From Candidatus Obscuribacterales bacterium (GTDB lineage Bacteria; Cyanobacteriota; Vampirovibrionia; Obscuribacterales; Obscuribacteraceae): a DNA stretch of 64,000 nt. Numbering within the stretch: the first letter of the stretch is position 1; every line of letters begins with the position of its first letter. The translations under genes were made by a program, and so were the position numbers. Of this stretch, positions 1 through 64,000 are shown one piece after another. Location of the stretch: contig JAGVKG010000069.1 of assembly GCA_020050685.1 (NCBI GenBank), positions 62,001 through 126,000 on the forward strand, in the 5' to 3' direction. A model generated the notes under the pieces. It was not told the DNA's origin. It saw only the letters and a list, made by a program, of their open reading frames with translations, and searched no databases.

Positions 1-89
1 GGCAGCGTTAGTCTCAGCAGACCGCGCAGCAACAACGTGCCGAGCGGAGCAGTCCTTCTTGTCAGGTCTTTTGGTAGTTGCATGCACAT
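1..89 (-). CDS. 5' end of an unidentified protein (runs off the left edge)
   Basis: On the minus strand an ATG at 89 is preceded nine bases upstream by a perfect AGGAGG (99-104), and the frame stays open to the window edge, giving 29 residues that begin MCMQLPKDLTRRTAP and become leucine-rich. A second in-frame ATG lies at 83. It lies just downstream, in the same direction, of the alpha/beta hydrolase gene and after that gene's hairpin. The leucine-rich start could be the beginning of a signal or membrane segment, but too little is present to name a family. The ribosome binding site is the main support. Confidence 0.45.
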   Translation of the reverse strand, partial: MCMQLPKDLTRRTAPLGTLLLRGLLRLTL

Positions 90-116
90 ATGGCATTCCT
101 CCTAATACGAAATCGG

Positions 117-150
117 CTCCACGAGAGCAAGGGGTGTTGCTCTCGCGGAA
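117..150 (-). terminator. Hairpin downstream of the hydrolase gene
   Basis: The sequence CGAGAGCA...TTGCTCTCG forms an 8-9 bp stem just after the hydrolase stop codon. There is only a weak T-run on the minus strand (TTCGTTTTCC lies on the wrong side), so termination efficiency is uncertain. Confidence 0.4.
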
Positions 151-167
151 AACGAAGGGTTTCTAAA

Positions 168-1370
168 CTAGATGCAGTTGTGTGCCAGCGCTCCCAGATC
201 AACTGCATGTCGCAGTTTGTCGCCGACGTGATATTGCCTTTCGACTTGCGAGCCGTAACTTGTGCCATACATAGCCGCGAGAATGAACTCGCGAATCAGT
301 ACGTACGGTATAAGGTGCCCGTGTCCGAAGAGACGGTCGTCGCTCTCCGTGTAATTCACTTCTTTGACGCCTTCAAGCAAGGGGATCTTGCTGATTTCGC
401 CAAGACGCGGATCGGTGCCCGCGTGAATCCACGGAATCAGCATTTGCAGCGCGAGCAGCACTTGCTGATCCAATGGCGCGTGAATGAATTCCGAGATTGG
501 CAGAAGTCTGTCTCGCTCGGAACCCAAAATCAAAGTGCCCATTGGGAGACTGCATGCTCTTACTGGATTTATCCATTCGGACTGAAAGCGCTTCAGGCTG
601 ACATCGGGTGCCACCATAAAATTACGCTTGAATTGCGGGGCCGCACCGCCCATTTCGGAAACCAGCATGGCCATGATTTGGCACATCAACTTGTTGCCCA
701 TGGAATGTTGCACAAGTACGATGTTTTCCGCACCGAATTCTTGCGCTAAGTCCACCAGAAATGGTGCGAATCGGCTGACGCCATCATCGACTCTTTGATC
801 ATCTCCCCAGTAATCGGGCATCAATGTGCCTTTGGAACTCCAGGAAAGAACAATCACCACATACCCAAGCCGCCGCAAGATGTGCGTCAGAATTGCACCG
901 CGCTCCATTCCGCCCTCTCGCAAGGAGTGGAAGAATCCCGGTGTCAAAACAACGATACGCGGTGTGCCAAAGTTCCGCTCGCGTTTGGTGGCACTGGCCT
1001 CGCGAAGAGCTGCGAAGAATTGCGCTTGTGCAGACACAGTATCCGTTGAGGCGAATTCATTGGGAGCCAGCACTTTGACCGGCGAGACCAGGTTGTAAAT
1101 CTCTGCCCCAATTGCACCGACCTGCCGCAAGATGATCAACTCTTCACTCAACATGAGTGCAAAGTCTGCAGGCACCGCTGCTTCTTTGAGTTGCACCGGG
1201 CAAGAGCCATAGTACAAACCAAACGAATTCTGTTGCTCTGTGTAGTCGGTGCTCTCTTCGCCGGTATGCGAATCGCAAGCGAGTTTATGCCCACGGTCTG
1301 TGACATAGAACACAGGCGATGGCTCAGTGTAGATTGGTCGAATCTCATCATGTGATATGCGTCGCTTCAT
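168..1370 (-). CDS. Alpha/beta hydrolase, DUF900-like
   Basis: A 400-residue protein whose middle third reads as an alpha/beta hydrolase fold. A strand-rich segment around residue 140 (RIVVLTPGFFHSL) precedes the nucleophile elbow VQHSMGN near residue 215 (H-S-M-G around the serine). A later GSERDRLLP stretch is a plausible acid-bearing loop, and GHGHL near 345 could carry the catalytic histidine. The overall layout matches the DUF900 esterase-like family, whose substrates are unknown. The ATG at 1370 is preceded by GGAGGGGAAC, a good ribosome binding site. About 130 N-terminal residues before the fold look unrelated to the hydrolase core. It is a single-gene unit. Confidence 0.75.
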   Translation of the reverse strand: MKRRISHDEIRPIYTEPSPVFYVTDRGHKLACDSHTGEESTDYTEQQNSFGLYYGSCPVQLKEAAVPADFALMLSEELIILRQVGAIGAEIYNLVSPVKVLAPNEFASTDTVSAQAQFFAALREASATKRERNFGTPRIVVLTPGFFHSLREGGMERGAILTHILRRLGYVVIVLSWSSKGTLMPDYWGDDQRVDDGVSRFAPFLVDLAQEFGAENIVLVQHSMGNKLMCQIMAMLVSEMGGAAPQFKRNFMVAPDVSLKRFQSEWINPVRACSLPMGTLILGSERDRLLPISEFIHAPLDQQVLLALQMLIPWIHAGTDPRLGEISKIPLLEGVKEVNYTESDDRLFGHGHLIPYVLIREFILAAMYGTSYGSQVERQYHVGDKLRHAVDLGALAHNCI

Positions 1371-2074
1371 GCTGTTCCCCTCCTGGAAATATGTGAGAAC
1401 ACCCGCAGTCGCATCGCAAAATCTCCACCAAACTTCAGAGACTCACCGAATGTTCTTCGGCGGGTCTGTGCAGTTCGAAATTGGAGACGCGAACGTGAGC
1501 TTGTGAGTGCTGGTAAGTTCTAAGTTACTAATTCTAGATTTGTTGTAGCTAATCTTTGCGATTGAATATCTACCTCGCGCCTTGCGCGCGGGAAATTCAT
1601 ACTTGAATGCAGCAATAAATCTAGAGTGTTGGCTTCTTTTGAAAAACGAATGGGTAATAACAATACAAAATCACCCTAAAGTTTATTTGCTGTCAGACAC
1701 AATAGAATTTGCGGTTATGTAGGCGGTTGTGAGCGAGAGATAAACCAAGCAATGTGGCGAAGCTAGCGCAAACAATCGGCAACTGTCTTGAATTGTGAGA
1801 AGTTGTAAAGGTAGCGCAATTGTGCAAATCATATTTACTGCTTTTATTCGCGCGTAGTACACATTTCTCTTTCAAGTATTAGTTGCCGTTTGTTAGGTTC
1901 AAGGCATCTTGAAGACCCCAGTGAATTCCTTGGAACAACACACCTTCTAAAAATCACCAAGCAGAATTTCAATTAGTTTCCCGGCTTGCAGTTTGCGCTG
2001 CGAGTGGTGGCACTGTCTTTAATACCAGTTCGGATTTTTGGTCCCGCCCACTTTCAATCGGGAGATAATTCATC
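1371..2074. other. Gene-free AT-rich spacer (about 700 bp)
   Basis: Divergent intergenic region between the hydrolase and a lipoprotein gene. It holds AT-rich tracts, a GC-rich inverted repeat near 1574-1590 (CGCGCCTTGCGCGCGG), a CTAGCGC-type element near 1762-1768 (GAAGCTAGCGCAAAC) and one AGTGGTGGCA motif at 2003-2012. No convincing reading frame with a ribosome binding site is seen. Confidence 0.6.
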
Positions 2075-2752
2075 ATGATTACACCTCAACAAAGATTTAG
2101 AACCTGCCAGAAATTTCTGGCTCTGCTCGTGCCGCTGTTTTGCCTGCTCGTTTGTTTGAGCGGCTGTACGCAACCTCAGGATGTGCCTCCGCCCAATCCG
2201 GAGAACTTCCCTATCGTCTTCGACGACACGCTCGCCAAGTCGATTCCTCATCATCCGGGCGAAGGTAGATATGCCGGCAAGGACATTTACGAAATTACCG
2301 GCAAGGATGCCGTGATCGTTCTCAGAAAGGCCGGACGCTCGATTCCTTGTGGCATGTGCGGCAGGATTGCCGATCCTTCTCACCCCAACCGTCAAGAAGT
2401 CGTGCAAGAAGACGGCTATTTCCAAGTGTGGGATGGCGGCTGTCAGTGCTACCGCACCTATCACTATCACGATGATGCTCGCCAGGTTTGTTGCTATTGG
2501 GCAAACCGCGGCGAATCGGGATATGCGTGGATGGGACTCGATGGACAAGAGCGATACTTGTCCAAAGCAAAAGCAGCCAAGCCGGCGCCAACCTGCAAGG
2601 AAGAAATTGCTCAACCGGTCAAAACCCCAACTGAACAAACGGAGGATGCTGCTGCGCGCGGTGCCGCTCGTGGTGCTGCTGGTGCATACTTCACTCACAA
2701 GGTGTTGGACTGGTATTGGAATTCAACCGATGCCGGCCCGTCCTTGTTCTAA
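2075..2752 (+). CDS. Cysteine-rich lipoprotein of unknown function
   Basis: The 225-residue product starts with a charged n-region, a leucine-rich h-region and the lipobox LSGC near residue 31, so it should be lipid-anchored after signal peptidase II cleavage. The mature part has several Cys pairs (IPCGMCG, GGCQCYR, QVCCYW) and a His/Tyr patch (YHYHDD), suggesting disulfides or metal binding in the periplasm. A C-terminal Ala/Gly-rich stretch (AAARGAARGAAGAY) may be a membrane-interacting helix. No family was recognised. The gene is followed by a strong hairpin terminator shared with the convergent macro-domain gene. Confidence 0.75.
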   Translation: MITPQQRFRTCQKFLALLVPLFCLLVCLSGCTQPQDVPPPNPENFPIVFDDTLAKSIPHHPGEGRYAGKDIYEITGKDAVIVLRKAGRSIPCGMCGRIADPSHPNRQEVVQEDGYFQVWDGGCQCYRTYHYHDDARQVCCYWANRGESGYAWMGLDGQERYLSKAKAAKPAPTCKEEIAQPVKTPTEQTEDAAARGAARGAAGAYFTHKVLDWYWNSTDAGPSLF

Positions 2753-2873
2753 AGCAACAGCGTTGTGGATGCGCAGCCAATCGAATTGGAATTTGTTTCT
2801 GATTTCGATTGGCTCGCTTCCCAATTGTTTCTCCTTTTTAAGAGATACTATAACAAATAGCAGAATGTATATA

Positions 2874-2905
2874 AAAAAAGACAGCAGCTTCGGCTGCTGT
2901 CTTTT
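2874..2905. terminator. Bidirectional intrinsic terminator
   Basis: A perfect 10-bp stem, AGACAGCAGC/GCTGCTGTCT, closed by a TTCG tetraloop, has an A-tract on its left and TTTT on its right. It therefore serves both the plus-strand lipoprotein gene and the convergent macro-domain gene. Confidence 0.9.
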
Positions 2906-2919
2906 GGGGCGAGAGTAGC

Positions 2920-3528
2920 CTAGTCGGACTGACCGTGCCAGACTCTCATCTCTGCCTCACTCTCTTTTGCTTTACGGTCCAGTGCTTCGGTCAGCAAGGC
3001 TTCGAAGCTGGGATCGTTCTTTATAACAAACGTGATGCTCTCGATTCCGGACTTCTGTCCCTTGATATCGGACTTCTGGCAAAGGAATGCTTTCACTCCA
3101 TCGGCCAATTGATTGGCGATTTCAGCTAGGGCCTCTTGCAGAGTTTGTTCTCTCTTCTTGCTGAAGAGTATGCCTGTTCGTAAGGCGGGCAATGTCACGT
3201 TCTTGAAGCCTTGTCGGTTTGCAGCGCTGAGCGCATTGCAAACGATTAGGCTGAGTGGCATCGTGGCATCGTCTACGACGAAGACGATTGCTGCGAAACT
3301 GTCATCGGTATTACCGGTGCCATGAGCAACGACAGTCATACCTTCCTTGAGGGAAGTGGCTTCTTCCACTTGCTTGTGGAAGTGGTCGCCGAATTGTTGC
3401 TTGATTGCGATGTCGAGGTTGCTCGTAGCCCAGCCGCAGTGGCTGATGCTCTTGATGAGTGCGTCGGACGCTACCTGTGTGATGTCACCTTGGATGACGT
3501 TGACTTTCTTTGCGTTCATTTTTTTCAT
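2920..3528 (-). CDS. Macro-domain protein (ADP-ribose binding)
   Basis: The 202-residue product opens with VNVIQGDITQVASDALIKS, the usual first strand and GDIT motif of a macro domain, which binds ADP-ribose or its derivatives. It continues with VTLPALRTGILFSKKREQTLQEALAEIANQL, equivalent to the family's glycine loop followed by the long helix. The usual asparagine-rich 'VNAAN' segment reads IKSISHCGW here, so the catalytic subset of de-ADP-ribosylases is not assured. The last 40 residues are charged and helical. The start ATG follows CAGGAAT. It is a single gene, convergent with the lipoprotein. Confidence 0.78.
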   Translation of the reverse strand: MKKMNAKKVNVIQGDITQVASDALIKSISHCGWATSNLDIAIKQQFGDHFHKQVEEATSLKEGMTVVAHGTGNTDDSFAAIVFVVDDATMPLSLIVCNALSAANRQGFKNVTLPALRTGILFSKKREQTLQEALAEIANQLADGVKAFLCQKSDIKGQKSGIESITFVIKNDPSFEALLTEALDRKAKESEAEMRVWHGQSD

Positions 3529-3616
3529 GGTTTATTCCTGTAATTGAGTGACCGCGTGTTGTACTTGTCCTGTGTGAATTGCCTCCGTATCATTTGAGTT
3601 ACCTGGTTAAGGGTGC

Positions 3617-3652
3617 ACAAAAGAAGAACCCCACATTTGTGTGCGGGGTTCT
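3617..3652 (-). terminator. Intrinsic terminator
   Basis: AGAACCCC...GGGGTTCT forms a strong stem followed on the minus strand by TTCTTTTG. It terminates the 3684-4749 operon. Confidence 0.8.
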
Positions 3653-3683
3653 CTTAATTTCTCTTGCTGATCTGCGCCGGCCG

Positions 3684-4484
3684 TTAGTTTTTAGCTGGCG
3701 ATGCGGCGTCCGAAGTGGGCAACGGAATTCGTCGCGCGGACGGATTGCCAGGCAAATCCGCATCAATTGGCGGCGGACCCGGCGGATTCAGATCAGCTGG
3801 CGGTGCAGATCCTCCTGGGGGATCTGCATTTGGTGCACCCGGATTGGAGTCGTCCGTAAGCGCGATTATCAAGTCGAGCGCAGTTTGACCAACGACAATT
3901 CTGTCACCGACAGCAGCGATCAGTCTATTCGAAGGAAACCCCTCTTCTTTGATGATCTTCCTGGTGGTTATGGCTCCGCCTGGGTATCCGGAATCTCCAT
4001 TCAGCCACTGTTTATATTCAGCCAGTGCCATTGCGAGTTCGGCTTGTTTGGCTCGGAATTCTTTGTCTCTGTGCGTGTTTACGTAGCTTGTGAGTTTGTC
4101 ATAGATAGCATTGGCATCCGCACCGGGATAAGCCTTGCTAATCAGGTCTGTCATCTTTGCAGACTCAGCGGCTGCATCTCCGTACTCGCCTTTTACGGAC
4201 TTCTCGAAAAACTCTTTCATCTGCGGACAGGAAGTGAGTTTCTTGATGCCCAACTGGTGGCAAACGCGATCGCGCATTGCGCCAGCCACGTTTAGGTGAC
4301 GGAGCCATTGTGTCGAAAGGCGCAGTTCTAGCAATGCACCACCTCGTCGGATGTTGCGTCGCTGGGCCTCTTCGATTTTGGAGAAGCTGTGGTCTGCCTT
4401 GGGGACTAGTCCGGTCACCGCCGCCACCAGATAGGCCAGCGGGATGAGTGCGGCTGCTACGAGTACAATTGCGAATCTGTTCAT
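3684..4484 (-). CDS. Membrane-anchored protein with proline-rich tail, unknown
   Basis: Reading from the ATG at 4484 (an ATG 15 bases upstream is possible, but GGAG sits ideally before 4484), the 266-residue product has one N-terminal hydrophobic segment (FAIVLVAAALIPLAYLVAAV), a helical middle with two Cys (residues ~75-90) and a C-terminal region of about 55 residues rich in Pro, Ala, Asp and Gly (PPGGSAPPADLNPPGPPP). The layout suggests an anchored periplasmic domain with an extended tail. The start lies one base after the stop of the upstream small membrane protein, so the two are probably translationally coupled. No family was recognised. Confidence 0.75.
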   Translation of the reverse strand: MNRFAIVLVAAALIPLAYLVAAVTGLVPKADHSFSKIEEAQRRNIRRGGALLELRLSTQWLRHLNVAGAMRDRVCHQLGIKKLTSCPQMKEFFEKSVKGEYGDAAAESAKMTDLISKAYPGADANAIYDKLTSYVNTHRDKEFRAKQAELAMALAEYKQWLNGDSGYPGGAITTRKIIKEEGFPSNRLIAAVGDRIVVGQTALDLIIALTDDSNPGAPNADPPGGSAPPADLNPPGPPPIDADLPGNPSARRIPLPTSDAASPAKN

Positions 4485-4485
4485 T

Positions 4486-4749
4486 CTACGCTCCTTCATT
4501 TTTGACGATTGCCTTTGATTGTGAGTCGTGATCTATCAGCCGAAAACGGATCCACGGTCCATTGTCCCGATACCGATAGGTCCGGAATTGTTTGATGTTT
4601 TTGTCAAAGATCAAACGGTCGATATCTTGTCTCTCTTTTACTCGAACGCGGATAGTTGGGTGCGATGAGATCCAGCAGAAGACGAGTGCTACCAGTAGTA
4701 CGATTGCCGGGAAGGCGAAATAACAGATGAGGACTTGTTTCATTCCCAT
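4486..4749 (-). CDS. Small single-pass membrane protein
   Basis: 87 residues: an N-terminal transmembrane helix (VLICYFAFPAIVLLVALVFCWI) followed by a short basic/aromatic domain (RQDIDRLIFDKNIKQFRTYRYRD). It is the first gene of a two-gene operon whose second gene starts one base after this stop codon. Two Met codons (positions 1 and 3) are possible starts. The function is unknown; it may form a membrane complex with its neighbour. Confidence 0.65.
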   Translation of the reverse strand: MGMKQVLICYFAFPAIVLLVALVFCWISSHPTIRVRVKERQDIDRLIFDKNIKQFRTYRYRDNGPWIRFRLIDHDSQSKAIVKNEGA

Positions 4750-5082
4750 TGTGTGTTTCCTCTTACAGACTTAGTTTCCGATTGCCAATCAAATGGTTTT
4801 CGTGTCAGCAACAAGGCAAGGTCCGCTCACGTCAGGGCAGTGAACTGCTCTAGTGTGAAATGGCTGAATGCGCTATGTGCCTTGGTTTGTGGTTGCTTCC
4901 GAAAGATTGATTGGTGGTTAAACGATAGTTACACCATAGTTTTTAATAGACTTGAAGTTCAATTAGAAATTGCGTAATTGCCACACTTATGTTGCGGGTG
5001 GAAAGCTCGCGCGGCTAGCGCCGCAGTTAATCTTGGTACCAAAAAATGTTCTAGACGGAATTGCATATCTAAGGGAAAACCC
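4750..5082. other. Spacer with a GC-rich palindromic element
   Basis: Contains the promoter side of the minus-strand membrane-protein operon, with AT-rich sequence near 4940-4975 and a CTAGCGC-type inverted element near 5008-5025 (GCGCGGCTAGCGCCGC). No supported gene is seen. Confidence 0.5.
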
Positions 5083-5365
5083 TTAAGGCTCAATGATCTT
5101 TAATCCCTTAAAGTAGTTGCGATAAACGCCCTTATCGCGGGTGAGAAGACAATCGCACTGAGTAAGAGCGTGTGCCGCAATGAGAAAGTCTGGCAGCAGC
5201 TTCTCTCTTCGCAAAAAAAGTTGCTGCTTCTGCCCAAACAACTCCGCCGGCTGCTAACGAACCGTGAGCCGACTGCTTTCTTAGTGCACGTGCTGACTTA
5301 TCTGCATAAACAGGAGCGTCGCTGAAGATATCCAATAAAATATTGGTGTCAACGGCGGTGATCAT
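5083..5365 (-). pseudogene. Disrupted VapC-type PIN toxin
   Basis: The first 57 residues (MITAVDTNILLDIFSDAP..., then WAEAATFFAKREAA) are a PIN-domain start with the first catalytic Asp at residue 5. The frame then drifts to a spurious end at 5132. In another frame directly after, the family's C-terminal part is intact (KLLPDFLIAAHALTQ, LLTRDKGVYRNYFKG, IIEP, stop at 5083). The two halves together are about 35-40 residues shorter than a normal VapC. An internal deletion that also shifted the frame has therefore killed the toxin. Its start overlaps the AbrB antitoxin stop by four bases, the ordinary vapBC arrangement. Confidence 0.8.
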
Positions 5366-5592
5366 TTGTGTCCCCGTAATTCTGCAATCAATTGATCGCT
5401 AGGTTTAACATAAGGGAGAATGCCGCGCACCCGCTCAATCGGATCTTTGGATATTTCTTTACTGATCAGAATTTTGCCTTTGTCCAATTCAAACCGCAAG
5501 CGCGTTCCCGGTTTAAGCCCAAGCTTATCCCTAATGGCTTTAGGGATGGTGACTTGCCCTCTTTCGGCTAATACTGATTCTTGATCCTTCAT
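5362..5592 (-). CDS. AbrB/SpoVT-type antitoxin (VapB)
   Basis: About 76 residues with the swapped-hairpin AbrB signature ERGQVTIPKAIRDKLGLKPGTRLRFEL, followed by a toxin-wrapping tail (IERVRGILPYVKPSDQLIAELRG). Antitoxins of this class bind their own promoter and neutralise a PIN ribonuclease. The neighbouring toxin is broken, so this is now an orphan antitoxin. An ATG 15 bases upstream (5607) is an alternative start. An ATATGAATTCATAT palindrome (5629-5642) just upstream is the likely operator. Confidence 0.85.
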   Translation of the reverse strand: MKDQESVLAERGQVTIPKAIRDKLGLKPGTRLRFELDKGKILISKEISKDPIERVRGILPYVKPSDQLIAELRGHK

Positions 5593-5628
5593 ATTCGTGC
5601 CGCCCATATTCGTGTAACGTACTCAAAA

Positions 5629-5642
5629 ATATGAATTCATAT
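5629..5642 (-). promoter_or_regulatory. Palindromic operator candidate of the AbrB/PIN module
   Basis: A perfect 14-bp palindrome, ATATGAATTCATAT, lies 22-35 bases upstream of the antitoxin's first ATG and within its AT-rich promoter region. AbrB-type antitoxins autoregulate through such sites. Confidence 0.45.
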
Positions 5643-5680
5643 ATACAAAATCGTATCACGTCTTAAAGAATCAAGTTCAT

Positions 5681-6103
5681 TCAAGGAATTAATTCGAACA
5701 CAGTGGTGTGCTTCGGTCGATAGATCCCGAAATCCCGCTTATCTGTAGTCAGAATAGTTTTTATGTTCATTCGTTCAGCTAATGCCACCAATGCGGCATC
5801 GGCGAAATCCATTCGACGGTCCTGATATTTATTTAGTAGCTGAAATACACGGCTCAAATCAGCGTTTGTGAGAGCTTGAATTTGCAGTGGCAAGGCGTCT
5901 ACCACTTTATGCAATGCAGATATAACCTTTTCGGATGCAAGCAAGAAAACTGACTCCGCCAAGCAAGACTCAACCGTGTGATACGCACAGTTTTCCGGCA
6001 TCTGGCTGAGTGCGGTGAGGCATCTTTTATGATACGCGTCATCGCTCTTAACCAAACCGACTAAAAAGCCTGTGTCAACGACGACGCTTCGTAAGTTTTT
6101 CAA
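5681..6103 (-). CDS. PIN-domain toxin (VapC-like ribonuclease)
   Basis: Start taken as TTG at 6103, because AAGGAAA stands nine bases before it and the protein then begins at the PIN core: LKNLRSVVVDTGFLVGLVKSDDAYH, with the catalytic Asp in VVVDTG. The second acidic site is in CLAESVFLL, and the third is in MDFADAALVALAERMNIKTILTTDKRDFGIY. The length (140 aa) is normal. The gene overlaps the upstream ribbon-helix-helix antitoxin by 29 bases. It is expected to cleave RNA when free of its antitoxin. Confidence 0.85.
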   Translation of the reverse strand: MKNLRSVVVDTGFLVGLVKSDDAYHKRCLTALSQMPENCAYHTVESCLAESVFLLASEKVISALHKVVDALPLQIQALTNADLSRVFQLLNKYQDRRMDFADAALVALAERMNIKTILTTDKRDFGIYRPKHTTVFELIP

Positions 6104-6344
6104 GAATGATTTTCCTTTGCTTTTCCTTATTTGTCGAAAGGTCGGTGTCCCCGCCGGAAGCAATAGGCTCAAAGCCGGATTCCATTAGCCTGTCCAAGGA
6201 GGAACGCCCGCCTTGTGCAATTAGCTTGGCGCCGTATTCCTCAATCGCTTTTCTGACAAGCTCAGAACGCGACTGCCCGGTGCGCCTCGCCAGGGTGGTT
6301 AGCAACTTTTCTTCTTTGTCGGTAAGACGAAACGAGCTGACCAT
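6075..6344 (-). CDS. Ribbon-helix-helix antitoxin (CopG-like)
   Basis: 89 residues from the ATG at 6344, which has GAGG six bases upstream (an ATG at 6356 is also in frame). The N-terminus SSFRLTDKEEKLLTTLARRTGQSRSELVRKAIEEYG is a typical ribbon-helix-helix DNA-binding fold with the helix-2 'SRSELVRKAI' signature. The C-terminal half is the toxin-binding part. Paired with the overlapping PIN toxin. Two TGTATTA repeats just upstream are a likely autoregulatory site. Confidence 0.85.
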   Translation of the reverse strand: MVSSFRLTDKEEKLLTTLARRTGQSRSELVRKAIEEYGAKLIAQGGRSSLDRLMESGFEPIASGGDTDLSTNKEKQRKIILEKLTKRRR

Positions 6345-6356
6345 AGAAAACCTCAT

Positions 6357-6377
6357 TTGTATTAACTACCTGTATTA
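6357..6377 (-). promoter_or_regulatory. Tandem repeat operator candidate of the RHH/PIN module
   Basis: TGTATTA occurs twice (TGTATTA-N6-TGTATTA) right in front of the antitoxin start. Ribbon-helix-helix repressors commonly bind such tandem half-sites in their own promoters. Confidence 0.4.
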
Positions 6378-6839
6378 CATTTTAGCAGATTCTTGCCAAG
6401 TACGACCAGCCTTTGTTGCTCCAATATTGTGGCTAATCTGAGAGACAGGCATTTCAATGTCTGAGTCTTTTGAGAAGCTACTTAACCGTTGGAGAGTTAA
6501 GCCGCTAACTTCTATATATATGAATGTGTTTCTGTTAATGAAAAAATTGCTGTAACAGATCTCCAAGAGGGATCATTGGTATACAAAATCGACTCGTTGC
6601 GCATACGTAAAACATATTCACAGCGCGCTGTTTCAGCTCTTTGCGTCTCATTAACTCGTGTTATACTTGGCCTAGACAGACAGAGCCCGTCTGGCTTACA
6701 GGTTATCAACAAAACGAGCTAAGGGGCTCTAAAAGCAGCAAAGAGCTGATTTCAGTAGTTGACCCCACTTACCACCCATTCTGGCAATTCGCGGTCTGCG
6801 CTTGGGACCGGGGACAACCCTACTGTTAATGTGCCTGTC
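6378..6839. other. Spacer before the decarboxylase gene
   Basis: Carries the decarboxylase promoter region: TTGCGT at 6641 and TATACT at 6662-6667 (15-bp spacing) are the best sigma-70-like boxes. An alternative TTG start for the decarboxylase lies at 6759. No other gene is supported. Confidence 0.45.
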
Positions 6840-8276
6840 ATGCCGCTTACTTCCGCTATTGAAAAACATTTGAGTGCGGAAATTGCCTCGTTCCATATGC
6901 CCGGTCACAAGGGGCGTTTCACGGGGGAAGATACTTTGTTTCGCGGTGGTGCGCTCTGGCAATGGGACGTCACCGAGTTGCCTGGCTTGGATGAACTTTC
7001 ACAGCCGAAGGGTGTGTTGGCGGATTTAGAAGCACGTGCTGCGCGTCTCTGGAAATCGAAACATGCGTTGATTTCGGTGAATGGTGCGTCGGCTGGAATT
7101 GTTGCGGCGATGCTGGCACTTGTGCGATTTCAGAATACCGATCATGAATGGCCATACGCGGGTGGTCAGAATGAGATGCGCGTGGTGCGCAACAAGATTT
7201 TAATTCCCCGCAACTCACACCGTGCGGTCGTCAACGGATTGGTGCTTAGCGGCATGTATCCTATTTGGTACGAGCCAACCTGGAATGAAAGGTGGCAAGT
7301 CTGGGAAGCGGTGGCGCCTTCAGTAATTGCACCGATAATTGAAAAGCACAAGTACGAGCTGGCTGGAGTTTTAGTAGTATCACCTACTTACGGTGGAGCG
7401 GTTTCAGATATCGCGGCCGTTGCGCAGAAGTGCCGTGCGCATAACTTGCCGCTTATTGTAGACGAAGCGCATGGCGCTCATTTTTTGCCTGGCTCTGTGA
7501 TGCCACAGTCTGCCATTGGTCTCGGTGCAGATATCGTGGTTCATTCGTTGCACAAAACTGCACCGGCACTAACTCAAACGGGAATGGTGCATGTTGCGAC
7601 AGATTCTCGCGTCCCTGCGCATGAAATTCGCGCCGCACTAAACATGCTGCAATCGTCCAGCCCCAGCTATCTGTTGATGGCTTCCATTGAACAAGCAATT
7701 ATGGAAATGGAAGGCGATCACGGTATTGCCAGATTGGCAGAGCTTGTTGCGCTCGGCAATCAGATTCACACTGCGGTTGCCAAACTGCCTGGGCTGGCAA
7801 TATATGAATCTGCATTTGCAAATGATCCGCTGCGCTTCTTAATCAGTGCAAAAAATGCAACGGCACGGGAATTTGCAGAATTTATTGATGCATGGGGCAT
7901 CTGGCCCGAAACGATCTTGGGCAATGGCGTGCTCTTTATGATGGGCACTCATACAACCGATACGGATATCGATTGCTTGAAGTCTGCCTTGTCCGACTTC
8001 ACCAACACTGTCATCCTGAGCGATGCGAAGGATCCCTCAAGCGCGGCGAATTCGTCTCCAGAGAAATATCTCCCGCTAGAGCAAGTTATCTCTCCGCGCA
8101 AGGCATTTATGAGTCAATCGGAAGTGATACCACTTTCAAAAGCCGTTGGCCGCATCGCCGCCGAAACTATTGCGCCATGCCCACCTGGAATTCCAGTAGT
8201 GGTGGCAGGACAAAGAATTTCTCAAGAGCTTTCAGCACGCATTTCACTGACCAGTGTTAGGGTCCTTACGGAATAA
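6840..8276 (+). CDS. Orn/Lys/Arg decarboxylase family PLP enzyme
   Basis: From ATG 6840 the protein starts at the family boundary (MPLTSAIEKHL) and reaches the hallmark FHMPGHKG about 20 residues later. Further family signatures are VNGASAGIVAAMLA, RNSHRAVVNGLVLSG, VSPTYGGAVSDI, the PLP-Asp segment IVDEAHGAHF and the Schiff-base lysine in HSLHKTAPALTQTG. Members decarboxylate arginine, lysine or ornithine in polyamine synthesis; which substrate cannot be read here. GTG 6831 and TTG 6759 are other in-frame starts. Near residue 395 a foreign in-frame stretch (TVILSDAKDPSSAANSS) is an intergenic repeat inserted in the gene, see findings. Followed after 12 bases by the R3H ATPase gene, probably one operon. 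Confidence 0.88.
   Translation: MPLTSAIEKHLSAEIASFHMPGHKGRFTGEDTLFRGGALWQWDVTELPGLDELSQPKGVLADLEARAARLWKSKHALISVNGASAGIVAAMLALVRFQNTDHEWPYAGGQNEMRVVRNKILIPRNSHRAVVNGLVLSGMYPIWYEPTWNERWQVWEAVAPSVIAPIIEKHKYELAGVLVVSPTYGGAVSDIAAVAQKCRAHNLPLIVDEAHGAHFLPGSVMPQSAIGLGADIVVHSLHKTAPALTQTGMVHVATDSRVPAHEIRAALNMLQSSSPSYLLMASIEQAIMEMEGDHGIARLAELVALGNQIHTAVAKLPGLAIYESAFANDPLRFLISAKNATAREFAEFIDAWGIWPETILGNGVLFMMGTHTTDTDIDCLKSALSDFTNTVILSDAKDPSSAANSSPEKYLPLEQVISPRKAFMSQSEVIPLSKAVGRIAAETIAPCPPGIPVVVAGQRISQELSARISLTSVRVLTE
8009..8046 (+). repeat. Dispersed palindromic-type repeat inside the decarboxylase gene
   Basis: GTCATCCTGAGCGATGCGAAG then GATCCCTCAAG closely matches intergenic copies at 17590 and 31826 in this window. 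It is translated in frame as VILSDAKDPS. Confidence 0.65.
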
Positions 8277-8288
8277 TGGAGAAACACT

Positions 8289-9893
8289 ATGGAATTCATT
8301 CCACCTGCCGACGACCTTTCTTCCTTTCTGTCGATTCTTCCGGAGCGCGTGCGCAGTGTTGTCTCTAAAGAAACAAGCGGCTTAATAGAAGTAGTACTGG
8401 ATATCGGACGTTTGCCCGAGGCGCGCTATTTGGAGCGTCCCGGTGTTCCACTTTCCGACAAAGTAGTTACGGCTGCCGATTTAGAATACGCAATTGAACA
8501 TGTGGGAGAATTCTCGGGCGACAATCGCGCTGGTATTGAGCGCACGCTGCACAGAATTTCTTGCATGCGTAATCGCGCCGGCAAAATCATTGGTCTTACC
8601 TGCCGTGTTGGTAGAGCTGTAACCGGTACAATCGAAATTATTCGCGATCTGGTTGAATCAAACAAATCGATTCTGTTTCTTGGACCTCCAGGTGTGGGCA
8701 AGACAACGAAGTTGCGTGAAATGGCTCGCGTGCTGGCAGATGATCTCAATAAGCGCGTAGTTGTTATCGATACATCAAATGAAATTGCTGGCGACGGCGA
8801 TGTTCCTCACCCGGCAATTGGTGGCGCTCGCCGTATGCAAGTGCCGCATCCGGATTTGCAGCACGCTGTGATGATCGAAGCCGTGGAAAATCACACGCCG
8901 GAAGTAATTGTTATCGACGAAATTGGTACCGAAGCAGAATCTGCCGCAGCACGGACAATTGCCGAACGTGGTGTCATGTTGATTGGTACTGCTCACGGTA
9001 ACGCCTTGGAAAATCTTTTGAAGAATCCAACGCTTGTCGATCTGGTAGGTGGCATTCAAACTGTGACACTCGGAGACGAAGAAGCTCGCCGTCGCGGTAC
9101 ACAAAAAACTGTTTTGGAGCGCGCATCTCAACCGACATTTGAAATTTGCGTTGAGATTCTTGATCGTCAAAATCTTGCGGTCCACCGCAATGTGGGCGAG
9201 TCCGTCGATCAACTTCTCAAAGGTTGGAAGATCCATCCGGAAGTTCGCAGACGCGACGAATCTACAGGCAAATTCTCTGTGGTTCAAAAGGAAGTTACGC
9301 CAGTCCTCATGGACGATCATGTGACTATGGAAGACGCAGTCAATTTTGCGCCAGAGTGGTTGGCTCAGCAGGAAACTTTCCTCAAGATTTATCCTTATGC
9401 AGTAAGTAAGGGTCAGCTTGAGCGTGTCGTCAAAACAGCACAACTGCCGGTAACCGTCGTCAAATCAATCGACGAAGCAGATGCCATTCTTGCTTTGCGC
9501 AGCTACGCCCGCGCTGGTGCCAAGATTCACTCGCTTGCTGAGGCAAGACAAGTTCCCGTCTACATCGTGAAGAGTAACAATACTCCGCAAATTCAAAAGG
9601 CGTTGCGCGAAGCACTGCACCTGGATGCGGATGGTGTCGGCCAAGTTTCGTGGGAGTCCGATATAATGGACGAATCGGAACTTGCTTTAGAAGAAGCGCG
9701 CCAAGCCATCACGCGAGTAATGGATCGACAAGAGCCGATTGAACTTGCACCGCGCAAGGCATACATTCGCCGCTTGCAACATCAACTCGTCGAACAATAC
9801 AACTTAACTAGCCGTTCAGTTGGAGACGAACCAATGCGCCGCCTGCGCATTCTTCCGGCAAGCTCCTCCCAACGCAACTTGGGTTACATTTAA
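8289..9893 (+). CDS. Ycf45-type AAA ATPase with C-terminal R3H domain
   Basis: 534 residues. Residues 1-110 resemble the SpoIIIAA/Ycf45 N-terminal domain. A Walker A, FLGPPGVGKTTKLREMARVL, lies near residue 132, and a Walker B, EVIVIDEIGTEAES, near 204, typical of the RecA/ASCE ATPases related to the sporulation protein SpoIIIAA. A second globular part (LERVVKTAQLPVTVVKSIDEADAILALRS, around 375-440) precedes an R3H single-strand nucleic-acid-binding motif near 490-530 (APRKAYIRRLQHQLVEQY). Homologues are characteristic of cyanobacteria and chloroplast genomes (ycf45). The function is unproven. The ribosome binding site GGAGAAAC precedes the ATG. It lies 12 bases after the decarboxylase gene. 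Confidence 0.9.
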   Translation: MEFIPPADDLSSFLSILPERVRSVVSKETSGLIEVVLDIGRLPEARYLERPGVPLSDKVVTAADLEYAIEHVGEFSGDNRAGIERTLHRISCMRNRAGKIIGLTCRVGRAVTGTIEIIRDLVESNKSILFLGPPGVGKTTKLREMARVLADDLNKRVVVIDTSNEIAGDGDVPHPAIGGARRMQVPHPDLQHAVMIEAVENHTPEVIVIDEIGTEAESAAARTIAERGVMLIGTAHGNALENLLKNPTLVDLVGGIQTVTLGDEEARRRGTQKTVLERASQPTFEICVEILDRQNLAVHRNVGESVDQLLKGWKIHPEVRRRDESTGKFSVVQKEVTPVLMDDHVTMEDAVNFAPEWLAQQETFLKIYPYAVSKGQLERVVKTAQLPVTVVKSIDEADAILALRSYARAGAKIHSLAEARQVPVYIVKSNNTPQIQKALREALHLDADGVGQVSWESDIMDESELALEEARQAITRVMDRQEPIELAPRKAYIRRLQHQLVEQYNLTSRSVGDEPMRRLRILPASSSQRNLGYI

Positions 9894-9920
9894 TTGTCGG
9901 GACTTTAAGCAGCCGAGCGA

Positions 9921-10418
9921 TTAACTCGCCTCTTCCAATTTATCTACGCGATTCTCTAAGGAAGAAAGTCGCTTATCCGTTTTATCCGCACGATCGCTTA
10001 GCATAATCGAAGTGTCTGAATGCATGGATACGAGGGTATCTAGGTGGCTGTTGGTAACATCAAGCTGCCTTGCCAAATTGCCAACTTGTTCTTGGACATT
10101 GCCAACCGCTACTTCCAAATTGCCGACACGATTCCCAACCTCAGATGTCAGATTGTCAAGCCTGGCATTGGTTTCGTCGATCTTCGCCCCCAATCCGGTC
10201 TCGACTGTGCCGAGCCGCGCATTGGTTTCATCGATCCTCGCTCCCAGCCCGGCCTCGACTCTGCCCAACCCGGCATTGGTTTCATCAATCTTTGCCTCTA
10301 AACCGGCCTCCATTCTGCCCAGTCTGACATTGGTTTCGCCAATCTGCCCGGCAAGCAACTGAAAGCCTGTGTCCAGCCTGTCTCTAATTGACTCCAGTAG
10401 TTTAATCTCGGTGCTCAT
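9921..10418 (-). CDS. Coiled-coil protein with 18-residue tandem repeats
   Basis: 165 residues, almost wholly alpha-helical. The core is a tandem array of an 18-residue unit with pattern IDETNA(R/G)LG.VE.GLGA(K/R), each coded by 54 bp. The ends are less repetitive: an N-terminal LLESIRDRLDTGFQLLAGQIGETN and a C-terminal SSLENRVDKLEEAS. No signal peptide or enzyme motif. A paralogue with the same ends and repeat lies at 51598-52188, and both genes follow the same ECF-like promoter element. The start ATG has GGAGGAGCGC upstream. It probably forms long parallel coiled-coil oligomers; the partner and role are unknown. Confidence 0.8.
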   Translation of the reverse strand: MSTEIKLLESIRDRLDTGFQLLAGQIGETNVRLGRMEAGLEAKIDETNAGLGRVEAGLGARIDETNARLGTVETGLGAKIDETNARLDNLTSEVGNRVGNLEVAVGNVQEQVGNLARQLDVTNSHLDTLVSMHSDTSIMLSDRADKTDKRLSSLENRVDKLEEAS

Positions 10419-10452
10419 ACAAAGCGCTCCTCCAAAAAAGATTCTTACTACT

Positions 10453-10485
10453 TATAAAGACGCTCGACCCCCCAAAAAAGTTCAA
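10453..10485 (-). promoter_or_regulatory. ECF-like promoter, copy 1 (coiled-coil gene)
   Basis: On the minus strand, GAACTT (10483-10478), a 16-bp spacer and GTCTTTATAAG (GTC at 10461-10459). A poly-T follows the -35-like box. It stands about 40 bp before the ATG and matches six other copies in the window. GAACTT-N16-GTC resembles sigma-E-type ECF promoters. Confidence 0.7.
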
Positions 10486-10605
10486 AGCACTTGTACCCAT
10501 TTTATCAAAATTAATCGAATGGCAACCTCGATGGTGCAAGCATGTTTCCACCCATCTCGGCCTGATGCAAATCCGCGCATGACTCTCGTGCGAACAATCG
10601 AAGAC

Positions 10606-10896
10606 TTACGCTGATCCTTTCTTCCGAGCGCGGCCGGCTTCGCGGGCATACTTGGTTAGAATGTGTCTGATGAATGGCTGATAGCCAAGCCCTTCCTTCT
10701 GGGCCATACCCTTCAATTGCTTTAGTAGATCTTTTTGAAGCCGAATAGAAATGGCCTGCAAGCCGAGAGAATCGTCCAGTGCTTTGTCTTCTTTTGCAGA
10801 TACCCGCCGGGCATATTTGGGATCGCCACCGAGTTGTTTGGTCTCCCAAAGTTCGACGTCATCCAAGTATTTATCGTAATTAGGTTTCTTCTTCAT
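10606..10896 (-). CDS. BrnA/CopG-like antitoxin
   Basis: 96 residues from the ATG at 10896 (GAGG nine bases upstream; a further ATG at 10917 exists). The charged N-terminal half (NYDKYLDDVELWETKQLGGD) is followed by a ribbon-helix-helix-like segment (ISIRLQKDLLKQLKGMAQKEGLGYQPFIRHILTKYAREA), as in BrnA-type antitoxins. It follows its toxin gene, overlapping it by 17 bases, in the toxin-first order typical of BrnTA. It should neutralise the toxin and repress the operon. Confidence 0.8.
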   Translation of the reverse strand: MKKKPNYDKYLDDVELWETKQLGGDPKYARRVSAKEDKALDDSLGLQAISIRLQKDLLKQLKGMAQKEGLGYQPFIRHILTKYAREAGRARKKGSA

Positions 10897-11167
10897 ACAG
10901 TTTTGCCTCGGAGTCATCAGGATCGTAAGCAGTTTTAATTATGTGATCGCCGGATCGAGCGGTAATAAAAACAATTTTGAGCCTTCGCATAGTATTTGTC
11001 TCGGCAATGAACCATCGTGTTGGAGGCTTCGTTCTGTGGCGATCGCGAGTATCAATTAGGGATGGTTTCAAACGGTTTTCAAAACACTCCATGATTTCGT
11101 GTTCAAAGACGGGTGGGATTTTATATCTTAATTTGCTGCGTACTTTGGGACTAATTATTATGGACAT
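10880..11167 (-). CDS. BrnT-like RNase toxin
   Basis: From ATG 11167 (GGAG six bases upstream; an earlier ATG at 11206 lacks one) the product has 95 residues: MSIIISPKVRSKLRYKIPPVFEHEIMECFENR, then PPTRWFIAETNTMRRLKIVFITARSGDHIIKTAYDPDD. This resembles small RelE/BrnT-fold toxins found with BrnA-like partners, with the beta-hairpin 'RLKIVFI' and the terminal TAYDPD. First gene of the pair. An ECF-like promoter lies about 80 bp upstream. Confidence 0.75.
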   Translation of the reverse strand: MSIIISPKVRSKLRYKIPPVFEHEIMECFENRLKPSLIDTRDRHRTKPPTRWFIAETNTMRRLKIVFITARSGDHIIKTAYDPDDSEAKLYEEET

Positions 11168-11242
11168 GTCCAACTCCAGCGTACATGATTTGTATATACA
11201 AAGCAATACGCACCAAAATGATCGGTATTTGTGCGCTGCCTA

Positions 11243-11276
11243 TATATAAAGACGTTCGACCTCTAAAAAAGTTCAA
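11243..11276 (-). promoter_or_regulatory. ECF-like promoter, copy 2 (BrnT-like operon)
   Basis: GAACTT (11274-11269), 15-bp spacer, GTCTTTATATATA on the minus strand. Poly-T follows the -35-like box. Confidence 0.7.
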
Positions 11277-11413
11277 TTTGTGCCTGACAACGCGCAAGAT
11301 TAAACGGCGCGCTAACTGCGCGAACGTCAGCGTTGTTGGATTAAGTGCGGCAACTACTAATTAGATTGAAAAATAGTTTTAGTAATAAATTGCGATCGCG
11401 CGAATAAAACATC

Positions 11414-11432
11414 TAGGTTGATATTACATATC
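11414..11432 (+). promoter_or_regulatory. TAGGTT-type motif, long-leader promoter candidate
   Basis: TAGGTTGATATTACATATC points towards the gene starting at 11553, about 120-140 bp away. It is one of at least nine related motifs in the window, all oriented towards their genes. Confidence 0.45.
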
Positions 11433-11552
11433 AATTCCCAGACTCTTGGATCAAACCTACACAACCAAACAATAGCAACTGTTACTAACCATTTTCGACC
11501 TAGCCTTGTGGCTTTGGTCTTGAACCATCTTTGTTAACAGAGGATACCCCGT

Positions 11553-12230
11553 ATGTCAGAAATTCCAAATTACAGTGCAGATGACGAGACGATTTTTTTA
11601 TCAAAACGAAAGTACAGTCCAGACGGCGACACGATTTCATTTAGAGAGCTTATGGGGCTTGGGGAGCATCACCTCGGAATGGCTTTTCTAGGTGGCACAT
11701 ACCTCGATTGCCTTAAAGTGTTAGACCGCTACTACGCATCGAGGGAAAATGCGAAATTCTGCCTCGAGTCAGGCCTCGTTGCGGAAAAGTCAAAAATCGA
11801 TTGCATTCGAAATAACCTTCAGTGCAAGGGATACAGTGAGAAAGAAATCGACTCCATGTTGAAGCCGATGGAAAAGGAATTGAGCACGCAATCCAAACTT
11901 CAACCACTCAGCCGATTTGTCGATCGCCCTGATGACCAAATCCAAGCTCGGCGGCTGGAGAATAATAAGTGGGCAGCAGCTTCGATATTCCTCATCCCGA
12001 AGGGGGAACCGATGCATAGAGTCGAGCGCATCCGCGATGCTATAAGGACTATGACCAGAGACATTGCAATGGTGGATTTCTGGTCTGGGGACCCGATGCT
12101 CGATTCGCATTATCGCTGTCCAGATTTCAGCGGTTTCAGGGAACATGGATACAAGGCCGTCCTATTCTCTGAAGACTGTGAACCCAATCCGAACTACCAT
12201 CCGCAGGGCACATCCCACCACCGATCGTGA
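11553..12230 (+). CDS. Unknown protein, frameshifted near its end
   Basis: 225 residues, soluble, no signal peptide and no recognised domain. It has two helical, charged stretches (residues 70-120) and an RRLENNKWAAASIFLIPKGEP segment. GAGGATACCCCGT stands upstream of the ATG. The last seven residues (GTSHHRS) probably follow a frameshift. In the adjacent frame the DNA goes on to encode EHISESQNADSAAPPLYIWE, nearly identical to the C-terminal part of the 13055-13714 protein. Followed by the first of three near-identical terminators. Confidence 0.7.
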   Translation: MSEIPNYSADDETIFLSKRKYSPDGDTISFRELMGLGEHHLGMAFLGGTYLDCLKVLDRYYASRENAKFCLESGLVAEKSKIDCIRNNLQCKGYSEKEIDSMLKPMEKELSTQSKLQPLSRFVDRPDDQIQARRLENNKWAAASIFLIPKGEPMHRVERIRDAIRTMTRDIAMVDFWSGDPMLDSHYRCPDFSGFREHGYKAVLFSEDCEPNPNYHPQGTSHHRS

Positions 12231-12357
12231 GCACATCAGCGAATCGCAGAATGCAGATTCTGCCGCTCCGCCGCTCTATATCTGGGAAAACCAGCCACCA
12301 TCTCAGACGTAGTCGGTAAACACAAGTCCTGCGTCGCAAGATGCGGGACTTTCTCTT
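12229..12357 (+). repeat. Gene-end module shared with 13576-13875
   Basis: From GAGCACATCAGCG to the terminator this stretch is nearly identical to two pieces downstream (13576-13640 and about 13806-13875), but lacks some 165 bp between them. It spans a C-terminal tag coding for HISESQNADSA and PPLYIWEN, the DVVGK-coding segment and the hairpin terminator. Confidence 0.75.
12325..12357 (+). terminator. Intrinsic terminator, repeat copy 1
   Basis: 11-bp stem AGTCCTGCGTC/GATGCGGGACT with a GCAA tetraloop and TTCTCTT tail. Almost the same hairpin ends the next two genes. Confidence 0.85.
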
Positions 12358-12426
12358 GCTAGGATAATTCAACGCATGATTTTGTGATCATGCGTTCGTC
12401 AAAGAAAAATTGTGGAGGCATTGAAT

Positions 12427-12945
12427 ATGTCAGAAGGAAATACCAGTGATGCGCCATCGGTAGAGGAAACCTTCAGAAGTTTTATGGAGGATCCGGAACG
12501 ATTCATCGATCTTCAAGTAAGCGAGGTGAAAGAGTGGAGTGGGCGCGGTCCACTCGACTTGAGACTGCAGATTTTGGGAAAGCTGTTTGAATTGACTGAG
12601 TTGGAAGCCACCAAAGTCCGCAACGGAGAATCGAGCATACAGTCTTCCCTGATCTTCCACTGTTGTTACGAAGCAAGGGCGATGCTTCATAATGCTTTGC
12701 GCATGAAGGAGGGAGTGTACATTCAGCTATACCCGATTGAGAGCGATGTCTGGGCGGCCTGGGCGCGCGAACTTCCTGATTGGGGACCTCATGTACATGA
12801 AGGCGGGGCGGATTCTTGCGTTGTCCTTACCTTAGGGGGCAACGTGAAATCCCCGCGTGCCATGAATGCGCAATCCAACAAGGCGTCGCGCCGGGCACGC
12901 AATGCCTCCAAGGGCATCGGCCGATTCAATTTCGGTAAAAGATAG
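12427..12945 (+). CDS. Unknown soluble protein
   Basis: 172 residues from the ATG at 12427, chosen because GGAGG lies 8 bases upstream. The N-terminal half is acidic and helical (VEETFRSFMEDPERFIDLQVSEVKEW), and this start resembles the 'MADSIAKFKADPEHYFHLLE' start of the next gene product, so the two may be distant paralogues. A Trp-rich middle (ESDVWAAWARELPDWG) is followed by a basic tail (SNKASRRARNASKGIGRFNFGKR). No known family. It is bracketed by copies of the same terminator. Confidence 0.7.
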   Translation: MSEGNTSDAPSVEETFRSFMEDPERFIDLQVSEVKEWSGRGPLDLRLQILGKLFELTELEATKVRNGESSIQSSLIFHCCYEARAMLHNALRMKEGVYIQLYPIESDVWAAWARELPDWGPHVHEGGADSCVVLTLGGNVKSPRAMNAQSNKASRRARNASKGIGRFNFGKR

Positions 12946-12950
12946 AACAC

Positions 12951-12984
12951 AGGTCCTGCGTCGCAAGATGCGGGACTCCTTTTT
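12951..12984 (+). terminator. Intrinsic terminator, repeat copy 2
   Basis: GTCCTGCGTC/GATGCGGGAC stem with GCAA loop and CCTTTTT tail, the same hairpin as at 12325 and 13843. Confidence 0.85.
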
Positions 12985-13054
12985 ACTAGACCATTCCTTC
13001 TTCAAGTCTCGTGGCTTGAAGTATCAAGTTAATTGTACGCAGGAGGGCAGAATA

Positions 13055-13714
13055 ATGCCTCAAGATGACAACAATGCAAAACAACATGAGTCGATGGCTG
13101 ATTCAATTGCCAAGTTCAAGGCTGATCCGGAACACTACTTCCACCTGCTCGAGATCACGGCTTATGAGCGACCAGAACTTCTGGACGCGATGAGAGAAGG
13201 GCTTGCTGAGTATGCCGACACATTCAAGCAAGAGTTCGGTACTTTGGATGATGGCAGTATCGCATTTCCGAATGCAGAACTTCGCGCGGAATACAAACTT
13301 GCTCTACAGATGCAACTTGATTGCTTGCGTGCAAAGGCAGGTCTGTTCGGGCCGCGATCATACACCAAGCCGCAACTGGAATCGATCAGAAAATCGGACG
13401 TCGAATCTTTCGTTGTGGATGTCCGCGATGTGTATCGCGGCGAGTTCGAGAATTCGCTAAATACAGTTTCTCCAATTGACGCGGCGATTCTTGACCGCAT
13501 AATTGGGTACGAGAGGGGCCACGCTGATCTTGGAGGACCTGCGCTGCAATACTACAGCGAGAACGGGCTCCTGAATGAGCACATCAGCGAATCGCAGAAT
13601 GCAGACTCTGCAACTCCGCCGCTCTACATATGGGAGAACACACTTCCGAACTCTCCCTGGCCGCTCGACACAATTGATACAGATCGTCAAGACAAGAAAC
13701 AGAACGAAGGATAA
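13055..13714 (+). CDS. Unknown soluble protein with shared C-terminal tag
   Basis: 219 residues from ATG 13055 (AGGAGGG upstream). Helical, acidic N-terminus (SIAKFKADPEHYFHLLEITAYERPELLDAMREGL) with a weak match to the start of the preceding gene product; a middle with Cys-containing helix. The C-terminus NEHISESQNADSATPPLYIWEN is shared with the frameshifted end of the 11553 gene. After the stop, another frame remains open with coding-like composition (KPAGKKDWNSAFYNGEQIV) to 13900, so this end may also be frameshifted and the original protein longer. Confidence 0.7.
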   Translation: MPQDDNNAKQHESMADSIAKFKADPEHYFHLLEITAYERPELLDAMREGLAEYADTFKQEFGTLDDGSIAFPNAELRAEYKLALQMQLDCLRAKAGLFGPRSYTKPQLESIRKSDVESFVVDVRDVYRGEFENSLNTVSPIDAAILDRIIGYERGHADLGGPALQYYSENGLLNEHISESQNADSATPPLYIWENTLPNSPWPLDTIDTDRQDKKQNEG

Positions 13715-13842
13715 CAAAAAACAAAATCCGAACCACAAGCCCGCTGGAAAGAAGGATTGGAACAGTGCCTTCTACAATGGCGAGCAGATCGTAATAGGCG
13801 GTGAAGAGCCACCGTCTCCGTCCGACGTAGTCGGTAAACAGA

Positions 13843-13875
13843 AGTCCTGCGTCGCAAGATGCGGGACTTTCTCTT
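13843..13875 (+). terminator. Intrinsic terminator, repeat copy 3
   Basis: AGTCCTGCGTC/GATGCGGGACT with GCAA loop and TTCTCTT tail, identical in the stem to copy 1. Confidence 0.85.
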
Positions 13876-14010
13876 ACTATGTAATGCAATCGCGAGTCTG
13901 ATGCACTATGTGTCATGACTCCCGCTTGCTTTGCCGTGATGCATTGTCGCATGAGTGCGCCTTTGCTGAATTTTGTTCGTTGCAAAAACTTATGTATGAG
14001 GTAATGGGCC

Positions 14011-14628
14011 ATGACAAAACAAGAACAAGAATGGAGCGAACGTAGTCGCGCAAGTGTCGTGGCTAACGAACCTAGTCCAGGCTTGCTGAAGGCCTTGGAA
14101 ATTCTTGGGAGCAACAACACGGTTGTTATCCCAGGTTCGGCAATTGATCTTGGTTGCGGATTCGGACGCGACACCCGGAAGTTGCTCACAGACGGTTGGC
14201 GTGTGTTGGCTGTCGACATTTGTGAAACGTCGATTCTGAGAATGGAAGAATCCTGTGCGGACATTCGCGAAGATCGGCTGACCACTCAGCTCGCCTCATT
14301 CGCTGAAACGAACTGGAGGCTTGCGACATTGATCAATGCGTCACTCACATTGCCGTATTGTCCCAAGGATGAGTTTGGTTATGTGTGGTCGCAGATCCTT
14401 GCAGCACTCATTCCCGGCGGAGTGATAGTTGCAGATTTCTTTGGTCATTTGCCTGGCGCGCCGATGCAAGAACCGATGGTGATGCTCTTCAGCGAAGCGG
14501 AACTCGAACGATTTTTCAGTCCATTGAAAGTAGAGTTCTATCAGGAGTGGTACGGCGACTTCATCAACGCCAGTGATGAAATCGTACGGCGAGTTGCGTA
14601 TACCATCGTTGCTCGGCACACCTTCTAG
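14011..14628 (+). CDS. Class I SAM-dependent methyltransferase
   Basis: 205 residues with a classic Rossmann methyltransferase start: motif I AIDLGCGFGRDTRKLL (around 44-59), followed by WRVLAVDICETSI with the acidic residue that binds the SAM ribose. A motif IV-like LPYCPKDEFGYVW and GGVIVADFFGHLPG follow. The fold is the small-molecule type often acting on metabolites or resistance substrates; the substrate cannot be inferred. It stands alone between terminators. Confidence 0.85.
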   Translation: MTKQEQEWSERSRASVVANEPSPGLLKALEILGSNNTVVIPGSAIDLGCGFGRDTRKLLTDGWRVLAVDICETSILRMEESCADIREDRLTTQLASFAETNWRLATLINASLTLPYCPKDEFGYVWSQILAALIPGGVIVADFFGHLPGAPMQEPMVMLFSEAELERFFSPLKVEFYQEWYGDFINASDEIVRRVAYTIVARHTF

Positions 14629-14671
14629 GACTCTCGAAAGAGAACAGGTGTAGCGAACCGTGAGATTAAGA

Positions 14672-14696
14672 AGAGCCAGCTCTCTGGCTTTTCTTG
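14672..14696 (+). terminator. Intrinsic terminator
   Basis: AGCCAG-CTCT-CTGGCT followed by TTTCTT, ending the methyltransferase gene. Confidence 0.7.
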
Positions 14697-14724
14697 GCTT
14701 TGAAGATACTACGGCATGTCATAG

Positions 14725-14763
14725 AAAAACAAAAAATGATAGACACCATAGGTGGTGCCTATC
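14725..14763 (-). terminator. Intrinsic terminator
   Basis: GATAGGCACC/GGTGTCTATC stem followed by ATTTTTTGTTTTT on the minus strand, ending the triple-HTH regulator gene. Confidence 0.85.
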
Positions 14764-14773
14764 AAGTCGAGCG

Positions 14774-15502
14774 CTATGCTGCGATTGGAATGTCCAGCTC
14801 ATACAGTTTGCCCGTGGGCATTGGAAGTTCAACTGAGCCGAGCTGAATTGCCTTGATGAAGGCTTCCTGGCGAGTAATCGACTTCAACTTCGCGAGAATT
14901 TCCTCTACGTGTTTCTCCACCGTTCGGAGCTTCATATCGAAGTGCTCGCTGATTGTTTCGTTTGGCAGGTACAGGCAGGTCACCACTTCTAGTTCCCTGT
15001 CGGTTAGCTTCTCGTTCGGGCGCTCATTGCCGGAAAGAGGAGCAACCGAGAGCACGCCTACCTGAATCGCACGCATGATCGCCTCTGTGCGGGTTTCCGC
15101 ATTTATTTTGGCGATGATGTTCGAGATGTAGTGATCTACTGTGCGCAGACTCATGCTGGAATCATTCTCGAAGAGGTCTTCAATGATTGCCTTGTTCCGC
15201 ATTATCAACCGCGGGAGAACTAGCAATTCTTTCGCAGTGAAGCGATGGATGATCTTGCACTTAACGGCAACCTTCAGCACTTTGTCGCGAGTCGTTACAC
15301 CAAGATGTTGAAGTATGAAAGCGCTGCAAACCTGGACAGTGCGTTCGTCTATCGCCAGTTCTTTGGCAATGCGAGCATTCTCTGCGTCAATGTCGATTGC
15401 ACCTGGTGCAAATCGAACCAGGATTTCCTTCTGCAGTCGAGAAAGCCCGGAATTTGAATTGTCTGATTGTGGACGAAATGAGGATCGTTGAACTGTTAGC
15501 AT
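14774..15502 (-). CDS. Regulator made of three LuxR-type HTH repeats
   Basis: 242 residues from ATG 15502 (GGAGG upstream). It consists almost entirely of three successive GerE/LuxR-like helix-turn-helix units: residues ~20-85 (LSRLQKEILVRFAPG... IDERTVQVCSAFILQHLGV), ~87-155 (RFTAKELLVLPRLIM... MSLRTVDHYISNIIAKI) and ~165-230 (KLTDRELEVVTCLYL... MKLRTVEKHVEEILAKL). The third is closest to the consensus; the first two have diverged. There is no receiver or ligand-binding domain. LuxR HTH units bind as dimers to palindromes, so one chain with three could bridge several half-sites. Monocistronic, with its own terminator. Confidence 0.85.
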   Translation of the reverse strand: MLTVQRSSFRPQSDNSNSGLSRLQKEILVRFAPGAIDIDAENARIAKELAIDERTVQVCSAFILQHLGVTTRDKVLKVAVKCKIIHRFTAKELLVLPRLIMRNKAIIEDLFENDSSMSLRTVDHYISNIIAKINAETRTEAIMRAIQVGVLSVAPLSGNERPNEKLTDRELEVVTCLYLPNETISEHFDMKLRTVEKHVEEILAKLKSITRQEAFIKAIQLGSVELPMPTGKLYELDIPIAA

Positions 15503-15604
15503 ATGGTTCCTCCCATGCAGAAACTGGTGGTAAAAAATGTGGCAGTGCAAGTCAGGCAGCCGGCCCCAATAATTCGGCGGGCTGCCTGATTTGCTGGTGC
15601 GTGT

Positions 15605-16150
15605 TTAGAACAGGGCGTCTTCCGAACGAATTTCTTTCCAGCGCTCTTCGATGGATTGAATGTCGTTTGGTGGTGCCCCGAGAAGATTCTCTCTTGCTTC
15701 CGCGAGAACCTCGTCGTTGGCGTACTTGATTCCGCTTATCGCTGCGAGCAAGTAGTACGCAGTGATGGCACGATTGGTCCGACCATGACCGGCGCTGTTG
15801 TCGCGGTATGGTTCATAGTCTTCCTCTTTGATGAAGGAATCAGGATTGTCCATTTCATCGCTGAGAGTTTTGTATACGGCCTTTAGCTGATTCAGCGCGT
15901 TCTGCAGCAGTGCTACTTTCTGCTCCAAAATCATTTTGGCGGCGGCATGACTACAGCGCCTTATGGATCTATTTTGATCATCGGCAGTCATCAGGTCTAT
16001 GTTGTGCCAAACAAGCGATTCCGATTTGATTCGCACTGCCTCACAAAGTTTTGAGACCGAAGCATAGGTCTCGACGAGCTTGTCGATTTTCTTGTTGCTA
16101 GTATGCGAAAATTTATAGAGTTCTTCCATGTGGTGTGTTGTCTCTTTCAT
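15605..16150 (-). CDS. Unknown helical protein
   Basis: 181 residues, predicted mainly helical and soluble. Long amphipathic helices occur at the start (KFSHTSNKKIDKLVETYASVSKLCEAV) and middle (MILEQKVALLQNALNQLKAVYKTL), followed by an acidic C-terminal half. No catalytic motif or known family. AAGAGG precedes the ATG. A GC-rich hairpin at 15548-15592 (CAGGCAGCC.../GGCTGCCTG) follows the stop. Confidence 0.65.
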   Translation of the reverse strand: MKETTHHMEELYKFSHTSNKKIDKLVETYASVSKLCEAVRIKSESLVWHNIDLMTADDQNRSIRRCSHAAAKMILEQKVALLQNALNQLKAVYKTLSDEMDNPDSFIKEEDYEPYRDNSAGHGRTNRAITAYYLLAAISGIKYANDEVLAEARENLLGAPPNDIQSIEERWKEIRSEDALF

Positions 16151-16196
16151 TTGATGTGTTACCTCTTTTGTTTGTCTGTTGGTAGTACGTGAACGT

Positions 16197-16226
16197 GCAC
16201 CCCACCGGGTTAGTGGTGGGGTGCAG
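16197..16226 (-). terminator. Hairpin after the 16250 gene
   Basis: A 10-bp stem GCACCCCACC/GGTGGGGTGC with a short loop, right after the stop codon of the minus-strand gene. The T-tail is weak. Confidence 0.5.
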
Positions 16227-16249
16227 AAGATTCGGACGAAGTTCTAGTC

Positions 16250-16759
16250 CTATTCGTGGACCGGTGCTTTGTCGTCCTTGTGTTTGTGCTCCTCACAGAG
16301 TGTGATGAGCTTATTCAGCGCATCTATCTGACTTTCTCGCGCTTCCTGCTTCGCGGCATCGCTGGTGTCCGCCAGGACATTTTCTCTTAAGATAGCCAGA
16401 TAAGTCTCGCGGCTGATCTTCCCATTGATGAAGAAGCCCAGCGCCAATTCGGTTGGAATCGGATTTGCCCAAATGGCACCACTGTGGTCGCGTCCGCCAG
16501 CGATCTTATCTTCTTCATCGAACACGATGGATTCGACTTTGGCGTCGAGTCCTTCAGTCTGGAATAACGACCAAACTGATTGTTCGATTGCCGGCTCCGC
16601 AGGCAAATTGTCGTTAACCTGGCCGTTACGCTTCGCGAGCTCGGCAGCTAGACAATTCACATATAAGAGTGCGTCATGTGCAGTAAAGAACTCTTCGAGT
16701 TTGATAGGCGGTTGCACGATGATTGAAGTCTTTGCAATGACTACAGGAAATTGTCGCAT
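16250..16759 (-). CDS. Unknown soluble protein
   Basis: 169 residues from ATG 16759 (GGAGG nine bases upstream; longer in-frame readings lack one). A beta-like start (FPVVIAKTSIIVQPP) is followed by a helical region and an acidic stretch (VESIVFDEEDKIAGGRDHSG), ending in a His/Lys/Asp-rich tail (EEHKHKDDKAPVHE). No family or membrane segment was recognised. It is a single-gene unit oriented like its neighbours. Confidence 0.68.
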   Translation of the reverse strand: MRQFPVVIAKTSIIVQPPIKLEEFFTAHDALLYVNCLAAELAKRNGQVNDNLPAEPAIEQSVWSLFQTEGLDAKVESIVFDEEDKIAGGRDHSGAIWANPIPTELALGFFINGKISRETYLAILRENVLADTSDAAKQEARESQIDALNKLITLCEEHKHKDDKAPVHE

Positions 16760-16886
16760 GGCATCTTGCCTCCATGGGCTTGGCTTGTAACTATTGTGGT
16801 GAGAGAACGAGCCAGAGTTTTGCGGAAGCACAATGAGCCGAGTGATACCAAATCACTCAGCAGAATGTGCTTTCAAATCTCTAGCG

Positions 16887-17495
16887 TTAGATCACTTGCA
16901 ACTGTTTGAGCTGCAAAACTAAATCATCGAAACCAGTGAAGCGAATTGCCTGCATGCCAATTGTGGTGGCAGTGCGAACATTCGGTTCGAGGTCGTCGAT
17001 GAAGAGGCACTCGCTTGCAGATACACCTGCGCGCTTGAGCACCTCATAGTAAATCTCTTGCTCGGGTTTAGCGAAGCCGAGCTTGTACGAAAGAACCAGC
17101 TCATCGAACAGGCGCGCGAAGTTGTATTTCGCTTGCACGTATTCCCAACAACATGGATTGGTATTCGATAAGAGAATGACTGGATACTTTTTGCGCAGTT
17201 GTTGTGTCAGCTCAACCATTTGAACATTCTCGCGAAATGTGTGGTTCCACATATCGGGAAACTCATCGAGCGTGATGTTTGTGCTGAGCTTGGTATTGAT
17301 CTCTTGCAAGAACTGCTCGGTCGTCACGCGTCCATGCTCAAAGCCAAGCGTTGTCAAATAATTGAGAACGCTCTGATACTCTTTGCGACTCATGCCACTG
17401 CGCGCGCAAAACTGTTTGCAGATTTCATCCCACTCGAAATCAAGCACCACGTGCCCGGCGTCAAAGACCATTACTTTCAGTTCGTTGTTCTGCAT
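16887..17495 (-). CDS. HAD-family phosphatase (YihX-like)
   Basis: 202 residues from ATG 17495 (AAGGA upstream). All HAD motifs are present: I VMVFDAGHVVLD (nucleophile Asp; the second acid is His here, as YihX-type enzymes also deviate), II VILLSNTN, III lysine in KLGFAKPEQEIY, and IV CLFIDDLEPNV. The cap region between I and II is helical, as in subfamily IA phosphatases. It is a likely sugar-phosphate or nucleotide phosphatase; the substrate is unknown. The region before the gene contains two dispersed repeats. Confidence 0.85.
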   Translation of the reverse strand: MQNNELKVMVFDAGHVVLDFEWDEICKQFCARSGMSRKEYQSVLNYLTTLGFEHGRVTTEQFLQEINTKLSTNITLDEFPDMWNHTFRENVQMVELTQQLRKKYPVILLSNTNPCCWEYVQAKYNFARLFDELVLSYKLGFAKPEQEIYYEVLKRAGVSASECLFIDDLEPNVRTATTIGMQAIRFTGFDDLVLQLKQLQVI

Positions 17496-17540
17496 AATCG
17501 TCCTTAGTATACCTCGCAACATTGCAACAAATTGTCATCC

Positions 17541-17565
17541 GTAGAGGCGAGGTATGCCTCGCCCG
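17541..17565. repeat. GCCTCGCCC palindromic repeat
   Basis: GTAGAGGCGAGG-TATG-CCTCGCCCG, a variant of the palindrome family also found at 20743, 20901, 31909, 46341, 47932 and 47991. Confidence 0.7.
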
Positions 17566-17577
17566 TTTCGCAGCCCT

Positions 17578-17660
17578 GCAACAAATTGTCATCCTGAGGA
17601 GGAGCAACGCGCCGACGAAGGACCCCTCATGTAGATCCTTCGTCGCGTTGTTCCTTGCAA
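17578..17660. repeat. Composite repeat with long hairpin
   Basis: Begins CAACAAATTGTCATCC, which is also found at 17523, and continues with GTCATCCTGAGGAGG, GACGAAGGACCCCTCATG and its inverse TCCTTCGTC, making a stem of over 10 bp. Related copies are at 8009 (within a gene) and 31826. Confidence 0.6.
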
Positions 17661-17667
17661 CGTCGCG

Positions 17668-17928
17668 CTACTCGCCCCAATCCTCACCGAGGAAAGAGCG
17701 ACCCCACTGTTGTGGCACCGCAGGTGGCAGCGCCGGCGGCGGAAGAATCCTGTTGCTCACCTCAGACAACTTCATGTCATGCTTATCCGTGGGACGCCAC
17801 AGACGAGGCGGTGCAGCGGAATGGTCGAGAGCGGACGGGGTCCAGCTCATTCCACCGATACTTGCCAGGCTCAAGCAAGCGCGAAGTGGTGGCAGCAGAT
17901 TGTCATTCGAGTTGTCTTTGTCTTTCAT
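17668..17928 (-). CDS. Small proline-rich protein, unknown
   Basis: 86 residues. Support is the strong AAGGAGG seven bases before the ATG and coding-like composition. It begins MKDKDNSNDNLLPPLRACLS and has many Pro residues (ILPPPALPPAVPQ) and Trp residues; no membrane segment or known domain. It lies between the HAD gene and the large HExxH protein, all on the minus strand. Confidence 0.55.
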   Translation of the reverse strand: MKDKDNSNDNLLPPLRACLSLASIGGMSWTPSALDHSAAPPRLWRPTDKHDMKLSEVSNRILPPPALPPAVPQQWGRSFLGEDWGE

Positions 17929-18067
17929 TTACGAACCTCCTTGGGCTCTTCGTTGCGGGCAGTTGCAAAAGCGTGCGCGAGGTATCGGACACAGGTTTGC
18001 TCTCACCGCGAACGAATCCGCGATGAGAGCAAAACGAGTGCGCCCCTCATAAAGGTCTAGTAAAGAA

Positions 18068-18108
18068 CACAGCCGGCACCAGTGGTGATACCAGTGCCGG
18101 CATGTGTC
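18068..18108 (-). terminator. Hairpin after the 673-residue protein gene
   Basis: CCGGCACCAGTGG/CCAGTGCCGG stem-loop immediately downstream of the stop; only a moderate T-run on the minus strand. Confidence 0.5.
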
Positions 18109-18160
18109 TTTGTGATCCGTCGCTTGCGCGTATTTCTGCGCGCAAGCTATCTAGCAGTTG

Positions 18161-20182
18161 CTAGCTTGCGGAGCGGAGAGAACGACGACGGTCCGCCTCT
18201 CTCGCTTTGTAGCGTTTGGACGATTCGATCATGCGATCGATGTCGTTCTCGCTACCCATGTTGGCCTCCGTTATCTTCCAGTTCGCGAAGAATTGTTTAG
18301 CTTCCTTCTTGAACTTTCCGCCGAGCGCGGAATCCAGCCACGCGAGTACGCCTCGCAGTGAATGGACACGACGCGTGGACATGCCGGGATCTTGCGCGAT
18401 CGTGAAGACATGACAGGCGATTGCTCTGTCGTTACCTTCAGCTGCGGAGAATCCAGCTCTGCCATCACTCAGGAAGTCGAAGAACTCCATGAGCGCAGCA
18501 GCCAGAGGCAGCTCGTCTTTGTGCGAATCACCGGTGTTCGGGTTGACTGGAAGTTTTGTTTTTCCATCACCCATAACACCAGCGATGTTTCGCAGTTCGC
18601 CCTTGCGGTTGTACTCGCCTTGCGGCAGAGGTTTACCGGCAAGTTCGCCGACCGAGAGACGATCGTTCTTGATCACATCGTAGTCGAGCTTACCGAGGTC
18701 AGCCAATCTACGACGCAGAGCAAGCGCGTTGCCTACATCAGCCTTCGCTTCGTGCGGACCGCTGCGATACATCCCGACCAGACGTTGGATGACAGAGTGC
18801 CATCCTTCGTGGAACATCACGCCGAGATCAAGGAACATCAAAGCAGCCAGCACATCGACGCCGCGACCGATCACGATTTCCCAATTGGTCTTGCTTCCCC
18901 TTGTGGAGAAGTGACCATTGTCGTCTTCGTTGAACGATGCGATTTCGAGTCGCAGTACACCGGGGAACCCGGGTACGTTGAACGTGCGCAACACGGCTTC
19001 GTGCCAGAGGAAGGTTTGAGCCATGGCTGCGCCCGCGCCCTGATCCTCACTCAGGTGATAGAGGAATGACCACTTGCCGTCGGGTCCCAACTTCGCGGTT
19101 AAGATGTGAAGCTTCTTGTCCTTGTCGGAGCCGTAATAGATCTCGACTTGGTTGGTCTTCAACTCTTTGACCGTGTTGGCGACGCCGGGCATTGTGTAAG
19201 GGACGAGGAACTTCTCGAAGTCTGCCATCGTTTCGCCCACAGGAACTGCGGGGAAAGAAAGCGTCTTCGATTCGTTGGTCTCTTCCTCTGCACGTTGCGC
19301 AGCGGCAGCGGCGATCTCTTTCAGTTGTTCCGCGTCCCAGCAGCGCAGCTTGAACGATTGTTCGTGCACCACCTCTGTTGTTTTGGTGTCAACATAGGCG
19401 TATACTTCATCGGACAACCCTTTCGCGTTCGTTCCGCCGACCGGCACCACTTTGAGCAGGCCAATCTTGCAGTACGTGCTGCCCTTTTCCTGATATTCCG
19501 ACCACTTCAGTTCCGGAGGACCGAGCAGTACGGGATTGTTCAGTTTGGTGTTCGCGAGCGCGCGCTCGATTGCCACTTCATCTGAACAAGGACTATCGGC
19601 CACACCCGGCTCCGGCGTACCAGGACGAATGTGAGCCGAGATGGCGACGACCTTCACGCGGAACGTGCCGCTTTTGTTTTTGGTCACCTCCATGACCACT
19701 GTCAGCAGACCTTTGAGCATAGGTGCGCTGATACCATCGTAGGAGAACCACTGATCGAACTGAGCAGTGATCAGTTGTTTGCCTAGCTCGGCGCCGAGCG
19801 TGTGGCGATTGACTCGACCAGCTTCTTTGAGGAAGAAGCCATCGCGCACGCCGAAGATTTCTTTCAGTGTGCGCTTGCGGTCGAATTTGGTGAGGAAGGC
19901 GCGTTGGATGTCTTCATCGGTCAGCTCGGTGTTGCCTTCGGAAGGCTTGACACCTTCGATGACCATCACACTGAGCTTGAAGTTATTCGCCCACTCGGGA
20001 AGTCCTTTCGGTCCGGGCTTGCCGATTGTCGTTCCGGCTCTTTGTCTCTTCAACCGTTTGACGGCGCGAAGGCTGACGACGCTGTCCGGAACCTTGCGGT
20101 CAGGCTCTTGGTTGACCAAATCTGTCAGAACATCTGCTGGATGCAGACCGAGTGATTTGGCCGTAAGTTCTTTATTGTGCAT
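18161..20182 (-). CDS. Large protein with HExxH zincin motif
   Basis: 673 residues, no signal peptide. Near residue 457 the sequence VMFHEGWHSVIQRL gives an HExxH zinc-binding helix. Some 16 residues further, GPHEAKADVGNA places an E-A-x-A-D motif resembling the third-ligand helix of thermolysin-like gluzincins (E-A-x-S-D). The long N-terminal part (1-300) is of unknown fold with an Ala/Glu helix near 300 (IAAAAAQRAEEE). The C-terminus is basic (KRYKAREADRRRSLRS). No standard peptidase family was recognised; it is inferred to be an intracellular or unconventionally exported metallopeptidase. GGAGG precedes the ATG. Monocistronic with a long upstream region. Confidence 0.72.
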   Translation of the reverse strand: MHNKELTAKSLGLHPADVLTDLVNQEPDRKVPDSVVSLRAVKRLKRQRAGTTIGKPGPKGLPEWANNFKLSVMVIEGVKPSEGNTELTDEDIQRAFLTKFDRKRTLKEIFGVRDGFFLKEAGRVNRHTLGAELGKQLITAQFDQWFSYDGISAPMLKGLLTVVMEVTKNKSGTFRVKVVAISAHIRPGTPEPGVADSPCSDEVAIERALANTKLNNPVLLGPPELKWSEYQEKGSTYCKIGLLKVVPVGGTNAKGLSDEVYAYVDTKTTEVVHEQSFKLRCWDAEQLKEIAAAAAQRAEEETNESKTLSFPAVPVGETMADFEKFLVPYTMPGVANTVKELKTNQVEIYYGSDKDKKLHILTAKLGPDGKWSFLYHLSEDQGAGAAMAQTFLWHEAVLRTFNVPGFPGVLRLEIASFNEDDNGHFSTRGSKTNWEIVIGRGVDVLAALMFLDLGVMFHEGWHSVIQRLVGMYRSGPHEAKADVGNALALRRRLADLGKLDYDVIKNDRLSVGELAGKPLPQGEYNRKGELRNIAGVMGDGKTKLPVNPNTGDSHKDELPLAAALMEFFDFLSDGRAGFSAAEGNDRAIACHVFTIAQDPGMSTRRVHSLRGVLAWLDSALGGKFKKEAKQFFANWKITEANMGSENDIDRMIESSKRYKAREADRRRSLRSAS

Positions 20183-20480
20183 AAAAGTCCTCCTGCTCTT
20201 TTGAGCGGATTGGGGTGAGGGTACGAAGCACCCGCTGAATGCGGGCGAGGTGAACAGCCCGACAAACGGAAACGCCCCGACTCACAAGCCGCCGCTGCTG
20301 ATTGCAGAAACAACATGTGTGCCGAGGTGATTTCGTTTATCGGGTGAGTTTTATCCGTTCATTTGTCGAACACCCATTTGGGCGCAGCACAACCCACACT
20401 TGCAGAGCAAATGTGTTCTAAGTTTCGAAAACTAGATTGGCTGTGACTTTGTGACTCGTGATACCAAAAAAATTTTGTGC

Positions 20481-20505
20481 GGATATATAACTAATTCAAC
20501 CTAGC
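20481..20505 (-). promoter_or_regulatory. TAGGTT-type motif before the HExxH protein
   Basis: Minus strand TAGGTTGAATTAG then TTATATATCC, about 300 bp upstream of the start at 20182 and oriented to it. Confidence 0.45.
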
Positions 20506-20740
20506 TAAATACAAATTGGAAAAGCAAATTATATTTGTCCTCTTGGGATCCAGTAAAACCCTCTAGGGGTGGGGCATAGAAGAAAAATAGATCGCGCGCA
20601 CCACCCGTGGTGCCATGCGTATTTCCCGGGGTGATCGCGCATCATATATGGTGGCACAACGCTAGCGCAGCTCGGTCAACGTGCTCTGCAATCAACGGCA
20701 TCATTCGTGGGGTGTGATCCGTGTCTGTTCGAATTGTGAT

Positions 20741-20930
20741 CCGTAGGGGCGAGGCACGCCTCGCCCGAATAATGCCCAAGGAATATTCATGTTGCAACAA
20801 AAGTCGAGGGGACCTTCGTGCTCGATGGCGCACTGGGTCATCTCGTAAGAGGATGACAAAGTTGTTGGATTGCTGATGCGTATTTGTTCGTTACGCTATT
20901 CGGGCGAGGCATGCCTCGCCCCTACGAATG
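20741..20930. repeat. Inverted pair of palindromic repeats flanking ~130 bp
   Basis: Left end ATCCGTAGGGGCGAGGC...GCCTCGCCCGAATA and right end TATTCGGGCGAGGC...GCCTCGCCCCTACG are inverse copies, enclosing about 130 bp with no gene. The layout resembles a two-unit REP/BIME or small non-autonomous mobile element. Confidence 0.65.
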
Positions 20931-21378
20931 ACAATTTAGATCGCGACAAGTTGATCGACATGCACCATCAACAAGCACCAAAAGTGGTGCTAGCGCGACT
21001 CGCGCTAATTGCTAATTAGTCGTATTCAGTGGGAAATTGCCCATATTTAGAAAAGTATTGGATAAAACCTATAGCGCGCTCTAGTCATAGATCTTGAATA
21101 TGCCTATAGGTTTTCTTTAGATTGTAATCATAGTCAAATTTCCTATTGCACACGAAGCATCAAAAAAAGCGCAAAAACCAAATCAGTTCCACAAATAACT
21201 CAATACATGTAGCTAAGTCAGCTGCAGGTATTGGTATTGCCATGGACTGAAAAGTTTTTCGCTTGCTTCGTTTGCGCACACCGCGGCACGAGCTTGTCTT
21301 GCGCACGCACATTATTACAACCGAAAACGACGAACGCTTGTATGTTCGCCGCTTTCTTGCATCGAGAGGTGTACGCCG

Positions 21379-22212
21379 ATGAAGATTAACTCGGAATGCT
21401 CCCGAGCATCACGCAATCTAAAACACTTTGGCAAAGAACCAAAGTCTTACCGCTTGAACCCACCACCCGCTCTCTCCACATGGTTGGCATTGTCGAAGCT
21501 GCCGCTTGAAGTTATGACGGACTTCTGGCGCACGCTCTACTATTGCCCGACATTCAATGGGACAAAGGAACCGAACTTGCACGCGAAGACAATTCTCCGC
21601 GTGCCAACTCCGAATGGCGAAGACCCACAACAATTCAACAAACGCTTTGTGGACTTCTGCAACATCCAAGACTCGGAAAGTGTCGTGCACTTTGCTCGCG
21701 CGATAGTGAATGAGTTTGGTGGCACGATCACGGACGACGCCCTTCGCAGCCTCAAGTCTCTGAGAAACCATGTGGCGAGCAACATGCGCCCGTACCCTGG
21801 TGCTCTGGAGGCTGTTGAGTTTCTGCGAAAAAATGTGGGCGAAGTCTGGATCGCTTCCAACGATGCAGGGTTCTATCGCGCGGAATTGAAAAAGCGCCTC
21901 GGTAAACACCTGCGCATCGCCATTTGCTCGAGCGATGTTCAGGCTGTAAAACCGACGCGCGAGTATTTCGAGAGAGCAGCAGCTAAGAGAGGCGTTCGCT
22001 TCGATCAGCTTTTGTTCATCGATGACAATCTCGAAAACGTTCTTGCCGCGACGAGTCTCGGCATAATGTCGATCCTGATTGTTGATCCGAACTCGACAGT
22101 GGAAATTCCGCCGGGAGTTAGGACTGCATCTTCCGTGGATGCAGTTGCACTTGCGTTTCAGCAAGCGTTGGAACTGCGACTTCTCAAAAGAAGGAGGAAG
22201 AAAGTATTTTAG
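21379..22212 (+). CDS. HAD-fold protein lacking the nucleophile Asp
   Basis: 277 residues. The C-terminal two thirds has HAD motif II (VWIASNDAGFY), the motif III lysine (VKPTREYF) and motif IV (LLFIDDNLENVLAATSLG), arranged as in subfamily IA. The N-terminal region, where DxDxT should be, contains no such motif: it reads PPALSTWLALSKLPLEVMTDFWRT. Without the nucleophile it is unlikely to be a normal phosphatase and may bind or sense a phosphorylated ligand. A basic tail (LRLLKRRRKKVF) ends it. GAGAGG precedes the ATG. Confidence 0.75.
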   Translation: MKINSECSRASRNLKHFGKEPKSYRLNPPPALSTWLALSKLPLEVMTDFWRTLYYCPTFNGTKEPNLHAKTILRVPTPNGEDPQQFNKRFVDFCNIQDSESVVHFARAIVNEFGGTITDDALRSLKSLRNHVASNMRPYPGALEAVEFLRKNVGEVWIASNDAGFYRAELKKRLGKHLRIAICSSDVQAVKPTREYFERAAAKRGVRFDQLLFIDDNLENVLAATSLGIMSILIVDPNSTVEIPPGVRTASSVDAVALAFQQALELRLLKRRRKKVF

Positions 22213-22356
22213 CGATTATTTAGTGACGCGCATTTCGGTGCGCGCCACTAAGTTTTCGTTTGGCTAAAAAGCAAAACCGTATCTAATAGTCAACAGCAAA
22301 GCAGTAGCGCACTACCTTTGGTGCGTGAACTGCGCAGTATAAGAAGGAGACAAAGG

Positions 22357-22959
22357 ATGATGACAAAGACAGAACGCTTGAGCATTGTTGATGCAGTGAG
22401 AATGGCTGCCGCCACAGCCAAGAAGGAAGGATTTGACGGAACTCCAGGCGTGCTAAGTCGCATTGCTCATATCGAGGACAATCAGGGGCGAATCGATATG
22501 AATACGGTTCGAATCTTACTGGATCTTCCCTACGACCGACTCTATCTCGATGCTATGGTTGGCGCGATTGAGAGACGAGTGAGTAGTCATCCAATTTGGG
22601 GGTTGCTCGATGTTTACACCAGACTGCATCAGTCTGAGTCGGCGATTCGCCGCCACCAGAATCAGATAGTGGCGTTGGAAGCCGTAATGCGGGCAATCAT
22701 TGTGGCAAGCGAAGAAATATTCGAGATTCAGGAACGCAAGCCTCAGCAAATCGGCGAGCTTACAGAGGCTCGAAAAATTAGTGACAAGCTCAGGCGCCTG
22801 GTGAAAGCACTCGTCCGCTATTCTCGCGGAAGAGAAGAAGAGCTGCTCGAAAGTTTGTTCGAGGACTGCCCACGTGCACGCATGAATGTGCAAATAGAGG
22901 AGGACTCCAACATTCTATTTGCATCCGCGAAGAAAACTGACGATGTCCTCCCTAGTTAA
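22357..22959 (+). CDS. Unknown helical protein
   Basis: 200 residues from ATG 22357 (AAGGAG seven bases before). Mostly amphipathic helix; the region 95-175 (LHQSESAIRRHQNQIVALEAVMRAIIVASEEIFEIQERK) is coiled-coil-like, followed by a basic segment. No family was recognised. It lies upstream of a lipoprotein gene by 36 bases in the same direction, so the two may be co-transcribed. Confidence 0.7.
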   Translation: MMTKTERLSIVDAVRMAAATAKKEGFDGTPGVLSRIAHIEDNQGRIDMNTVRILLDLPYDRLYLDAMVGAIERRVSSHPIWGLLDVYTRLHQSESAIRRHQNQIVALEAVMRAIIVASEEIFEIQERKPQQIGELTEARKISDKLRRLVKALVRYSRGREEELLESLFEDCPRARMNVQIEEDSNILFASAKKTDDVLPS

Positions 22960-22995
22960 GAAAACAACAACTGCCGAAAGGCAAAGGAGCTACAA

Positions 22996-23487
22996 ATGAA
23001 AATCAGTAAGTTACTGACGATCGTCGCACTCGCTGCGATATCTGTGTCCGCACTCAGCGCCTGCACCGGAATCGGTGGTGGTCCAAAGGGTGACTCGAAC
23101 GCCAGCACGATCATGCTGAAGTTCGATGGCATCGAACGGCAAAACGGCGGATACCTGTTCAAGCGCAAAAGTGCTGATGGGTCGGTGGCGGAGTATGTCC
23201 AAACCGACAGCCCGCTAGAGCTCGACCTGAGCAAGAGCATGAACTTCGCCGATCAGAAGAAAGCGATGAACCTCCCGGGGAGCATCGATCAGGAATGCGA
23301 AGCCCTGTTGAACAGCGGGTTCGTACTCGTCGAAAAGACAGACTTCGTGGAGAAGAAGTCTGCTGGCAGATTGTTCTTCGCGAAGCCAGCCATCACCGCT
23401 GACGCTCAAGCGAAGGAAGGCGAAGAAGCAAAACGCTTCCAGACCGTAGAAGTTCTCTACGGTTTGCATGTCCAGCCGCAGCAGTAA
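22996..23487 (+). CDS. Small lipoprotein, unknown
   Basis: 163 residues starting with a signal peptide and lipobox LSAC (cysteine at residue 23), followed by a Gly-rich linker and a soluble domain (STIMLKFDGIERQNGGYLFKRKSADG). It should be anchored in a membrane facing the periplasm or surface. AAAGGAGC precedes the ATG. Two terminators follow. Likely co-transcribed with the helical protein upstream. Confidence 0.78.
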   Translation: MKISKLLTIVALAAISVSALSACTGIGGGPKGDSNASTIMLKFDGIERQNGGYLFKRKSADGSVAEYVQTDSPLELDLSKSMNFADQKKAMNLPGSIDQECEALLNSGFVLVEKTDFVEKKSAGRLFFAKPAITADAQAKEGEEAKRFQTVEVLYGLHVQPQQ

Positions 23488-23504
23488 AAAGCTAAGAGGA
23501 ATTC

Positions 23505-23540
23505 GGAGGCAGGGCAATCGTGCTCTGCCTCCAGGTTTCT
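23505..23540 (+). terminator. Intrinsic terminator
   Basis: GGAGGCAG.../CTGCCTCC stem with TTTCTC tail, right after the lipoprotein gene. Confidence 0.75.
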
Positions 23541-23550
23541 CTGTATTATC

Positions 23551-23577
23551 AAAGACAAGCTAATCACTTGTCTTTTG
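23551..23577. terminator. Second hairpin terminator
   Basis: AAAGACAAG-N7-CTTGTCTTTT. A-rich on the left and T-rich on the right, so it can serve both strands, including the convergent BrnTA operon. Confidence 0.75.
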
Positions 23578-23639
23578 GCAAAAAGCAACTATATCAACTC
23601 GTAGAAATTTGCAAAAGTTCAAGCTGACCAAGAGTAATC

Positions 23640-23930
23640 CTAGACCTTGCGTCGTTGTTTGGTGGATTTTGATTTCATGTACGCTCTGAGTACTGCATTC
23701 ATTCGTGTTTGGTAGAAAGGACCCTGCTCTTTGAACCACTGGATTACGTCTGAATCCAATCGGATCGATAGCAAGCGTTTATTAGCGAGAATGCCATATT
23801 CCGCGTTTTTCCAGAACTCCTCGTCCAACTCCGGGTCGTCGGAATAATCAATGTCTTGATCCTTCATTTTTGCTAGACGGTTCCAGTCTGTCTTAGTCTT
23901 TTTCTGTTTCGCGCTCTTCGCCGTTGGCAT
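23640..23930 (-). CDS. brnA: BrnA antitoxin
   Basis: 96 residues with the BrnA layout: acidic N-terminal part (DYSDDPELDEEFWKNAEYG) followed by SIRLDSDVIQWFKEQGPFYQTRMNAVLRAYMKS, the ribbon-helix-helix DNA-binding segment highly typical of BrnA. Overlaps the BrnT stop in TAATG. It binds BrnT and represses the operon. Confidence 0.92.
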   Translation of the reverse strand: MPTAKSAKQKKTKTDWNRLAKMKDQDIDYSDDPELDEEFWKNAEYGILANKRLLSIRLDSDVIQWFKEQGPFYQTRMNAVLRAYMKSKSTKQRRKV

Positions 23931-24214
23931 TACTGTTGTTCTCCTGCTCGAATGTTTTCTAAAAGTCTTCTTTCTCGTTTGCTAGCTCGTCGTGCCGAGA
24001 TAATACGAATACTCTCCTCTCTAGCTGTGAATATCACCGATATAGGGATCGCGTTGAGATTAGCGATTGCCTTTATCCTCATCTCACCATCTTTTTCGCG
24101 AGATACATTTATATAAATCGCAGCCTGAAAAAATAGCCAGGGTATGTCGGCGAAATCAATTCCATGTTTGCGAATATTCTCCTCGTTCTTGCTCTCATCC
24201 CACTCTATTATCAT
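23930..24214 (-). CDS. brnT: BrnT ribonuclease toxin
   Basis: 94 residues with the BrnT signature WDESKNEENIRKHGIDFADI, the core ISVIFTAREESIRIISARRASKRERRLLE and the usual length. BrnT is a RelE-fold RNase that arrests translation. First gene of the brnTA operon. An ECF-like promoter stands about 80 bp upstream. Confidence 0.93.
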   Translation of the reverse strand: MIIEWDESKNEENIRKHGIDFADIPWLFFQAAIYINVSREKDGEMRIKAIANLNAIPISVIFTAREESIRIISARRASKRERRLLENIRAGEQQ

Positions 24215-24288
24215 TTGCTTGTACCTATAATTGTAGCTACAAAAAGAAGTATTGCCTAGATGTAAACAGGCAGCAGCTTCCCCTACTT

Positions 24289-24320
24289 ATTAAAGACGCT
24301 CGACCCCCCAAAAAAGTTCA
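24289..24320 (-). promoter_or_regulatory. ECF-like promoter, copy 3 (brnTA)
   Basis: GAACTT (24319-24314), 16-bp spacer, GTCTTTAATAAG on the minus strand; the spacer poly-T/poly-G is almost identical to copy 1. Confidence 0.72.
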
Positions 24321-24337
24321 GTGTTTTTGGATTAAAT

Positions 24338-24925
24338 ATGGAAATGACAGGCTGGCTCGCTGCAAATGGGAAAATGCGCTTAAATGGTAGTATGAAGACC
24401 AGCGACCATCCGATTATTCCGGCGTCTACCAAAGCTACTCTCGATCGTATGCTTGAGGATTTGGCAACGGATATTGCTGTCTCGGTTTTTGAAGGGCATC
24501 GCGACGAATGGGAGGCTAATCCTAATAAAGTGATTCGCGTGCCCGATGTTCAGGTCTTCACGGTGCTGAAGATTCATGAGGGCAGCTCGAACGAATTGCT
24601 TTTGGATGCAAGCCAGGTTGGCTTGGGCAAGCACACATTTCCGCGCCTCGCGCCCAAGGATTATTCGCAGCCGGGATTGTTTGGCAGAGAGGCAATGAAG
24701 ATTTGCCGGTCCGCGCTGGAGAATTTCACGCACAGAAAAACTGCCACTGTCACTTTGTCCATCATTATTAAAGAGAAGACCAAGCCGTCGCGCAGCACAT
24801 CATATGTGACGACCGCGAATTTCAACGGTGAAGGCAAACTGCTCCTGCGCTTCAGCCGCACATCGCCACGTCGAATTTTCGGTAAGCCATTGCCACAACA
24901 ACCCGGTCACATCTCCGCAGCTTAA
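24338..24925 (+). CDS. Unknown protein
   Basis: Up to 195 residues; the real start may be the later ATG at 24392 (MKTSDHPIIPAS), as neither has a clear ribosome binding site. Soluble, with a helical start (ATLDRMLEDLATDIAVSVFEGHRDEW) and a beta-rich, basic second half (TATVTLSIIIKEKTKPSRSTSYVTTANF) that could bind nucleic acid. No family was recognised. It lies between the brnTA promoter and the DUF4258-like module. Confidence 0.62.
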   Translation: MEMTGWLAANGKMRLNGSMKTSDHPIIPASTKATLDRMLEDLATDIAVSVFEGHRDEWEANPNKVIRVPDVQVFTVLKIHEGSSNELLLDASQVGLGKHTFPRLAPKDYSQPGLFGREAMKICRSALENFTHRKTATVTLSIIIKEKTKPSRSTSYVTTANFNGEGKLLLRFSRTSPRRIFGKPLPQQPGHISAA

Positions 24926-24959
24926 TAGATTAAAATTGGGTTTTTAACCTAATTCGGTT

Positions 24960-24990
24960 GAACGTTTTTTACCCCTTGACCGTCTTATAG
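24960..24990 (+). promoter_or_regulatory. ECF-like promoter, copy 4 (DUF4258-like operon)
   Basis: The only plus-strand copy: GAACGT (24960-24965), 16-bp spacer, GTCTTATAG (24982-24990). The gene starts with ATG at 24993, so the transcript would begin at or within a few bases of the start codon. Confidence 0.65.
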
Positions 24991-24992
24991 TT

Positions 24993-25292
24993 ATGAGGCG
25001 GGAAATTTCAAAGAGTGGCAAACTTATTCGATTGTCAGTTGAGCGCTGGCAACATATTGTTGCCGAGCACGCTGAGATGGCGGGTCTTGAAGAACAAGTA
25101 ATGGACGTGATTTGCGATCCATTGTTTATCTTTTCTGGAGGCGGGGGTGAACTAATTGCGGTGAATGCGTTGGCAAGCAGAAAATGGCTGGTTGTCGTTT
25201 ATCGTGAAATGGAGGATGATGGATTTGTGATTACTGCGTTTTTTACAAGGCGCACTCGATGGTTTAGAAGAAGGCAACAAGTATGGCCATAG
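24993..25292 (+). CDS. DUF4258/RelE-like putative toxin
   Basis: 99 residues: LIRLSVERWQHIVAEHAEM, then VMDVICDPLFIFSGGGGELIAVNA, KWLVVVYREMEDDGFVITAFFTRR. This resembles DUF4258-like small proteins found with DUF2283 partners. The order and ten-base overlap with the DUF2283 gene support a toxin-antitoxin-like pair. No ribosome binding site is visible; with the promoter ending at 24990, the message may be leaderless. Confidence 0.72.
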   Translation: MRREISKSGKLIRLSVERWQHIVAEHAEMAGLEEQVMDVICDPLFIFSGGGGELIAVNALASRKWLVVVYREMEDDGFVITAFFTRRTRWFRRRQQVWP

Positions 25293-25510
25293 ATAGACTT
25301 CAAGAGTTTTTAGATTTGATTCCGGTGGTGAAGAAAAGTCCGACGGGATTTATGTGGTCATCTTATGATAAAGACGCAGATACTTTGTATATTAACTTCA
25401 AGCAGCCGAGTAAAGCAGACGATGGTGAATTGACGGATGATGACATAATCGTTCGTTACGAAGATGGGCAAATTGTCGGTTTAACTATACTGCACGTCAG
25501 TAAGCGCTAA
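25283..25510 (+). CDS. DUF2283 protein (putative antitoxin)
   Basis: 75 residues with the DUF2283 pattern YDKDADTLYINF, then DIIVRYEDGQIVGLTILHVSKR. These proteins are regularly encoded beside DUF4258-type toxins and are thought to be their antitoxins. Overlaps the upstream gene by ten bases. Confidence 0.85.
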   Translation: MAIDRLQEFLDLIPVVKKSPTGFMWSSYDKDADTLYINFKQPSKADDGELTDDDIIVRYEDGQIVGLTILHVSKR

Positions 25511-25594
25511 GCGGAAATATTAATACAGTACTATTGGTAGTAGTAGGTAAAGACCAAATGCAAGAAAGCGAAAAACGCCAAGCTTGCATTTGAT

Positions 25595-25978
25595 TTAGAA
25601 CATCCGGCAAACTTCTATCAAGTTCAACTCGAACGTGCCAACCAACTTTTCGGAGACAGTCCCGTCAGAATTAGTTTCCTTTTTGCAGACTTGGATGACT
25701 GTTTCCATAAGCACATCAGCAGCATCATTGAATGCCGCAGCTACGTGCTTGGTAGAGCGAACTTCGCCGATCTTGAGAGAGTACGGACTGTTCAACTTCT
25801 CCAGCGATTTCTGAACGCGCTCGAACTGATGAGTGGGCATTCCGGTCACGTCGCGGAAATATTCTTGTTGAGCAGCAATCTGTTCGAACGTTGCAGCAAG
25901 TGCGCATGCAAGACTCGCAGCTGCTGACTCCTCTTCTTTCATTTCTTCTTCCAAAACATTTACTTCATCTTCTTTCAT
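25595..25978 (-). CDS. Unknown small helical protein
   Basis: 127 residues from ATG 25978, which has AAGGA six bases upstream (an ATG at 25993 is in frame). Highly acidic N-terminus (EDEVNVLEEEMKEEESAAAS), an Ala-rich helix, and a mixed C-terminal half. No known family. Second of several minus-strand single-gene units here. Confidence 0.65.
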   Translation of the reverse strand: MKEDEVNVLEEEMKEEESAAASLACALAATFEQIAAQQEYFRDVTGMPTHQFERVQKSLEKLNSPYSLKIGEVRSTKHVAAAFNDAADVLMETVIQVCKKETNSDGTVSEKLVGTFELNLIEVCRMF

Positions 25979-26070
25979 TGTCAGTTCCTTCATGTTGTGA
26001 ATTGGTACGTTTTGAACCCGTAGGTTTGGAAGCTGCCCTGGTTAAGAGCAGCTTCCAATTGTGACCGATG

Positions 26071-26523
26071 TTATTCGGTCTTGTTGCTGGCGGCGTCGTC
26101 ATGGTTGGCACGATTCTTCTTCGGGTCGAAGAGGTCGTCTTTCATGCAGACACCGTTTGAACAGGAGCTGGGGCCGAAGTTTTCGGTGAGATTGTTGAAC
26201 AGATCTTCGAACCCTTCGAGTGAAGACTCCGCATGCTTGCGATTGGCGTCATATTTGGGCAGCTCATCGGCTGTCTGTTCAGACCAAATGCAGACTGTGC
26301 CGCGGAGGCTCTTTGGCACATCGTACTCATCGATTATCCAGTTGTCGACTTCGACTCCCTCGTTCATGTCTGCAAGGAGTTGCGGACGTGCGCCTTGCGT
26401 AGTCATGGTAGGAAGAGTGAATTGGCCCGAATTGCCGGCGTGGAGATCTGCTAGGAGCTCCGGACGGATTGCTTCGGATGTTTCGTTTCCGTTTTGATTG
26501 TTTTGTTGATTTTGATTTGGCAT
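26071..26523 (-). CDS. Unknown protein with repeated PxLLAD motif
   Basis: 150 residues, Asn/Gln-rich start (NQNQQNNQNGN). The motif RPELLADLHAG recurs as RPQLLADMNEG some 25 residues later, and a related VPQLLAKLNKG starts the protein at 30331-30984. The rest is acidic, with two Cys near the end (SSCSNGVCM). No family was recognised. GAGGT precedes the ATG. A TAGGTT-type motif lies about 200 bp upstream. Confidence 0.68.
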   Translation of the reverse strand: MPNQNQQNNQNGNETSEAIRPELLADLHAGNSGQFTLPTMTTQGARPQLLADMNEGVEVDNWIIDEYDVPKSLRGTVCIWSEQTADELPKYDANRKHAESSLEGFEDLFNNLTENFGPSSCSNGVCMKDDLFDPKKNRANHDDAASNKTE

Positions 26524-27138
26524 GTGACGTACCTCGCTATCGAACTGTCATTGGATACGCGAAGAGAGCGGATGCACCACGCATCCGCTTATTTCGCATA
26601 TTGAAAGTTGGTCTTGGGCTTGCTGCGCTTCTCTTCTTCCATCCAGAATTGGAAGGAAAATGAAAAGTTGGTGGCAGTTAGTTGTCGTTCTCTTGAAATA
26701 GCCTCGGATCGAAAATGTATCGATATATAAATTGAACCTAACGAAGTAGCGTATTGAAGACAATACAAATACGCGCGCGCATAAATTAATTCGAAAATTA
26801 AAGATCGTAATTCCCCCCATGCCACCACTCCGCGCAATTAGCGAAGCTCACGCGATGCGCTTGTGCGTTAGCTGCGCTATGGAAATCTGAAAGAAGAAAG
26901 TGGGGCAAACACGCATGCAAGCGCGAATCTTATATTGAACTTGATCTGCATTGCTTACTAAGGTGCGATCAGAACTTGTTACTTTGCACACCGAGAAAAG
27001 CGCACCCAGCAAGAATTTACTCACACGCTTCATTCGATATCACAAGCTATTTCAGCTTGCGATATTGACTGGGCGCCACTTGCTCAATGCACTGATGACA
27101 CAAGCAAAGTTTTGAAACTCAACAGAGAGGTGAACGCC
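26524..27138. other. Divergent gene-free region (about 610 bp)
   Basis: Contains a TAGGTT-type motif for the left gene (26721-26742), an AGTGGTGGCA motif (26820-26829, minus), a TAGCGCAGCTA element (26866-26878) and the leader of the 27139 gene. No gene is supported. Confidence 0.55.
26721..26742 (-). promoter_or_regulatory. TAGGTT-type motif
   Basis: Minus strand TAGGTTCAATTTATATATCG, about 200 bp before the start at 26523. Confidence 0.5.
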
Positions 27139-28224
27139 ATGGCATACGACATCAGAGACGACATACCGGAACCGAACGAGCAAGGCGCGACTGCAGAAAC
27201 GGCAGAAGCGATCAAGCAGCCCGATTTCAATGTCTCCAAGAAAGTTCCAATAGCTAATTTCGCCGACTGCCCGTATGGCTTCAGAAGCGCGATTGCCGAA
27301 AGGGAAGCTACTGGAAGAGGCGAGGCGGTGAAGGAAATTATGGACAAATTTCTGGAAAGGCCGAAAGGATATGAGATTATTCCGATGCGTGGTCAACTTG
27401 TCGTAGCGTCTCTTCACGAGACGACGATGAATCGCAAGGAACAAACCGTGCACCCGCTGAAAGGCGAGTCCGGAATAATTTCCGCCGAGGGGAGAAAGAT
27501 AGTGCGAGCCTTCGGATTCTTCGCGGGCAATCAAGTCGTTCATTCCGTTTCCGATTTGCAGGGCGAGCATGTTGTTCTTCTCGTGAGGGACGAAGATGAT
27601 CAGACTGGCGAAGCCTGGTTCAAAAAGGATTCCACAAGTCCGACTGCCAAGTTGGACATCGTTCGATACACTGACCTAGGCGTAAGACTGGATGGTTTGT
27701 ATCACTTCGATGCCGCAGGTAGGCGAACCTTTGTCGGATGGAATGATACCGTCATGACTGAGGACTGCGATCCTGAACGGCAAAAGACGTGGAACACCAG
27801 ATTCATTTGGTCGCAGACCAGATACGAAGAGTCCGGTGCTAAGCGCATAGTTGGTGTTCATCTCGGTCCGCGGGCCAGAGTTGAAGACCAATTGCTGGCC
27901 ATTCAGTACAAGCAGAGTCGAAACGGATCTGCAGATGCTTCATCTTCTCTCACCGAGCAGATCGAGCAGATTCGGTTCGATGATGGCACCAAGCTAACGG
28001 CGCAAAAGAACGGCTTTGCTCTGCGCAAGGACGTCAACGGCCGTTCGCAGTACATCGGCACTATCGCCGAGCCAAACTTTGCGCTCGACAAATTAGGCAA
28101 TCTGTCATACACAGAGTGCCTGTTCGACGACCGAAAAGGCGAGACGTGCGCTGCAGCCGATGCTCCGATTTATCGGGTGACTAAGCTGCTCGACCGTCGC
28201 GAAATCCGCAAGCGCATCAGGTAA
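27139..28224 (+). CDS. Unknown protein, 361 residues
   Basis: Read from ATG 27139, which has GAGAGG eight bases upstream. Acidic disordered start (DIRDDIPEPNEQGATAETAEA), then a mixed domain containing a beta-rich centre (GEHVVLLVRDEDDQTGEAWF, VRLDGLYHFDAAGRRTFVGW). No signal peptide, catalytic motif or known family was recognised. Together with the 28317 gene (92 bases downstream) it may form a short operon. Confidence 0.72.
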   Translation: MAYDIRDDIPEPNEQGATAETAEAIKQPDFNVSKKVPIANFADCPYGFRSAIAEREATGRGEAVKEIMDKFLERPKGYEIIPMRGQLVVASLHETTMNRKEQTVHPLKGESGIISAEGRKIVRAFGFFAGNQVVHSVSDLQGEHVVLLVRDEDDQTGEAWFKKDSTSPTAKLDIVRYTDLGVRLDGLYHFDAAGRRTFVGWNDTVMTEDCDPERQKTWNTRFIWSQTRYEESGAKRIVGVHLGPRARVEDQLLAIQYKQSRNGSADASSSLTEQIEQIRFDDGTKLTAQKNGFALRKDVNGRSQYIGTIAEPNFALDKLGNLSYTECLFDDRKGETCAAADAPIYRVTKLLDRREIRKRIR

Positions 28225-28316
28225 TCTGTTTCAGCGCCCAACATTTAGAGGGAGTCGGCAAGTGTCGACTTCCTCTCATCTGTTTGTAGAAAGTTTTTCA
28301 ATGGAGGTACAAATAT

Positions 28317-28778
28317 ATGACAGTCAGGAAGCGTCATTTAGGTCCCGTTCGGGACCACGTTCAATCTGCCGAACAAGAGCTCGGCAAGATCGATGCGAGG
28401 CGTCAAAAGGATGTCGCGGAGCTGCAGGAGAAAATCCTGGCAGAAATCGCAGACATTGAGCCCAAGCTAAAGAAGAAATCGGGCCTGCTCGATGGGCTGA
28501 AGAAATTGGTTGGTGAGCTTGACCGATACAAAGGAATCGGTGCCGAAGAAGTGCTGTCTCGAGATATTGCCGATGCTCTGGACAAACTTGAGTACGCATA
28601 CGAGATTGCAGCCGATAACTTGTACATGGATCCGGGCGAACGCGTTGAGAACGCAATCACCAAAATGATCGGCGAAGAGCTGGGTGGAGAAAATGGTCAA
28701 GTCAAAATGATTGACGGCGTAGCCATGGTACCAGTCAAGCTCGTACAGGATACGATCACGAACGCAAGAAAGCAATAA
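28317..28778 (+). CDS. Unknown coiled-coil protein
   Basis: 153 residues with a GGAGG site before the ATG. The N-terminal 85 residues form a probable coiled coil (VQSAEQELGKIDARRQKDVA, EPKLKKKSGLLDGLKKLVGELDRY); the C-terminal part is a compact helical domain (DIADALDKLEYAYEIAADNLY). No family was recognised. Followed by a long-stem terminator. Confidence 0.7.
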   Translation: MTVRKRHLGPVRDHVQSAEQELGKIDARRQKDVAELQEKILAEIADIEPKLKKKSGLLDGLKKLVGELDRYKGIGAEEVLSRDIADALDKLEYAYEIAADNLYMDPGERVENAITKMIGEELGGENGQVKMIDGVAMVPVKLVQDTITNARKQ

Positions 28779-28812
28779 TTGTAATGTGCGCGTCTTGTCA
28801 AACTCGTGTCGA

Positions 28813-28862
28813 GATCGATAAAAACTTCCAGAACACCACTCTGGATTTTTATCGATTTTATA
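28813..28862 (+). terminator. Long-stem intrinsic terminator
   Basis: ATCGATAAAAA...TTTTTATCGAT stem extended by TTCCAGA/TCTGGA, followed by TTTTATAA. Confidence 0.8.
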
Positions 28863-28889
28863 ACTACTATAGATAATAGCAGAACGTAC

Positions 28890-28933
28890 TAAAAAATAGA
28901 CCAGGGAAACAGAGTTTTGCTCTGCTCCCTGGT
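28890..28933 (-). terminator. Intrinsic terminator
   Basis: ACCAGGG...CAGAG/CTCTG...CCCTGGT hairpin followed on the minus strand by CTATTTTTT, ending the 28958 gene. Confidence 0.8.
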
Positions 28934-28957
28934 TGGTTGTGGTGCCGCTATTGTGTT

Positions 28958-30085
28958 TTAGCCATGGCAGTTTTTCTGCCGCTGTTCTTCAACGGCTTTT
29001 ATCCAGGTTTGTTCGGCCTCGGTTGCAGCGCGACGAGCATTATCCAACGCGATCTTTGCCTGTTTCACCTTGTAGTCTTCCGGTGTAGAGAAACCGTAAG
29101 CACCGCTTCGAATCATTGTGACGACGCTCATTTCCATTGGCGCCAATGCCAACTTATTGAGAGCATCCATCTCTTTGATTCGGACTTCGTTCGAGCCCAG
29201 GCCAACTTCAAAGGCCATTGAGTCCGACAGAATAGTGCCTTTCTCGCTTTTCTGAGTGAGCACCAATTCCTTTTGGATGTTTACGCGCACGGCATATACA
29301 GGCTCGCCTTGACCGACTTGTACCTCGTGATTATTTACCATTTGAAACAGTGCACCATTGAGCTGGCTGGTCAGATGCAGTCCTCGGTCTTTCTTCATGA
29401 GCTGTGAAAGATCTTTGGATTGAGCGATGTCTTCAGCGATAGCTTTGCTCGGGACTCCCACATACGCTACACCCATAAGTGTTAGTTCTGAGACAAAGCC
29501 GGTACCATCCTTGCTGATGGTGGCACCAATATACATGCCCTCGAACTTGTCCAAACGTGTGGGCATATTTCCATTGCGTACAATGCCGTTAGCTTTGCGA
29601 GAAGCGTTTGGCGATTTCTGTGGCTGTCTGACGCAGTCCACGCGCATGTGCGCAAGGGATAATTCTGGACAGGTTGAGCGTAGTTTTTCAACTGCAGATC
29701 GTCTGCCTAAATTGAGCACTAGGTGTTGTAGATCCAGTGTGAAAGCACCGAACCCTACATTAGTGTTGTCTTGTCGAATCCCTTGGACGCGGAAAAGTTG
29801 ATCAAAGTCAATATTGATGGCGTAGAGACTGTCGCTTTCCGGTTGGCAGCCATCTGTGAGCAACTCTTTCAATGCACGCTTAAGATCAAGGTGCAGATTC
29901 AAAGACTGCGGGAACGCCATACTCTCTGACGGTGGCGTGATCGGATCCAAGCTCTGGCTGGAGATGATTGTTGCGGCGGTCGCCCGATCTTTCACTGCCA
30001 CGAAAAAGTTGGCATCTTCGATCCGCATTTCGCAAAACCCTGGGGTGTTTGTGAGTGAGAAAATCATTTTGTGTTGTGTTTTCAT
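28958..30085 (-). CDS. Unknown protein, 375 residues
   Basis: Mixed alpha/beta, no signal peptide. A strand-rich N-terminal half (MIFSLTNTPGFCEMRIEDANFFVAVKD) is followed by a likely second domain (GMYIGATISKDGTGFVSELTLMGVAYVGV) and a C-terminal helix (YKVKQAKIALDNARRAATEAEQTWIKAVEEQR) that may be a coiled coil. GAGG precedes the ATG. No known family. Single-gene unit with its own terminator. Confidence 0.72.
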   Translation of the reverse strand: MKTQHKMIFSLTNTPGFCEMRIEDANFFVAVKDRATAATIISSQSLDPITPPSESMAFPQSLNLHLDLKRALKELLTDGCQPESDSLYAINIDFDQLFRVQGIRQDNTNVGFGAFTLDLQHLVLNLGRRSAVEKLRSTCPELSLAHMRVDCVRQPQKSPNASRKANGIVRNGNMPTRLDKFEGMYIGATISKDGTGFVSELTLMGVAYVGVPSKAIAEDIAQSKDLSQLMKKDRGLHLTSQLNGALFQMVNNHEVQVGQGEPVYAVRVNIQKELVLTQKSEKGTILSDSMAFEVGLGSNEVRIKEMDALNKLALAPMEMSVVTMIRSGAYGFSTPEDYKVKQAKIALDNARRAATEAEQTWIKAVEEQRQKNCHG

Positions 30086-30282
30086 TTCATTATCCTCAAA
30101 TATGGGTTGGACAACAAAAGCTCCCTCTCGTTCTTGGAGTTGGTCCGGAAAGGAATTTCCTTCTGGGACTCAAATCGGAATCTGAAAGGAGCATTTGGTA
30201 AGTATGAGAAGTGGTGGCAGTTCTACCTGCGCTCCACAAGAGAAAAAATTACGAAAGCGATGTGTGCGCTTGATAGAAGTGA

Positions 30283-30320
30283 CGCGAGGGGGCCTCTCGT
30301 GTGAAGAGGTCCCCTCGAAT
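30283..30320 (-). terminator. Hairpin after the 30331 gene
   Basis: CGAGGGG-CCTCT...AGAGG-CCCCTCG, a strong stem directly downstream of the stop codon; weak T-run. Confidence 0.5.
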
Positions 30321-30330
30321 CAGCTTATGT

Positions 30331-30984
30331 TTATGCTTCGCTCTTGTAGAAGAAGATCGCATCGAGATGCGCATTCCCCAGTGCCTTGTCTTCTTCATCG
30401 AAGTTGTAGTCATCCGGATTCGGACAAGACAGCTCGAAGTCTGCGACGTTGAATTTGGAGAGGATTTTGTTTTCCGGTTTTTTAGAGCTGTTTGGTGAGT
30501 AATCGTTCTCTACTTCTCGGAAAGCCAGACCAATCATCGTAGCGATTTGTCCCCAGAGATCTCCTGGGAATCCCATTCCTTGAGCCCATTCGCCGAAGTC
30601 GCCGCCGTCGTCGCCGTCCGCATGCTTTTTCGAATATGCGGCTGCGGCAGCGATGCCTGCCTTTGTGGCAATTAGCGCCAGCACTTCTCCGCGCTGCTTC
30701 TTCTGTTCTTCATCCTCCTCATCCGCATACTTATCGTTTTCTCTCTGGCGGAAGAATATTCCAATTACCGGAAGATTTGGTTCATTGTCGAAATCCGTGC
30801 AAGACGGGCTTGTGTCTTTCTCTGGCATGTCGACTGGTTTGCCGGTGTTCACCATGTAGGTGATTTTACTTATCATGTCGAGTGAAAGTGCCCGACCCGG
30901 TGTTCCGAGTTTAACCGGCGCGAATTTGTAGGTCTCGCCTTTGTTCAGCTTTGCGAGTAGCTGTGGGACAAACTTGTTTGCCAT
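30331..30984 (-). CDS. Unknown protein with N-terminal PQLLAKL motif
   Basis: 217 residues starting MANKFVPQLLAKLNKGETYKF, which echoes the repeated PELLADL/PQLLADM motif of the 26071 protein. The middle is acidic (ENDKYADEEDEEQKKQRG), followed by an Ala-rich helix (LIATKAGIAAAAAYSKKHADG). No signal peptide or known domain. The shared motif hints at a common binding partner or export/assembly signal; this is inference only. Confidence 0.7.
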   Translation of the reverse strand: MANKFVPQLLAKLNKGETYKFAPVKLGTPGRALSLDMISKITYMVNTGKPVDMPEKDTSPSCTDFDNEPNLPVIGIFFRQRENDKYADEEDEEQKKQRGEVLALIATKAGIAAAAAYSKKHADGDDGGDFGEWAQGMGFPGDLWGQIATMIGLAFREVENDYSPNSSKKPENKILSKFNVADFELSCPNPDDYNFDEEDKALGNAHLDAIFFYKSEA

Positions 30985-31087
30985 TGTTTCTTACCTTATG
31001 TTTCGAATTGGTGACTACCCTGTGTTGCAACACCGAATGTCGATGTTGCATTCTCGAGGAATCTGCGTGTGTTGCCACACGTACAGC

Positions 31088-31729
31088 CTATCGTGCTGCC
31101 TGTAAGAGAGATAGCAGATCGGTTGATGGTGGCGCTTCGATTCCAGGTAGCGGCGAATCGGGGAAATCGTGCCTTTCGCTGACGACTGCCACCACTTCTT
31201 TGCCACAAAGAATCGGTCCACCTGATTGTCCATCGACTCCCCGCATTTGAAAAATATGCCGAGAGCGAAATAATGAAAGTTCTGTCGTATGTGATTCAAC
31301 ATACGTTCCAGGAGATACGATTATCTGCTTGTGATGTGCGTAAGGATAACCCAGTGCGGTGCAGAACGAAGACGCTTGCAGCTTACCAGTTTGTTCCAGT
31401 GGTAGAGCTGTGAAGCGTTCGGATGCAGCGTTGCGAACCTTGAGGATTGTCAAATCACTGTGCGGCTCATCTGCCACCACATCGACAGTGTATTCTCGGC
31501 CATCTTCTACTGTGAAGACAAGGTCGAGTCCATTGCCGATGACATGGTGCGCGGTTGCGATCAACCCATCTTCCGAAATGAAAAATCCGGAGCCCCACCA
31601 TTTGTTTCGATCTTTATCACGCAAACAAGAAATCCTACCAATCGAAGATTTGACATACACATAAAGCGTTTGCAATTCTTCGAGGTCTAGTACGTTGTCC
31701 AAACATCTTATGTTTAGTCTTTTGTGCAT
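31088..31729 (-). CDS. Trypsin-like serine protease (S1/HtrA fold)
   Basis: 213 residues from ATG 31729, preceded by CGGAGG; a longer in-frame reading to 31837 enters a dispersed repeat and is unlikely. The catalytic triad is visible: His in DGLIATAHHVIG, Asp in HSDLTILKV, Ser in GVDGQSGGPIL. No PDZ domain and no signal peptide, so it is a single-domain protease, possibly cytoplasmic or exported by another route. The neighbours give no clue to its substrate. Confidence 0.87.
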   Translation of the reverse strand: MHKRLNIRCLDNVLDLEELQTLYVYVKSSIGRISCLRDKDRNKWWGSGFFISEDGLIATAHHVIGNGLDLVFTVEDGREYTVDVVADEPHSDLTILKVRNAASERFTALPLEQTGKLQASSFCTALGYPYAHHKQIIVSPGTYVESHTTELSLFRSRHIFQMRGVDGQSGGPILCGKEVVAVVSERHDFPDSPLPGIEAPPSTDLLSLLQAAR

Positions 31730-31825
31730 ATTGTCACCTCCGTGTTTCCGGTAGTAATAAGTTTTCGCAAGACGACTGTCGAAATGGCGATCGCTGATAA
31801 GGACGACAACTAGAAAGACGGCTGT

Positions 31826-31935
31826 CATCCTGAGCAAAGCGAAGGACCCCTCATGCGCAACAGACGGTTTAGCGTCGTTGGCACATGCGAGGTCCTTCGT
31901 CGTGATGAGGGCGGGGAGACCCCGCCCCTACAGGA
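31826..31935. repeat. Composite dispersed repeat
   Basis: GTCATCCTGAGCAAAGCGAAG-GACCCCTCATG, an inverted GGTCCTTCGTC half, then the palindrome GGGCGGGGAGACCCCGCCCC (31909-31928) with the usual CTAC flank. It combines both repeat families of the window. Confidence 0.65.
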
Positions 31936-31957
31936 TGGCATCAACAACCGTAGTTGC

Positions 31958-32704
31958 TTACGGATTGTTCTTCTCTTCCGTGTCCGCCGATTCGAAATCG
32001 AACTGGCGAATTGTCTGATCGGTTTCCAGCGTGATTGCTGCTTTCTCGATCTGCCCGACCTGTGCGTACAGTTTCGGAATCAGAACGTTGAGGTCTTTGC
32101 GCCAGCGGTAACCTTGCGGACGGAACGGTCCGAGTTTCTTGGCTGAATCTGCAGTTTCCTGTGCGGCTGCACTCAAGGTCGCGAGGTCTTTCCAAGCTTG
32201 CTTGGCTTCGGCGCTAACGCCTGGGTGCAGTTTGCCGAGAATTTCCAACGAGCCATCGGAATTCGCACCGACCCATGAGGGCAGCTCGCTTTCCTTCGTC
32301 AGTTGTTCGATCGCGGCGAGATCAGCGGCAGCCGAGAGCAGGGCGGCGTGCACCATCTTGGTTTCGTTTGCGTTTGGTTCACGCTCTTCGTTCGTGGTTG
32401 CTTCACCATCCGGACCTTGGAAATGAACTTCGGCGAGCATTCGCTTCATGGCGAGCTTGATCGACTTGACTGAGAGCCGAGCATTACGCGCATGTGTGAG
32501 CAACGGTCCGCGAACGTTTGCGTTGTTCACCCACTTGGTCTTTTCGGATTTGCTGTCAGTTTTGTCGCTTGCTTCTGTTGTATCTGTGTCAGGGAACGGG
32601 GGGTTGCAGGAGCCTGCGTGCGCTGTGAGATTGCTGCTGCCGGAAATGGCTATGGCGAGCATAAGCAGCATTCCTGTTGCTGTGGTTAAAATACGTCCTT
32701 TCAT
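31958..32704 (-). CDS. Secreted helical protein, unknown
   Basis: 248 residues from ATG 32704 (AAGGAG upstream). A signal peptide (ILTTATGMLLMLAIAISGSSNLTAHAG) probably ends near AHA-G. The mature part starts with an acidic linker, then long helices (VKSIKLAMKRMLAEVHFQG, MVHAALLSAAADLAAIEQLTKE). No known domain. Single-gene unit. Confidence 0.75.
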   Translation of the reverse strand: MKGRILTTATGMLLMLAIAISGSSNLTAHAGSCNPPFPDTDTTEASDKTDSKSEKTKWVNNANVRGPLLTHARNARLSVKSIKLAMKRMLAEVHFQGPDGEATTNEEREPNANETKMVHAALLSAAADLAAIEQLTKESELPSWVGANSDGSLEILGKLHPGVSAEAKQAWKDLATLSAAAQETADSAKKLGPFRPQGYRWRKDLNVLIPKLYAQVGQIEKAAITLETDQTIRQFDFESADTEEKNNP

Positions 32705-32982
32705 TGCAACTCTCCTTATTGAGGGGTTAGGTTTGTGTCTTGTCTGTTCATTGCTCTTTGCACGGCGCGTCAAAAACACAGCAACAATTTTCTTGAGCGC
32801 AACTAATAGTGCTCAAGAAAGGAATATGCTGTGCTGGGGTTGGCTTTGGGTGCTTGGAGACTTTTGAAGGGAGGGTACGTGTACTGCCTTAACCTTAAGG
32901 CTCATGCAATTAGAAATTCAATTTGTATGAGAAAAATTACTAGGAAATTCCGCCACCTCGCCTGGCATAGCTTGCGCGAGTA

Positions 32983-34332
32983 TTAGAACTTAGTCACAGA
33001 ATCAAAGTTGAAGTATGCGACTTTCATAGGCGGAACAACGGCAGGGAATCCTTCTTCGCCTGCTGTACGCACTGCAGGACCGAGCGCTTGCACGCGATTG
33101 AGCATTTCGATCAGGCTCTCGTTGAAGCGAAAGTTCTTCACGCCGTGTTTGATCTTGCCGTCTTCGACTAAGAATGTGCCGTCACGCGTCATACCGGTGA
33201 CAATCTTCTTGGTTGGATCGACTTCCCGCACGTACCATACACGCGTAAGCAAAATGCCTCGGTCGGTGCTTGCGATCATTTCTTCCAGCGAAGTGTTGCC
33301 GCCTTCAATCACAATGTTTAACGGATACTCACCTTCGGTGTTTGGCTCCGCCAATCCGTGTCCGGTTGGTTCGGCGTTCATGGCTTTTGCTGCCCGACGT
33401 CCATAGACCAAATTCTTGATCACGCCTTTGTCCACAAGCGTAACTTTTTTGCGTGGCATTCCTTCGCCGTCATACGGCGCACCATTTTGCAATGGGTGAT
33501 AAACATCATCGTGAACAGTAATATTTTCACCGAGGAGTTTTTGTCCAACCTTATCAAGAAAGCAAGATTGCTTATCGAGGTGACTGGTGGCAGAAAAGTC
33601 ATACCAGAGAAATGCGAGAAGATCCAAAACAGCGGACGGTTCAAGAATAACTGTGTAATGACCCGGATCAACTTCTTTGGGATTGGCGCTGGCAACTGCT
33701 TTTTGCGCAGCTGATTTTGCCATCGACAATGAATCTGTTTGACGTTTGTTGGGATTTTCTGCTTTTGCCCAACCAGTTGAATTTAAAGCGCTCATTGTCA
33801 CGGAGCATTCTGAATGAGTTTGTTTGTGGAAACGAAAAAGTCCTTCGGAATTTCCTAGAGCAGACACGGTGGAGCCGGATGTATATATGCCGGCAGCGCT
33901 CAGACGTCCTTCTTTCGCCACATCAATCATTAAGCGAATTGTATGGGCGCGATCGTCAGGAGTAAGATGCGCGGTCAAATCATCAAAGCGATTCACATTT
34001 GTAAGTGGTGGCAAACCGTTCTTACTAAGTATTGGTAGAAGCTTTGGATCTTTGTCCAAGAGTGACGCTGCTTTGATTGCGTTGTCCACGAGTTCCTGAA
34101 TTGCATTGAAGTCCAATTTGTCGCTTGAAAGTCGAGCTTGCTTGCCATCGACAATTGCGCGTACTGAAACGTTTACGGCAGACGGAGACTGATTTTGCGT
34201 CATGCCATTGTTGGCGAAGCGAGATGTGGCGACATCTGAGCCGTGCACATGAACTTCAATGCCCTCGGCTTTGCCTTTTCCGTGGGCAAGTGCAGCTTCG
34301 ATAATTGATTGGCAGTGGTCTTGGGATATCAT
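32983..34332 (-). CDS. tldE: TldE/PmbA metalloprotease subunit
   Basis: 449 residues from ATG 34332 (GGAGCAC upstream). TldE signatures: EGIEVHVHGSDVATSRFANNGMTQN, the glycine-rich VPGMTRDGTFLVEDGKI-like end (TGMTRDGTFLVEDGKIKHGVKNFRFN) and SLIEMLNRV. TldE lacks the zinc motif and forms the TldD/E heterodimer that degrades unfolded peptides and matures microcin- or RiPP-type peptides. Encoded 110 bp downstream of tldD; the spacer carries a small GC-rich repeat. Confidence 0.9.
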   Translation of the reverse strand: MISQDHCQSIIEAALAHGKGKAEGIEVHVHGSDVATSRFANNGMTQNQSPSAVNVSVRAIVDGKQARLSSDKLDFNAIQELVDNAIKAASLLDKDPKLLPILSKNGLPPLTNVNRFDDLTAHLTPDDRAHTIRLMIDVAKEGRLSAAGIYTSGSTVSALGNSEGLFRFHKQTHSECSVTMSALNSTGWAKAENPNKRQTDSLSMAKSAAQKAVASANPKEVDPGHYTVILEPSAVLDLLAFLWYDFSATSHLDKQSCFLDKVGQKLLGENITVHDDVYHPLQNGAPYDGEGMPRKKVTLVDKGVIKNLVYGRRAAKAMNAEPTGHGLAEPNTEGEYPLNIVIEGGNTSLEEMIASTDRGILLTRVWYVREVDPTKKIVTGMTRDGTFLVEDGKIKHGVKNFRFNESLIEMLNRVQALGPAVRTAGEEGFPAVVPPMKVAYFNFDSVTKF

Positions 34333-34442
34333 ATTTAAGTGCTCCGTCGCCTTTCGGCTCCTCCGCACGTTTTCTCGCTTCACTCCGCATTGCTCCTCGC
34401 AATGCTGCGTTACGCTGAGTTTACGTGCTCCTTGTATTAGTT

Positions 34443-35897
34443 TTATGTGGAATGGGCCATGCCTACTTTGGTGTTGCGGAAGCGGGCGGGGGCAGCGCCG
34501 TGGCCGGTCCACATGGTTTGCATTGGTTGCCCTTTGCCGCATGAGGGCACGCCCCATAAAATGTACTCATCCGGGCCGCAAATAGCATCGCATGAATTCC
34601 AGAATTCGGGGGTGATGCCACCGTAACTTGGATTCTTCAACATTTGTCCACGCTTACCGTTTTTGATTTCCCAACCAATTTCAGTTGAGAATTGGAAGTT
34701 GTAGCGCAATTGATCAATCGACCAAGACTTATTCGTCTCCATCAAGATTCCATCTTTGGTATCAGAAATGAGATCTTCTAAGCTGCCGGCATTGCCCGGC
34801 TCAAGATTGATATTGGTCATGCGAATAATTGGTGTGCGATTCCATGACTCAGAGCGCATCATGCCGCCTGAACGATTGAGTCCAATCAAACTTGCTGTAT
34901 CGCGAGAGCTCAGATAGCCAGTGAACAAACCATCCTTTACCAAGTAAACCTTTTGCGACTGCACGCCTTCGTCATCAAAACCAAACGATCCCAGTCCACC
35001 TGGTGCGGTTGCGTCTGCCACCAAATTGACGATTGATGAACCGTATTGCAATTTGTTGAGCTTATCCGGTGTGAGGAAAGAGGCACCGGCAAAATTTATT
35101 TCTTGTCCGAGTGCGCGATCTAATTCTGTTGGATGTCCGCAGCTTTCGTGAATTTGTAATGCCAATTGTGAAGATCCAAGAATTACGTCTTTGACATCCT
35201 TTGGGCAAGCTGGTGCAGTTAGTAGCACGACTGATTCTTCCGCAATTTGTTGCGCATGAGCCGGCAAGTCCCAGTGTTCAATTAATTCCCAACCAGCAAG
35301 TTGCCATTGCCCACCAAAGGAACTCGGATATGACCGACGTTGGCGATCATTGTTACCAGTTGCATTCGACACAATGCCACAGGCTGCACGATGAAATGTT
35401 TGATTGATTCTCGCGCCTTCACTGGAAGCAAAATATTTTTTGTCGCACAGGAAATTCATTGAGCCTTGCGCAAGCGTCACGCCTTTGACTGCGCAGATAA
35501 TCTCGGCGGCTTTCAGCAATACTGCAAGTTTGTCTTCTAAACTAATTGCAAACGGATCTTTCACACATGGTGACGCCCAGTCAGCAATATGTGCCGGCTC
35601 TGCTGCCAGCACAATCGGCTTGTCTAAACAAATTGCACTTGCCTTAGCAGTGGCGACTGCATGACGTGCTGCTTCTTCAATTCCTTTTGCTGTCAAATCT
35701 TGCGTTGATGCAAATCCCCAACCGCCATTGCACAATGCACGAATGCCGATGCCCTGACTTGATCCAATGTTGACTGCACCAACTGCCCTGTTTTTCGTTT
35801 CCAGATGCTGCCAATCAGATTCAATCACGCGCGCATCCGCATAGCTCGCGCCCATTCCTGTTGCTATATCAATTGCCTGCAGTGCAATTTTTTCCAT
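34443..35897 (-). CDS. tldD: TldD metalloprotease subunit
   Basis: 484 residues with the TldD zinc-binding motif HESCGHPTELDRALG (HExxxH) and the family's flanks GIGIRALCNGGWGFASTQDL, LVKDGLFTGYLSSRDTAS and DGILMETNKSWSIDQLRYNFQF. It should assemble with TldE in the cytoplasm as an unusual peptidase. GGGGGAGC precedes the ATG. Confidence 0.93.
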   Translation of the reverse strand: MEKIALQAIDIATGMGASYADARVIESDWQHLETKNRAVGAVNIGSSQGIGIRALCNGGWGFASTQDLTAKGIEEAARHAVATAKASAICLDKPIVLAAEPAHIADWASPCVKDPFAISLEDKLAVLLKAAEIICAVKGVTLAQGSMNFLCDKKYFASSEGARINQTFHRAACGIVSNATGNNDRQRRSYPSSFGGQWQLAGWELIEHWDLPAHAQQIAEESVVLLTAPACPKDVKDVILGSSQLALQIHESCGHPTELDRALGQEINFAGASFLTPDKLNKLQYGSSIVNLVADATAPGGLGSFGFDDEGVQSQKVYLVKDGLFTGYLSSRDTASLIGLNRSGGMMRSESWNRTPIIRMTNINLEPGNAGSLEDLISDTKDGILMETNKSWSIDQLRYNFQFSTEIGWEIKNGKRGQMLKNPSYGGITPEFWNSCDAICGPDEYILWGVPSCGKGQPMQTMWTGHGAAPARFRNTKVGMAHST

Positions 35898-35989
35898 GCT
35901 CCCCCACCAGAATCATTCGTTCATATAATTACAGCACGCCGCGACCAAAGATTCCAGCTTGGAAAGCAAGTTTAGGTTGGGTGCGTAAG

Positions 35990-36400
35990 TTACCAGAAGA
36001 TATCACAAGGCTCTACCTTGTGAATATGTGAGTCATTGGTTATGAGAGGAAAACCAATCCTTGACGCCATGGCCACAATCATAGTATCAAAGGGATCCTT
36101 TGTGAAGTTAAGCCCGTGAGCTATGATCACGTCAGATTCTTCCATGTGCACCGGAATGATTGCCTTGGCATAAAATCGGTCTTTGACGTAATCTTCAAGC
36201 GGCCATCGGAGCTTAATTTGGCCCGCTTTCACCAAAAGCGAGATCTCCCAAAGCACGGGAACTGGCACATAAATTACTGACGACCCATTAATGGCATCGT
36301 CGAATGCAGCTCTTACTCGCTTGCTCAATTTGGCATATTTGCCGGTGGCATAAGAGACTAACGGGTGAGTATCTGAGACCAATGATTGCGGAGTTGTCAT
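35990..36400 (-). CDS. PIN-domain toxin (VapC-like)
   Basis: 136 residues. First Asp in SLVSDTHPLVSYATG, the middle acid in VPVLWEISLLVKAG, and the last in NFTKDPFDTMIVAMASRIGFPLITNDSHIHK, the order of this PIN subfamily that pairs with Phd/YefM antitoxins. Overlaps the antitoxin stop by four bases. Confidence 0.88.
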   Translation of the reverse strand: MTTPQSLVSDTHPLVSYATGKYAKLSKRVRAAFDDAINGSSVIYVPVPVLWEISLLVKAGQIKLRWPLEDYVKDRFYAKAIIPVHMEESDVIIAHGLNFTKDPFDTMIVAMASRIGFPLITNDSHIHKVEPCDIFW

Positions 36401-36720
36401 AATTTTTTGGCGGATTCTTCAATTGATTGCTCGAAAAGTTTTCTAATTTCCTCATTCCCTTCTTCCAGATCACCAATTATTTCTATTGAACCAACCAGGG
36501 ATCGCGACGTCTTTCTGCCAGCATTCATCGAAGATAGCAACGACTGGTACTCGTGGTAATTGAGAAGCACTGCTACCGTTTTGCCCCGATCTGTGATTTC
36601 TATTGGATTGCCTCCCCGAGCAATTGAATCAACCAAAGGCAAGAACCGTTGCCGGGTCTCTGACTTGCCCAGCTTCCGAGTGCTTTTGCCTAGAGGGATT
36701 TCTGATCTTCTTACAGCCAT
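36397..36720 (-). CDS. Phd/YefM-type antitoxin
   Basis: 107 residues from ATG 36720. Core RQRFLPLVDSIARGGNPIEITDRGKTVAVLLNYHEYQSLLSS is the Phd/YefM fold that binds DNA and the toxin. The C-terminal tail is acidic (EIIGDLEEGNEEIRKLFEQSIEE). Operon with the PIN toxin. Confidence 0.88.
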   Translation of the reverse strand: MAVRRSEIPLGKSTRKLGKSETRQRFLPLVDSIARGGNPIEITDRGKTVAVLLNYHEYQSLLSSMNAGRKTSRSLVGSIEIIGDLEEGNEEIRKLFEQSIEESAKKL

Positions 36721-36736
36721 TATCGCATTCCCCAAA

Positions 36737-36759
36737 ATCGTACATATCAATTGTACAAT
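36737..36759 (-). promoter_or_regulatory. Operator candidate of the Phd/PIN module
   Basis: Inverted sites ATCGTACAT and ATTGTACAAT with TGTAC cores, 17-39 bp before the antitoxin start. Phd/YefM repressors bind TGTACA-type palindromes. Confidence 0.55.
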
Positions 36760-36805
36760 ACTTTGGCGTCCGCCTAATAATTGAAAGAGGAAGGCGTTAT
36801 TAATT

Positions 36806-37072
36806 TTATTCGTAGTGAGTCCACATGCGCAGGACTTTGACGATCTTGTGCTCCTTGATCACTTGGTACACAAGACGATGTTTGATGTTGATTCGCCTAG
36901 AGTAAGCACCAGCTAAATCACCAATCAATTTTTCATATGGAGGTGGATTTTGGAAAGGATTTTTCTCTAGGACTGCAAGAAGATTCTGGGCGGACGACTT
37001 CAGACCGGCTTTGCTGATCTTTTTTGCATCAGACTGAGCCTGCTTTGTGTAGACTATGCGCCACTTTACCAC
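36806..37072 (-). CDS. yoeB: YoeB/Txe-type endoribonuclease toxin
   Basis: 88 residues: WRIVYTKQAQSDAKKISKAGLK, NPFQNPPPYEKLIGDLAGAYSRRINIKHRLVYQV, ending VKVLRMWTHYE. This is the YoeB fold with its terminal His-Tyr and the PPPYEKL loop. It cleaves mRNA at the ribosome A site. Overlaps the YefM gene by seven bases. Confidence 0.92.
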   Translation of the reverse strand: MVKWRIVYTKQAQSDAKKISKAGLKSSAQNLLAVLEKNPFQNPPPYEKLIGDLAGAYSRRINIKHRLVYQVIKEHKIVKVLRMWTHYE

Positions 37073-37308
37073 TTAAGTTCTGTTGAGCACTCCTCAACAG
37101 GAGTTTTTAAACCTTTGCGGATTGATTCGCGCATTCCGGGAACTGATAATAGATACAATGTTTCCTTGACGGATCGCCAATCTTCTTCACCGATGATCAC
37201 GGCATTGCTGTGCTTGCCTGTAATCATAATTGGCTCATGCGAAGTTGACGCCTCTTTTACCAATTGGTAGAGGTCGGCCCTGGCCTTGCTGACGCTGATA
37301 TTTCGCAT
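37066..37308 (-). CDS. yefM: YefM antitoxin
   Basis: 80 residues from ATG 37308: MRNISVSKARADLYQLVKEASTSHEPIMITGKHSNAVIIGEEDWRS is a textbook YefM/Phd N-terminal domain, with SVPGMRESIRKG as the toxin-binding tail. A sigma-70 promoter overlapped by a palindrome lies just upstream. Confidence 0.92.
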   Translation of the reverse strand: MRNISVSKARADLYQLVKEASTSHEPIMITGKHSNAVIIGEEDWRSVKETLYLLSVPGMRESIRKGLKTPVEECSTELKW

Positions 37309-37346
37309 TCTTATAACTCTGCAATTGCAAATCCATACCAATGACC

Positions 37347-37375
37347 ATCGTACGTGATTCCGTACGATTCGTCAA
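37347..37375 (-). promoter_or_regulatory. Promoter and overlapping palindromic operator of yefM-yoeB
   Basis: On the minus strand TTGACG (37375-37370), 17-bp spacer, TACGAT (37352-37347). Between and over the -10 lies TCGTACG-N6-CGTACGA, a perfect inverted repeat (37348-37367). Binding of YefM there would block the promoter. Confidence 0.65.
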
Positions 37376-37403
37376 GAGTCTACTATACGCAATCGCAAGA
37401 AAT

Positions 37404-37450
37404 GTCCAAATAACAAAATGGGATGATGGCATCCCTTTTGTTATTTGGAC
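37404..37450. terminator. Perfect long inverted repeat, likely bidirectional terminator
   Basis: About 20-bp arms starting GTCCAAATAACAAAA and ending with the inverse, broken only by one mismatch region and a short loop. It lies between the 37469 gene end and the yefM promoter. Confidence 0.65.
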
Positions 37451-37468
37451 TTATGGCTGCAACCTGGC

Positions 37469-37837
37469 CTATGGTGCTATGAAGACATGGCTCGTCATGT
37501 CGAGTCGCGCTTCAATTTTGCGTCCACTTCCTATGTGCTCTGCTAATCCCACTTGTGCCCAGACGTAGGTGTCAGCAGCTAGAAACGCCTCTTCCATTGC
37601 CTTGAAGGTGGCGTCGTCTGTCGCGTCTCTGCCGAAGTCTGGCAAGCTACGTTTAACAGTGGCCAAATAGTCGCGAGCTTCGTTGATATTGTGGAAAGCC
37701 GCATTCGATACTTCTCTGTGTGATGTTCGTTCTGGTCCCCAAGGCCGACCAAAGGGGCCACTCAGTGCGCGAGCAACACAGGCGTTGGCCAAATCCTTGG
37801 CGGCTTGGATTCGTAACTCGAAAGGTAATGTATTCAT
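37469..37837 (-). CDS. Unknown small protein
   Basis: 122 residues, soluble and helical (IQAAKDLANACVARALSGPFGRPWGP, then NINEARDYLATVKRSLPDFG, DATFKAMEEAFLAADTYVWAQV). No family was recognised. GGAGA precedes the ATG. Single-gene unit. Confidence 0.65.
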   Translation of the reverse strand: MNTLPFELRIQAAKDLANACVARALSGPFGRPWGPERTSHREVSNAAFHNINEARDYLATVKRSLPDFGRDATDDATFKAMEEAFLAADTYVWAQVGLAEHIGSGRKIEARLDMTSHVFIAP

Positions 37838-37903
37838 TGTGGAAGTCTCCGTTGAATTAGTGGAAAAACAAAAGAACGTAAACTGATTGAATTAGTACAA
37901 GTG

Positions 37904-38021
37904 TTCAGAAATGATCACGAATCGATTAGCGGAATGCTGCCTGATTCGTGATCACTTTCGAACGTCGAGTGGGTGGAGCACATCGGTCCCGATCGGTTTA
38001 GTGACCGGGACCGATGTTGAG
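37904..38021 (-). terminator. Two successive hairpins
   Basis: GATCACGAATC.../GATTCGTGATCA (37908-37954) and ACATCGGTCCC.../GGGACCGATGT (37980-38019) both lie after the 38047 gene stop; the second is immediately downstream. Confidence 0.55.
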
Positions 38022-38046
38022 ATGTGCACTTCTTGCGGAAGTGCGG

Positions 38047-38706
38047 TTAGCGGCGGCGACCCATCGGAACGTACGGATTGTACGTTCTATAGTTCGTCGT
38101 TCCGGTTGGCTGGCTGGACGCTGGGCGACGAGCACGTGGCTTCTTCTTGGCGTTTATTCTGATGTCGCTGTTGAAGTATCCAATCATGCGCCACACGTTG
38201 CCAACCAGTTTCCGCGTTGCTTCATTTGTGGCCCAATCTCCGTCGATGTCGAGCCAGGGACAGGTGTCGCCCCCCCCGTCGAGTTTCGTCAGATCTTTGA
38301 CCCACGAATAGACCGCATTAGGTACAGTAGCTTGCGGTCCGAACTCGTAAACGCTACCGCTTGTCGTTATTTCCACTTGCGTGGAATATCCGGAGATCGC
38401 GGTGGCGACGCGCTGCGCTTTTCCTTCGCCGCTAACTTTCAAGCGAACGCGAAGAGCAACTTTGAACGTTAGGTTCGCATTGAGATAAGTCAATGAGAAG
38501 CCGACCACTCTGTTGCCGTCCATCTCGACTTCAACATCGCTGCACTTGTGGGCAGCTCGTATGGAGTCAACGATGCGAGTGCGATTGCACAGCTCAGCTT
38601 TGAGCGCCTCGCTGGCCGAACTCGAGAGCCAAACGCAGGCATGCGGATTCGGTTCGCTTAAATCGCCGTGCACTTGTTTTGTGTCTCTGATATCTCTTCT
38701 GATCAT
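38047..38706 (-). CDS. Unknown protein, basic C-terminus
   Basis: 219 residues, GGAGG site before the ATG. Beta-rich middle (VVGFSLTYLNANLTFKVALRVRLKV, STQVEITTSGSVYEFG), Trp-containing region and a strongly basic, Pro/Tyr-rich tail (KKKPRARRPASSQPTG). No known family. It directly follows, by 11 bases, the coiled-coil gene 38718-39722, so the two are likely co-transcribed. Confidence 0.7.
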   Translation of the reverse strand: MIRRDIRDTKQVHGDLSEPNPHACVWLSSSASEALKAELCNRTRIVDSIRAAHKCSDVEVEMDGNRVVGFSLTYLNANLTFKVALRVRLKVSGEGKAQRVATAISGYSTQVEITTSGSVYEFGPQATVPNAVYSWVKDLTKLDGGGDTCPWLDIDGDWATNEATRKLVGNVWRMIGYFNSDIRINAKKKPRARRPASSQPTGTTNYRTYNPYVPMGRRR

Positions 38707-38717
38707 CGGTTACCCTC

Positions 38718-39722
38718 CTATACGAGTTGAGTGTTGCTTGAGTTATTGGACTTTGATTTGTCGGACTTGGCGAGCATGACCGTGCGATTGACGAGGTATC
38801 GGGCGCAAGCGGAGAAGTTCGGTCCTTCCACCATTTGTTCCAGTTCGTCTTGTCGCGCTTGAAGCTCCAGCACTTTCGCATCGTTGCCGAGCTGCATGTA
38901 CGCGCCGGAGATTTTGGTCCTCAGTTCCGCCATCTCCTCTTTGATTTGGCGAATGCGAGTTCTGTTTCTTTTCACCGGACGTTCAGCTTGTTCGACAGCG
39001 GTGGATTTCCGTGCCTTGAGCTTGTTGCGCTGGCCTCTTTTCTTCGCACTAGACTGTGCTTCGATGTGGGCCGTCAACTTGGCGTTGTTCTCCGCCAGCT
39101 CCTGCTGTTGTGTGTCGAGCTCATGGTGAAGAACCGCGAGCTGATTTGTGAGTGGATCGATTGCGGCCTTCTGTATCGCGGTGATTCTGCGCTCCAGTGC
39201 TTCCGACAGCGACGTGATCTGAGGTTCAATCAGCGCTTTGAAGCTGATCTTCTCGACCGTCGAGCCATGGTTGCATTGGAAGTAAATCATCTCGTCCAGA
39301 AAGCTGTAAGTCATTTCCACCCGCTTGCAGGGTTGGGGACAGTCCAGGTTGATTTGATCAACTGTGCCGATCTCATCGAGGCCCCAGTCGCCTTGTTCGA
39401 TGACTCGGTCGCCTTCGATCAGTTCAGCTTGGCTTGCCTTTTCGATCAACTCGACTGCTCGCTTGGCTGCGCACTCTTTAACGAGCAGAAAGCGGCGATA
39501 CGCGGCGGCCACCGTTTTGGAATCGGCGACCCAGGCGATCATTGCCGTCGTCTTGTCGATGATTTCCCAGTCCGCACCATATCCGCCAGTCAAACGCAAG
39601 GTAGTGGCCTCGCATTTTGTGGGCTTCAACTGGTTGATGTTTTCGGTAACTTCTTTGAGGAAGTTATACAAGTTGGTTTCACCAAAAGCTGGCGATGTTC
39701 TATTCGCTTGTGTTTTTCGCAT
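38718..39722 (-). CDS. Unknown coiled-coil protein
   Basis: 334 residues from ATG 39722 (GAGG eight bases upstream; ATG 39728 is an alternative). A mixed N-terminal domain (residues 1-175, with two Cys in NLDCPQPCKR) is followed by a long coiled coil (LTNQLAVLHHELDTQQQELA, IRQIKEEMAELRTKISGAY) interrupted by a basic patch (KKRGQRNKLKARKS). No family was recognised. First gene of a two-gene unit; its upstream region carries a TAGGTT-like motif. Confidence 0.72.
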   Translation of the reverse strand: MRKTQANRTSPAFGETNLYNFLKEVTENINQLKPTKCEATTLRLTGGYGADWEIIDKTTAMIAWVADSKTVAAAYRRFLLVKECAAKRAVELIEKASQAELIEGDRVIEQGDWGLDEIGTVDQINLDCPQPCKRVEMTYSFLDEMIYFQCNHGSTVEKISFKALIEPQITSLSEALERRITAIQKAAIDPLTNQLAVLHHELDTQQQELAENNAKLTAHIEAQSSAKKRGQRNKLKARKSTAVEQAERPVKRNRTRIRQIKEEMAELRTKISGAYMQLGNDAKVLELQARQDELEQMVEGPNFSACARYLVNRTVMLAKSDKSKSNNSSNTQLV

Positions 39723-41353
39723 GGCCATTACCTCGTAAATAGTTTTGTGTAGACGTGAGTTATGTGTACCTGCAGCAGAAAGCACCCAGAGTCCAATTGC
39801 ACCGCTACAGCAAATTGCTGTAACTGCTAGGGTTCTAATCGGATTGCCTGGTGTCTTAAATTGTGTTTCTTGGTTGCTTTCGAGAAATGTGCTGTAGGTT
39901 ATGTATGTATTGAACTTACGAAATTAGAGCTGCAATAAGATAGATAGGAATGATGCAAGATATGGTCATAAGTTCAAATTGAAATCGAACTACTAAGTAA
40001 TTACCGCAGAGCGCAGCGTCGCATAGCTAGCGCACAGTCTAATGTTCGATAGCGACCAAGGACGTGCAGCACGAAATGTATATTCGAGTAGTGTGCCAAG
40101 CATCGAGGCAACGTGGCGCTTCGTTCATCGATTTGCGCTAACCGCGCTAGCACGGCACAGCACCCCGGGTGCGGTTTTTACTAATGATACTGAGTACTTG
40201 ATCTAAGATCAGATCTTGCCGCGAGCTATGTATGTTTTGTATGTTCTGGGTACACACAGATTCCTCATTTGTCCCGAGCACGCAAAACTAACCAGCAAAT
40301 CAAATACACCAAACGTTTCAGCCGATGTTCAACTGCATTCATATGTAGTTGGAGAAAGCGGCTGATTCAGTATTGACTGGAAAGTGCTTTGGCAAATTGA
40401 GGAAGTAGCGGATGGTGAGTCGCCAATGGCGGAAAAGGGGAGGATGGGCAATGAAGAGTTATTAGTGACGCGCTAACTACATAAGTAATCAAAATCATCG
40501 CGGGAAACTGCGCTTAATGAACTTCGACATAATGTATCGGGCCGATCCGTATATTGCACCCTGTTACTTTACACATCAGGTGATAATGCAAATGACGTCA
40601 CGCTCATACAAACCAACAAAGGTGATAGGGCAGAGAAAAACCGAGCTAAATAGCCGACCTGCCCGCACATGGGATCTAATGATGAGCAACACGGATTGGC
40701 ATCTGTGTTGACGCCGTACATCCGGCAAGATCCAAAAATATTGCCGACACCTTTGGCAAGAAACCATTGGAAGAAGAGTTGAGCTGAACTCGAGACCAGT
40801 TTTATGAATCTTCTGATTGCAGCAGGCGACTGCTGTACGTCTTCCCCGGTTGAGATAATCCCAAGGAGGTGTAATTTTCATCAAGTTTATTTGAGAAACG
40901 AATTCCTGCACAACACATGTTGGCGAACCGACAACATGTGTTGTGCAGGCGAGGGATCCATTTTGCCATGAAATACATGTCGCAAAGCGGGGGCAATCTC
41001 TTGAATCAGAACGAATGAATAAATTGAATACAACTAAGTGGGAGACTAAAGCATTCTCCCTATAATTACCCCTCTTGGGGAAATACGCAAACTGCCCGGT
41101 GGTCCTGTAAGTCCATAAGCACATATTCTGCGCCACAGTGTGCAGAAGCTCGGCGCGAGACCCGACGGAGTGAGATGCGAACGTGCTGGTGTGGATCATT
41201 CAATATGATCCGCACCTGGCACACGTTACTAAGCCCTCACAAGAATTGTTTTTGATGATCGAAATACTATAACAACCAGTAGAAGAACAATAAAAGGTAC
41301 AACACAAATATAAACAGTGGGAAAGACAATCAAGTCATCCCCACTGTCATACT
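39723..41353. other. 1.6-kb gene desert with strong inverted repeats
   Basis: Contains the leader of the 39722 gene (TAAGTTCAATACAT motif, minus, 39897-39920), CTAGCGC elements near 40021-40034 and 40129-40148, an 18-bp perfect inverted repeat at 40905-40949 and a hairpin GCCAGGTGCGGATCAT-type at 41185-41220. Open frames here lack ribosome binding sites and protein-like composition. An untranslated RNA or decayed element is possible. Confidence 0.5.
40905..40949. repeat. Perfect 18-bp inverted repeat
   Basis: Arms CCTGCACAACACATGTTG and CAACATGTGTTGTGCAGG around a 9-base loop. No T-run follows on either side, so it does not look like a simple terminator. Confidence 0.8.
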
Positions 41354-41674
41354 TTACTGCATTCTCTCATGCCACCATTTCTGGTTGGCTATGCGATTAC
41401 AGTTTCTTTTGCACGGGCGGTTTGGCGGATTTTGCTGCGGCTTCAACTGCGGGTGCAGTCGACTAGCGGGGACGACTCGTCTGACCGGCCCCGGACAATC
41501 AGCCGTACGTATAGCCGGTTGTACATCACTGACCGGGATCGGTTCTGCCTTGGTTTTGAAGTCTGTCCCGAATTGCACCGGCCGTTGTTGAACTGCCGGT
41601 GATTCTTGTGACAATGCCGCCTGCGGTAGCAAGGTCATTAGAGCTGCGATTACGATTAGTGTACGTGTGGTCAT
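41354..41674 (-). CDS. Small secreted protein, proline/cysteine-containing
   Basis: 106 residues from ATG 41674 (AAGGAGG upstream). Signal peptide TTRTLIVIAALMTLLPQAALS, probably cut after ALS. The mature part is basic with Pro, Gln and several Cys (ADCPGPVRR, NRPCKRNCNR), and ends KWWHERMQ. No family was recognised. Confidence 0.65.
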   Translation of the reverse strand: MTTRTLIVIAALMTLLPQAALSQESPAVQQRPVQFGTDFKTKAEPIPVSDVQPAIRTADCPGPVRRVVPASRLHPQLKPQQNPPNRPCKRNCNRIANQKWWHERMQ

Positions 41675-41812
41675 AGTGACCTCCTTGTTTTGAGAAACTG
41701 CGGTGGTCAACAACTGGTCGTTGTTAATCACCACAAAATGATGATTGGCGAATATGCAGGGGTGAGTCGGCGGTTATGCCGTGCTCAGCCCTCTGCATGT
41801 TCGAATCACCAA

Positions 41813-42973
41813 CTATTCGTCTGAGTGTCGACGAAATACTTTTCCGAGACCGCCAAACACCTTTTTGGCCAAGCTGCGTTTCTGCTTTTTGGCTTTCTTG
41901 GAATCTTTCTTCTCGGACGCGGAAGCATCCGGCTTGTCCTTGCTGGTCGGCTGAGACTGGCTAGTGGACGGAGACGATTGTGAATCGCTCTTGGTTTGTG
42001 TGTCAGTCTTTGCTGCACCAGTAGCTTGTGGCGCGGATTGCGGTGTAGATTCCGGTGTACCGGAAGTTTGTGGTGTGCCGGCTGGCTTTGCTGAGCCTGC
42101 GTGATCATTGGTCAGCTCAGCCGTTATGCGAATCCACGAGCCTTGCGGAACCAGAATGAGCCCGCCATCCTTCTCGATTTTTGCACTCACACCCACGATG
42201 CTGCCCTGCGGAGAATTGATCTGACGCGCGAAGTCTTCACTAATCGTCGCCGCTGTGTCGGTTGACGTCACCTTGTGACTGAATGACCTGCGCCTCTGTT
42301 GATTGACTATTACTTTGATAGTGACAACATCTCCTGGAACGAATTCGGTTGATCCGAAAGACTCTTGCTTTTGAGTTTGCGGAGTACTGCGTTGAGTCGT
42401 CGATGGATACGTCGGCGTGCTGTCCGATGGATAAGACGGTTGGTGGCGGTAGCGCTCTGCTTCTTCTTGGCTTTGCACTTGCTGCTTCTTCGTCTCGAGA
42501 TCTCGCTGCAACTGATCAGCTCTATTGCGTTCAGTCCATTCCTGATTGTTGGGACTTGGATCATAAGTTCGGCCGGCACCGCTTGAGTTTCGTTTGAACT
42601 CGAGATCTTGCATGTCGCGCTTGTATTGTTCGAGCTGCCATGAGCTTGGATTTCCGTATTGTATATCGCGCTGGATTTGATCGAGCTTGTATTGGCGCTG
42701 CTGCGATTCATAATCACGCTGCTGTTGATCATATTGGCGCTGCTGATCCGCTCTCTCTTTCTCCTGCTTCTCTCGGTATTGTCTTTCTTCTTCCATGCGC
42801 TTGAATGGGTCATCATTATTGCCCCAGTATTGCGCTAAGAGCAAAAAGATTGGTTTCGGTTCGCCTGGAAGAACGATGGTTGGATCCGGCGATTCGGTTG
42901 CGGTTGGATTTGCCATTGCTGGTGTTACCAGCATCATAGCCGCGACAACGGCTAATAGTGCTCGCTTAAACAT
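41813..42973 (-). CDS. Secreted, low-complexity coiled-coil protein
   Basis: 386 residues from ATG 42973 (AAGGAG six bases upstream). Signal peptide FKRALLAVVAAMMLVTPAMA. Then a Gln/Arg/Glu-rich helix (RQYREKQEKERADQQRQYDQ), a compact beta domain (DVVTIKVIVNQQRRRSFSHK, GSIVGVSAKIEKDGGLILV), a long Ser/Thr/Pro linker (TPQTSGTPESTPQSAPQATG) and a basic amphipathic end (SLAKKVFGGLGKVFRRHSDE). It is probably periplasmic or surface-associated. A decayed copy of its very C-terminus lies at 43073-43120. Confidence 0.75.
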   Translation of the reverse strand: MFKRALLAVVAAMMLVTPAMANPTATESPDPTIVLPGEPKPIFLLLAQYWGNNDDPFKRMEEERQYREKQEKERADQQRQYDQQQRDYESQQRQYKLDQIQRDIQYGNPSSWQLEQYKRDMQDLEFKRNSSGAGRTYDPSPNNQEWTERNRADQLQRDLETKKQQVQSQEEAERYRHQPSYPSDSTPTYPSTTQRSTPQTQKQESFGSTEFVPGDVVTIKVIVNQQRRRSFSHKVTSTDTAATISEDFARQINSPQGSIVGVSAKIEKDGGLILVPQGSWIRITAELTNDHAGSAKPAGTPQTSGTPESTPQSAPQATGAAKTDTQTKSDSQSSPSTSQSQPTSKDKPDASASEKKDSKKAKKQKRSLAKKVFGGLGKVFRRHSDE

Positions 42974-43026
42974 AGTCATCTCCTTGTTTTTTGCGGAAAC
43001 TTTATTGGTATAAAAACGAGCTCGTG

Positions 43027-43053
43027 GGAGGGGCGTATTGTTTACGCCCCTCG
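43027..43053 (-). terminator. Hairpin downstream of the gene relic
   Basis: GAGGGGCG-N8-CGCCCCTC stem; a possible terminator left from the vanished gene. Confidence 0.45.
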
Positions 43054-43072
43054 CGCAGAGTCTTGGCGCTAG

Positions 43073-43120
43073 TTAGTCGTCGCTGTGGCGGCGAAATAAC
43101 TTGCCGATGCCACCAAACAC
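43073..43120 (-). pseudogene. C-terminal relic of a copy of the 41813-42973 gene
   Basis: The minus strand encodes VFGGIGKLFRRHSDD and a stop, matching VFGGLGKVFRRHSDE at the end of the neighbouring secreted protein. Homology stops abruptly upstream, a few bases before an AGTGGTGGCA motif (43126-43135). The rest of the gene is gone. Confidence 0.7.
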
Positions 43121-43251
43121 TTGGAAGTGGTGGCATCTGGAGTTATTGGGGTAGTGGTTTGTGTGGAGCAATGCTTAGGAGAATGGCCTTGTCCGCAGCA
43201 ATTGGCGATGTTGTTCGCGTTATGCTGCGGGCAGAGCCTGTTCTCATTCAC

Positions 43252-44244
43252 TTATTGCTGTTCGTCACCACTCGCCGATACTTCCCATTCGCGTGAGATG
43301 TATCGCAGCTCTTCCACTTTCTTTTCCAGTGTCGGCATTACGAGTGCCACCACCATAACGCCGAGTTGAATCAGGCAGGTCATTCCCTCGAGAGGTTTGA
43401 GTGCCTCGGACATTTCATCGCGCTTCGCTCTCAGAGCCACAAGCGATTCGTCGCTGGCAGTGTTGCGCAGGCGATCGAATCGCGTTTGAGCAAACTGCAG
43501 GGCGAGAGCCACCTTCAGTCCAGAATGCAGAACCGTGGTCAGTCCGGTGCCAGCCATTTGGCTGTGTATGCCGATGTGATTCATGATCGCATCGACTATT
43601 GTGTTATCCGGATTGGCGATCAGGAGATGTCTGAATCCTTGCAGGAACTCCATGTTGGTGAAGAGTTCGTTTGCCTGGAATGTTGCCAGCGTCTCGGCGA
43701 CGATTGGCGCGTGCTCTTTGACGATGTCGACATCGCGCGCGAAGAGATCTGCTTCTGTTGAATCACCGCGGGAAGCATCTACTTCTTCGCGAATGTCCGG
43801 CAGAGCAATTTGTGTCAGGATGATGCCGAGTTCGGTGAGGCGCTCGGGCTGCTTCAAGCGGTCAATCAAAGCCTGCAACAATTGGGCTTGCGCATTGAGG
43901 ACTTTCTTCATGTCCTCTGCGGCTGTTTCTTTTGCTTCTTCGATTTCTGTCAGCCCGACGGCTGCATCGAAGGCATCTTCGGCTAAGAGTTGCAGAATTT
44001 GGAGCAAATCATCTTCTGCGCATTCTTGCATTGGCCGGAGCAAGTCGAGTGTACTGTCGATTTCGCTGCTAGACGGATTATCGACAATTTGATTGAGCAG
44101 GCCGAATGCCGTTTGCAGGGTCACTTCGGCCACTTGATGGCGATCGAGAAGTTGCACAATCAGTCTGGTGAGGCGAGCTACCTCGGACTGATTGCGCTCG
44201 ATATCTTGTTCGAGTTTTTCGATTCTTTCTTGATTCTCGTGCAT
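43252..44244 (-). CDS. Unknown helical protein
   Basis: 330 residues with GGAG before the ATG. Almost wholly helical: N-terminal coiled coil (RIEKLEQDIERNQSEVARLTRLIVQLL), a central helical bundle, and a hydrophobic helix near 290 (MTCLIQLGVMVVALVMPTLEKKVEELRYI) that may be membrane-associated. No known family. It and the next gene (44393) look like related helical proteins in separate units. Confidence 0.7.
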   Translation of the reverse strand: MHENQERIEKLEQDIERNQSEVARLTRLIVQLLDRHQVAEVTLQTAFGLLNQIVDNPSSSEIDSTLDLLRPMQECAEDDLLQILQLLAEDAFDAAVGLTEIEEAKETAAEDMKKVLNAQAQLLQALIDRLKQPERLTELGIILTQIALPDIREEVDASRGDSTEADLFARDVDIVKEHAPIVAETLATFQANELFTNMEFLQGFRHLLIANPDNTIVDAIMNHIGIHSQMAGTGLTTVLHSGLKVALALQFAQTRFDRLRNTASDESLVALRAKRDEMSEALKPLEGMTCLIQLGVMVVALVMPTLEKKVEELRYISREWEVSASGDEQQ

Positions 44245-44286
44245 CTGTGTTTATCTCCATGAGGTTTTTCTATCGGACGTAAGAGG

Positions 44287-44314
44287 AACTGACGCAGCAT
44301 GGTTGCTGCGTCAC
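44287..44314 (-). terminator. Hairpin after the 44393 gene
   Basis: TGACGCAGC...GCTGCGTCA stem some 80 bp downstream of the stop; weak tail. Confidence 0.4.
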
Positions 44315-44392
44315 TCAATGTTGGAAAACGCGAGCGAAGCTCCTTGTTACGCTTTCGCGTAATTCAGATTGCCTCGCCCGCGTTTGCAAAAT

Positions 44393-45313
44393 TCAAACGC
44401 TTTTTACTAGCCATTCCAACTCGTCTGGCATGTAAGCGATGATTTCGTTCAGCGTTATTACTTGTGATGTTGATACACAGGACGCATGAACTGTCTCTAC
44501 TTTCTCGGCAAGCTTGTCTCGCATTTGGGCGATGGTGTCGCCTGAGGTGTTAGGATCCTGTGCTGCTTCGTCGATGTTCAACTGAGCAACCATGACTGCA
44601 ATTGCCGCGTTGGCTAAATGTTTCGCCATACGCTTTGCATGCATTTCGCAGGGAAAACTTAGCTTCTTCACTTCAGCCAGGAGTTGTTTTGCTTCTTCGT
44701 CACGATTTCCTTCGTGAATCAGTTGCAAAAGTTGCCTTTGCTTTTCCTGCGCGGCGTTCATCTTGCTGCGATCCATTCTTCGGCAAGCAGCTTTGTGAGT
44801 TTGCGCTACTGCTGTTTGAATCGCTTGCTCGAATGTTTGGGCGATCTTTTCATCGCGATTGCTTAACTCAAGGAAAATATATTCCATGAGCATCACATCG
44901 AATGATCCAATCAAGGCTGTGCCCGGCGAGGAACTTGCTTCCTTGACCAGTTCGTCGATTCTGCGCATTTCGACCTCGTATTCGTAGAGTCTTTCTTCGA
45001 ACACGTTGTCGCAGATGTCTTTGTAGCAGAGCAAAAGATCTGCATCAGCAGCAAACGCTTCCGCCAATTTAATCAGCGCATCTTTTTGAAACAATTGGCA
45101 AGCCGTGAGCTGTGTTGCCAACTCCTCTCGCATTTCAGCAACTGTTCCGGTAGGAGCGTGTGCACGCAGAAGACCAATCAATGTGTCAATTGTTTGGCTG
45201 GCTTTCGCGCGCAGTTCGCGGCTGTCATTGAACGTTGTGACAATTTGCTTGGCAGCAGCTTCAGCTTTCTGTGCGTCCTGGTCGAACTTCTTCATTGCAT
45301 CTTCGGAGTTCAT
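44393..45313 (-). CDS. Unknown helical protein
   Basis: 306 residues, predicted all-alpha, GGAGG before the ATG. Ala/Glu/Gln-rich N-terminus (QDAQKAEAAAKQIVTTFNDS), long helices with coiled-coil potential (NAAQEKQRQLLQLIHEGNRDEEAKQLLAEV) and scattered Cys. No signal peptide or known family. It starts only 5 bases after the end of the DUF3298-like gene, so both belong to one operon. Confidence 0.7.
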   Translation of the reverse strand: MNSEDAMKKFDQDAQKAEAAAKQIVTTFNDSRELRAKASQTIDTLIGLLRAHAPTGTVAEMREELATQLTACQLFQKDALIKLAEAFAADADLLLCYKDICDNVFEERLYEYEVEMRRIDELVKEASSSPGTALIGSFDVMLMEYIFLELSNRDEKIAQTFEQAIQTAVAQTHKAACRRMDRSKMNAAQEKQRQLLQLIHEGNRDEEAKQLLAEVKKLSFPCEMHAKRMAKHLANAAIAVMVAQLNIDEAAQDPNTSGDTIAQMRDKLAEKVETVHASCVSTSQVITLNEIIAYMPDELEWLVKSV

Positions 45314-45317
45314 CGTG

Positions 45318-46316
45318 TTAACCTCCTAACTTTGCCTTTTTGAGAAGGGCATAGATTTCCGGGTTGAGATACGGTTGCAGTTTGCTGAACTCGATACCCA
45401 CGGACAGGTGTCGTGTGAGTGTTGGTGTGCCGTCTTTGTCTTTCCAAATCGGATAACCGTCGAATTCAAAAATCATCCGACCCTCATACTGCTCATGAGT
45501 GTCGGGGTGTTGAGATGGGCCGGTGAGAATAACCGTGCGAAAGTTGTTAACATTCGCGCTGGTTACATTCTTGACCCATTGCGGCTCGTATTTTCCAACT
45601 GACGTATCGAGAAGTTCCTTCCTGCAATAGTTCGATAGGAACTGCACATAGCCTGTGTCCTTGCAGAAGATATCTTCTAGTTCCAATTTTTGTGCAGGAC
45701 GAAGGCGAGCCATGAAGCTGCCTGTGGAGCTGTGATCGCCTTTGCCACCAAACAGGTATCCTTGATTGACGGCTTCGATTGATATCAAGTCTGCCGTCAG
45801 AAAAGTTTGCTCGGCGCTGCCCCAGACTTGACCATAAAGAGTCTTCATCACTTCCGGCGGCCACGCCTTGTCGTCGTCGACATATTCTTCTGTTTCGCCT
45901 GCCTCTGTGACTGCCGGAAAAAATGCTTTGCGCATGTTCGGCATTCGCAAAGGTCTTTGCAGATCGTAGGCAAAGCGCAATTCCCTTGACTGTGATAACC
46001 GCTCGCACTCGAATGATTCTTGTGCTGCCATTGTTGCTACCCAATCTCTGATCAGCACATTCACTTTGTGAAGGTCGGGATCGTCTTTATCGGCGATCTG
46101 AGTAAACCAGAAATCAACACCGAGACCGCGAACGATGTTGGCTTTGACCAAACATTTGTTCGACCAAAATGGTTTGCTTTGTTCTTTTGCGGCTTGTTGG
46201 CTTGTCTGTGGTACGGGTATTTCGTGCGCCAGTCCAGGACTTAGTGGGCAGACACACGTAAGAAACAGCACTGAAATCAGCGCAGTTATCATTCGTGAGC
46301 ATTGGGAACTGAGCAT
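45318..46316 (-). CDS. Secreted DUF3298-like protein
   Basis: 332 residues with a signal peptide (ITALISVLFLTCVCPLSPGLAHE) and GGAGG before the ATG. The C-terminal half follows the DUF3298 pattern: SIEAVNQGYLFGGKGDH, ARLRPAQKLELEDIFC (the 'tGk.l.L.DlF' step), a strand RMIFEFDGYPIW and SVGIEFSKLQPYLNPEI. Such domains occur in RsiV-type anti-sigma factors and cell-wall deacetylases as an extracytoplasmic sensing domain. The characteristic GGAHP is GGKGD here. First gene of an operon with the helical protein downstream. Confidence 0.7.
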   Translation of the reverse strand: MLSSQCSRMITALISVLFLTCVCPLSPGLAHEIPVPQTSQQAAKEQSKPFWSNKCLVKANIVRGLGVDFWFTQIADKDDPDLHKVNVLIRDWVATMAAQESFECERLSQSRELRFAYDLQRPLRMPNMRKAFFPAVTEAGETEEYVDDDKAWPPEVMKTLYGQVWGSAEQTFLTADLISIEAVNQGYLFGGKGDHSSTGSFMARLRPAQKLELEDIFCKDTGYVQFLSNYCRKELLDTSVGKYEPQWVKNVTSANVNNFRTVILTGPSQHPDTHEQYEGRMIFEFDGYPIWKDKDGTPTLTRHLSVGIEFSKLQPYLNPEIYALLKKAKLGG

Positions 46317-46340
46317 AGGGTGTCCTCCAAAATTTAGTAA

Positions 46341-46383
46341 GTAGGGGCGGGGTTTCCCCGCCCTACGGGCAACAACCTTGCGG
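46341..46383. repeat. GGGGCGGGG palindromic repeat and adjacent hairpin
   Basis: GTAGGGGCGGGG-TTT-CCCCGCCCTAC, a member of the dispersed palindrome family, followed by ACAACC-TTGC-GGTTGTG. Together they probably terminate the 46396 gene. Confidence 0.6.
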
Positions 46384-46395
46384 TTGTGTTTCGCC

Positions 46396-46812
46396 TTACA
46401 AGCAGGGCATCATTCCCGGCTCGTCGCCGCAACCGCGGTCGTCGACTGAAAGCAGAGTCAGTTCGATCGTGCAATAGTTTTCCAGCACGGGTTCTTCATC
46501 CAGCGCGCAGTGGGAAAGCATTGCAAATGGGTGGCGCGTATTTCTGTTCACGACGATCACGAGCGTGCGATCATCGAATGGTGTGTCCGGCGATACGCGA
46601 TATGCTCGTGGCCATTCGATCGGCAGGAGAGTAGTGGTTAACTCATCCAGCTCTTGTGAAACGGAAGCAATCTCTAGGCGCTCCAGCATCTCATTTGGGC
46701 AGGTGAGATTGATTGTCCAGTTTATGTCCGGATTCAGTTGGATGCGCTGTACTCCAGGCGTGAGAGTCAGGTTGACTGGGTGGTTTTCTTTTGGAAATTG
46801 TCTTTCGGGCAT
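46396..46812 (-). CDS. Unknown small protein
   Basis: 138 residues, AGGAG before the ATG. Beta-rich (NLTLTPGVQRIQLNPDINWTINLTC) with several Cys in the C-terminal half (SHCALDEE, ENYCTIELTLL, DRGCGDEPGMMPCL), which could form disulfides or bind metal. No signal peptide. No family was recognised. A TAGGTT-type motif lies about 170 bp upstream. Confidence 0.65.
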   Translation of the reverse strand: MPERQFPKENHPVNLTLTPGVQRIQLNPDINWTINLTCPNEMLERLEIASVSQELDELTTTLLPIEWPRAYRVSPDTPFDDRTLVIVVNRNTRHPFAMLSHCALDEEPVLENYCTIELTLLSVDDRGCGDEPGMMPCL

Positions 46813-47228
46813 GTCGTGCGTCTCCTAACGGTTGGTTATTTCAATGGGCGACTGTCCAATTTCGCAAGAAGAACACGCAAGCGTTATCACTCTCCTTGGC
46901 TCAAAGCCAAAGATGTGTCGGTGATAATTGCGTGCGGGTTTATGTTCTGTGCGTAATTGAAAGTCGAAGGAAATATCTAATTGCAATTGAACCTATCAAA
47001 TTGAAAGGCCTAATTTGAAGTTGAATTTGATATATGTGAATGGCAATTTAGCAAGATTGGCTATCGGCGGTTAGCACCAGCAAGCGTATGCGCCATAGTG
47101 CCACCACTTGGCTAGCCCGGCTGCGCGAGGCAGATCATTAGTTGCCTGTAATTTGTTCGTGGTGATTTCTCCGCTCCTAGTAGCTCCTCGAATGACATAA
47201 TGTTGAGAGCCGCCGCCAGAGTGCGTCC
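46813..47228. other. Divergent gene-free region
   Basis: Carries the TAGGTT-type motif (46971-46997, minus) for the left gene, an AGTGGTGGCA motif (47099-47108, minus) and a GC-rich stretch before the MATE gene. No supported gene is seen. Confidence 0.5.
46971..46997 (-). promoter_or_regulatory. TAGGTT-type motif
   Basis: Minus strand ATAGGTTCAATTGCAATTAG then ATATTTCC, about 170 bp before the start at 46812. Confidence 0.4.
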
Positions 47229-48698
47229 TTGTATCAAATCGCGAGATTATTAGTGCTGACAATCACTAAACCAAAAACAAGCGTGGACAATCCGCCAAGT
47301 AAGACCTTGGCAGATCAGTCTCTTTGGTTTGCTATTTGGTTTATGACCTGGCCTTTGCTCATTAATATGTTTGTTCAGTCGATTTCTAGTTTCGGTGATG
47401 TTTGGATCGCCGGGCGCTTAGGATCGAATTCGCAAGCTGCGCTAGGAATGGGTGGTCAGATTTTCTTCCTCATGCTCTTGCCGCAAATTGCTCTGGCTGC
47501 CGGAACCACGACGCAAATAAGTAAACTGTGGGGCGCGAAGGAATTTGTCTCGGCACAACAACTTGTGCGCAAGAGTCTTCAGCTCTCTCTTTTCTTGGGA
47601 GTGGTTGTTGCAATTGCTGGAATTGTGGGAGGCACTTGGATGTTGCAAATCCAAGGAGCCTCGCCACTGGTGGCAGCATGCGGATCTGATTTTCTAAAAT
47701 TCTATTTGCTTGCGCTTATTCCTGGCTATGTTCACTATGTCGCCACTGGTATTTTTCGCGCGCAGGGCACACCGCGTGTTGCGCTTTGGATACAAGTTGG
47801 GACTGTCGTTACTCTGCTAACTTCAGAAGTCGTCTTCTGCCTCACGCCATTTCATTACGGAATATCTGGCATTGGCATGGCCTGGTTGATCGCAGAATCT
47901 TTCGCCGCAGCTTTATCTGTTGTTTGCATGCGTAGGGGCGAGGCATGCCTCGCCCGAAGTAATCAAAGTGGTGGCACATCGGTTGCTGCGGGTCAGGCAT
48001 GCCTGACCCCTACATCTGCTGGCTCTGGCGCATCGTCACTACGCGATCTGTTTGCCATCGGCATACCGGCTTCGATGCGTGAACTTATTTGGTTTTTTAG
48101 CGGATACTTTGTACTGCTCGCACTTTCCATGTTGGCTCTTCCAGCATCCGGCCAAGCGTCGTGGACGATTGGCATACGCGTGGAAGAAATGTTTGCTGCC
48201 AATCCGTTATATGCTTTGGCCGCTGCTGCCACAATTATTGTCGGCCAAAATATTGGAGCGGGAAAAATTGAAAATGCGCGCCGCGCCGGTTGGCAAATTG
48301 CCGGTATTGGTTTTCTGCTAAACCTAATAGTAGGAGCAGCGATGTTTTTATTTGCCGAACCATTAGCAAAGTTGATGAGCAGCGATCCAGCGGCTGTGAC
48401 AAACGCCAAACTCTTTTTCCAAATTGTCGCTGCCTCTGAACCATTCGTGGCCCTCTGGTACATTTTATTCGGCGCCTTGCTCGGTGCAGGCTATACCGTT
48501 ATGCCAATGATTGTTACAGCCATCGGCTTATTGGCCATTCGCGCACCACTTGCCTGGTATCTCAGCACGCAAACGGGTTTTGGTATCACTGGCACATGGG
48601 CAGCCATCGCAGTCTCCAATGTGCTAATTGGCCTTGCCGCTGTCATCCTATTTCGTTCCAACGCCTGGACAATTTCTTTAGGGCGAAAGTCGCTCTAG
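47229..48698 (+). CDS. MATE-family multidrug/metabolite exporter
   Basis: 489 residues, twelve hydrophobic segments, with MATE signatures WPLLINMFVQSISSFGDVWIAGRLG near the start and ASWTIGIRVEEMFAANPLYALAAAATIIVGQNIGAG at the start of the second half. It is an antiporter in the inner membrane, using a Na+ or H+ gradient. The central loop between halves contains an extra stretch (MRRGEACLARSNQSGG and AAGQACLTPTSAG) that is two inserted palindromic repeats read in frame. The start is uncertain (TTG 47229 or a later GTG). Ends one base before the convergent antitoxin gene. Confidence 0.88.
   Translation: MYQIARLLVLTITKPKTSVDNPPSKTLADQSLWFAIWFMTWPLLINMFVQSISSFGDVWIAGRLGSNSQAALGMGGQIFFLMLLPQIALAAGTTTQISKLWGAKEFVSAQQLVRKSLQLSLFLGVVVAIAGIVGGTWMLQIQGASPLVAACGSDFLKFYLLALIPGYVHYVATGIFRAQGTPRVALWIQVGTVVTLLTSEVVFCLTPFHYGISGIGMAWLIAESFAAALSVVCMRRGEACLARSNQSGGTSVAAGQACLTPTSAGSGASSLRDLFAIGIPASMRELIWFFSGYFVLLALSMLALPASGQASWTIGIRVEEMFAANPLYALAAAATIIVGQNIGAGKIENARRAGWQIAGIGFLLNLIVGAAMFLFAEPLAKLMSSDPAAVTNAKLFFQIVAASEPFVALWYILFGALLGAGYTVMPMIVTAIGLLAIRAPLAWYLSTQTGFGITGTWAAIAVSNVLIGLAAVILFRSNAWTISLGRKSL
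47932..47957. repeat. GCCTCGCCC palindrome inside the MATE gene
   Basis: CGTAGGGGCGAGGC-ATGCCTCGCCCG, nearly identical to intergenic copies at 20743 and 20901; translated as RRGEACLAR. Confidence 0.8.
47991..48013. repeat. Second palindrome inside the MATE gene
   Basis: GGTCAGGC-ATGCCTGACCCCTAC, a variant of the same family in inverted orientation 35 bp downstream; translated as GQACLTPT. Confidence 0.7.
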
Positions 48699-49016
48699 TT
48701 AACGAGCGAGCCTGCGCTTAATATCATCCAACTGTTTTTGTAGCGTAGTGATTTCTAATCGTGATACGGTAGCTTGCCCGTGTTTGCCCCCGCTATTCAG
48801 CTCTTGTTGCACACGCTCAGTCACCCACTCACGAATTATAGTGCCCAAAGGCCGACGGGCGGTTTCGGCAATTGAGAATAAATCCTGGTATGTTTGTTCA
48901 TCAAGGCGAAACTGCACGACTTCCGTCTTGGCGATATAATCTCTAGCCTTCTTCTTTAATTGTTTGACGCGACGCTTTAAGCCAGGCGTCATCTCGGTTA
49001 TCTCTTTCTTTGTCAT
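48699..49016 (-). CDS. CopG-like antitoxin
   Basis: 105 residues. A basic start (KRRVKQLKKKARDYIAKTE) and a ribbon-helix-helix-like core VVQFRLDEQTYQDLFSIAETARRPLGTIIREWVTERVQQ, then a C-terminal coiled coil (EITTLQKQLDDIKRRLA). Overlaps its toxin gene by four bases, toxin first. Confidence 0.82.
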   Translation of the reverse strand: MTKKEITEMTPGLKRRVKQLKKKARDYIAKTEVVQFRLDEQTYQDLFSIAETARRPLGTIIREWVTERVQQELNSGGKHGQATVSRLEITTLQKQLDDIKRRLAR

Positions 49017-49312
49017 GTTTTCTTTCTTTCCCTATATAGGGCTGCAAAATACTTCCTGGCTTTATTGGCGTGGAAAATGTTTTCTTTCCCGTCTGGCAAG
49101 AACTCAACACCAACTTCAATGAGTCTAACTCCGTCTTGAGAGAATCCGACAAACATCAGCCGGTCGTTACCATTATTTCGCTTAAGCGGGAAATACTCTG
49201 AATCATTGGATTCAATGACTTGTAGTGCTTCCAACCTTGTTATGCCGTGCCTACTTAGACTATCGTCATTAAATTGAAACGATTGTTCCACAATTAATCG
49301 GTGTACTGACAT
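49013..49312 (-). CDS. BrnT/RelE-like toxin
   Basis: 99 residues: FQFNDDSLSRHGITRLEALQVIESNDSEYFPLKRNNGNDRLMFVGFSQDGVRLIEVGVEFLPDGKENIFHANKAR. The pattern (HGI...EA..V...., R.M.VGFS..GRLLEV, I.HA..AR) is that of small BrnT-like toxins common in cyanobacteria. First gene of the operon; an ECF-like promoter lies about 65 bp upstream. Confidence 0.82.
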   Translation of the reverse strand: MSVHRLIVEQSFQFNDDSLSRHGITRLEALQVIESNDSEYFPLKRNNGNDRLMFVGFSQDGVRLIEVGVEFLPDGKENIFHANKARKYFAALYRERKKT

Positions 49313-49368
49313 TGTCGTACAAAACCATTACAATGTCAAGACGTGCCGCCTCGCAAATTGCCCCACAT

Positions 49369-49401
49369 ATATAAAGACGTTTGAGGTCATTTAAAGTTCA
49401 A
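49369..49401 (-). promoter_or_regulatory. ECF-like promoter, copy 5 (BrnT-like operon)
   Basis: GAACTT (49399-49394), 15-bp spacer, GTCTTTATATATG on the minus strand. Confidence 0.7.
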
Positions 49402-49422
49402 AAAGTGATGATTAAATCTGCC

Positions 49423-49459
49423 AAAAAGTAGAAACTGGGGAGTTGCCTCCCCAGTTTCT
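49423..49459 (-). terminator. Intrinsic terminator
   Basis: AGAAACTGGGGAG/CTCCCCAGTTTCT, a 13-bp perfect stem followed by TACTTTTTGG on the minus strand, ending the 49478 gene. Confidence 0.9.
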
Positions 49460-49477
49460 ATGATCTCCGAGTGCGGA

Positions 49478-50398
49478 TCACATTGAGATCAGTCCGTCGT
49501 CGCTTTGTTCTGGTCTACCTGTCTCGAACTGGAAGTTCGGGAATTCGTCACCAGTTTGCAACGCGAACCACGATCTGTCTGCAAGCCCGAACTCCTCTTT
49601 GGGAGGAACGGCCACCTTTTCGGAGTCCTTGGTCTTCACTACCGAAGTTTCATTGAGGAGCGACTCAATGTCGGTATCATCTGGCTCGATTCCTTCCGCA
49701 AAGTGCCGCCAAAGTGTGGCACACTGTGCAGAGGCACGCAGGACAACGCAGTCGGCGCCGGCCGAGTCAAATCCAAGTTGCATTCCTTTGGCTAGTGCTT
49801 CAACCGCCCTGCGGAATTGCTCCTCGGTCTGACCGTCTTTCGGTACGAGCACGATCAAGCGCGTGATGCCGCCTTGCCAGTTGACGTTCTTTCGTGTGTA
49901 CATGAAGTACGGCTGATTGAACTGCAACTGGCCCTTGAACAACTTGGGAAATCCTCGGCTGCTCGAAGGTGGAATCTCAAAGATCCAGTTGTGGATGTTT
50001 TGATAGTGCATGCCAAACCAGTTCTTTTCTGCTCTGTGATACTCTTCGACACTCTCGTAGACGACAATCGCGACTTCGTCCGGCACGCCGGCGATCTTTC
50101 GCGAAATGTTGAGAAGCACTGCCGGCAGATATGCAATGAGCGCGAGCAGCTCGTAACTCATAAAATACACCGTGCTAGGCATGAAATCAGTCGAGAGCCA
50201 TTTGAGAAAGTTGCTCAGCCCTTTCTTTGTGCGCTCTTCCGTAGTGGCACCGTCGTTGTTGAACAATGCCGGATTGATCATTCCCCACCAGGCTCTGATG
50301 GGCAATTCTTCCGGTTGTCCGGCAAGAATGTTCTGATACCACTTTTCCATGTTGTCGAGAATGAATTGTGGAACAAAGTTCTCTTTCTTTTTGGTCAT
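49478..50398 (-). CDS. Unknown protein, 306 residues
   Basis: Trp/Tyr-rich N-terminal half (KWYQNILAGQPEELPIRAWWG, HYQNIHNWIFEIPP) including a hydrophobic stretch (YELLALIAYLPAVLLNI) that may be a buried helix or a membrane contact; a beta-rich middle (GGITRLIVLVPKDG) and an acidic end. No known family. GAGG lies ten bases before the ATG. Single-gene unit with a strong terminator. Confidence 0.7.
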   Translation of the reverse strand: MTKKKENFVPQFILDNMEKWYQNILAGQPEELPIRAWWGMINPALFNNDGATTEERTKKGLSNFLKWLSTDFMPSTVYFMSYELLALIAYLPAVLLNISRKIAGVPDEVAIVVYESVEEYHRAEKNWFGMHYQNIHNWIFEIPPSSSRGFPKLFKGQLQFNQPYFMYTRKNVNWQGGITRLIVLVPKDGQTEEQFRRAVEALAKGMQLGFDSAGADCVVLRASAQCATLWRHFAEGIEPDDTDIESLLNETSVVKTKDSEKVAVPPKEEFGLADRSWFALQTGDEFPNFQFETGRPEQSDDGLISM

Positions 50399-50445
50399 TT
50401 TCGTAGTGCCTCATTTGTGGTGGGGAAACAATGATTCCTTGAGTG

Positions 50446-51018
50446 CTATTTGTTGGGATACCACAACAAATAAACGATCACCTGGCGGCGTCCATTATAC
50501 GGACAGGCAAAACGAGCATCTTGGAGCGAGCCCGTCTTGTCGGTGCTGGTCAGTTTGAAATTGATGTCGACCAAAGCGTGGGCTATCGATCGGAAGTCGG
50601 CTAGAAGACGACCCCCTGCGATTACCTCATCGATGTGGTTCTTAGCTGCCTGCTTTTCGTCTTCGGTAAGCGGGGTCGCATTCATTGCTGAGAGCAGACC
50701 CTTTTCGGTTGCCCAAGCAGCTACGGCATGATGTTCATGCCACAGTTTCAGGACCATCGGTCGCTTGGTGCAGATGCAGTCCTCGACTGCCAGCGCTCCA
50801 CAAAAGCACTCTTGGCCGCAAATGCATTCTTCCCAGTCGAGGGTTTTGTCCTTGCCGGAAATCACAACATCTTGTAGACGTGACATGCATTCGAAGCAAC
50901 CGCAACGCAATTTTTCATTGACGATCGGTTGCAGCGGTTCAATTGCTGCTGCAATAATTGCCGATTGCAGCATGTTGAGAAATCCCGGAGGGGTGCCGGC
51001 ATTTTTTATCTCGTTCAT
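50446..51018 (-). CDS. Unknown cysteine-rich protein
   Basis: 190 residues from ATG 51018 (GAGGAG seven bases upstream). Residues ~40-90 hold many Cys: LRCGCFECMSRL, then EECICGQECFCGALAVEDCICTK, enough for two or more zinc sites or an Fe-S cluster. The C-terminal half is helical. No family was recognised. A TAAGGTT-ATATATAT motif lies about 150 bp upstream. Confidence 0.68.
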   Translation of the reverse strand: MNEIKNAGTPPGFLNMLQSAIIAAAIEPLQPIVNEKLRCGCFECMSRLQDVVISGKDKTLDWEECICGQECFCGALAVEDCICTKRPMVLKLWHEHHAVAAWATEKGLLSAMNATPLTEDEKQAAKNHIDEVIAGGRLLADFRSIAHALVDINFKLTSTDKTGSLQDARFACPYNGRRQVIVYLLWYPNK

Positions 51019-51156
51019 TTTCATTCTCCTCGAATTTAATTCCAATGACAAAGGCGGGAGTCAGTTCGTGCGAACAGAGCTCTCGCTACTAAGAGTTCAA
51101 AAATCTAAAAGTTATGGATTCGCTTGGGTTTTAGGTTCCGTGCACATTAAAACATG

Positions 51157-51178
51157 ATCTATATATATAGAACCTTAT
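51157..51178 (-). promoter_or_regulatory. TAGGTT-like motif
   Basis: Minus strand TAAGGTTCTATATATATAG, about 140-160 bp before the start at 51018. Confidence 0.35.
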
Positions 51179-51306
51179 ATATAGATGGAAAGCTAAATCA
51201 ATAAGTGAACTTCCTTTTTTTAAGGAAAGTAATGAACAAGTCTTAGCGCAGCTATGTGACAGCCGGTGTGAGCTGCCTCGTCGTTTAATCAATCGGGTCG
51301 CAGGGT

Positions 51307-51519
51307 TTATGAAGCCTCTTCATACTCATCGGGCGGCAATTCATCAAGCGCAGCTTGGCTGAGCCGATGAGTTTCCCAATAACGCTTTTCGGCTTTCGGG
51401 TCATCGAAATCGGGGATATCGTCTAATGATTGAATCTCATGGGCATCTTCCTCGGCTAAGCCAATGAACTTGCGCCAGGAACCGACCCATTTTCTATCAA
51501 CATTTTTGCTTCTGTTCAT
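51307..51519 (-). CDS. Small acidic protein, possible orphan antitoxin
   Basis: 70 residues with GGGAGG before the ATG. Trp-containing basic start (RKWVGSWRKFIGLAEE) and acidic tail (DDIPDFDDPKAEKRYWETHR, LDELPPDEYEEAS). The DxPDFDDxxAExxYWETH pattern recalls the toxin-binding tails of CopG/BrnA antitoxins, but no toxin gene is adjacent. Family not certain. Confidence 0.6.
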   Translation of the reverse strand: MNRSKNVDRKWVGSWRKFIGLAEEDAHEIQSLDDIPDFDDPKAEKRYWETHRLSQAALDELPPDEYEEAS

Positions 51520-51597
51520 AGTCGTTCCTCCCGTTGCACGTCAATTTAATCTTGCGGGTATGGATCTATATGATCTGTTTTCAGATTAGCACAAACT

Positions 51598-52188
51598 TCA
51601 ACCGGCTTCTTCGAGTTTATCCACGCGCATTTCCAGGGTATCGATTCGATTATCACTTTCATCGGCACGTACAGTTAGCGATCGATAGTCCTCTGAGAAA
51701 ACCAGCTTTAAGGTATCCAACTGTTCATTGACATGATCGAGACCCCTTTCGCAGCCACCAACATGGGATTCTACTCTGCCCAATCGAACGTTAGTCTCAG
51801 CCAGCCCCGAATTTAGCTGACGCAGCAAGACAGAGTGTTCTTTGGAGGTAGCCTCAAGTGTTCCCAGCCTGGCATTGTTTTCGTCTAGCCGGGCATTGGT
51901 TTCGTCGATCTTCGCTCCCAATCTAGTCTCGACTGTGCCTAGTCGGGCATTGGTTTCATCAATGCGCGATCCTAAGCTTGTCTCAAGGGTGCCGAGCTTG
52001 GCATTGGTTTCATCAATGCGCGATCCGAGCTTCGCTTCAAGCTTGCCAAGCCCTTCGTCAATCTTGGCATTGGTTTCGTCGATGCGCGATCCTAGCTTCG
52101 TCTCAAGTGTGCCCAGCTTGGCATTGGTTTCGCCGACTCTCTCGGCGATTAATTCAACAACTTCCAATAGTCTATTCTCGATGTTCAT
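51598..52188 (-). CDS. Coiled-coil protein with 18-residue repeats (paralogue)
   Basis: 196 residues from ATG 52188 (AAGGAG upstream). The same design as the 9921-10418 protein: ERVGETNAKLG start, tandem units IDETNA(K/R)LGTLET.LG(S/A)(R/K), then ETNVRLGRVESHVGG and the end DNRIDTLEMRVDKLEEAG. More repeat copies than its paralogue. Preceded by the same ECF-like promoter. No signal peptide. Role unknown; both may act in the response that also induces the TA operons. Confidence 0.8.
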   Translation of the reverse strand: MNIENRLLEVVELIAERVGETNAKLGTLETKLGSRIDETNAKIDEGLGKLEAKLGSRIDETNAKLGTLETSLGSRIDETNARLGTVETRLGAKIDETNARLDENNARLGTLEATSKEHSVLLRQLNSGLAETNVRLGRVESHVGGCERGLDHVNEQLDTLKLVFSEDYRSLTVRADESDNRIDTLEMRVDKLEEAG

Positions 52189-52224
52189 CTTAGCCGCTCC
52201 TTTAAGCAACGAGTAGTCCTATTG

Positions 52225-52256
52225 TTAAAGACGCTCGAACCCCCAAAAAAGTTCAA
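52225..52256 (-). promoter_or_regulatory. ECF-like promoter, copy 6 (coiled-coil paralogue)
   Basis: GAACTT (52254-52249), 16-bp spacer, GTCTTTAACAATAG on the minus strand, about 40 bp before the ATG. Confidence 0.7.
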
Positions 52257-52634
52257 TGAATTTACACCTATTTTACCAAATTAACCAACTGGCAACCCTT
52301 GCGCGTCTTCCAGATGCGAGAGCGTGTGCGGTTTCCGCTCGCCGATTTCGCTAACCGCGCTAGCCAATTATCGGTGGCGCAAGTGGGGAAAGCCCCAATG
52401 CAATTATTGTTTCTAATTCAAATAAAAAGATAGGTTGCATTTATATTCGCTCGATTTTCAATCGAAATGGAAACGTAAAAAACCCCCAGTATTTCTTGAT
52501 GTACGCCGATTTCCCAGTTTGTCAGTTGTTTTGCAACCGGCAAGTGGTATCACGCGCGTCGCTTAAAAATCGAGACGCTCATATGAGCACAAAGTTTTTC
52601 ATCGACACCCGTAATGTTTGAAAAGGAGAAAATC
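52257..52634. other. Divergent region with degenerate intergenic repeat
   Basis: Holds a CTAACCGCGCTAGC element (52345-52360) and the first of three copies of a degenerate ~90-bp AT-rich repeat (about 52397-52485) containing TAGGTTGCATTTATATTCGC (52431-52450), followed by the leader of the 52635 gene. Confidence 0.55.
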
Positions 52635-53009
52635 ATGAAGCGCACATTGATCATCGCAGTACTGATTCTGGGATTTGTTTTCGCGCTGTTCGCGATAACC
52701 AAGTCTGCTGAGCCTCGCCATTACCGTTATGGCTACGGCAGCTATGGTCGAGGCTGGTGCAATGGCGGCTATGGTGACTACCAGAACCGGTATCTCCGCT
52801 TTGGGTACACTCCGTATTCCAATTACCGATACGGTGCACCGTCCCTGTCCAGAGTTGAAGTTTACCGGCAGAAAATCCAACGAGAACGCGAGCTCCGGTG
52901 CATCAACTTTGCATACCTCTCGGTGCTCGGCGTGCTCACCGTCCTCTCCGTATTCTTTCTCTGGAAAGCGAAAAGCGCTGCGAAAAAGGAAGAATCGCAA
53001 GACAGCTAA
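52635..53009 (+). CDS. Small membrane protein with Gly/Tyr-rich loop
   Basis: 124 residues from ATG 52635 (AAGGAG upstream). Two hydrophobic helices (TLIIAVLILGFVFALFAI at the start; YLSVLGVLTVLSVFFLWKA near the end) flank a Tyr/Gly/Arg-rich stretch (YRYGYGSYGRGWCNGGYGDY). The topology suggests a periplasmic sticky loop between two membrane anchors; alternatively the first helix is a signal peptide. No known family. Confidence 0.72.
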   Translation: MKRTLIIAVLILGFVFALFAITKSAEPRHYRYGYGSYGRGWCNGGYGDYQNRYLRFGYTPYSNYRYGAPSLSRVEVYRQKIQRERELRCINFAYLSVLGVLTVLSVFFLWKAKSAAKKEESQDS

Positions 53010-53030
53010 CAAATCAAATCGGAGACATTG

Positions 53031-53062
53031 GTCGAGCGCGCGAATTGCACGCTCGACTTTTT
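53031..53062 (+). terminator. Intrinsic terminator
   Basis: GTCGAGCG-N11-CGCTCGAC followed by TTTTT. Confidence 0.85.
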
Positions 53063-53122
53063 AGTATACCCAATTGAATTCGACTTGCTCCGGGTTGACC
53101 GCAGCAGGACGTGGAGGTTTTT

Positions 53123-53659
53123 ATGAGAAATTTCAGGAGGCAGTTCGGCAAGACGACTGCCGAAATTGCAAAAAAGTCGCCCACTCTTGTTGCTGATATC
53201 GCAGAGATTAGAGAGAAGGGAGTCAAAATCAGACGCATTTTTGGACCGTGCCAGGCCTGTTACGATCGAAAGAAATGGATCATCTACATTTCCTGGCAGT
53301 GCCCGAAACTGTACAAGCTTGTGAGCATTGCACACGAGTTTGTGCACGCACTGGTGAAACCCAGTAAAGATCCAATACCTGGTGAGACTGGACGCCAGGA
53401 ATTCATCAACGCTTGTTTGGAGGAGGAGACAGAAGCGATCTGTCATGAAATCCAGATAGTCCGAGAATTTCTCGCGGCTGGTGTGCCGGTGGAGGAAAAG
53501 GAATTGATCTGGCTCAATCGCTACCGCTACGGTGGTGGCAAAGCCAATATCCGCAGATGGTTGGAGAAGACCATAACTTCCACAACCGGAGAAACATATC
53601 CGGAGTATTACGGAGAATGGTACGACGAAGTGATACCAAAGAAAATGCGCTTACCCTAG
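53123..53659 (+). CDS. HExxH metallopeptidase-like protein
   Basis: 178 residues from ATG 53123 (GGAGG upstream). The helix KLVSIAHEFVHALVKPSKD, with HExxH at about residue 71-75, and a downstream glutamate-rich helix (NACLEEETEAICHEIQIVREF) give a plausible zincin site with the third ligand among EEETEAICHE. No signal peptide. It is unlike the large HExxH protein at 18161. Expected to be a small intracellular metallopeptidase; substrates unknown. The next gene follows after 28 bases. Confidence 0.72.
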   Translation: MRNFRRQFGKTTAEIAKKSPTLVADIAEIREKGVKIRRIFGPCQACYDRKKWIIYISWQCPKLYKLVSIAHEFVHALVKPSKDPIPGETGRQEFINACLEEETEAICHEIQIVREFLAAGVPVEEKELIWLNRYRYGGGKANIRRWLEKTITSTTGETYPEYYGEWYDEVIPKKMRLP

Positions 53660-53687
53660 CGCTCAGGATTCTAAAAGGAGACTTGAA

Positions 53688-54125
53688 ATGGAAAAGCCAG
53701 AGTTGGGAAATGACAAACTCAGGATTATCGAAATCATACAGCAAACGAAGGTGGTCGAGGATTGGAGAATTCTTGACCCTAAGAAAGCAGTATTGATTGA
53801 GTTGTGTTCAAGGCAGTGTTTTCTGATACCAGTGTTTGAGAAACTCATTCGTATTCTGGAGACAGATCTTCCGTGCTACACGATGGCAGTGGAGCCGGTT
53901 GATGGTGGTGAGCACATGTATGCCTATCACGTGGAATTCCGCAAGAACGATAGTGTATCGTCTTCGCGAGAAGCAGAATTGCTTCACTTGCTTCGCAACT
54001 TGTTCAGCCCTCTCAAAGAAGTGCTGACGACAGAAAACAATTCGGGATTGTTCTACCTGTGGATCAAGTTGCCTGATGGCACATATTTCTATCCCGAGGA
54101 GGCTGCGCAATTGAACATTGCGTAG
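53688..54125 (+). CDS. Unknown small protein
   Basis: 145 residues, AAAGGAG before the ATG. Helical start (DKLRIIEIIQQTKVVEDWRI), a beta-rich centre (CYTMAVEPVDGGEHMYAYHVEF) and another helix (REAELLHLLRNLFSPLKEVL). No family was recognised. It lies 28 bases after the HExxH gene and is probably co-transcribed, so it may be its partner or inhibitor; this is inference. Confidence 0.68.
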   Translation: MEKPELGNDKLRIIEIIQQTKVVEDWRILDPKKAVLIELCSRQCFLIPVFEKLIRILETDLPCYTMAVEPVDGGEHMYAYHVEFRKNDSVSSSREAELLHLLRNLFSPLKEVLTTENNSGLFYLWIKLPDGTYFYPEEAAQLNIA

Positions 54126-54195
54126 TCCATTCGTAGCGAAAATGCTACAGGTTGTGACTAGATACACCAAATAGTACAAGCCCGTCGGAGGAGGA

Positions 54196-54235
54196 TAAAC
54201 ATTGGTCTAGCGTAAGCAGGATCAATGTTTGCCCT
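54196..54235 (+). terminator. Hairpin after the 53688 gene
   Basis: AAACATTG...CAATGTTT stem with a 24-base loop, no clear T-run. Confidence 0.35.
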
Positions 54236-54286
54236 CCAATGAGTTTTTGACCATCAAAGATATCACTACCATTGGAGACAATTGAC

Positions 54287-54823
54287 ATGGACATAATTCA
54301 TAGACAAGATGAACATTCTGAGGAAGCGATACTCGAGCGGTCGCGCCAATTTGTGCTGGAGCGAATTTGGAGTTTCGAGGATCGCGTACTTCAACTGAAG
54401 GCGGCGCAGCTCATCGTACTTTCGATGCAGTTGATCCGTTTTCAATTCAAGGACCAAACACCTCATGTTGCCTTTCAAAATTGGCAGCAAGATCTCTTAA
54501 GGTGCGGCGACCCCAGCTTGAAATTCGTCGCGGCAGCAAAAACACTGTCGAAGACGTTTGAACAAGCTGAGATAGGACTCCTCTCCGCCGACACCACCAA
54601 ACTTGTGTTTAATGGATGGGGTCTCAGCAAGAAGCTAGTGCCGGTCACGCTGAGCAATGACCAATTTAAGTCACTCAAGGGTACACACGATGATGAACAG
54701 TACATTGCTCGGGCTGCCCTGCTCGACTGCATTGGTGCACCGCGCTTAGGCTACCTACCACTATCGTTTGGAACTGAACTCGGTGCCGAGCCTTGGGGTG
54801 GAAGATTCGACAGCTGCTACTGA
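54287..54823 (+). CDS. Unknown soluble protein
   Basis: 178 residues from ATG 54287 (GGAGA eight bases upstream). Mostly helical first half (ILERSRQFVLERIWSFEDRVLQLKAAQLI), mixed second half. No membrane segment or known domain. Ends with a strong terminator, close to the convergent proS gene. Confidence 0.68.
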   Translation: MDIIHRQDEHSEEAILERSRQFVLERIWSFEDRVLQLKAAQLIVLSMQLIRFQFKDQTPHVAFQNWQQDLLRCGDPSLKFVAAAKTLSKTFEQAEIGLLSADTTKLVFNGWGLSKKLVPVTLSNDQFKSLKGTHDDEQYIARAALLDCIGAPRLGYLPLSFGTELGAEPWGGRFDSCY

Positions 54824-54841
54824 ACCCCTTGAAAAAATATA

Positions 54842-54882
54842 CGCAGCACGTTTGGGAAACCGGCGTGCTGCGTTATTTTTTT
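54842..54882 (+). terminator. Intrinsic terminator
   Basis: CGCAGCACG-N13-CGTGCTGCG followed by TTATTTTTTT. Confidence 0.88.
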
Positions 54883-54914
54883 GCGATTAACTACGAGTGG
54901 TGATAGTAGAGTGT

Positions 54915-56384
54915 TTAATAGGCTCTAGCGAATACTACTCTTGTGGTGGCATCGCCTTTGCAGTAGATGCACTTGCCTGGTGTCTTTTCCCAATCGAATG
55001 GAATGCAGCGGATGGTTGCTTTGGTTTCTTCTTTGATCGAAGCTTCGCACTTCGCTGATTCGCACCAGTGAGATTCGATGAAGCAGTTAGCTGTATCCAA
55101 TTGTTTTTTGAAGCCGTCGAAATCGGCAATTTGCTTGGTGTTTTCTGTGCGGAAGGCTAATGCCTTGTCGTAAATATTCTTTTGAATGATATCGAGCAGT
55201 TTTACAACTTCCGCATCTAAGCCATGCTCGCTGACACCGCGCAATTTATCGCCGGTATCGCGCCGGGCAATTTCGACTACGTTGGCAGCCACATCGCGTG
55301 GTCCAATGTTTATGCGCAAAGGCACACCCTTTTGTTCCCAGTGATTGAACTTCCATCCTGGTGTGTACTGTTCGCGTTCGTCAAAATGTACGCGCACAAG
55401 AGGCTTCAACATCGAGACTAGCTTGCGACAATATTCTGTAACAACTGCCTTCTCGTCGTCCTTCTTATAAATCGGCACAATCACAACTTGGTACGGTGCT
55501 AATTTTGGTGGCAACACCAAACCTTTCTCATCACCATGACCCATGATTAGCGCACCGATCAAACGAGTGGAAACGCCCCAGCTTGTTTGCCAGACATGTT
55601 CTAGTCCGCCGCCGGCACTTTGGAATTGAATGTCAAAAGCCTTGGCAAAATTTTGTCCGAGAAAATGTGACGTACCTGCTTGCAGGGCTTTACCATCACG
55701 CATCAACCCCTCAATACAATAAGTGCGCACCGCACCAGCAAAACGCTCAGCTGCTGTTTTTTCTCCAGTCAGAACCGGCAACGCCATCCAATTTTCGGCA
55801 AAGTCTTTGTACATCTCAAGCATTCTGCGCGCTTCTTCTTCTGCTTCCTGCTCGGTGGCGTGTGCAGTGTGACCTTCCTGCCACAAAAATTCCGTTGTGC
55901 GCAAGAAAAGCCGCGTGCGCATTTCCCAGCGAACTACGTTTGCCCACTGATTGATCAATAGTGGCAGATCGCGCCACGATTGTACCCATTTGGCAAACAT
56001 ATGATTGATGATCGTTTCCGATGTTGGACGAACAAATAGCGGCTCATCCAACTTTTTGCCACCACCATGGGTGACGACTGCGCACTCCGGCGCAAAACCT
56101 TCGACGTGCTCTTTTTCTTTCGTCATGAAAGATTCAGGAATGAGCATAGGGAAGTAAGCATTCACGTGACCAAGATCCTTGATCATTTGATCAAGCGCGC
56201 GTTGAATATTTTCCCAAAGAGCATAACCATAAGGGCGAATCACCATGCAACCTTTGACTGGTGAATAATCAGCAAGCTCGGCTTGTATCACGACATCCGT
56301 GTACCAGCGCGCGCGCTCCGCGTCCTTGCCCTTGTCTTCTTCTTCTTCCATGATGCCTTCCTGCAAATTGTCCTTTACTTCCAT
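54915..56384 (-). CDS. proS: Prolyl-tRNA synthetase, archaeal/eukaryotic type
   Basis: 489 residues. Class II signatures: YADYSPVKG-type start ([24 protein letters not shown]), FPMLIPESF, the motif 2 region [24 protein letters not shown] and motif 3 [20 protein letters not shown], then an anticodon-binding domain ([10 protein letters not shown]) and the C-terminal Cys-containing extension characteristic of ProS type 3 ([18 protein letters not shown]). It lacks the editing insertion of the bacterial type. It charges tRNA-Pro in the cytoplasm. Such type 3 enzymes occur patchily in bacteria. Confidence 0.95.
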
Positions 56385-56476
56385 CGCAAAGTCCCCTATA
56401 AAAATCGCCGAAAGATCAAGTATACCGCACCTCGAGGCGGCTTTTCACCGCTGCACGCTTTCCGCCAGTCTTCCTC

Positions 56477-56513
56477 TTGACTGTGGAGAGTTATCCACAG
56501 TATAATAGCTATT
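56477..56513 (+). promoter_or_regulatory. mazEF promoter with embedded palindrome
   Basis: TTGACT (56477-56482), 18-bp spacer, TATAAT (56501-56506). The palindrome CTGTGGA-N6-TCCACAG (56481-56500) fills the spacer. TATAAT ends only seven bases before the ATG at 56514, so the mazE message is probably leaderless. Confidence 0.75.
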
Positions 56514-56738
56514 ATGAAAACCATTCAAATTACGATTGATGAATCATTGCTAGGCAAAATCGATAACAATTGCGGTAAACGCGATCGTTCGTCTTTCTTT
56601 CGCAAGGCTGCCCTGATCTTGCTCAAACAATTGCACACAAAAAAACTTGAAGAGCAACATCGTGCTGGCTATGCACGCAAGCCAGTTCAGAAAGGCGAGT
56701 TTGATATCTGGCAAGATGAACAGGTTTGGCCGGAGTGA
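56514..56738 (+). CDS. mazE: MazE-like ribbon-helix-helix antitoxin
   Basis: 74 residues: KTIQITIDESLLGKIDNNCGKRDRSSFFRKAALILLKQL is a ribbon-helix-helix domain, and the tail (KGEFDIWQDEQVWPE) is the acidic, Trp-containing toxin-binding segment. No ribosome binding site; the promoter implies a leaderless transcript. The next gene overlaps it. Confidence 0.85.
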   Translation: MKTIQITIDESLLGKIDNNCGKRDRSSFFRKAALILLKQLHTKKLEEQHRAGYARKPVQKGEFDIWQDEQVWPE

Positions 56739-57049
56739 ATCGCGGCGATATTCGCTATTACACTTTTAAGGCGCCAGATAAACGGCGTCCTGTTTTGATT
56801 TTGAGCCGAGATAGTGTGATTCCATATTTGGCTGAAGTTACCATTGCACCGATAACATCAAGAGTTCGCAATATTCCTTCTGAAGTATTCTTGTCCAAGA
56901 CAGATGGGCTTGAGAAGGATTGCGCTGTTAATTGTGATCACATTCAAACAGTGCAGCAAGCAAAAATTGGCAAGCTTGTTGCAAAATTGAGCAGCGCTAA
57001 GATGCATGAAATTAAACAAGCCTGCATGTTTGCCTTGGGATTTGATTAA
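56726..57049 (+). CDS. mazF: MazF-type mRNA interferase toxin
   Basis: 107 residues: NRGDIRYYTFKAPDKRRPVLILSRDSVI, then EVTIAPITSRVRNIPSEVFLSKTDGLEKDCAVNCDHIQTVQQAKIG is the PemK/MazF fold with its conserved RPVLI, TS..R and N.DHI..V segments. Start TTG 56726, or GTG 56735 as a GTGA overlap with mazE. It cleaves mRNA at short specific sequences. Confidence 0.92.
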   Translation: MAGVNRGDIRYYTFKAPDKRRPVLILSRDSVIPYLAEVTIAPITSRVRNIPSEVFLSKTDGLEKDCAVNCDHIQTVQQAKIGKLVAKLSSAKMHEIKQACMFALGFD

Positions 57050-57109
57050 CGCTGTCGCGAGCAGTGCCCTAATCAACTAACTGGACGGTCGTCATAATTA
57101 CTCTGTAAC

Positions 57110-57592
57110 TCACCTGCTTGCAACGCGCTTTTTGATTCGGCTGCGCGACCGGTCCTTCAATCTACCGCCAATCGGCAACTTTTTGATCTTGCGTGATTCG
57201 ACATAAGCCACGGGGTTAATTCGCTTTTCATAAGTGTCTTCATTCGTTCTTGCATCATAAAAGAAAAGCAGATGGTCCACCAGTTCTCCCAATGAAATAC
57301 CAAGCTGACTAGACAATTTGTCTAGTCTATCCTTGGTCGCCGGCTTTACCCGGGTGTGCAAAGTCGCGCCATCCTTAGAAGGGCGCCCAGGTTGCTGGTA
57401 ACCGGCTAGCTTTCCCTCGAGGTAATCGACATAGGTATCGTTCAGAAATTCTACAAACAATTGACACGCTTCTTCCTTAGTTTCGGCAGCAGCGATCACC
57501 TCATCGCACAGGGGTGACTCAACCACAAAGCACTCATCTTTTGGATCGAAATACAGAACTGCAGTATTCAGGATAATTTCTTTTTTCAACAT
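57110..57592 (-). CDS. HicB-like antitoxin
   Basis: 160 residues from ATG 57592. The first 70 residues follow the HicB RNase-H-like fold (TAVLYFDPKDECFVVESPLCDEVIAAAETKEEACQLFVEFLND), then a ribbon-helix-helix-like DNA-binding part (TRVKPATKDRLDKLSSQLGISLGELVDHLLFFY) and a basic tail (KDRSRSRIKKRVASR). Second gene of a hicAB-type operon, four bases after the toxin. Confidence 0.8.
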   Translation of the reverse strand: MLKKEIILNTAVLYFDPKDECFVVESPLCDEVIAAAETKEEACQLFVEFLNDTYVDYLEGKLAGYQQPGRPSKDGATLHTRVKPATKDRLDKLSSQLGISLGELVDHLLFFYDARTNEDTYEKRINPVAYVESRKIKKLPIGGRLKDRSRSRIKKRVASR

Positions 57593-57596
57593 CTTC

Positions 57597-57854
57597 CTAT
57601 CCTCGCTCAAGCAATTTGAGCGCCCGTTTTACATAAACTTCCAACACGGGCTCTCCCTTAATGCCCTTCCCATGCAAAACAGAAAATCTTGTGACCGTCT
57701 TACCATCGCCTGCAATGATTTTGTAATGACTTGCCTTGCTTAGCTGCTCAATTGAGCAGCTATATGCCCTGAGCATTTCAATGAAGACCCGTAATTCGAT
57801 GGTTTTCACGATCTGGTGAACCTCTTTGATCTTATCACGTTTCCTGTTGTGCAA
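57597..57854 (-). CDS. HicA-like toxin
   Basis: 85 residues: IELRVFIEMLRAYSCSIEQLSKASHYKIIAGDGKTVTRFSVLHGKGIKGEPVLEVYVKRALKLL. A small double-stranded-RNA-binding-like fold with the SH.. and H.GK residues seen in HicA mRNA interferases, although diverged. Toxin-first order. An ECF-like promoter lies about 60 bp upstream. Confidence 0.78.
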   Translation of the reverse strand: MHNRKRDKIKEVHQIVKTIELRVFIEMLRAYSCSIEQLSKASHYKIIAGDGKTVTRFSVLHGKGIKGEPVLEVYVKRALKLLERG

Positions 57855-57907
57855 ATAGTAATTTACGCAACCACTTATTATTCGGGGTATCCGCTCCCCT
57901 CGCCCGA

Positions 57908-57943
57908 TATATATAAGACGTTTCAGGCGCCCAAAAAGTTCAA
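57908..57943 (-). promoter_or_regulatory. ECF-like promoter, copy 7 (HicAB-like operon)
   Basis: GAACTT (57941-57936), 16-bp spacer, GTCTTATATATAT on the minus strand. Confidence 0.7.
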
Positions 57944-57965
57944 ATCAAGAGGTGCTTTCTTTGAT

Positions 57966-58075
57966 TAATTCTGAAAGGCGAGTTTGATGGTTGCACGACT
58001 AAGCAGAGTTAAGCTGCATGAAGTTAAATGAGCCTGCACGCTTGCCTTGGGATTGGATTGATGCTTCGCGAGCTG
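57966..58075 (+). pseudogene. Decayed mazEF copy
   Basis: TCTGAAAGGCGAGTTTGAT matches the mazE 3' part (56688-56706), and the following GCATGAAGTTAAATGAGCC then GCCTTGGGATTGGATTGA matches the last 40 codons of mazF (57004-57050). The middle is deleted and frames are broken. Confidence 0.7.
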
Positions 58076-58395
58076 CGCGACCAATCTGCAGCTTGAGCTA
58101 ATGGGACAATCCCCCCTGCAATTATTGTTTCCAATTCCAATATACATGTAAGTTGATTTTATACACGCCCATTTTCAATCGAATAGGAATTAGTTAGAAC
58201 ACCCGCAACTCTTCGCTGACACTGTGATACCGCAACCAAGCTACTCATTTGAGAAGCCTGTTGGTGGCACACGTCGGACGAGAGCTCTTTGCGATTCGAT
58301 AGAAGTTTTGGGATTGCCACGCGCGCTTTGCGCGGTGTGGTGTTGCTGATTGTGATCTGGTAAATCCAAACCGCAAAACCTCAGGAGGCATCAAA

Positions 58396-58815
58396 ATGCA
58401 ACTTGTAATTATGGCACCGCTTGTGCTACTTGGAGCGCCGATATTGTTGATTTTTATCGTGCTAGTTTATCTGTTCGACGCCTTAAAATCTATAGCGGTA
58501 AAACATCGTCGCCGCTTGCAAAAAGTCGATGATATCGATCAGGCTCTGATGTTGGCAGCGAAAGCGGTGCACGATGAGACTGGGTGCGGAGTTGACGCTG
58601 CGACTGTTGAACTTGGCACCATTGTTGGCACGACCATCGAGCCAATCGGCGAAGTTGTGCGTAATCGATTGAATGGTTGCAAGCCAAGCAGGCTCGCAGA
58701 CATACAAAGAGATGCAGCTAAAATGGCGGCTGCTCACCTCAAAGGGCCTTCGTCTAAGCGCAAGGAAGTTCGCCAGTATTTTCGATTGGCGGCTGAGAAC
58801 AGTTGCCGATTTTAG
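58396..58815 (+). CDS. Small membrane-anchored protein
   Basis: 139 residues, AGGAGG before the ATG. N-terminal transmembrane helix (LVLLGAPILLIFIVLVYLF), then a basic linker (KHRRRLQKVDDI) and a compact helical soluble domain probably on the cytoplasmic side. No known family. Preceded by a TAGGTT-like motif in a long leader. Confidence 0.7.
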   Translation: MQLVIMAPLVLLGAPILLIFIVLVYLFDALKSIAVKHRRRLQKVDDIDQALMLAAKAVHDETGCGVDAATVELGTIVGTTIEPIGEVVRNRLNGCKPSRLADIQRDAAKMAAAHLKGPSSKRKEVRQYFRLAAENSCRF

Positions 58816-58845
58816 TTAGCCAGCACAAACGACTCTCTTGATGCG

Positions 58846-58872
58846 TCGAGCCGGTATCCGGCTCGGCGGTTT
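58846..58872 (+). terminator. Hairpin between small genes
   Basis: CGAGCCGG-TAT-CCGGCTCG followed by GCGGTTT. It may attenuate or end the 58396 transcript. Confidence 0.55.
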
Positions 58873-58904
58873 ATTAGTATGGACACCTTTTCGGAGAAAA
58901 CGTT

Positions 58905-59072
58905 ATGGAACCTGAAACGGAATTTGCATTCACCGACGAGAGCGATGCGGTGAGTGCCGACGCGCAATGGTTGGGATCTGGTAAGCCCCTGTCAGAGATC
59001 GCCGGTTCTGTTCAATCAAGTTGTCCGTCTCCAGTCCAGCTGCGCTGTTGCAGTGAGGAGTGCCAGCAGTGA
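58905..59072 (+). CDS. Very small acidic protein
   Basis: 55 residues, MEPETEFAFTDESDAVSADA at the start and Cys-containing at the end (LRCCSEECQQ). Support is GGAGA eight bases before the ATG and position in a run of small same-strand genes. No known family. Confidence 0.45.
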   Translation: MEPETEFAFTDESDAVSADAQWLGSGKPLSEIAGSVQSSCPSPVQLRCCSEECQQ

Positions 59073-59150
59073 TGTTGGTCAGTGTCGGGGCAGCACCGAC
59101 AACGGGCACCATTTTTAAGCTTGGCGCTTGGTGCGTGATCAGGAGGGAAT

Positions 59151-59519
59151 ATGAGTCCATTGTATATGATAGTTTTATGCGCGACGCTCGTGTTTGTTCT
59201 TCCGATGATCGGACCGCGCATCAGCAGATGGCTAGCGCGAAAAGACTTTGCGAAACTCGGACTTACAGAAAGAGAAATCGAATTCGCGGTTCGTAGAAAC
59301 CTGTTGTCTGAGCACCGTCTTTACGAACATGTCGTTCGAGAGTTCTACTTGAAGAAAACGGAGTACGTGGAGACGCTGGATAGCATCTGCGTGAACTACC
59401 ACGAACTTGTTCATAAGCTAAGCAACGCGCTACCCCTAAACGATATGCGCGAATTGGACTACGAAATCCACAACTCGCTCGCACACGTCCGAGAAACAGG
59501 CGTGTACACAGAAAGATAA
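59151..59519 (+). CDS. Small membrane protein
   Basis: 122 residues, AGGAGGG before the ATG. N-terminal transmembrane helix (LYMIVLCATLVFVLPMI) followed by a basic, helical soluble domain (RISRWLARKDFAKLGLTEREIEFAVRRN). No family was recognised. The next gene follows after 24 bases with a similar anchored design, so both likely work together. Confidence 0.7.
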   Translation: MSPLYMIVLCATLVFVLPMIGPRISRWLARKDFAKLGLTEREIEFAVRRNLLSEHRLYEHVVREFYLKKTEYVETLDSICVNYHELVHKLSNALPLNDMRELDYEIHNSLAHVRETGVYTER

Positions 59520-59543
59520 CTAAATAATCGAAGGAGTAAATTT

Positions 59544-60008
59544 ATGTACCAAGCTATCCTGTATTGGCTATTCGGCATCTGCGCTGTTGTAGGTGTTGGG
59601 TGGCTTGTGAGGCGCGAAGTAGAGAATGCCGAGGGTGAGTACATTCGCAGAGTCGTGACCTCAATGGCAAATCGGGAGGATGCGGACCGCACAATATTGG
59701 AACTTCAGCAACTTGCTTTGCGGACCGATGTTAGCGCGCAAGATCGTCGGGATATTAGAGCTTTTCGTAAAGAGCTAGAGATCTTGAAGGAGACAAATGC
59801 ACTTTCGTCTAATGACGTGACAGGTGTGTTTCCGGCAGATACTTTTGCTGGTATAAGGGCGCACGTTTTTGCAAAAACCTGCGAAATCGATGTTCCTATC
59901 TCCGGATCTGGTGCCGTGCTAGCCGTATTGACGGCGGCGGGAGCCGAGCTGCACGAATCTTGGCAAAAGTACGTCGATAAAAGGGCTCGGCGTGAGATGA
60001 ATCAATAG
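59544..60008 (+). CDS. Small membrane-anchored helical protein
   Basis: 154 residues, AAGGAG before the ATG. One N-terminal helix (ILYWLFGICAVVGVGWLV), then a charged helical domain (ADRTILELQQLALRTDVSAQ, DRRDIRAFRKELEILKETNA) and an Ala/Gly-rich hydrophobic region (SGSGAVLAVLTAAGAELHE). Co-transcribed with the preceding gene. Unknown function. Confidence 0.7.
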   Translation: MYQAILYWLFGICAVVGVGWLVRREVENAEGEYIRRVVTSMANREDADRTILELQQLALRTDVSAQDRRDIRAFRKELEILKETNALSSNDVTGVFPADTFAGIRAHVFAKTCEIDVPISGSGAVLAVLTAAGAELHESWQKYVDKRARREMNQ

Positions 60009-60453
60009 CTCGCATTTGCTAAGAGTAAAGGAACCAGCTTGTCTGTTTTCATTACTCTTGCGTCAAAACTACTACTGGCACTAGCAGGTACATTTGTAAT
60101 TGTGCATTTCGAATGCAAAATTGCAAGTAGGGCTCTTCGTCAACTTGCTTGCTCTTCCAAATTTCTTAACCAAACCTAGTGCAGCGGTGCGTGGTTAGCG
60201 CATACGCAGTTTTCCCAATGTGTTCGCCCTTAACCTTGAAAGTGTAGAAGCTCAGTTGCTAGGGTTTGGTGTACGGTCATACATCAACCATTTTTGTTTA
60301 AGCAAACTACTTAGCGGAAAACCCAAGCACCATTAGTCATCGCGAGAATATCAAAGAAGGGCAACGCCCTCCGAGATGTAATCGCGATGGTTAATTGCTT
60401 GGATGGATGGTGGCCGACCGTCGTCAACACTTCTTTTTGGAGAATCATAAAGT
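60009..60453. other. Gene-free leader region of the DUF4139 gene
   Basis: 445 bp without a supported gene. It has a TTAGCGCATACGC element near 60199 and AT-rich DNA, and ends with GGAG before the 60454 start. No clear TAGGTT motif was seen. Confidence 0.45.
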
Positions 60454-61833
60454 ATGAAAAACCCGACGAAAACAGTTGTCACAATCGGAGAGATTTCAAC
60501 TGTTGAAACTACTCACGAAGTTCACCTGGAGAAGGGACGCAACAGAATAAGGTTGGAGGTCCCAAGTCAATACGTTACGAGTTCGTTGCGAGTACTTTCC
60601 GAAGACTTGAAATTGTGCAAGGCCATAAGCCCACCTAGCGATCTCGAATGGCGGATCGACGAGTTCAAGACACTGATCAACACCGAAGTGAGAGTGACAA
60701 GCGCAGCGAACCTGGCGCTCGCAATTCAAGGCATACTCACTGATGTGATGGAAGACGGCTCGATCATTTTAAAGGATGCTGAAGGCTTCTCAACGAAGTT
60801 GTCGCTCCTCAATGATTCGCTGATCTTCTCTTTGACGATACCTCTAAAAGGGGAGCGAAAGGGACTGGATACAATCATCCATGCGCCGGCCGCTGGTAAA
60901 TATTCTCTGCGTCTGCTCTATCAGACTAGAGGACTGAGTTGCAATCCAACTCTGACCGCAATTTATGATGGCGCAAGCGTCATCACCAAGCTGAACCTGA
61001 CTGCTTCGATCAGTAACACCAGTGGTCTCGGCTTCAAAGGTGCGCAAGTTAGATTGCAGCCTGGGAACATGATTGACGACAACGATGGGGTGCAACCGCA
61101 CGCTTTCCGAGCCTCTTCAAAGTCTCGCATGGAATCTGCTTCGGACGATAGCGGCGATGCTTCCGTCACCAGCGTCGGAGAGCAAAAGATGTATGAATTT
61201 CCCGAGTCGATGGATGTTCCGAACGGACAGCCATTGCAGGTCGATGTTCTGTCTGTGAGGACGGTGCCGGTGCGTAAGGAATTCTATGTGCCTGCTCAAG
61301 AGTCATGGAACCGCCAAGAGCAAAGTGAGCCACAGCCGGTAGACGTGCGACTCTGGTTGAACAGCGATTCTGAAAACACACTCGATGTAAGTCTGCCGGC
61401 ATGCCGCGTGGAAATCATTGAGAATGATGACAAAGGAAACGCGTCCATAGCCTTTGTCAGCTACATGGAGGCTCTCGCTGCAGGTGAGAAACGTGCACTT
61501 GATCTCGGCCAATCGACCGATGTCAAATTTCTGCGTCGGTTGGAAGACGCGAAAGAGAACCTCGAGATTTCCGAAGGGAAGATGGTAACTGAAGAGAGAT
61601 GGAGCGTGACAATCTTCAACCATTCTGAAGAGAAGGATGCCACAGTCCGAGTCGAGGAGAAGTTCGAGAGGAAGTTCACGATTACGGATCGCGGTCCTAA
61701 AGATCGTGGTCTGCAAGAAGATGGAGCCACTCGCGCCCATATTGAAATCAGCACGCCGGTAAAGGCAGGTAAGAAGCCGGCAGAAAGGACTGCCTACTTC
61801 ACCGTCCAAATCGACGAGCCGATGGAAAAATAA
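60454..61833 (+). CDS. DUF4139-family protein
   Basis: 459 residues, no signal peptide. Central DUF4139 pattern: KYSLRLLYQTRGLSCNPTLTAIYD, then LNLTASISNTSGLGFKGAQVRLQPGNM and the proline-flanked YEFPESMDVPNGQPLQVDVLSVRTVPVRKEFYV, finishing with the Ig-like EERWSVTIFNHSEEKDATVRVEEKFE. These proteins are beta-sandwich rich and of unknown function. Usual members carry an N-terminal signal and a coiled coil, which are missing here, so this one may act in the cytoplasm. Confidence 0.82.
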   Translation: MKNPTKTVVTIGEISTVETTHEVHLEKGRNRIRLEVPSQYVTSSLRVLSEDLKLCKAISPPSDLEWRIDEFKTLINTEVRVTSAANLALAIQGILTDVMEDGSIILKDAEGFSTKLSLLNDSLIFSLTIPLKGERKGLDTIIHAPAAGKYSLRLLYQTRGLSCNPTLTAIYDGASVITKLNLTASISNTSGLGFKGAQVRLQPGNMIDDNDGVQPHAFRASSKSRMESASDDSGDASVTSVGEQKMYEFPESMDVPNGQPLQVDVLSVRTVPVRKEFYVPAQESWNRQEQSEPQPVDVRLWLNSDSENTLDVSLPACRVEIIENDDKGNASIAFVSYMEALAAGEKRALDLGQSTDVKFLRRLEDAKENLEISEGKMVTEERWSVTIFNHSEEKDATVRVEEKFERKFTITDRGPKDRGLQEDGATRAHIEISTPVKAGKKPAERTAYFTVQIDEPMEK

Positions 61834-61903
61834 ATCCGACACCGACTGCACGGAGCCGAGAGATAAGCGTCATCATTCGTACGGGTGGTGACTAAACCTG
61901 CAT

Positions 61904-61951
61904 GTTAGCCGCCGTTGTCCTTGGTAATTCCAAAGGACTTCGGCGGCTAAC
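61904..61951 (+). terminator. Long hairpin after the DUF4139 gene
   Basis: GTTAGCCGCCG...GTCCTT / AAGGAC...CGGCGGCTAAC, a stem of about 17 pairs in two blocks. The T-run is weak. Confidence 0.55.
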
Positions 61952-62035
61952 GTAGGACAATTAGGATTGTCGCGTGAATCCACGGGCTGGTTGTATCTAC
62001 CGAGTTGGGACTATCTGTCCTGAAGGAAACTGATA

Positions 62036-62482
62036 ATGGATATGGAAACGGAAAAAGCGATCACTATTCCGAAATTTTGTTTGGTGAGTGATCTGGTGGA
62101 TGAAGATGGTGAGGGGCCGACTCGGGACATCGAGCCCGAACGACTTCTCGTAATTCTGGACGATATGGATTATCCCACTGAAGATGATCTGTTCCGTCCG
62201 TGGAAAGTTGAAGGCTACGGTCTTCCTCCCCAGCCCAACGCAGTTGAAATTTTTGATCCCAAGGAAACTATGGCTGAGCTGGAAAGGCTTGGTATGGTGT
62301 CTGAATTTGAGAAGCGACGCAAGGTCGAATGGGGCAACAAAGAGATCATGCGTGGACTTGCTGGGGCGGTGCGAATCAGCACTGCCATCCAAAAGAAATG
62401 GATACACATTCGGGTTATAGGCTTCCAGGCCTACGCTTGTGGGTTTATTCTATTTGTGAATAGACCTGCGCAGACCGAATAG
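62036..62482 (+). CDS. Unknown small protein
   Basis: 148 residues, GAAGGA before the ATG. Acidic first half (PERLLVILDDMDYPTEDDLF), helical middle (PKETMAELERLGMVSEFEKRRKVEWGNKE), hydrophobic end (GFQAYACGFILFVNRP). No known family. Strong terminator follows. Confidence 0.68.
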   Translation: MDMETEKAITIPKFCLVSDLVDEDGEGPTRDIEPERLLVILDDMDYPTEDDLFRPWKVEGYGLPPQPNAVEIFDPKETMAELERLGMVSEFEKRRKVEWGNKEIMRGLAGAVRISTAIQKKWIHIRVIGFQAYACGFILFVNRPAQTE

Positions 62483-62500
62483 TCATCTGTAGCAAGTACT

Positions 62501-62534
62501 AAACAGGAGACAGAAAAACTGTCTCCTGTTTTTC
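62501..62534 (+). terminator. Intrinsic terminator
   Basis: AAACAGGAGACAG-AAAAA-CTGTCTCCTGTTTTT; a 13-bp stem with U-tract. Confidence 0.92.
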
Positions 62535-62874
62535 CGCTTTTCGCACTTTTTTTGGGCCTTTTTGTCGAAACATTGTCAGATTTGCGAGCATTGGGACCTC
62601 TAAATCCGGCTGGTCTTGGCGAAGCTCGCGTGACGCGTAATCACCACACTGATCTCATAGTAATTATTGTTTTTACTTTCAATAGATCTGTAAGTTGCTT
62701 TTATATAGGTCAATTATCCAATCGACCAGGAAATTAGTTAAAACACCGGAAACTCTTTGTTGATATTGCGATTGCCAATTGTTAGCTTCCCAATCGGGCA
62801 GCTTGCAATATCACGGCAGTTCTGTGCTTCGCGTTTTTAGTATCGGGTTTGCTTAAGCAGTCGAGGTTCGGTTT
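62535..62874. other. Intergenic region with third degenerate repeat copy
   Basis: About 62657-62760 aligns with the AT-rich repeats at 52397 and 58111, including TAAGTTGCTTTTATATAGG (62691-62709) and GGAAATTAGTTAAAACACCG. It leads into the 62875 gene. Confidence 0.6.
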
Positions 62875-63438
62875 ATGTTTGCAATGTGTCTTTTGTTGAT
62901 ACTTGTTTTAAGTGTTGCATGTCTCTTCGTCGTTCCTTTGGAAGAAGAGCGTCTGCCGATTGGTGCAACGATTGTTCGAGATGAATTTGGTCGTGTGATT
63001 AGCAGCGAAGATGCGAATGGGCGTGCGATTCTCAACGAGGTCTTCTACTCAAGTGACGAGGATACGGTGCCGAGTTTAATTACGGCTTTGAGCTGTATTC
63101 ATTTCGTGCGCGTGCCGGGCAATCGTTACATTCGCGTCTACCTGGATGGAATATCCAGACGCGAAGTCACCGATCTGCATCTTGACCAAGAGTCCGGCGA
63201 TTTCCGTTGGACTGGTGTGTTCATCAACGTCGACACGCTCGATCTTTACCGACAGCAAACAATTGTCGGTGTCGACCGCATCAAAAAAATCAGGCTGCCT
63301 ATGGAGGGCGAACTATGTTCGAAGAAGAAATCGGTGAGCGTGGTGACGAACGCATTTCAACCAAAACAATCGTCTTCCTGGGCAATGTCAAACACGAAAA
63401 CGAGAACATCGTCACCCGACATCAAGCTGGCTTCCTGA
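62875..63438 (+). CDS. Membrane-anchored protein, 3' end probably run on
   Basis: The frame gives 187 residues. Residues 1-145 look genuine: an N-terminal hydrophobic helix (MCLLLILVLSVACLFVVPL), then GATIVRDEFGRVISSEDANG and a strand-rich part (YIRVYLDGISRREVTDLHLD). The last ~40 residues (SKKKSVSVVTNAFQPKQSSS) look like a shadow of the overlapping 63315-63449 frame, which has better coding character and its own ribosome binding site. The true stop may have been lost by a small indel. Confidence 0.6.
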   Translation: MFAMCLLLILVLSVACLFVVPLEEERLPIGATIVRDEFGRVISSEDANGRAILNEVFYSSDEDTVPSLITALSCIHFVRVPGNRYIRVYLDGISRREVTDLHLDQESGDFRWTGVFINVDTLDLYRQQTIVGVDRIKKIRLPMEGELCSKKKSVSVVTNAFQPKQSSSWAMSNTKTRTSSPDIKLAS

Positions 63439-63449
63439 GCGCCAATTAA
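63315..63449 (+). CDS. Small protein overlapping the previous gene
   Basis: 44 residues, MFEEEIGERGDERISTKTIV at the start, GGAGG seven bases before the ATG. Codon third positions look more gene-like than the overlapping frame. Unknown function. Confidence 0.5.
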   Translation: MFEEEIGERGDERISTKTIVFLGNVKHENENIVTRHQAGFLSAN

Positions 63450-63652
63450 TTCACAGCCGATGCAATTTGTGTGTACATCATACAGGGCATCGATGCTGCT
63501 ATGCGCCAATTTAACTAAGGCGCGATCTGCGTGTGCATAACGAGCTGTTCGTATCCAAGCTGTCGAACTTGGATACGGCTTTTCTTTTGAGCACGTGTTA
63601 CTACATCCGAAATTCCGCCACCAGCGGAGAACATTTTTATTGAGGTTGAATT

Positions 63653-64000
63653 ATGATTACCGAAGAAATGAAAGCTACGACTAGGGACCAACCGGCCATT
63701 GTCGATGCGTTTTGCGCAAACATAAAGGATCACTTGCGCATAAATCTCATGCGCGTGTCTGATGAGCAAATCATCAGCAAACTCGGTTGTGACAGAAAGA
63801 CCGTTGAGATGCTCCGGGATAAGAGCCAGCATCCTGCGCTTGATGTCAGCCTGGAAACTCTGGGAGTTTGGGTCTCAAAACTTGGGTACACAATAGTGAC
63901 CCAGGTTCTTCCCGTTCGTCCCTACCATGGGCTTGGCGCACCCGAACCGCGGAAACGAAACGATCGCCGTATGCAGTATGGCTATGGTGTCACGTCCAAG
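63653..64000 (+). CDS. XRE-like helix-turn-helix protein (cut by right edge)
   Basis: 116 residues before the window ends. GAGG lies eight bases before the ATG. Residues ~30-80 (LMRVSDEQIISKLGCDRKTVEMLRDKSQHPALDVSLETLGVWVSKLGY) match a helix-turn-helix of the XRE type as used by HigA-like antitoxins and phage repressors. The C-terminal part is basic (GAPEPRKRNDRRMQYGYG). Confidence 0.68.
   Translation, partial: MITEEMKATTRDQPAIVDAFCANIKDHLRINLMRVSDEQIISKLGCDRKTVEMLRDKSQHPALDVSLETLGVWVSKLGYTIVTQVLPVRPYHGLGAPEPRKRNDRRMQYGYGVTSK

Follow-up and report, generated by a model that had tools for sequence, protein, structure and literature searches.

An M36/M4-like metallopeptidase with a predicted FTP/PepSY-type prodomain and no visible signal peptide in Candidatus Obscuribacterales

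Our analysis places an apparent orphan zincin from Candidatus Obscuribacterales, which are non-photosynthetic relatives of cyanobacteria, as a very fast-changing M36/M4-like member of a peptidase family from this group. The gene (hereafter the target) lies at positions 18161..20182 on the minus strand of the window, i.e. the whole stretch of 64,000 nucleotides that was analysed (contig JAGVKG010000069.1, positions 62,001 to 126,000), and encodes a metallopeptidase of 673 amino acids without a visible signal peptide. The protein is probably a fungalysin/thermolysin-type (M36/M4, clan MA(E)) proenzyme, most likely a self-cleaving zymogen that is stored in the cytoplasm. What had looked like an orphan is now a placed and testable enzyme, from a lineage in which a mainly secreted protease type appears to have been kept intracellular with a large inhibitory prodomain. 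The enzyme type itself is well known, and the novelty is the large FTP/PepSY-type prodomain kept without a visible signal peptide. If true, this would be a second case, beside protealysin, of how bacteria hold broad proteases safely in the cytoplasm. Among published titles and the opening parts of abstracts we found no description of this Obscuribacterales peptidase family.

The open reading frame runs over 673 codons from ATG to stop. A ribosome-binding site, AGGAGG (20189..20194, minus strand), is located 6 nt 5′ of the ATG, and no in-frame ATG, GTG or TTG was found between this start and the preceding stop. Based on the base composition of the window, a simple estimate gives a chance of about 3e-15 for an open reading frame as long as this. 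GC contents at codon positions 1/2/3 are 0.61/0.41/0.65 and resemble those of the adjoining genes. An overlapping open reading frame on the plus strand (18362-19069) shows nearly the same values (0.61/0.42/0.65), so that composition alone does not settle the strand, and the gene was assigned to the minus strand by homology. The original prediction had described the region as coding for a 673-residue HExxH protein, and this description holds on the minus strand, with HEGWH at residues 458-462 followed by HEAKAD. Neither matches to Rfam nor tRNAs were found within the window.

Searches with the target alone returned no family: nothing over the cut-off in Pfam, no match in NCBIfam, and none among PDB sequences at E values up to 10. 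A match to the Pfam entry Inhibitor_I48 reached 11.8 bits against a cut-off of 21.3 and was taken as chance. A scan of the contigs in the genome collection that used only the target gave 7 pattern matches, and none of these was confirmed. Against 194 genomes the target recovered only itself and two weak matches (E 1.8e-4 and 2.3e-4) from the same bacterial family. It is through such a weakly matching relative, L002/L034 (611 aa), that the family can be recognised. This protein hit Pfam M36 (fungalysin, PF02128) with 28.8 bits at a cut-off of 23.3, and its own matches occur in 26 of the 194 genomes. In a sample of the bacterial class (146 genomes) all 26 genomes with matches belong to this same bacterial family, and in a sample of the phylum (386 genomes) matches were restricted to the target's genome and two others, the latter being weak and covering short stretches.

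A 21-row alignment (A1) was assembled from regions of 20 of the 26 matching genomes. The region from the target's own genome (G000) is a paralogue, L052, and one row, L053, is partial (363 aa), whereas regions from G035, G015, G024, G031, G037 and G038 were kept out as near-copies or partial. M36 was matched by 14 of the 21 rows at E<=0.1. The target itself gave no match to PF02128 and is therefore filed as M36/M4-like and not as M36. A held-out HMM of 18 rows, built without the target (P0001), L052 and L053, detected the target in a set of 703 ORFs with an E value of 2.3e-13 (45.0 bits) over model positions 73-578 of 583, and the best of 500 shuffles of the target scored 4.5 bits against the same model. 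The target was not reported by a second profile, A2, made from 10 closer relatives. With the target included, the family profile matched structures of the fungalysin type (5e-8 to 3e-7) as well as 5a3y, the precursor of thermolysin, propeptide included (2e-7). The earlier statement that the protein belongs to no recognised family is thus true for single-sequence searches of Pfam, NCBIfam and PDB, but does not stand once the relatives are considered, which lead to the M36/M4 group. The further idea of a new metallopeptidase family was rejected, as the held-out HMM and the predicted fold both group the target with M36/M4. M36/M4 members as divergent as this one escape single-sequence and family-profile searches.

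The residues of a putative active site are kept throughout the family. HEGWH (residues 458-462, 18797..18811), EAKAD (residues 478-482, 18737..18751), N422 ahead of HExxH (18917..18919) and H554 behind it (18521..18523), all on the minus strand, are present in 21 of 21 rows. HEGWH would provide two zinc-binding histidines, H458 and H462, and the general-base glutamate E459, while E478 is the candidate third zinc ligand and D482 the aspartate likely to accompany it. N422 falls into what we take to be the column of the thermolysin-type substrate-binding Asn, and H554 is presumably the counterpart of the transition-state histidine H231 of thermolysin. The invariance of H458, E459, H462 and E478 is what gluzincins of clan MA(E) would show and, as far as sequence can tell, bears out the original prediction of a gluzincin-type zinc site made up of HExxH and the Glu of HEAKAD. 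A loose HExxH...ExxxD pattern appeared in 8 of 5000 shuffled copies of the target; the motif is therefore uncommon, yet no proof by itself, and its invariance over all 21 rows is the stronger evidence.

The target does show peculiarities around this site. Compared with its relatives in the 21-row alignment, the loop between HExxH and the Glu is shorter, Pro is found at the D499 column (Asp in 19 of 21 rows), and two otherwise conserved positions are substituted (A379 to Gly, G434 to Arg). These changes might possibly weaken the activity of the target. They could also be read as signs of a decaying or repurposed pseudoenzyme, in which the copy in the window is losing its protease activity and would act, if anything, as a binding protein. 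The target has the longest branch in the tree (4.11 changes per column), and the stretched motif HEDTPGH, carried by one of its paralogues within this genome, indicates that degeneration occurs in the family. However, the open frame is full-length and carries a ribosome-binding site, and every zinc and catalytic residue was retained while most other columns changed, which makes a pseudoenzyme quite improbable in our opinion. The placement of the target in the tree is unreliable due to long branches. Five close pairs of family members, none of which includes the target, showed dN/dS values of 0.04-0.27, i.e. purifying selection.

A structure prediction, which had been proposed as a check for a zincin fold, returned a thermolysin-type two-domain catalytic fold for the target, at a mean pLDDT of only 58.7 (pTM 0.56, residues 503-548 below 50) and from an alignment that includes the target's relatives. 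In this thermolysin/fungalysin-like model, HExxH and E478 are predicted to sit on consecutive helices, which speaks indirectly against the refuting outcome named at the start, a structure whose HExxH residues do not converge. The predicted catalytic domain (residues 304-640; 18263..19273, minus strand) matched 4k90, 7qfy and 7z6t with a Z score of 22.2. The top four structures were all M36 proteases (Z 22.1-22.2, rmsd 3.5-3.6, 285-286 residues aligned), followed by M4 proteases (Z 17.8-19.6) and M1 aminopeptidases (12.6), and identity to the M36 structures over the structural alignment was only 13-14%. The model of a relative, L061, reached a pLDDT of 78.8 and matched M36 with Z 31.9 (rmsd 2.4, 299 residues aligned); here, M36 structures scored 30.9-31.9 versus 25.6 for the best M4 structure. 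The two models rest on alignments with the same sequences and are not independent. In front of the catalytic domain, residues 62-280 (19343..19999, minus strand) are predicted to form an FTP/PepSY-type prodomain, with a fold match to the propeptide of vibriolysin MCP-02 (3nqy_A; Z 11.2, rmsd 3.2, 163 residues aligned). At E<=0.1, PepSY was matched in 6 of 21 rows and FTP in one.

Among known proteases, the fungalysins (M36; 4k90, 7qfy, 7z6t, 7qp3) resemble the target in catalytic fold, for which they are the best structural match, in HExxH plus Glu, and in an N-terminal prodomain. The target differs from them by its low identity, its unmatched M36 profile and the lack of a visible signal peptide. 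Thermolysin and vibriolysin (M4; 1kei, 3nqy), which are secreted via a signal peptide, share with it the catalytic fold and the FTP/PepSY-type prodomain, but their structures score lower than those of M36. A weak profile similarity exists between the family and bacterial M36 proteases with T9SS, myxosortase and rhombosortase tails (NF038113, NF038112, NF038111). Ten of the 21 rows matched NF038113, with a best E of 1.2e-6, and one row each matched the other two. L034 scored 14.3 bits where the cut-off is 885, and the target gave no match. The lack of a visible signal peptide is a further difference.

In M4 and M36 proteases, folding is assisted by the FTP/PepSY prodomain, which also keeps the active site closed up to the point where the enzyme cleaves the linker. 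The target probably works in a similar way. Residues ~62-280 would then help the protein to fold and plug its active site, and a self-inflicted cut within the linker (~281-303) would set free the catalytic domain (~304-640). In the freed domain, H458, H462 and E478 would hold the zinc, E459 would activate water and H554 would stabilise the transition state. The zymogen would be stored in the cytoplasm and act there or at cell breakage, as reported for protealysin. Zinc binding, activity, self-processing, cytoplasmic location and substrate of the target are what we infer in this scheme.

The proposed location follows from the N-terminus. In a simple hydropathy scan of the first 50 amino acids, the maximum over 12 residues was 0.72 for the target and 0.14-1.35 for the 21 rows, versus 1.93-3.03 for 8 secreted relatives, which supports the original call of a protein without a signal peptide. 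Since no signal peptide is visible in the family, the target is most likely a stored zymogen of the cytoplasm. Alternatively, the same M36/M4-like zymogen might be exported without a classical signal peptide in order to scavenge nutrients or attack other cells, with the prodomain silencing it until it is outside. Most characterised enzymes of the M36/M4 fold with an FTP/PepSY-type prodomain are extracellular, and several of the M36 profile and structure matches carry the name extracellular metalloproteinase. Furthermore, 10 of the 21 rows (L034-L038, L043-L045, L051 and the target) end in a strongly basic tail, often with Arg runs, in which the last 20 residues have a net charge of +4 to +10; such a tail might serve in sorting or in binding. 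It is, however, missing from the other 11 rows, and the scan of neighbouring genes recognised none for secretion. L090 and L091, two relatives outside the family, are leaderless too by the hydropathy scan, so that leaderless proteins turn up more than once with no export route known for them. We consider non-classical export unlikely. For the paralogue L052, an upstream GTG start would add a hydrophobic stretch (2.25), and with this start L052 may be exported.

As a stored cytoplasmic zymogen, the target would have its closest working parallel in protealysin, a leaderless M4 protease whose structure (2vqx) matched the target's fold with Z 17.8. In the parts of the literature considered here, protealysin is described as an inactive intracellular precursor that becomes activated after lysis (PMC6778150) and as cleaving RecA and FtsZ (PMC9505478). 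In protealysin-like proteases, according to the same parts, the precursor region at the N-terminus is short and carries a PPL motif (PMC9505478, PMC6778150), and the operon encodes an inhibitor, emfourin (PMC9505478). In contrast to this short region, the prodomain of the target comprises ~220 residues, and the target does not classify as protealysin-type. A search for emfourin gave no match in the target's genome (G000). Within the bacterial family, 20 of 50 genomes have an emfourin match that exceeds the cut-off, and of these only G030 has it on the contig of the peptidase, at a distance of ~62 kb. The emfourin-family genes (L140-L143) stand away from the target-type peptidase, hinting at separate protealysin-like systems. 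It is conceivable, if rather doubtful, that Obscuribacterales harbour a separate branch of leaderless M36/M4 zymogens with a full-size FTP/PepSY prodomain, which would be active inside the cell or stored and released by lysis, possibly acting in concert with the two flanking HADs, and in which the prodomain would be the safety catch that replaces an emfourin-type partner.

The target is flanked by two HAD-IA phosphatase-like genes, both of them conserved neighbours with family matches. One is located 638 bases downstream (16887..17522, minus strand), the other ~1.2 kb upstream in divergent orientation (21379..22212, plus strand). A downstream HAD gene on the same strand is found in 18 of 21 loci, 9 to 2999 bases from the peptidase as aligned, and a second one upstream on the opposite strand in 16; beyond the latter, 13 loci encode a TruD-like pseudouridine synthase, for which there was no match in the window. 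This shared gene order, with both HADs in place, identifies the target, divergent as it is, as the family's positional orthologue. The gene setting of the paralogue L052 (contig C4 of G000, L052:12476-14506; HEYVH) differs from that of the target. Another paralogue, L058 (contig C13:3608-4492 of G000; 798 aa), has HEDTPGH (HExxxxH) in place of HExxH and, judged by this motif, is possibly an inactive family member.

The conserved locus also bears on the suggestion, made at the outset, that the protein is a toxin or an effector. A toxin or an injected effector would suit a large zincin without a visible signal peptide, and leaderless protealysin has been proposed to act between bacteria (PMC9505478). 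Yet the gene order is conserved across the bacterial family, and no secretion or immunity genes were recognised near the target (9 other window genes; 10 conserved-neighbour or window genes). A search of 72,556 plasmid records with a family representative yielded nothing, no relative was confirmed in viral contigs, and emfourin was not found in the target's genome. The suggestion was not borne out, and we regard such a role as highly improbable. A phage origin was likewise dismissed, since 18 stretches in viral contigs matched a pattern and none of them was confirmed.

Among 50 genomes, the downstream HAD is present in 28, the peptidase in 26 and both in 25. A co-gained module of the two genes was suggestive at first but was set aside after two checks, one of contig edges and one of a neighbouring R3H-ATPase gene. 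In genomes with only the HAD (G014, G044, G048) this gene lies at a contig edge on the side of the peptidase, and in the genome with only the peptidase (G037) the contig end cuts the peptidase. The downstream HAD of G007 is 2.7 kb from TruD; their contig yielded no peptidase, and the peptidase of this genome lies on another one. The R3H-ATPase gene was not found in 16 of the 50 genomes and is 74-82% identical in most others. The contig-edge cases and the missing R3H-ATPase indicate that presence and absence mostly track assembly or loss of the region. The 16 genomes without R3H-ATPase are those without peptidase and HAD, and this shared absence might be due either to assembly loss or perhaps to a second replicon that bins apart.

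Some further genes were observed around these loci. Positions 6759-9893 of the window hold an Orn/Lys/Arg decarboxylase-like gene and then a SpoIIIAA-like ATPase with an R3H domain. The interval that separates the peptidase from the upstream HAD contains small divergent genes (L034:5703-6389, L040:7839-8534 and equivalents) that show a GHDGD/CRAN-like motif among Cys pairs and form two groups of four loci. They had no match in Pfam, and no small open reading frame of this type was seen in the gap between HAD and peptidase in the window. In six loci (L043, L044, L045, L047, L048 and L049), a CobB/CobQ-like glutamine amidotransferase gene, assigned by Pfam on the L049 copy, separates the peptidase from the downstream HAD.
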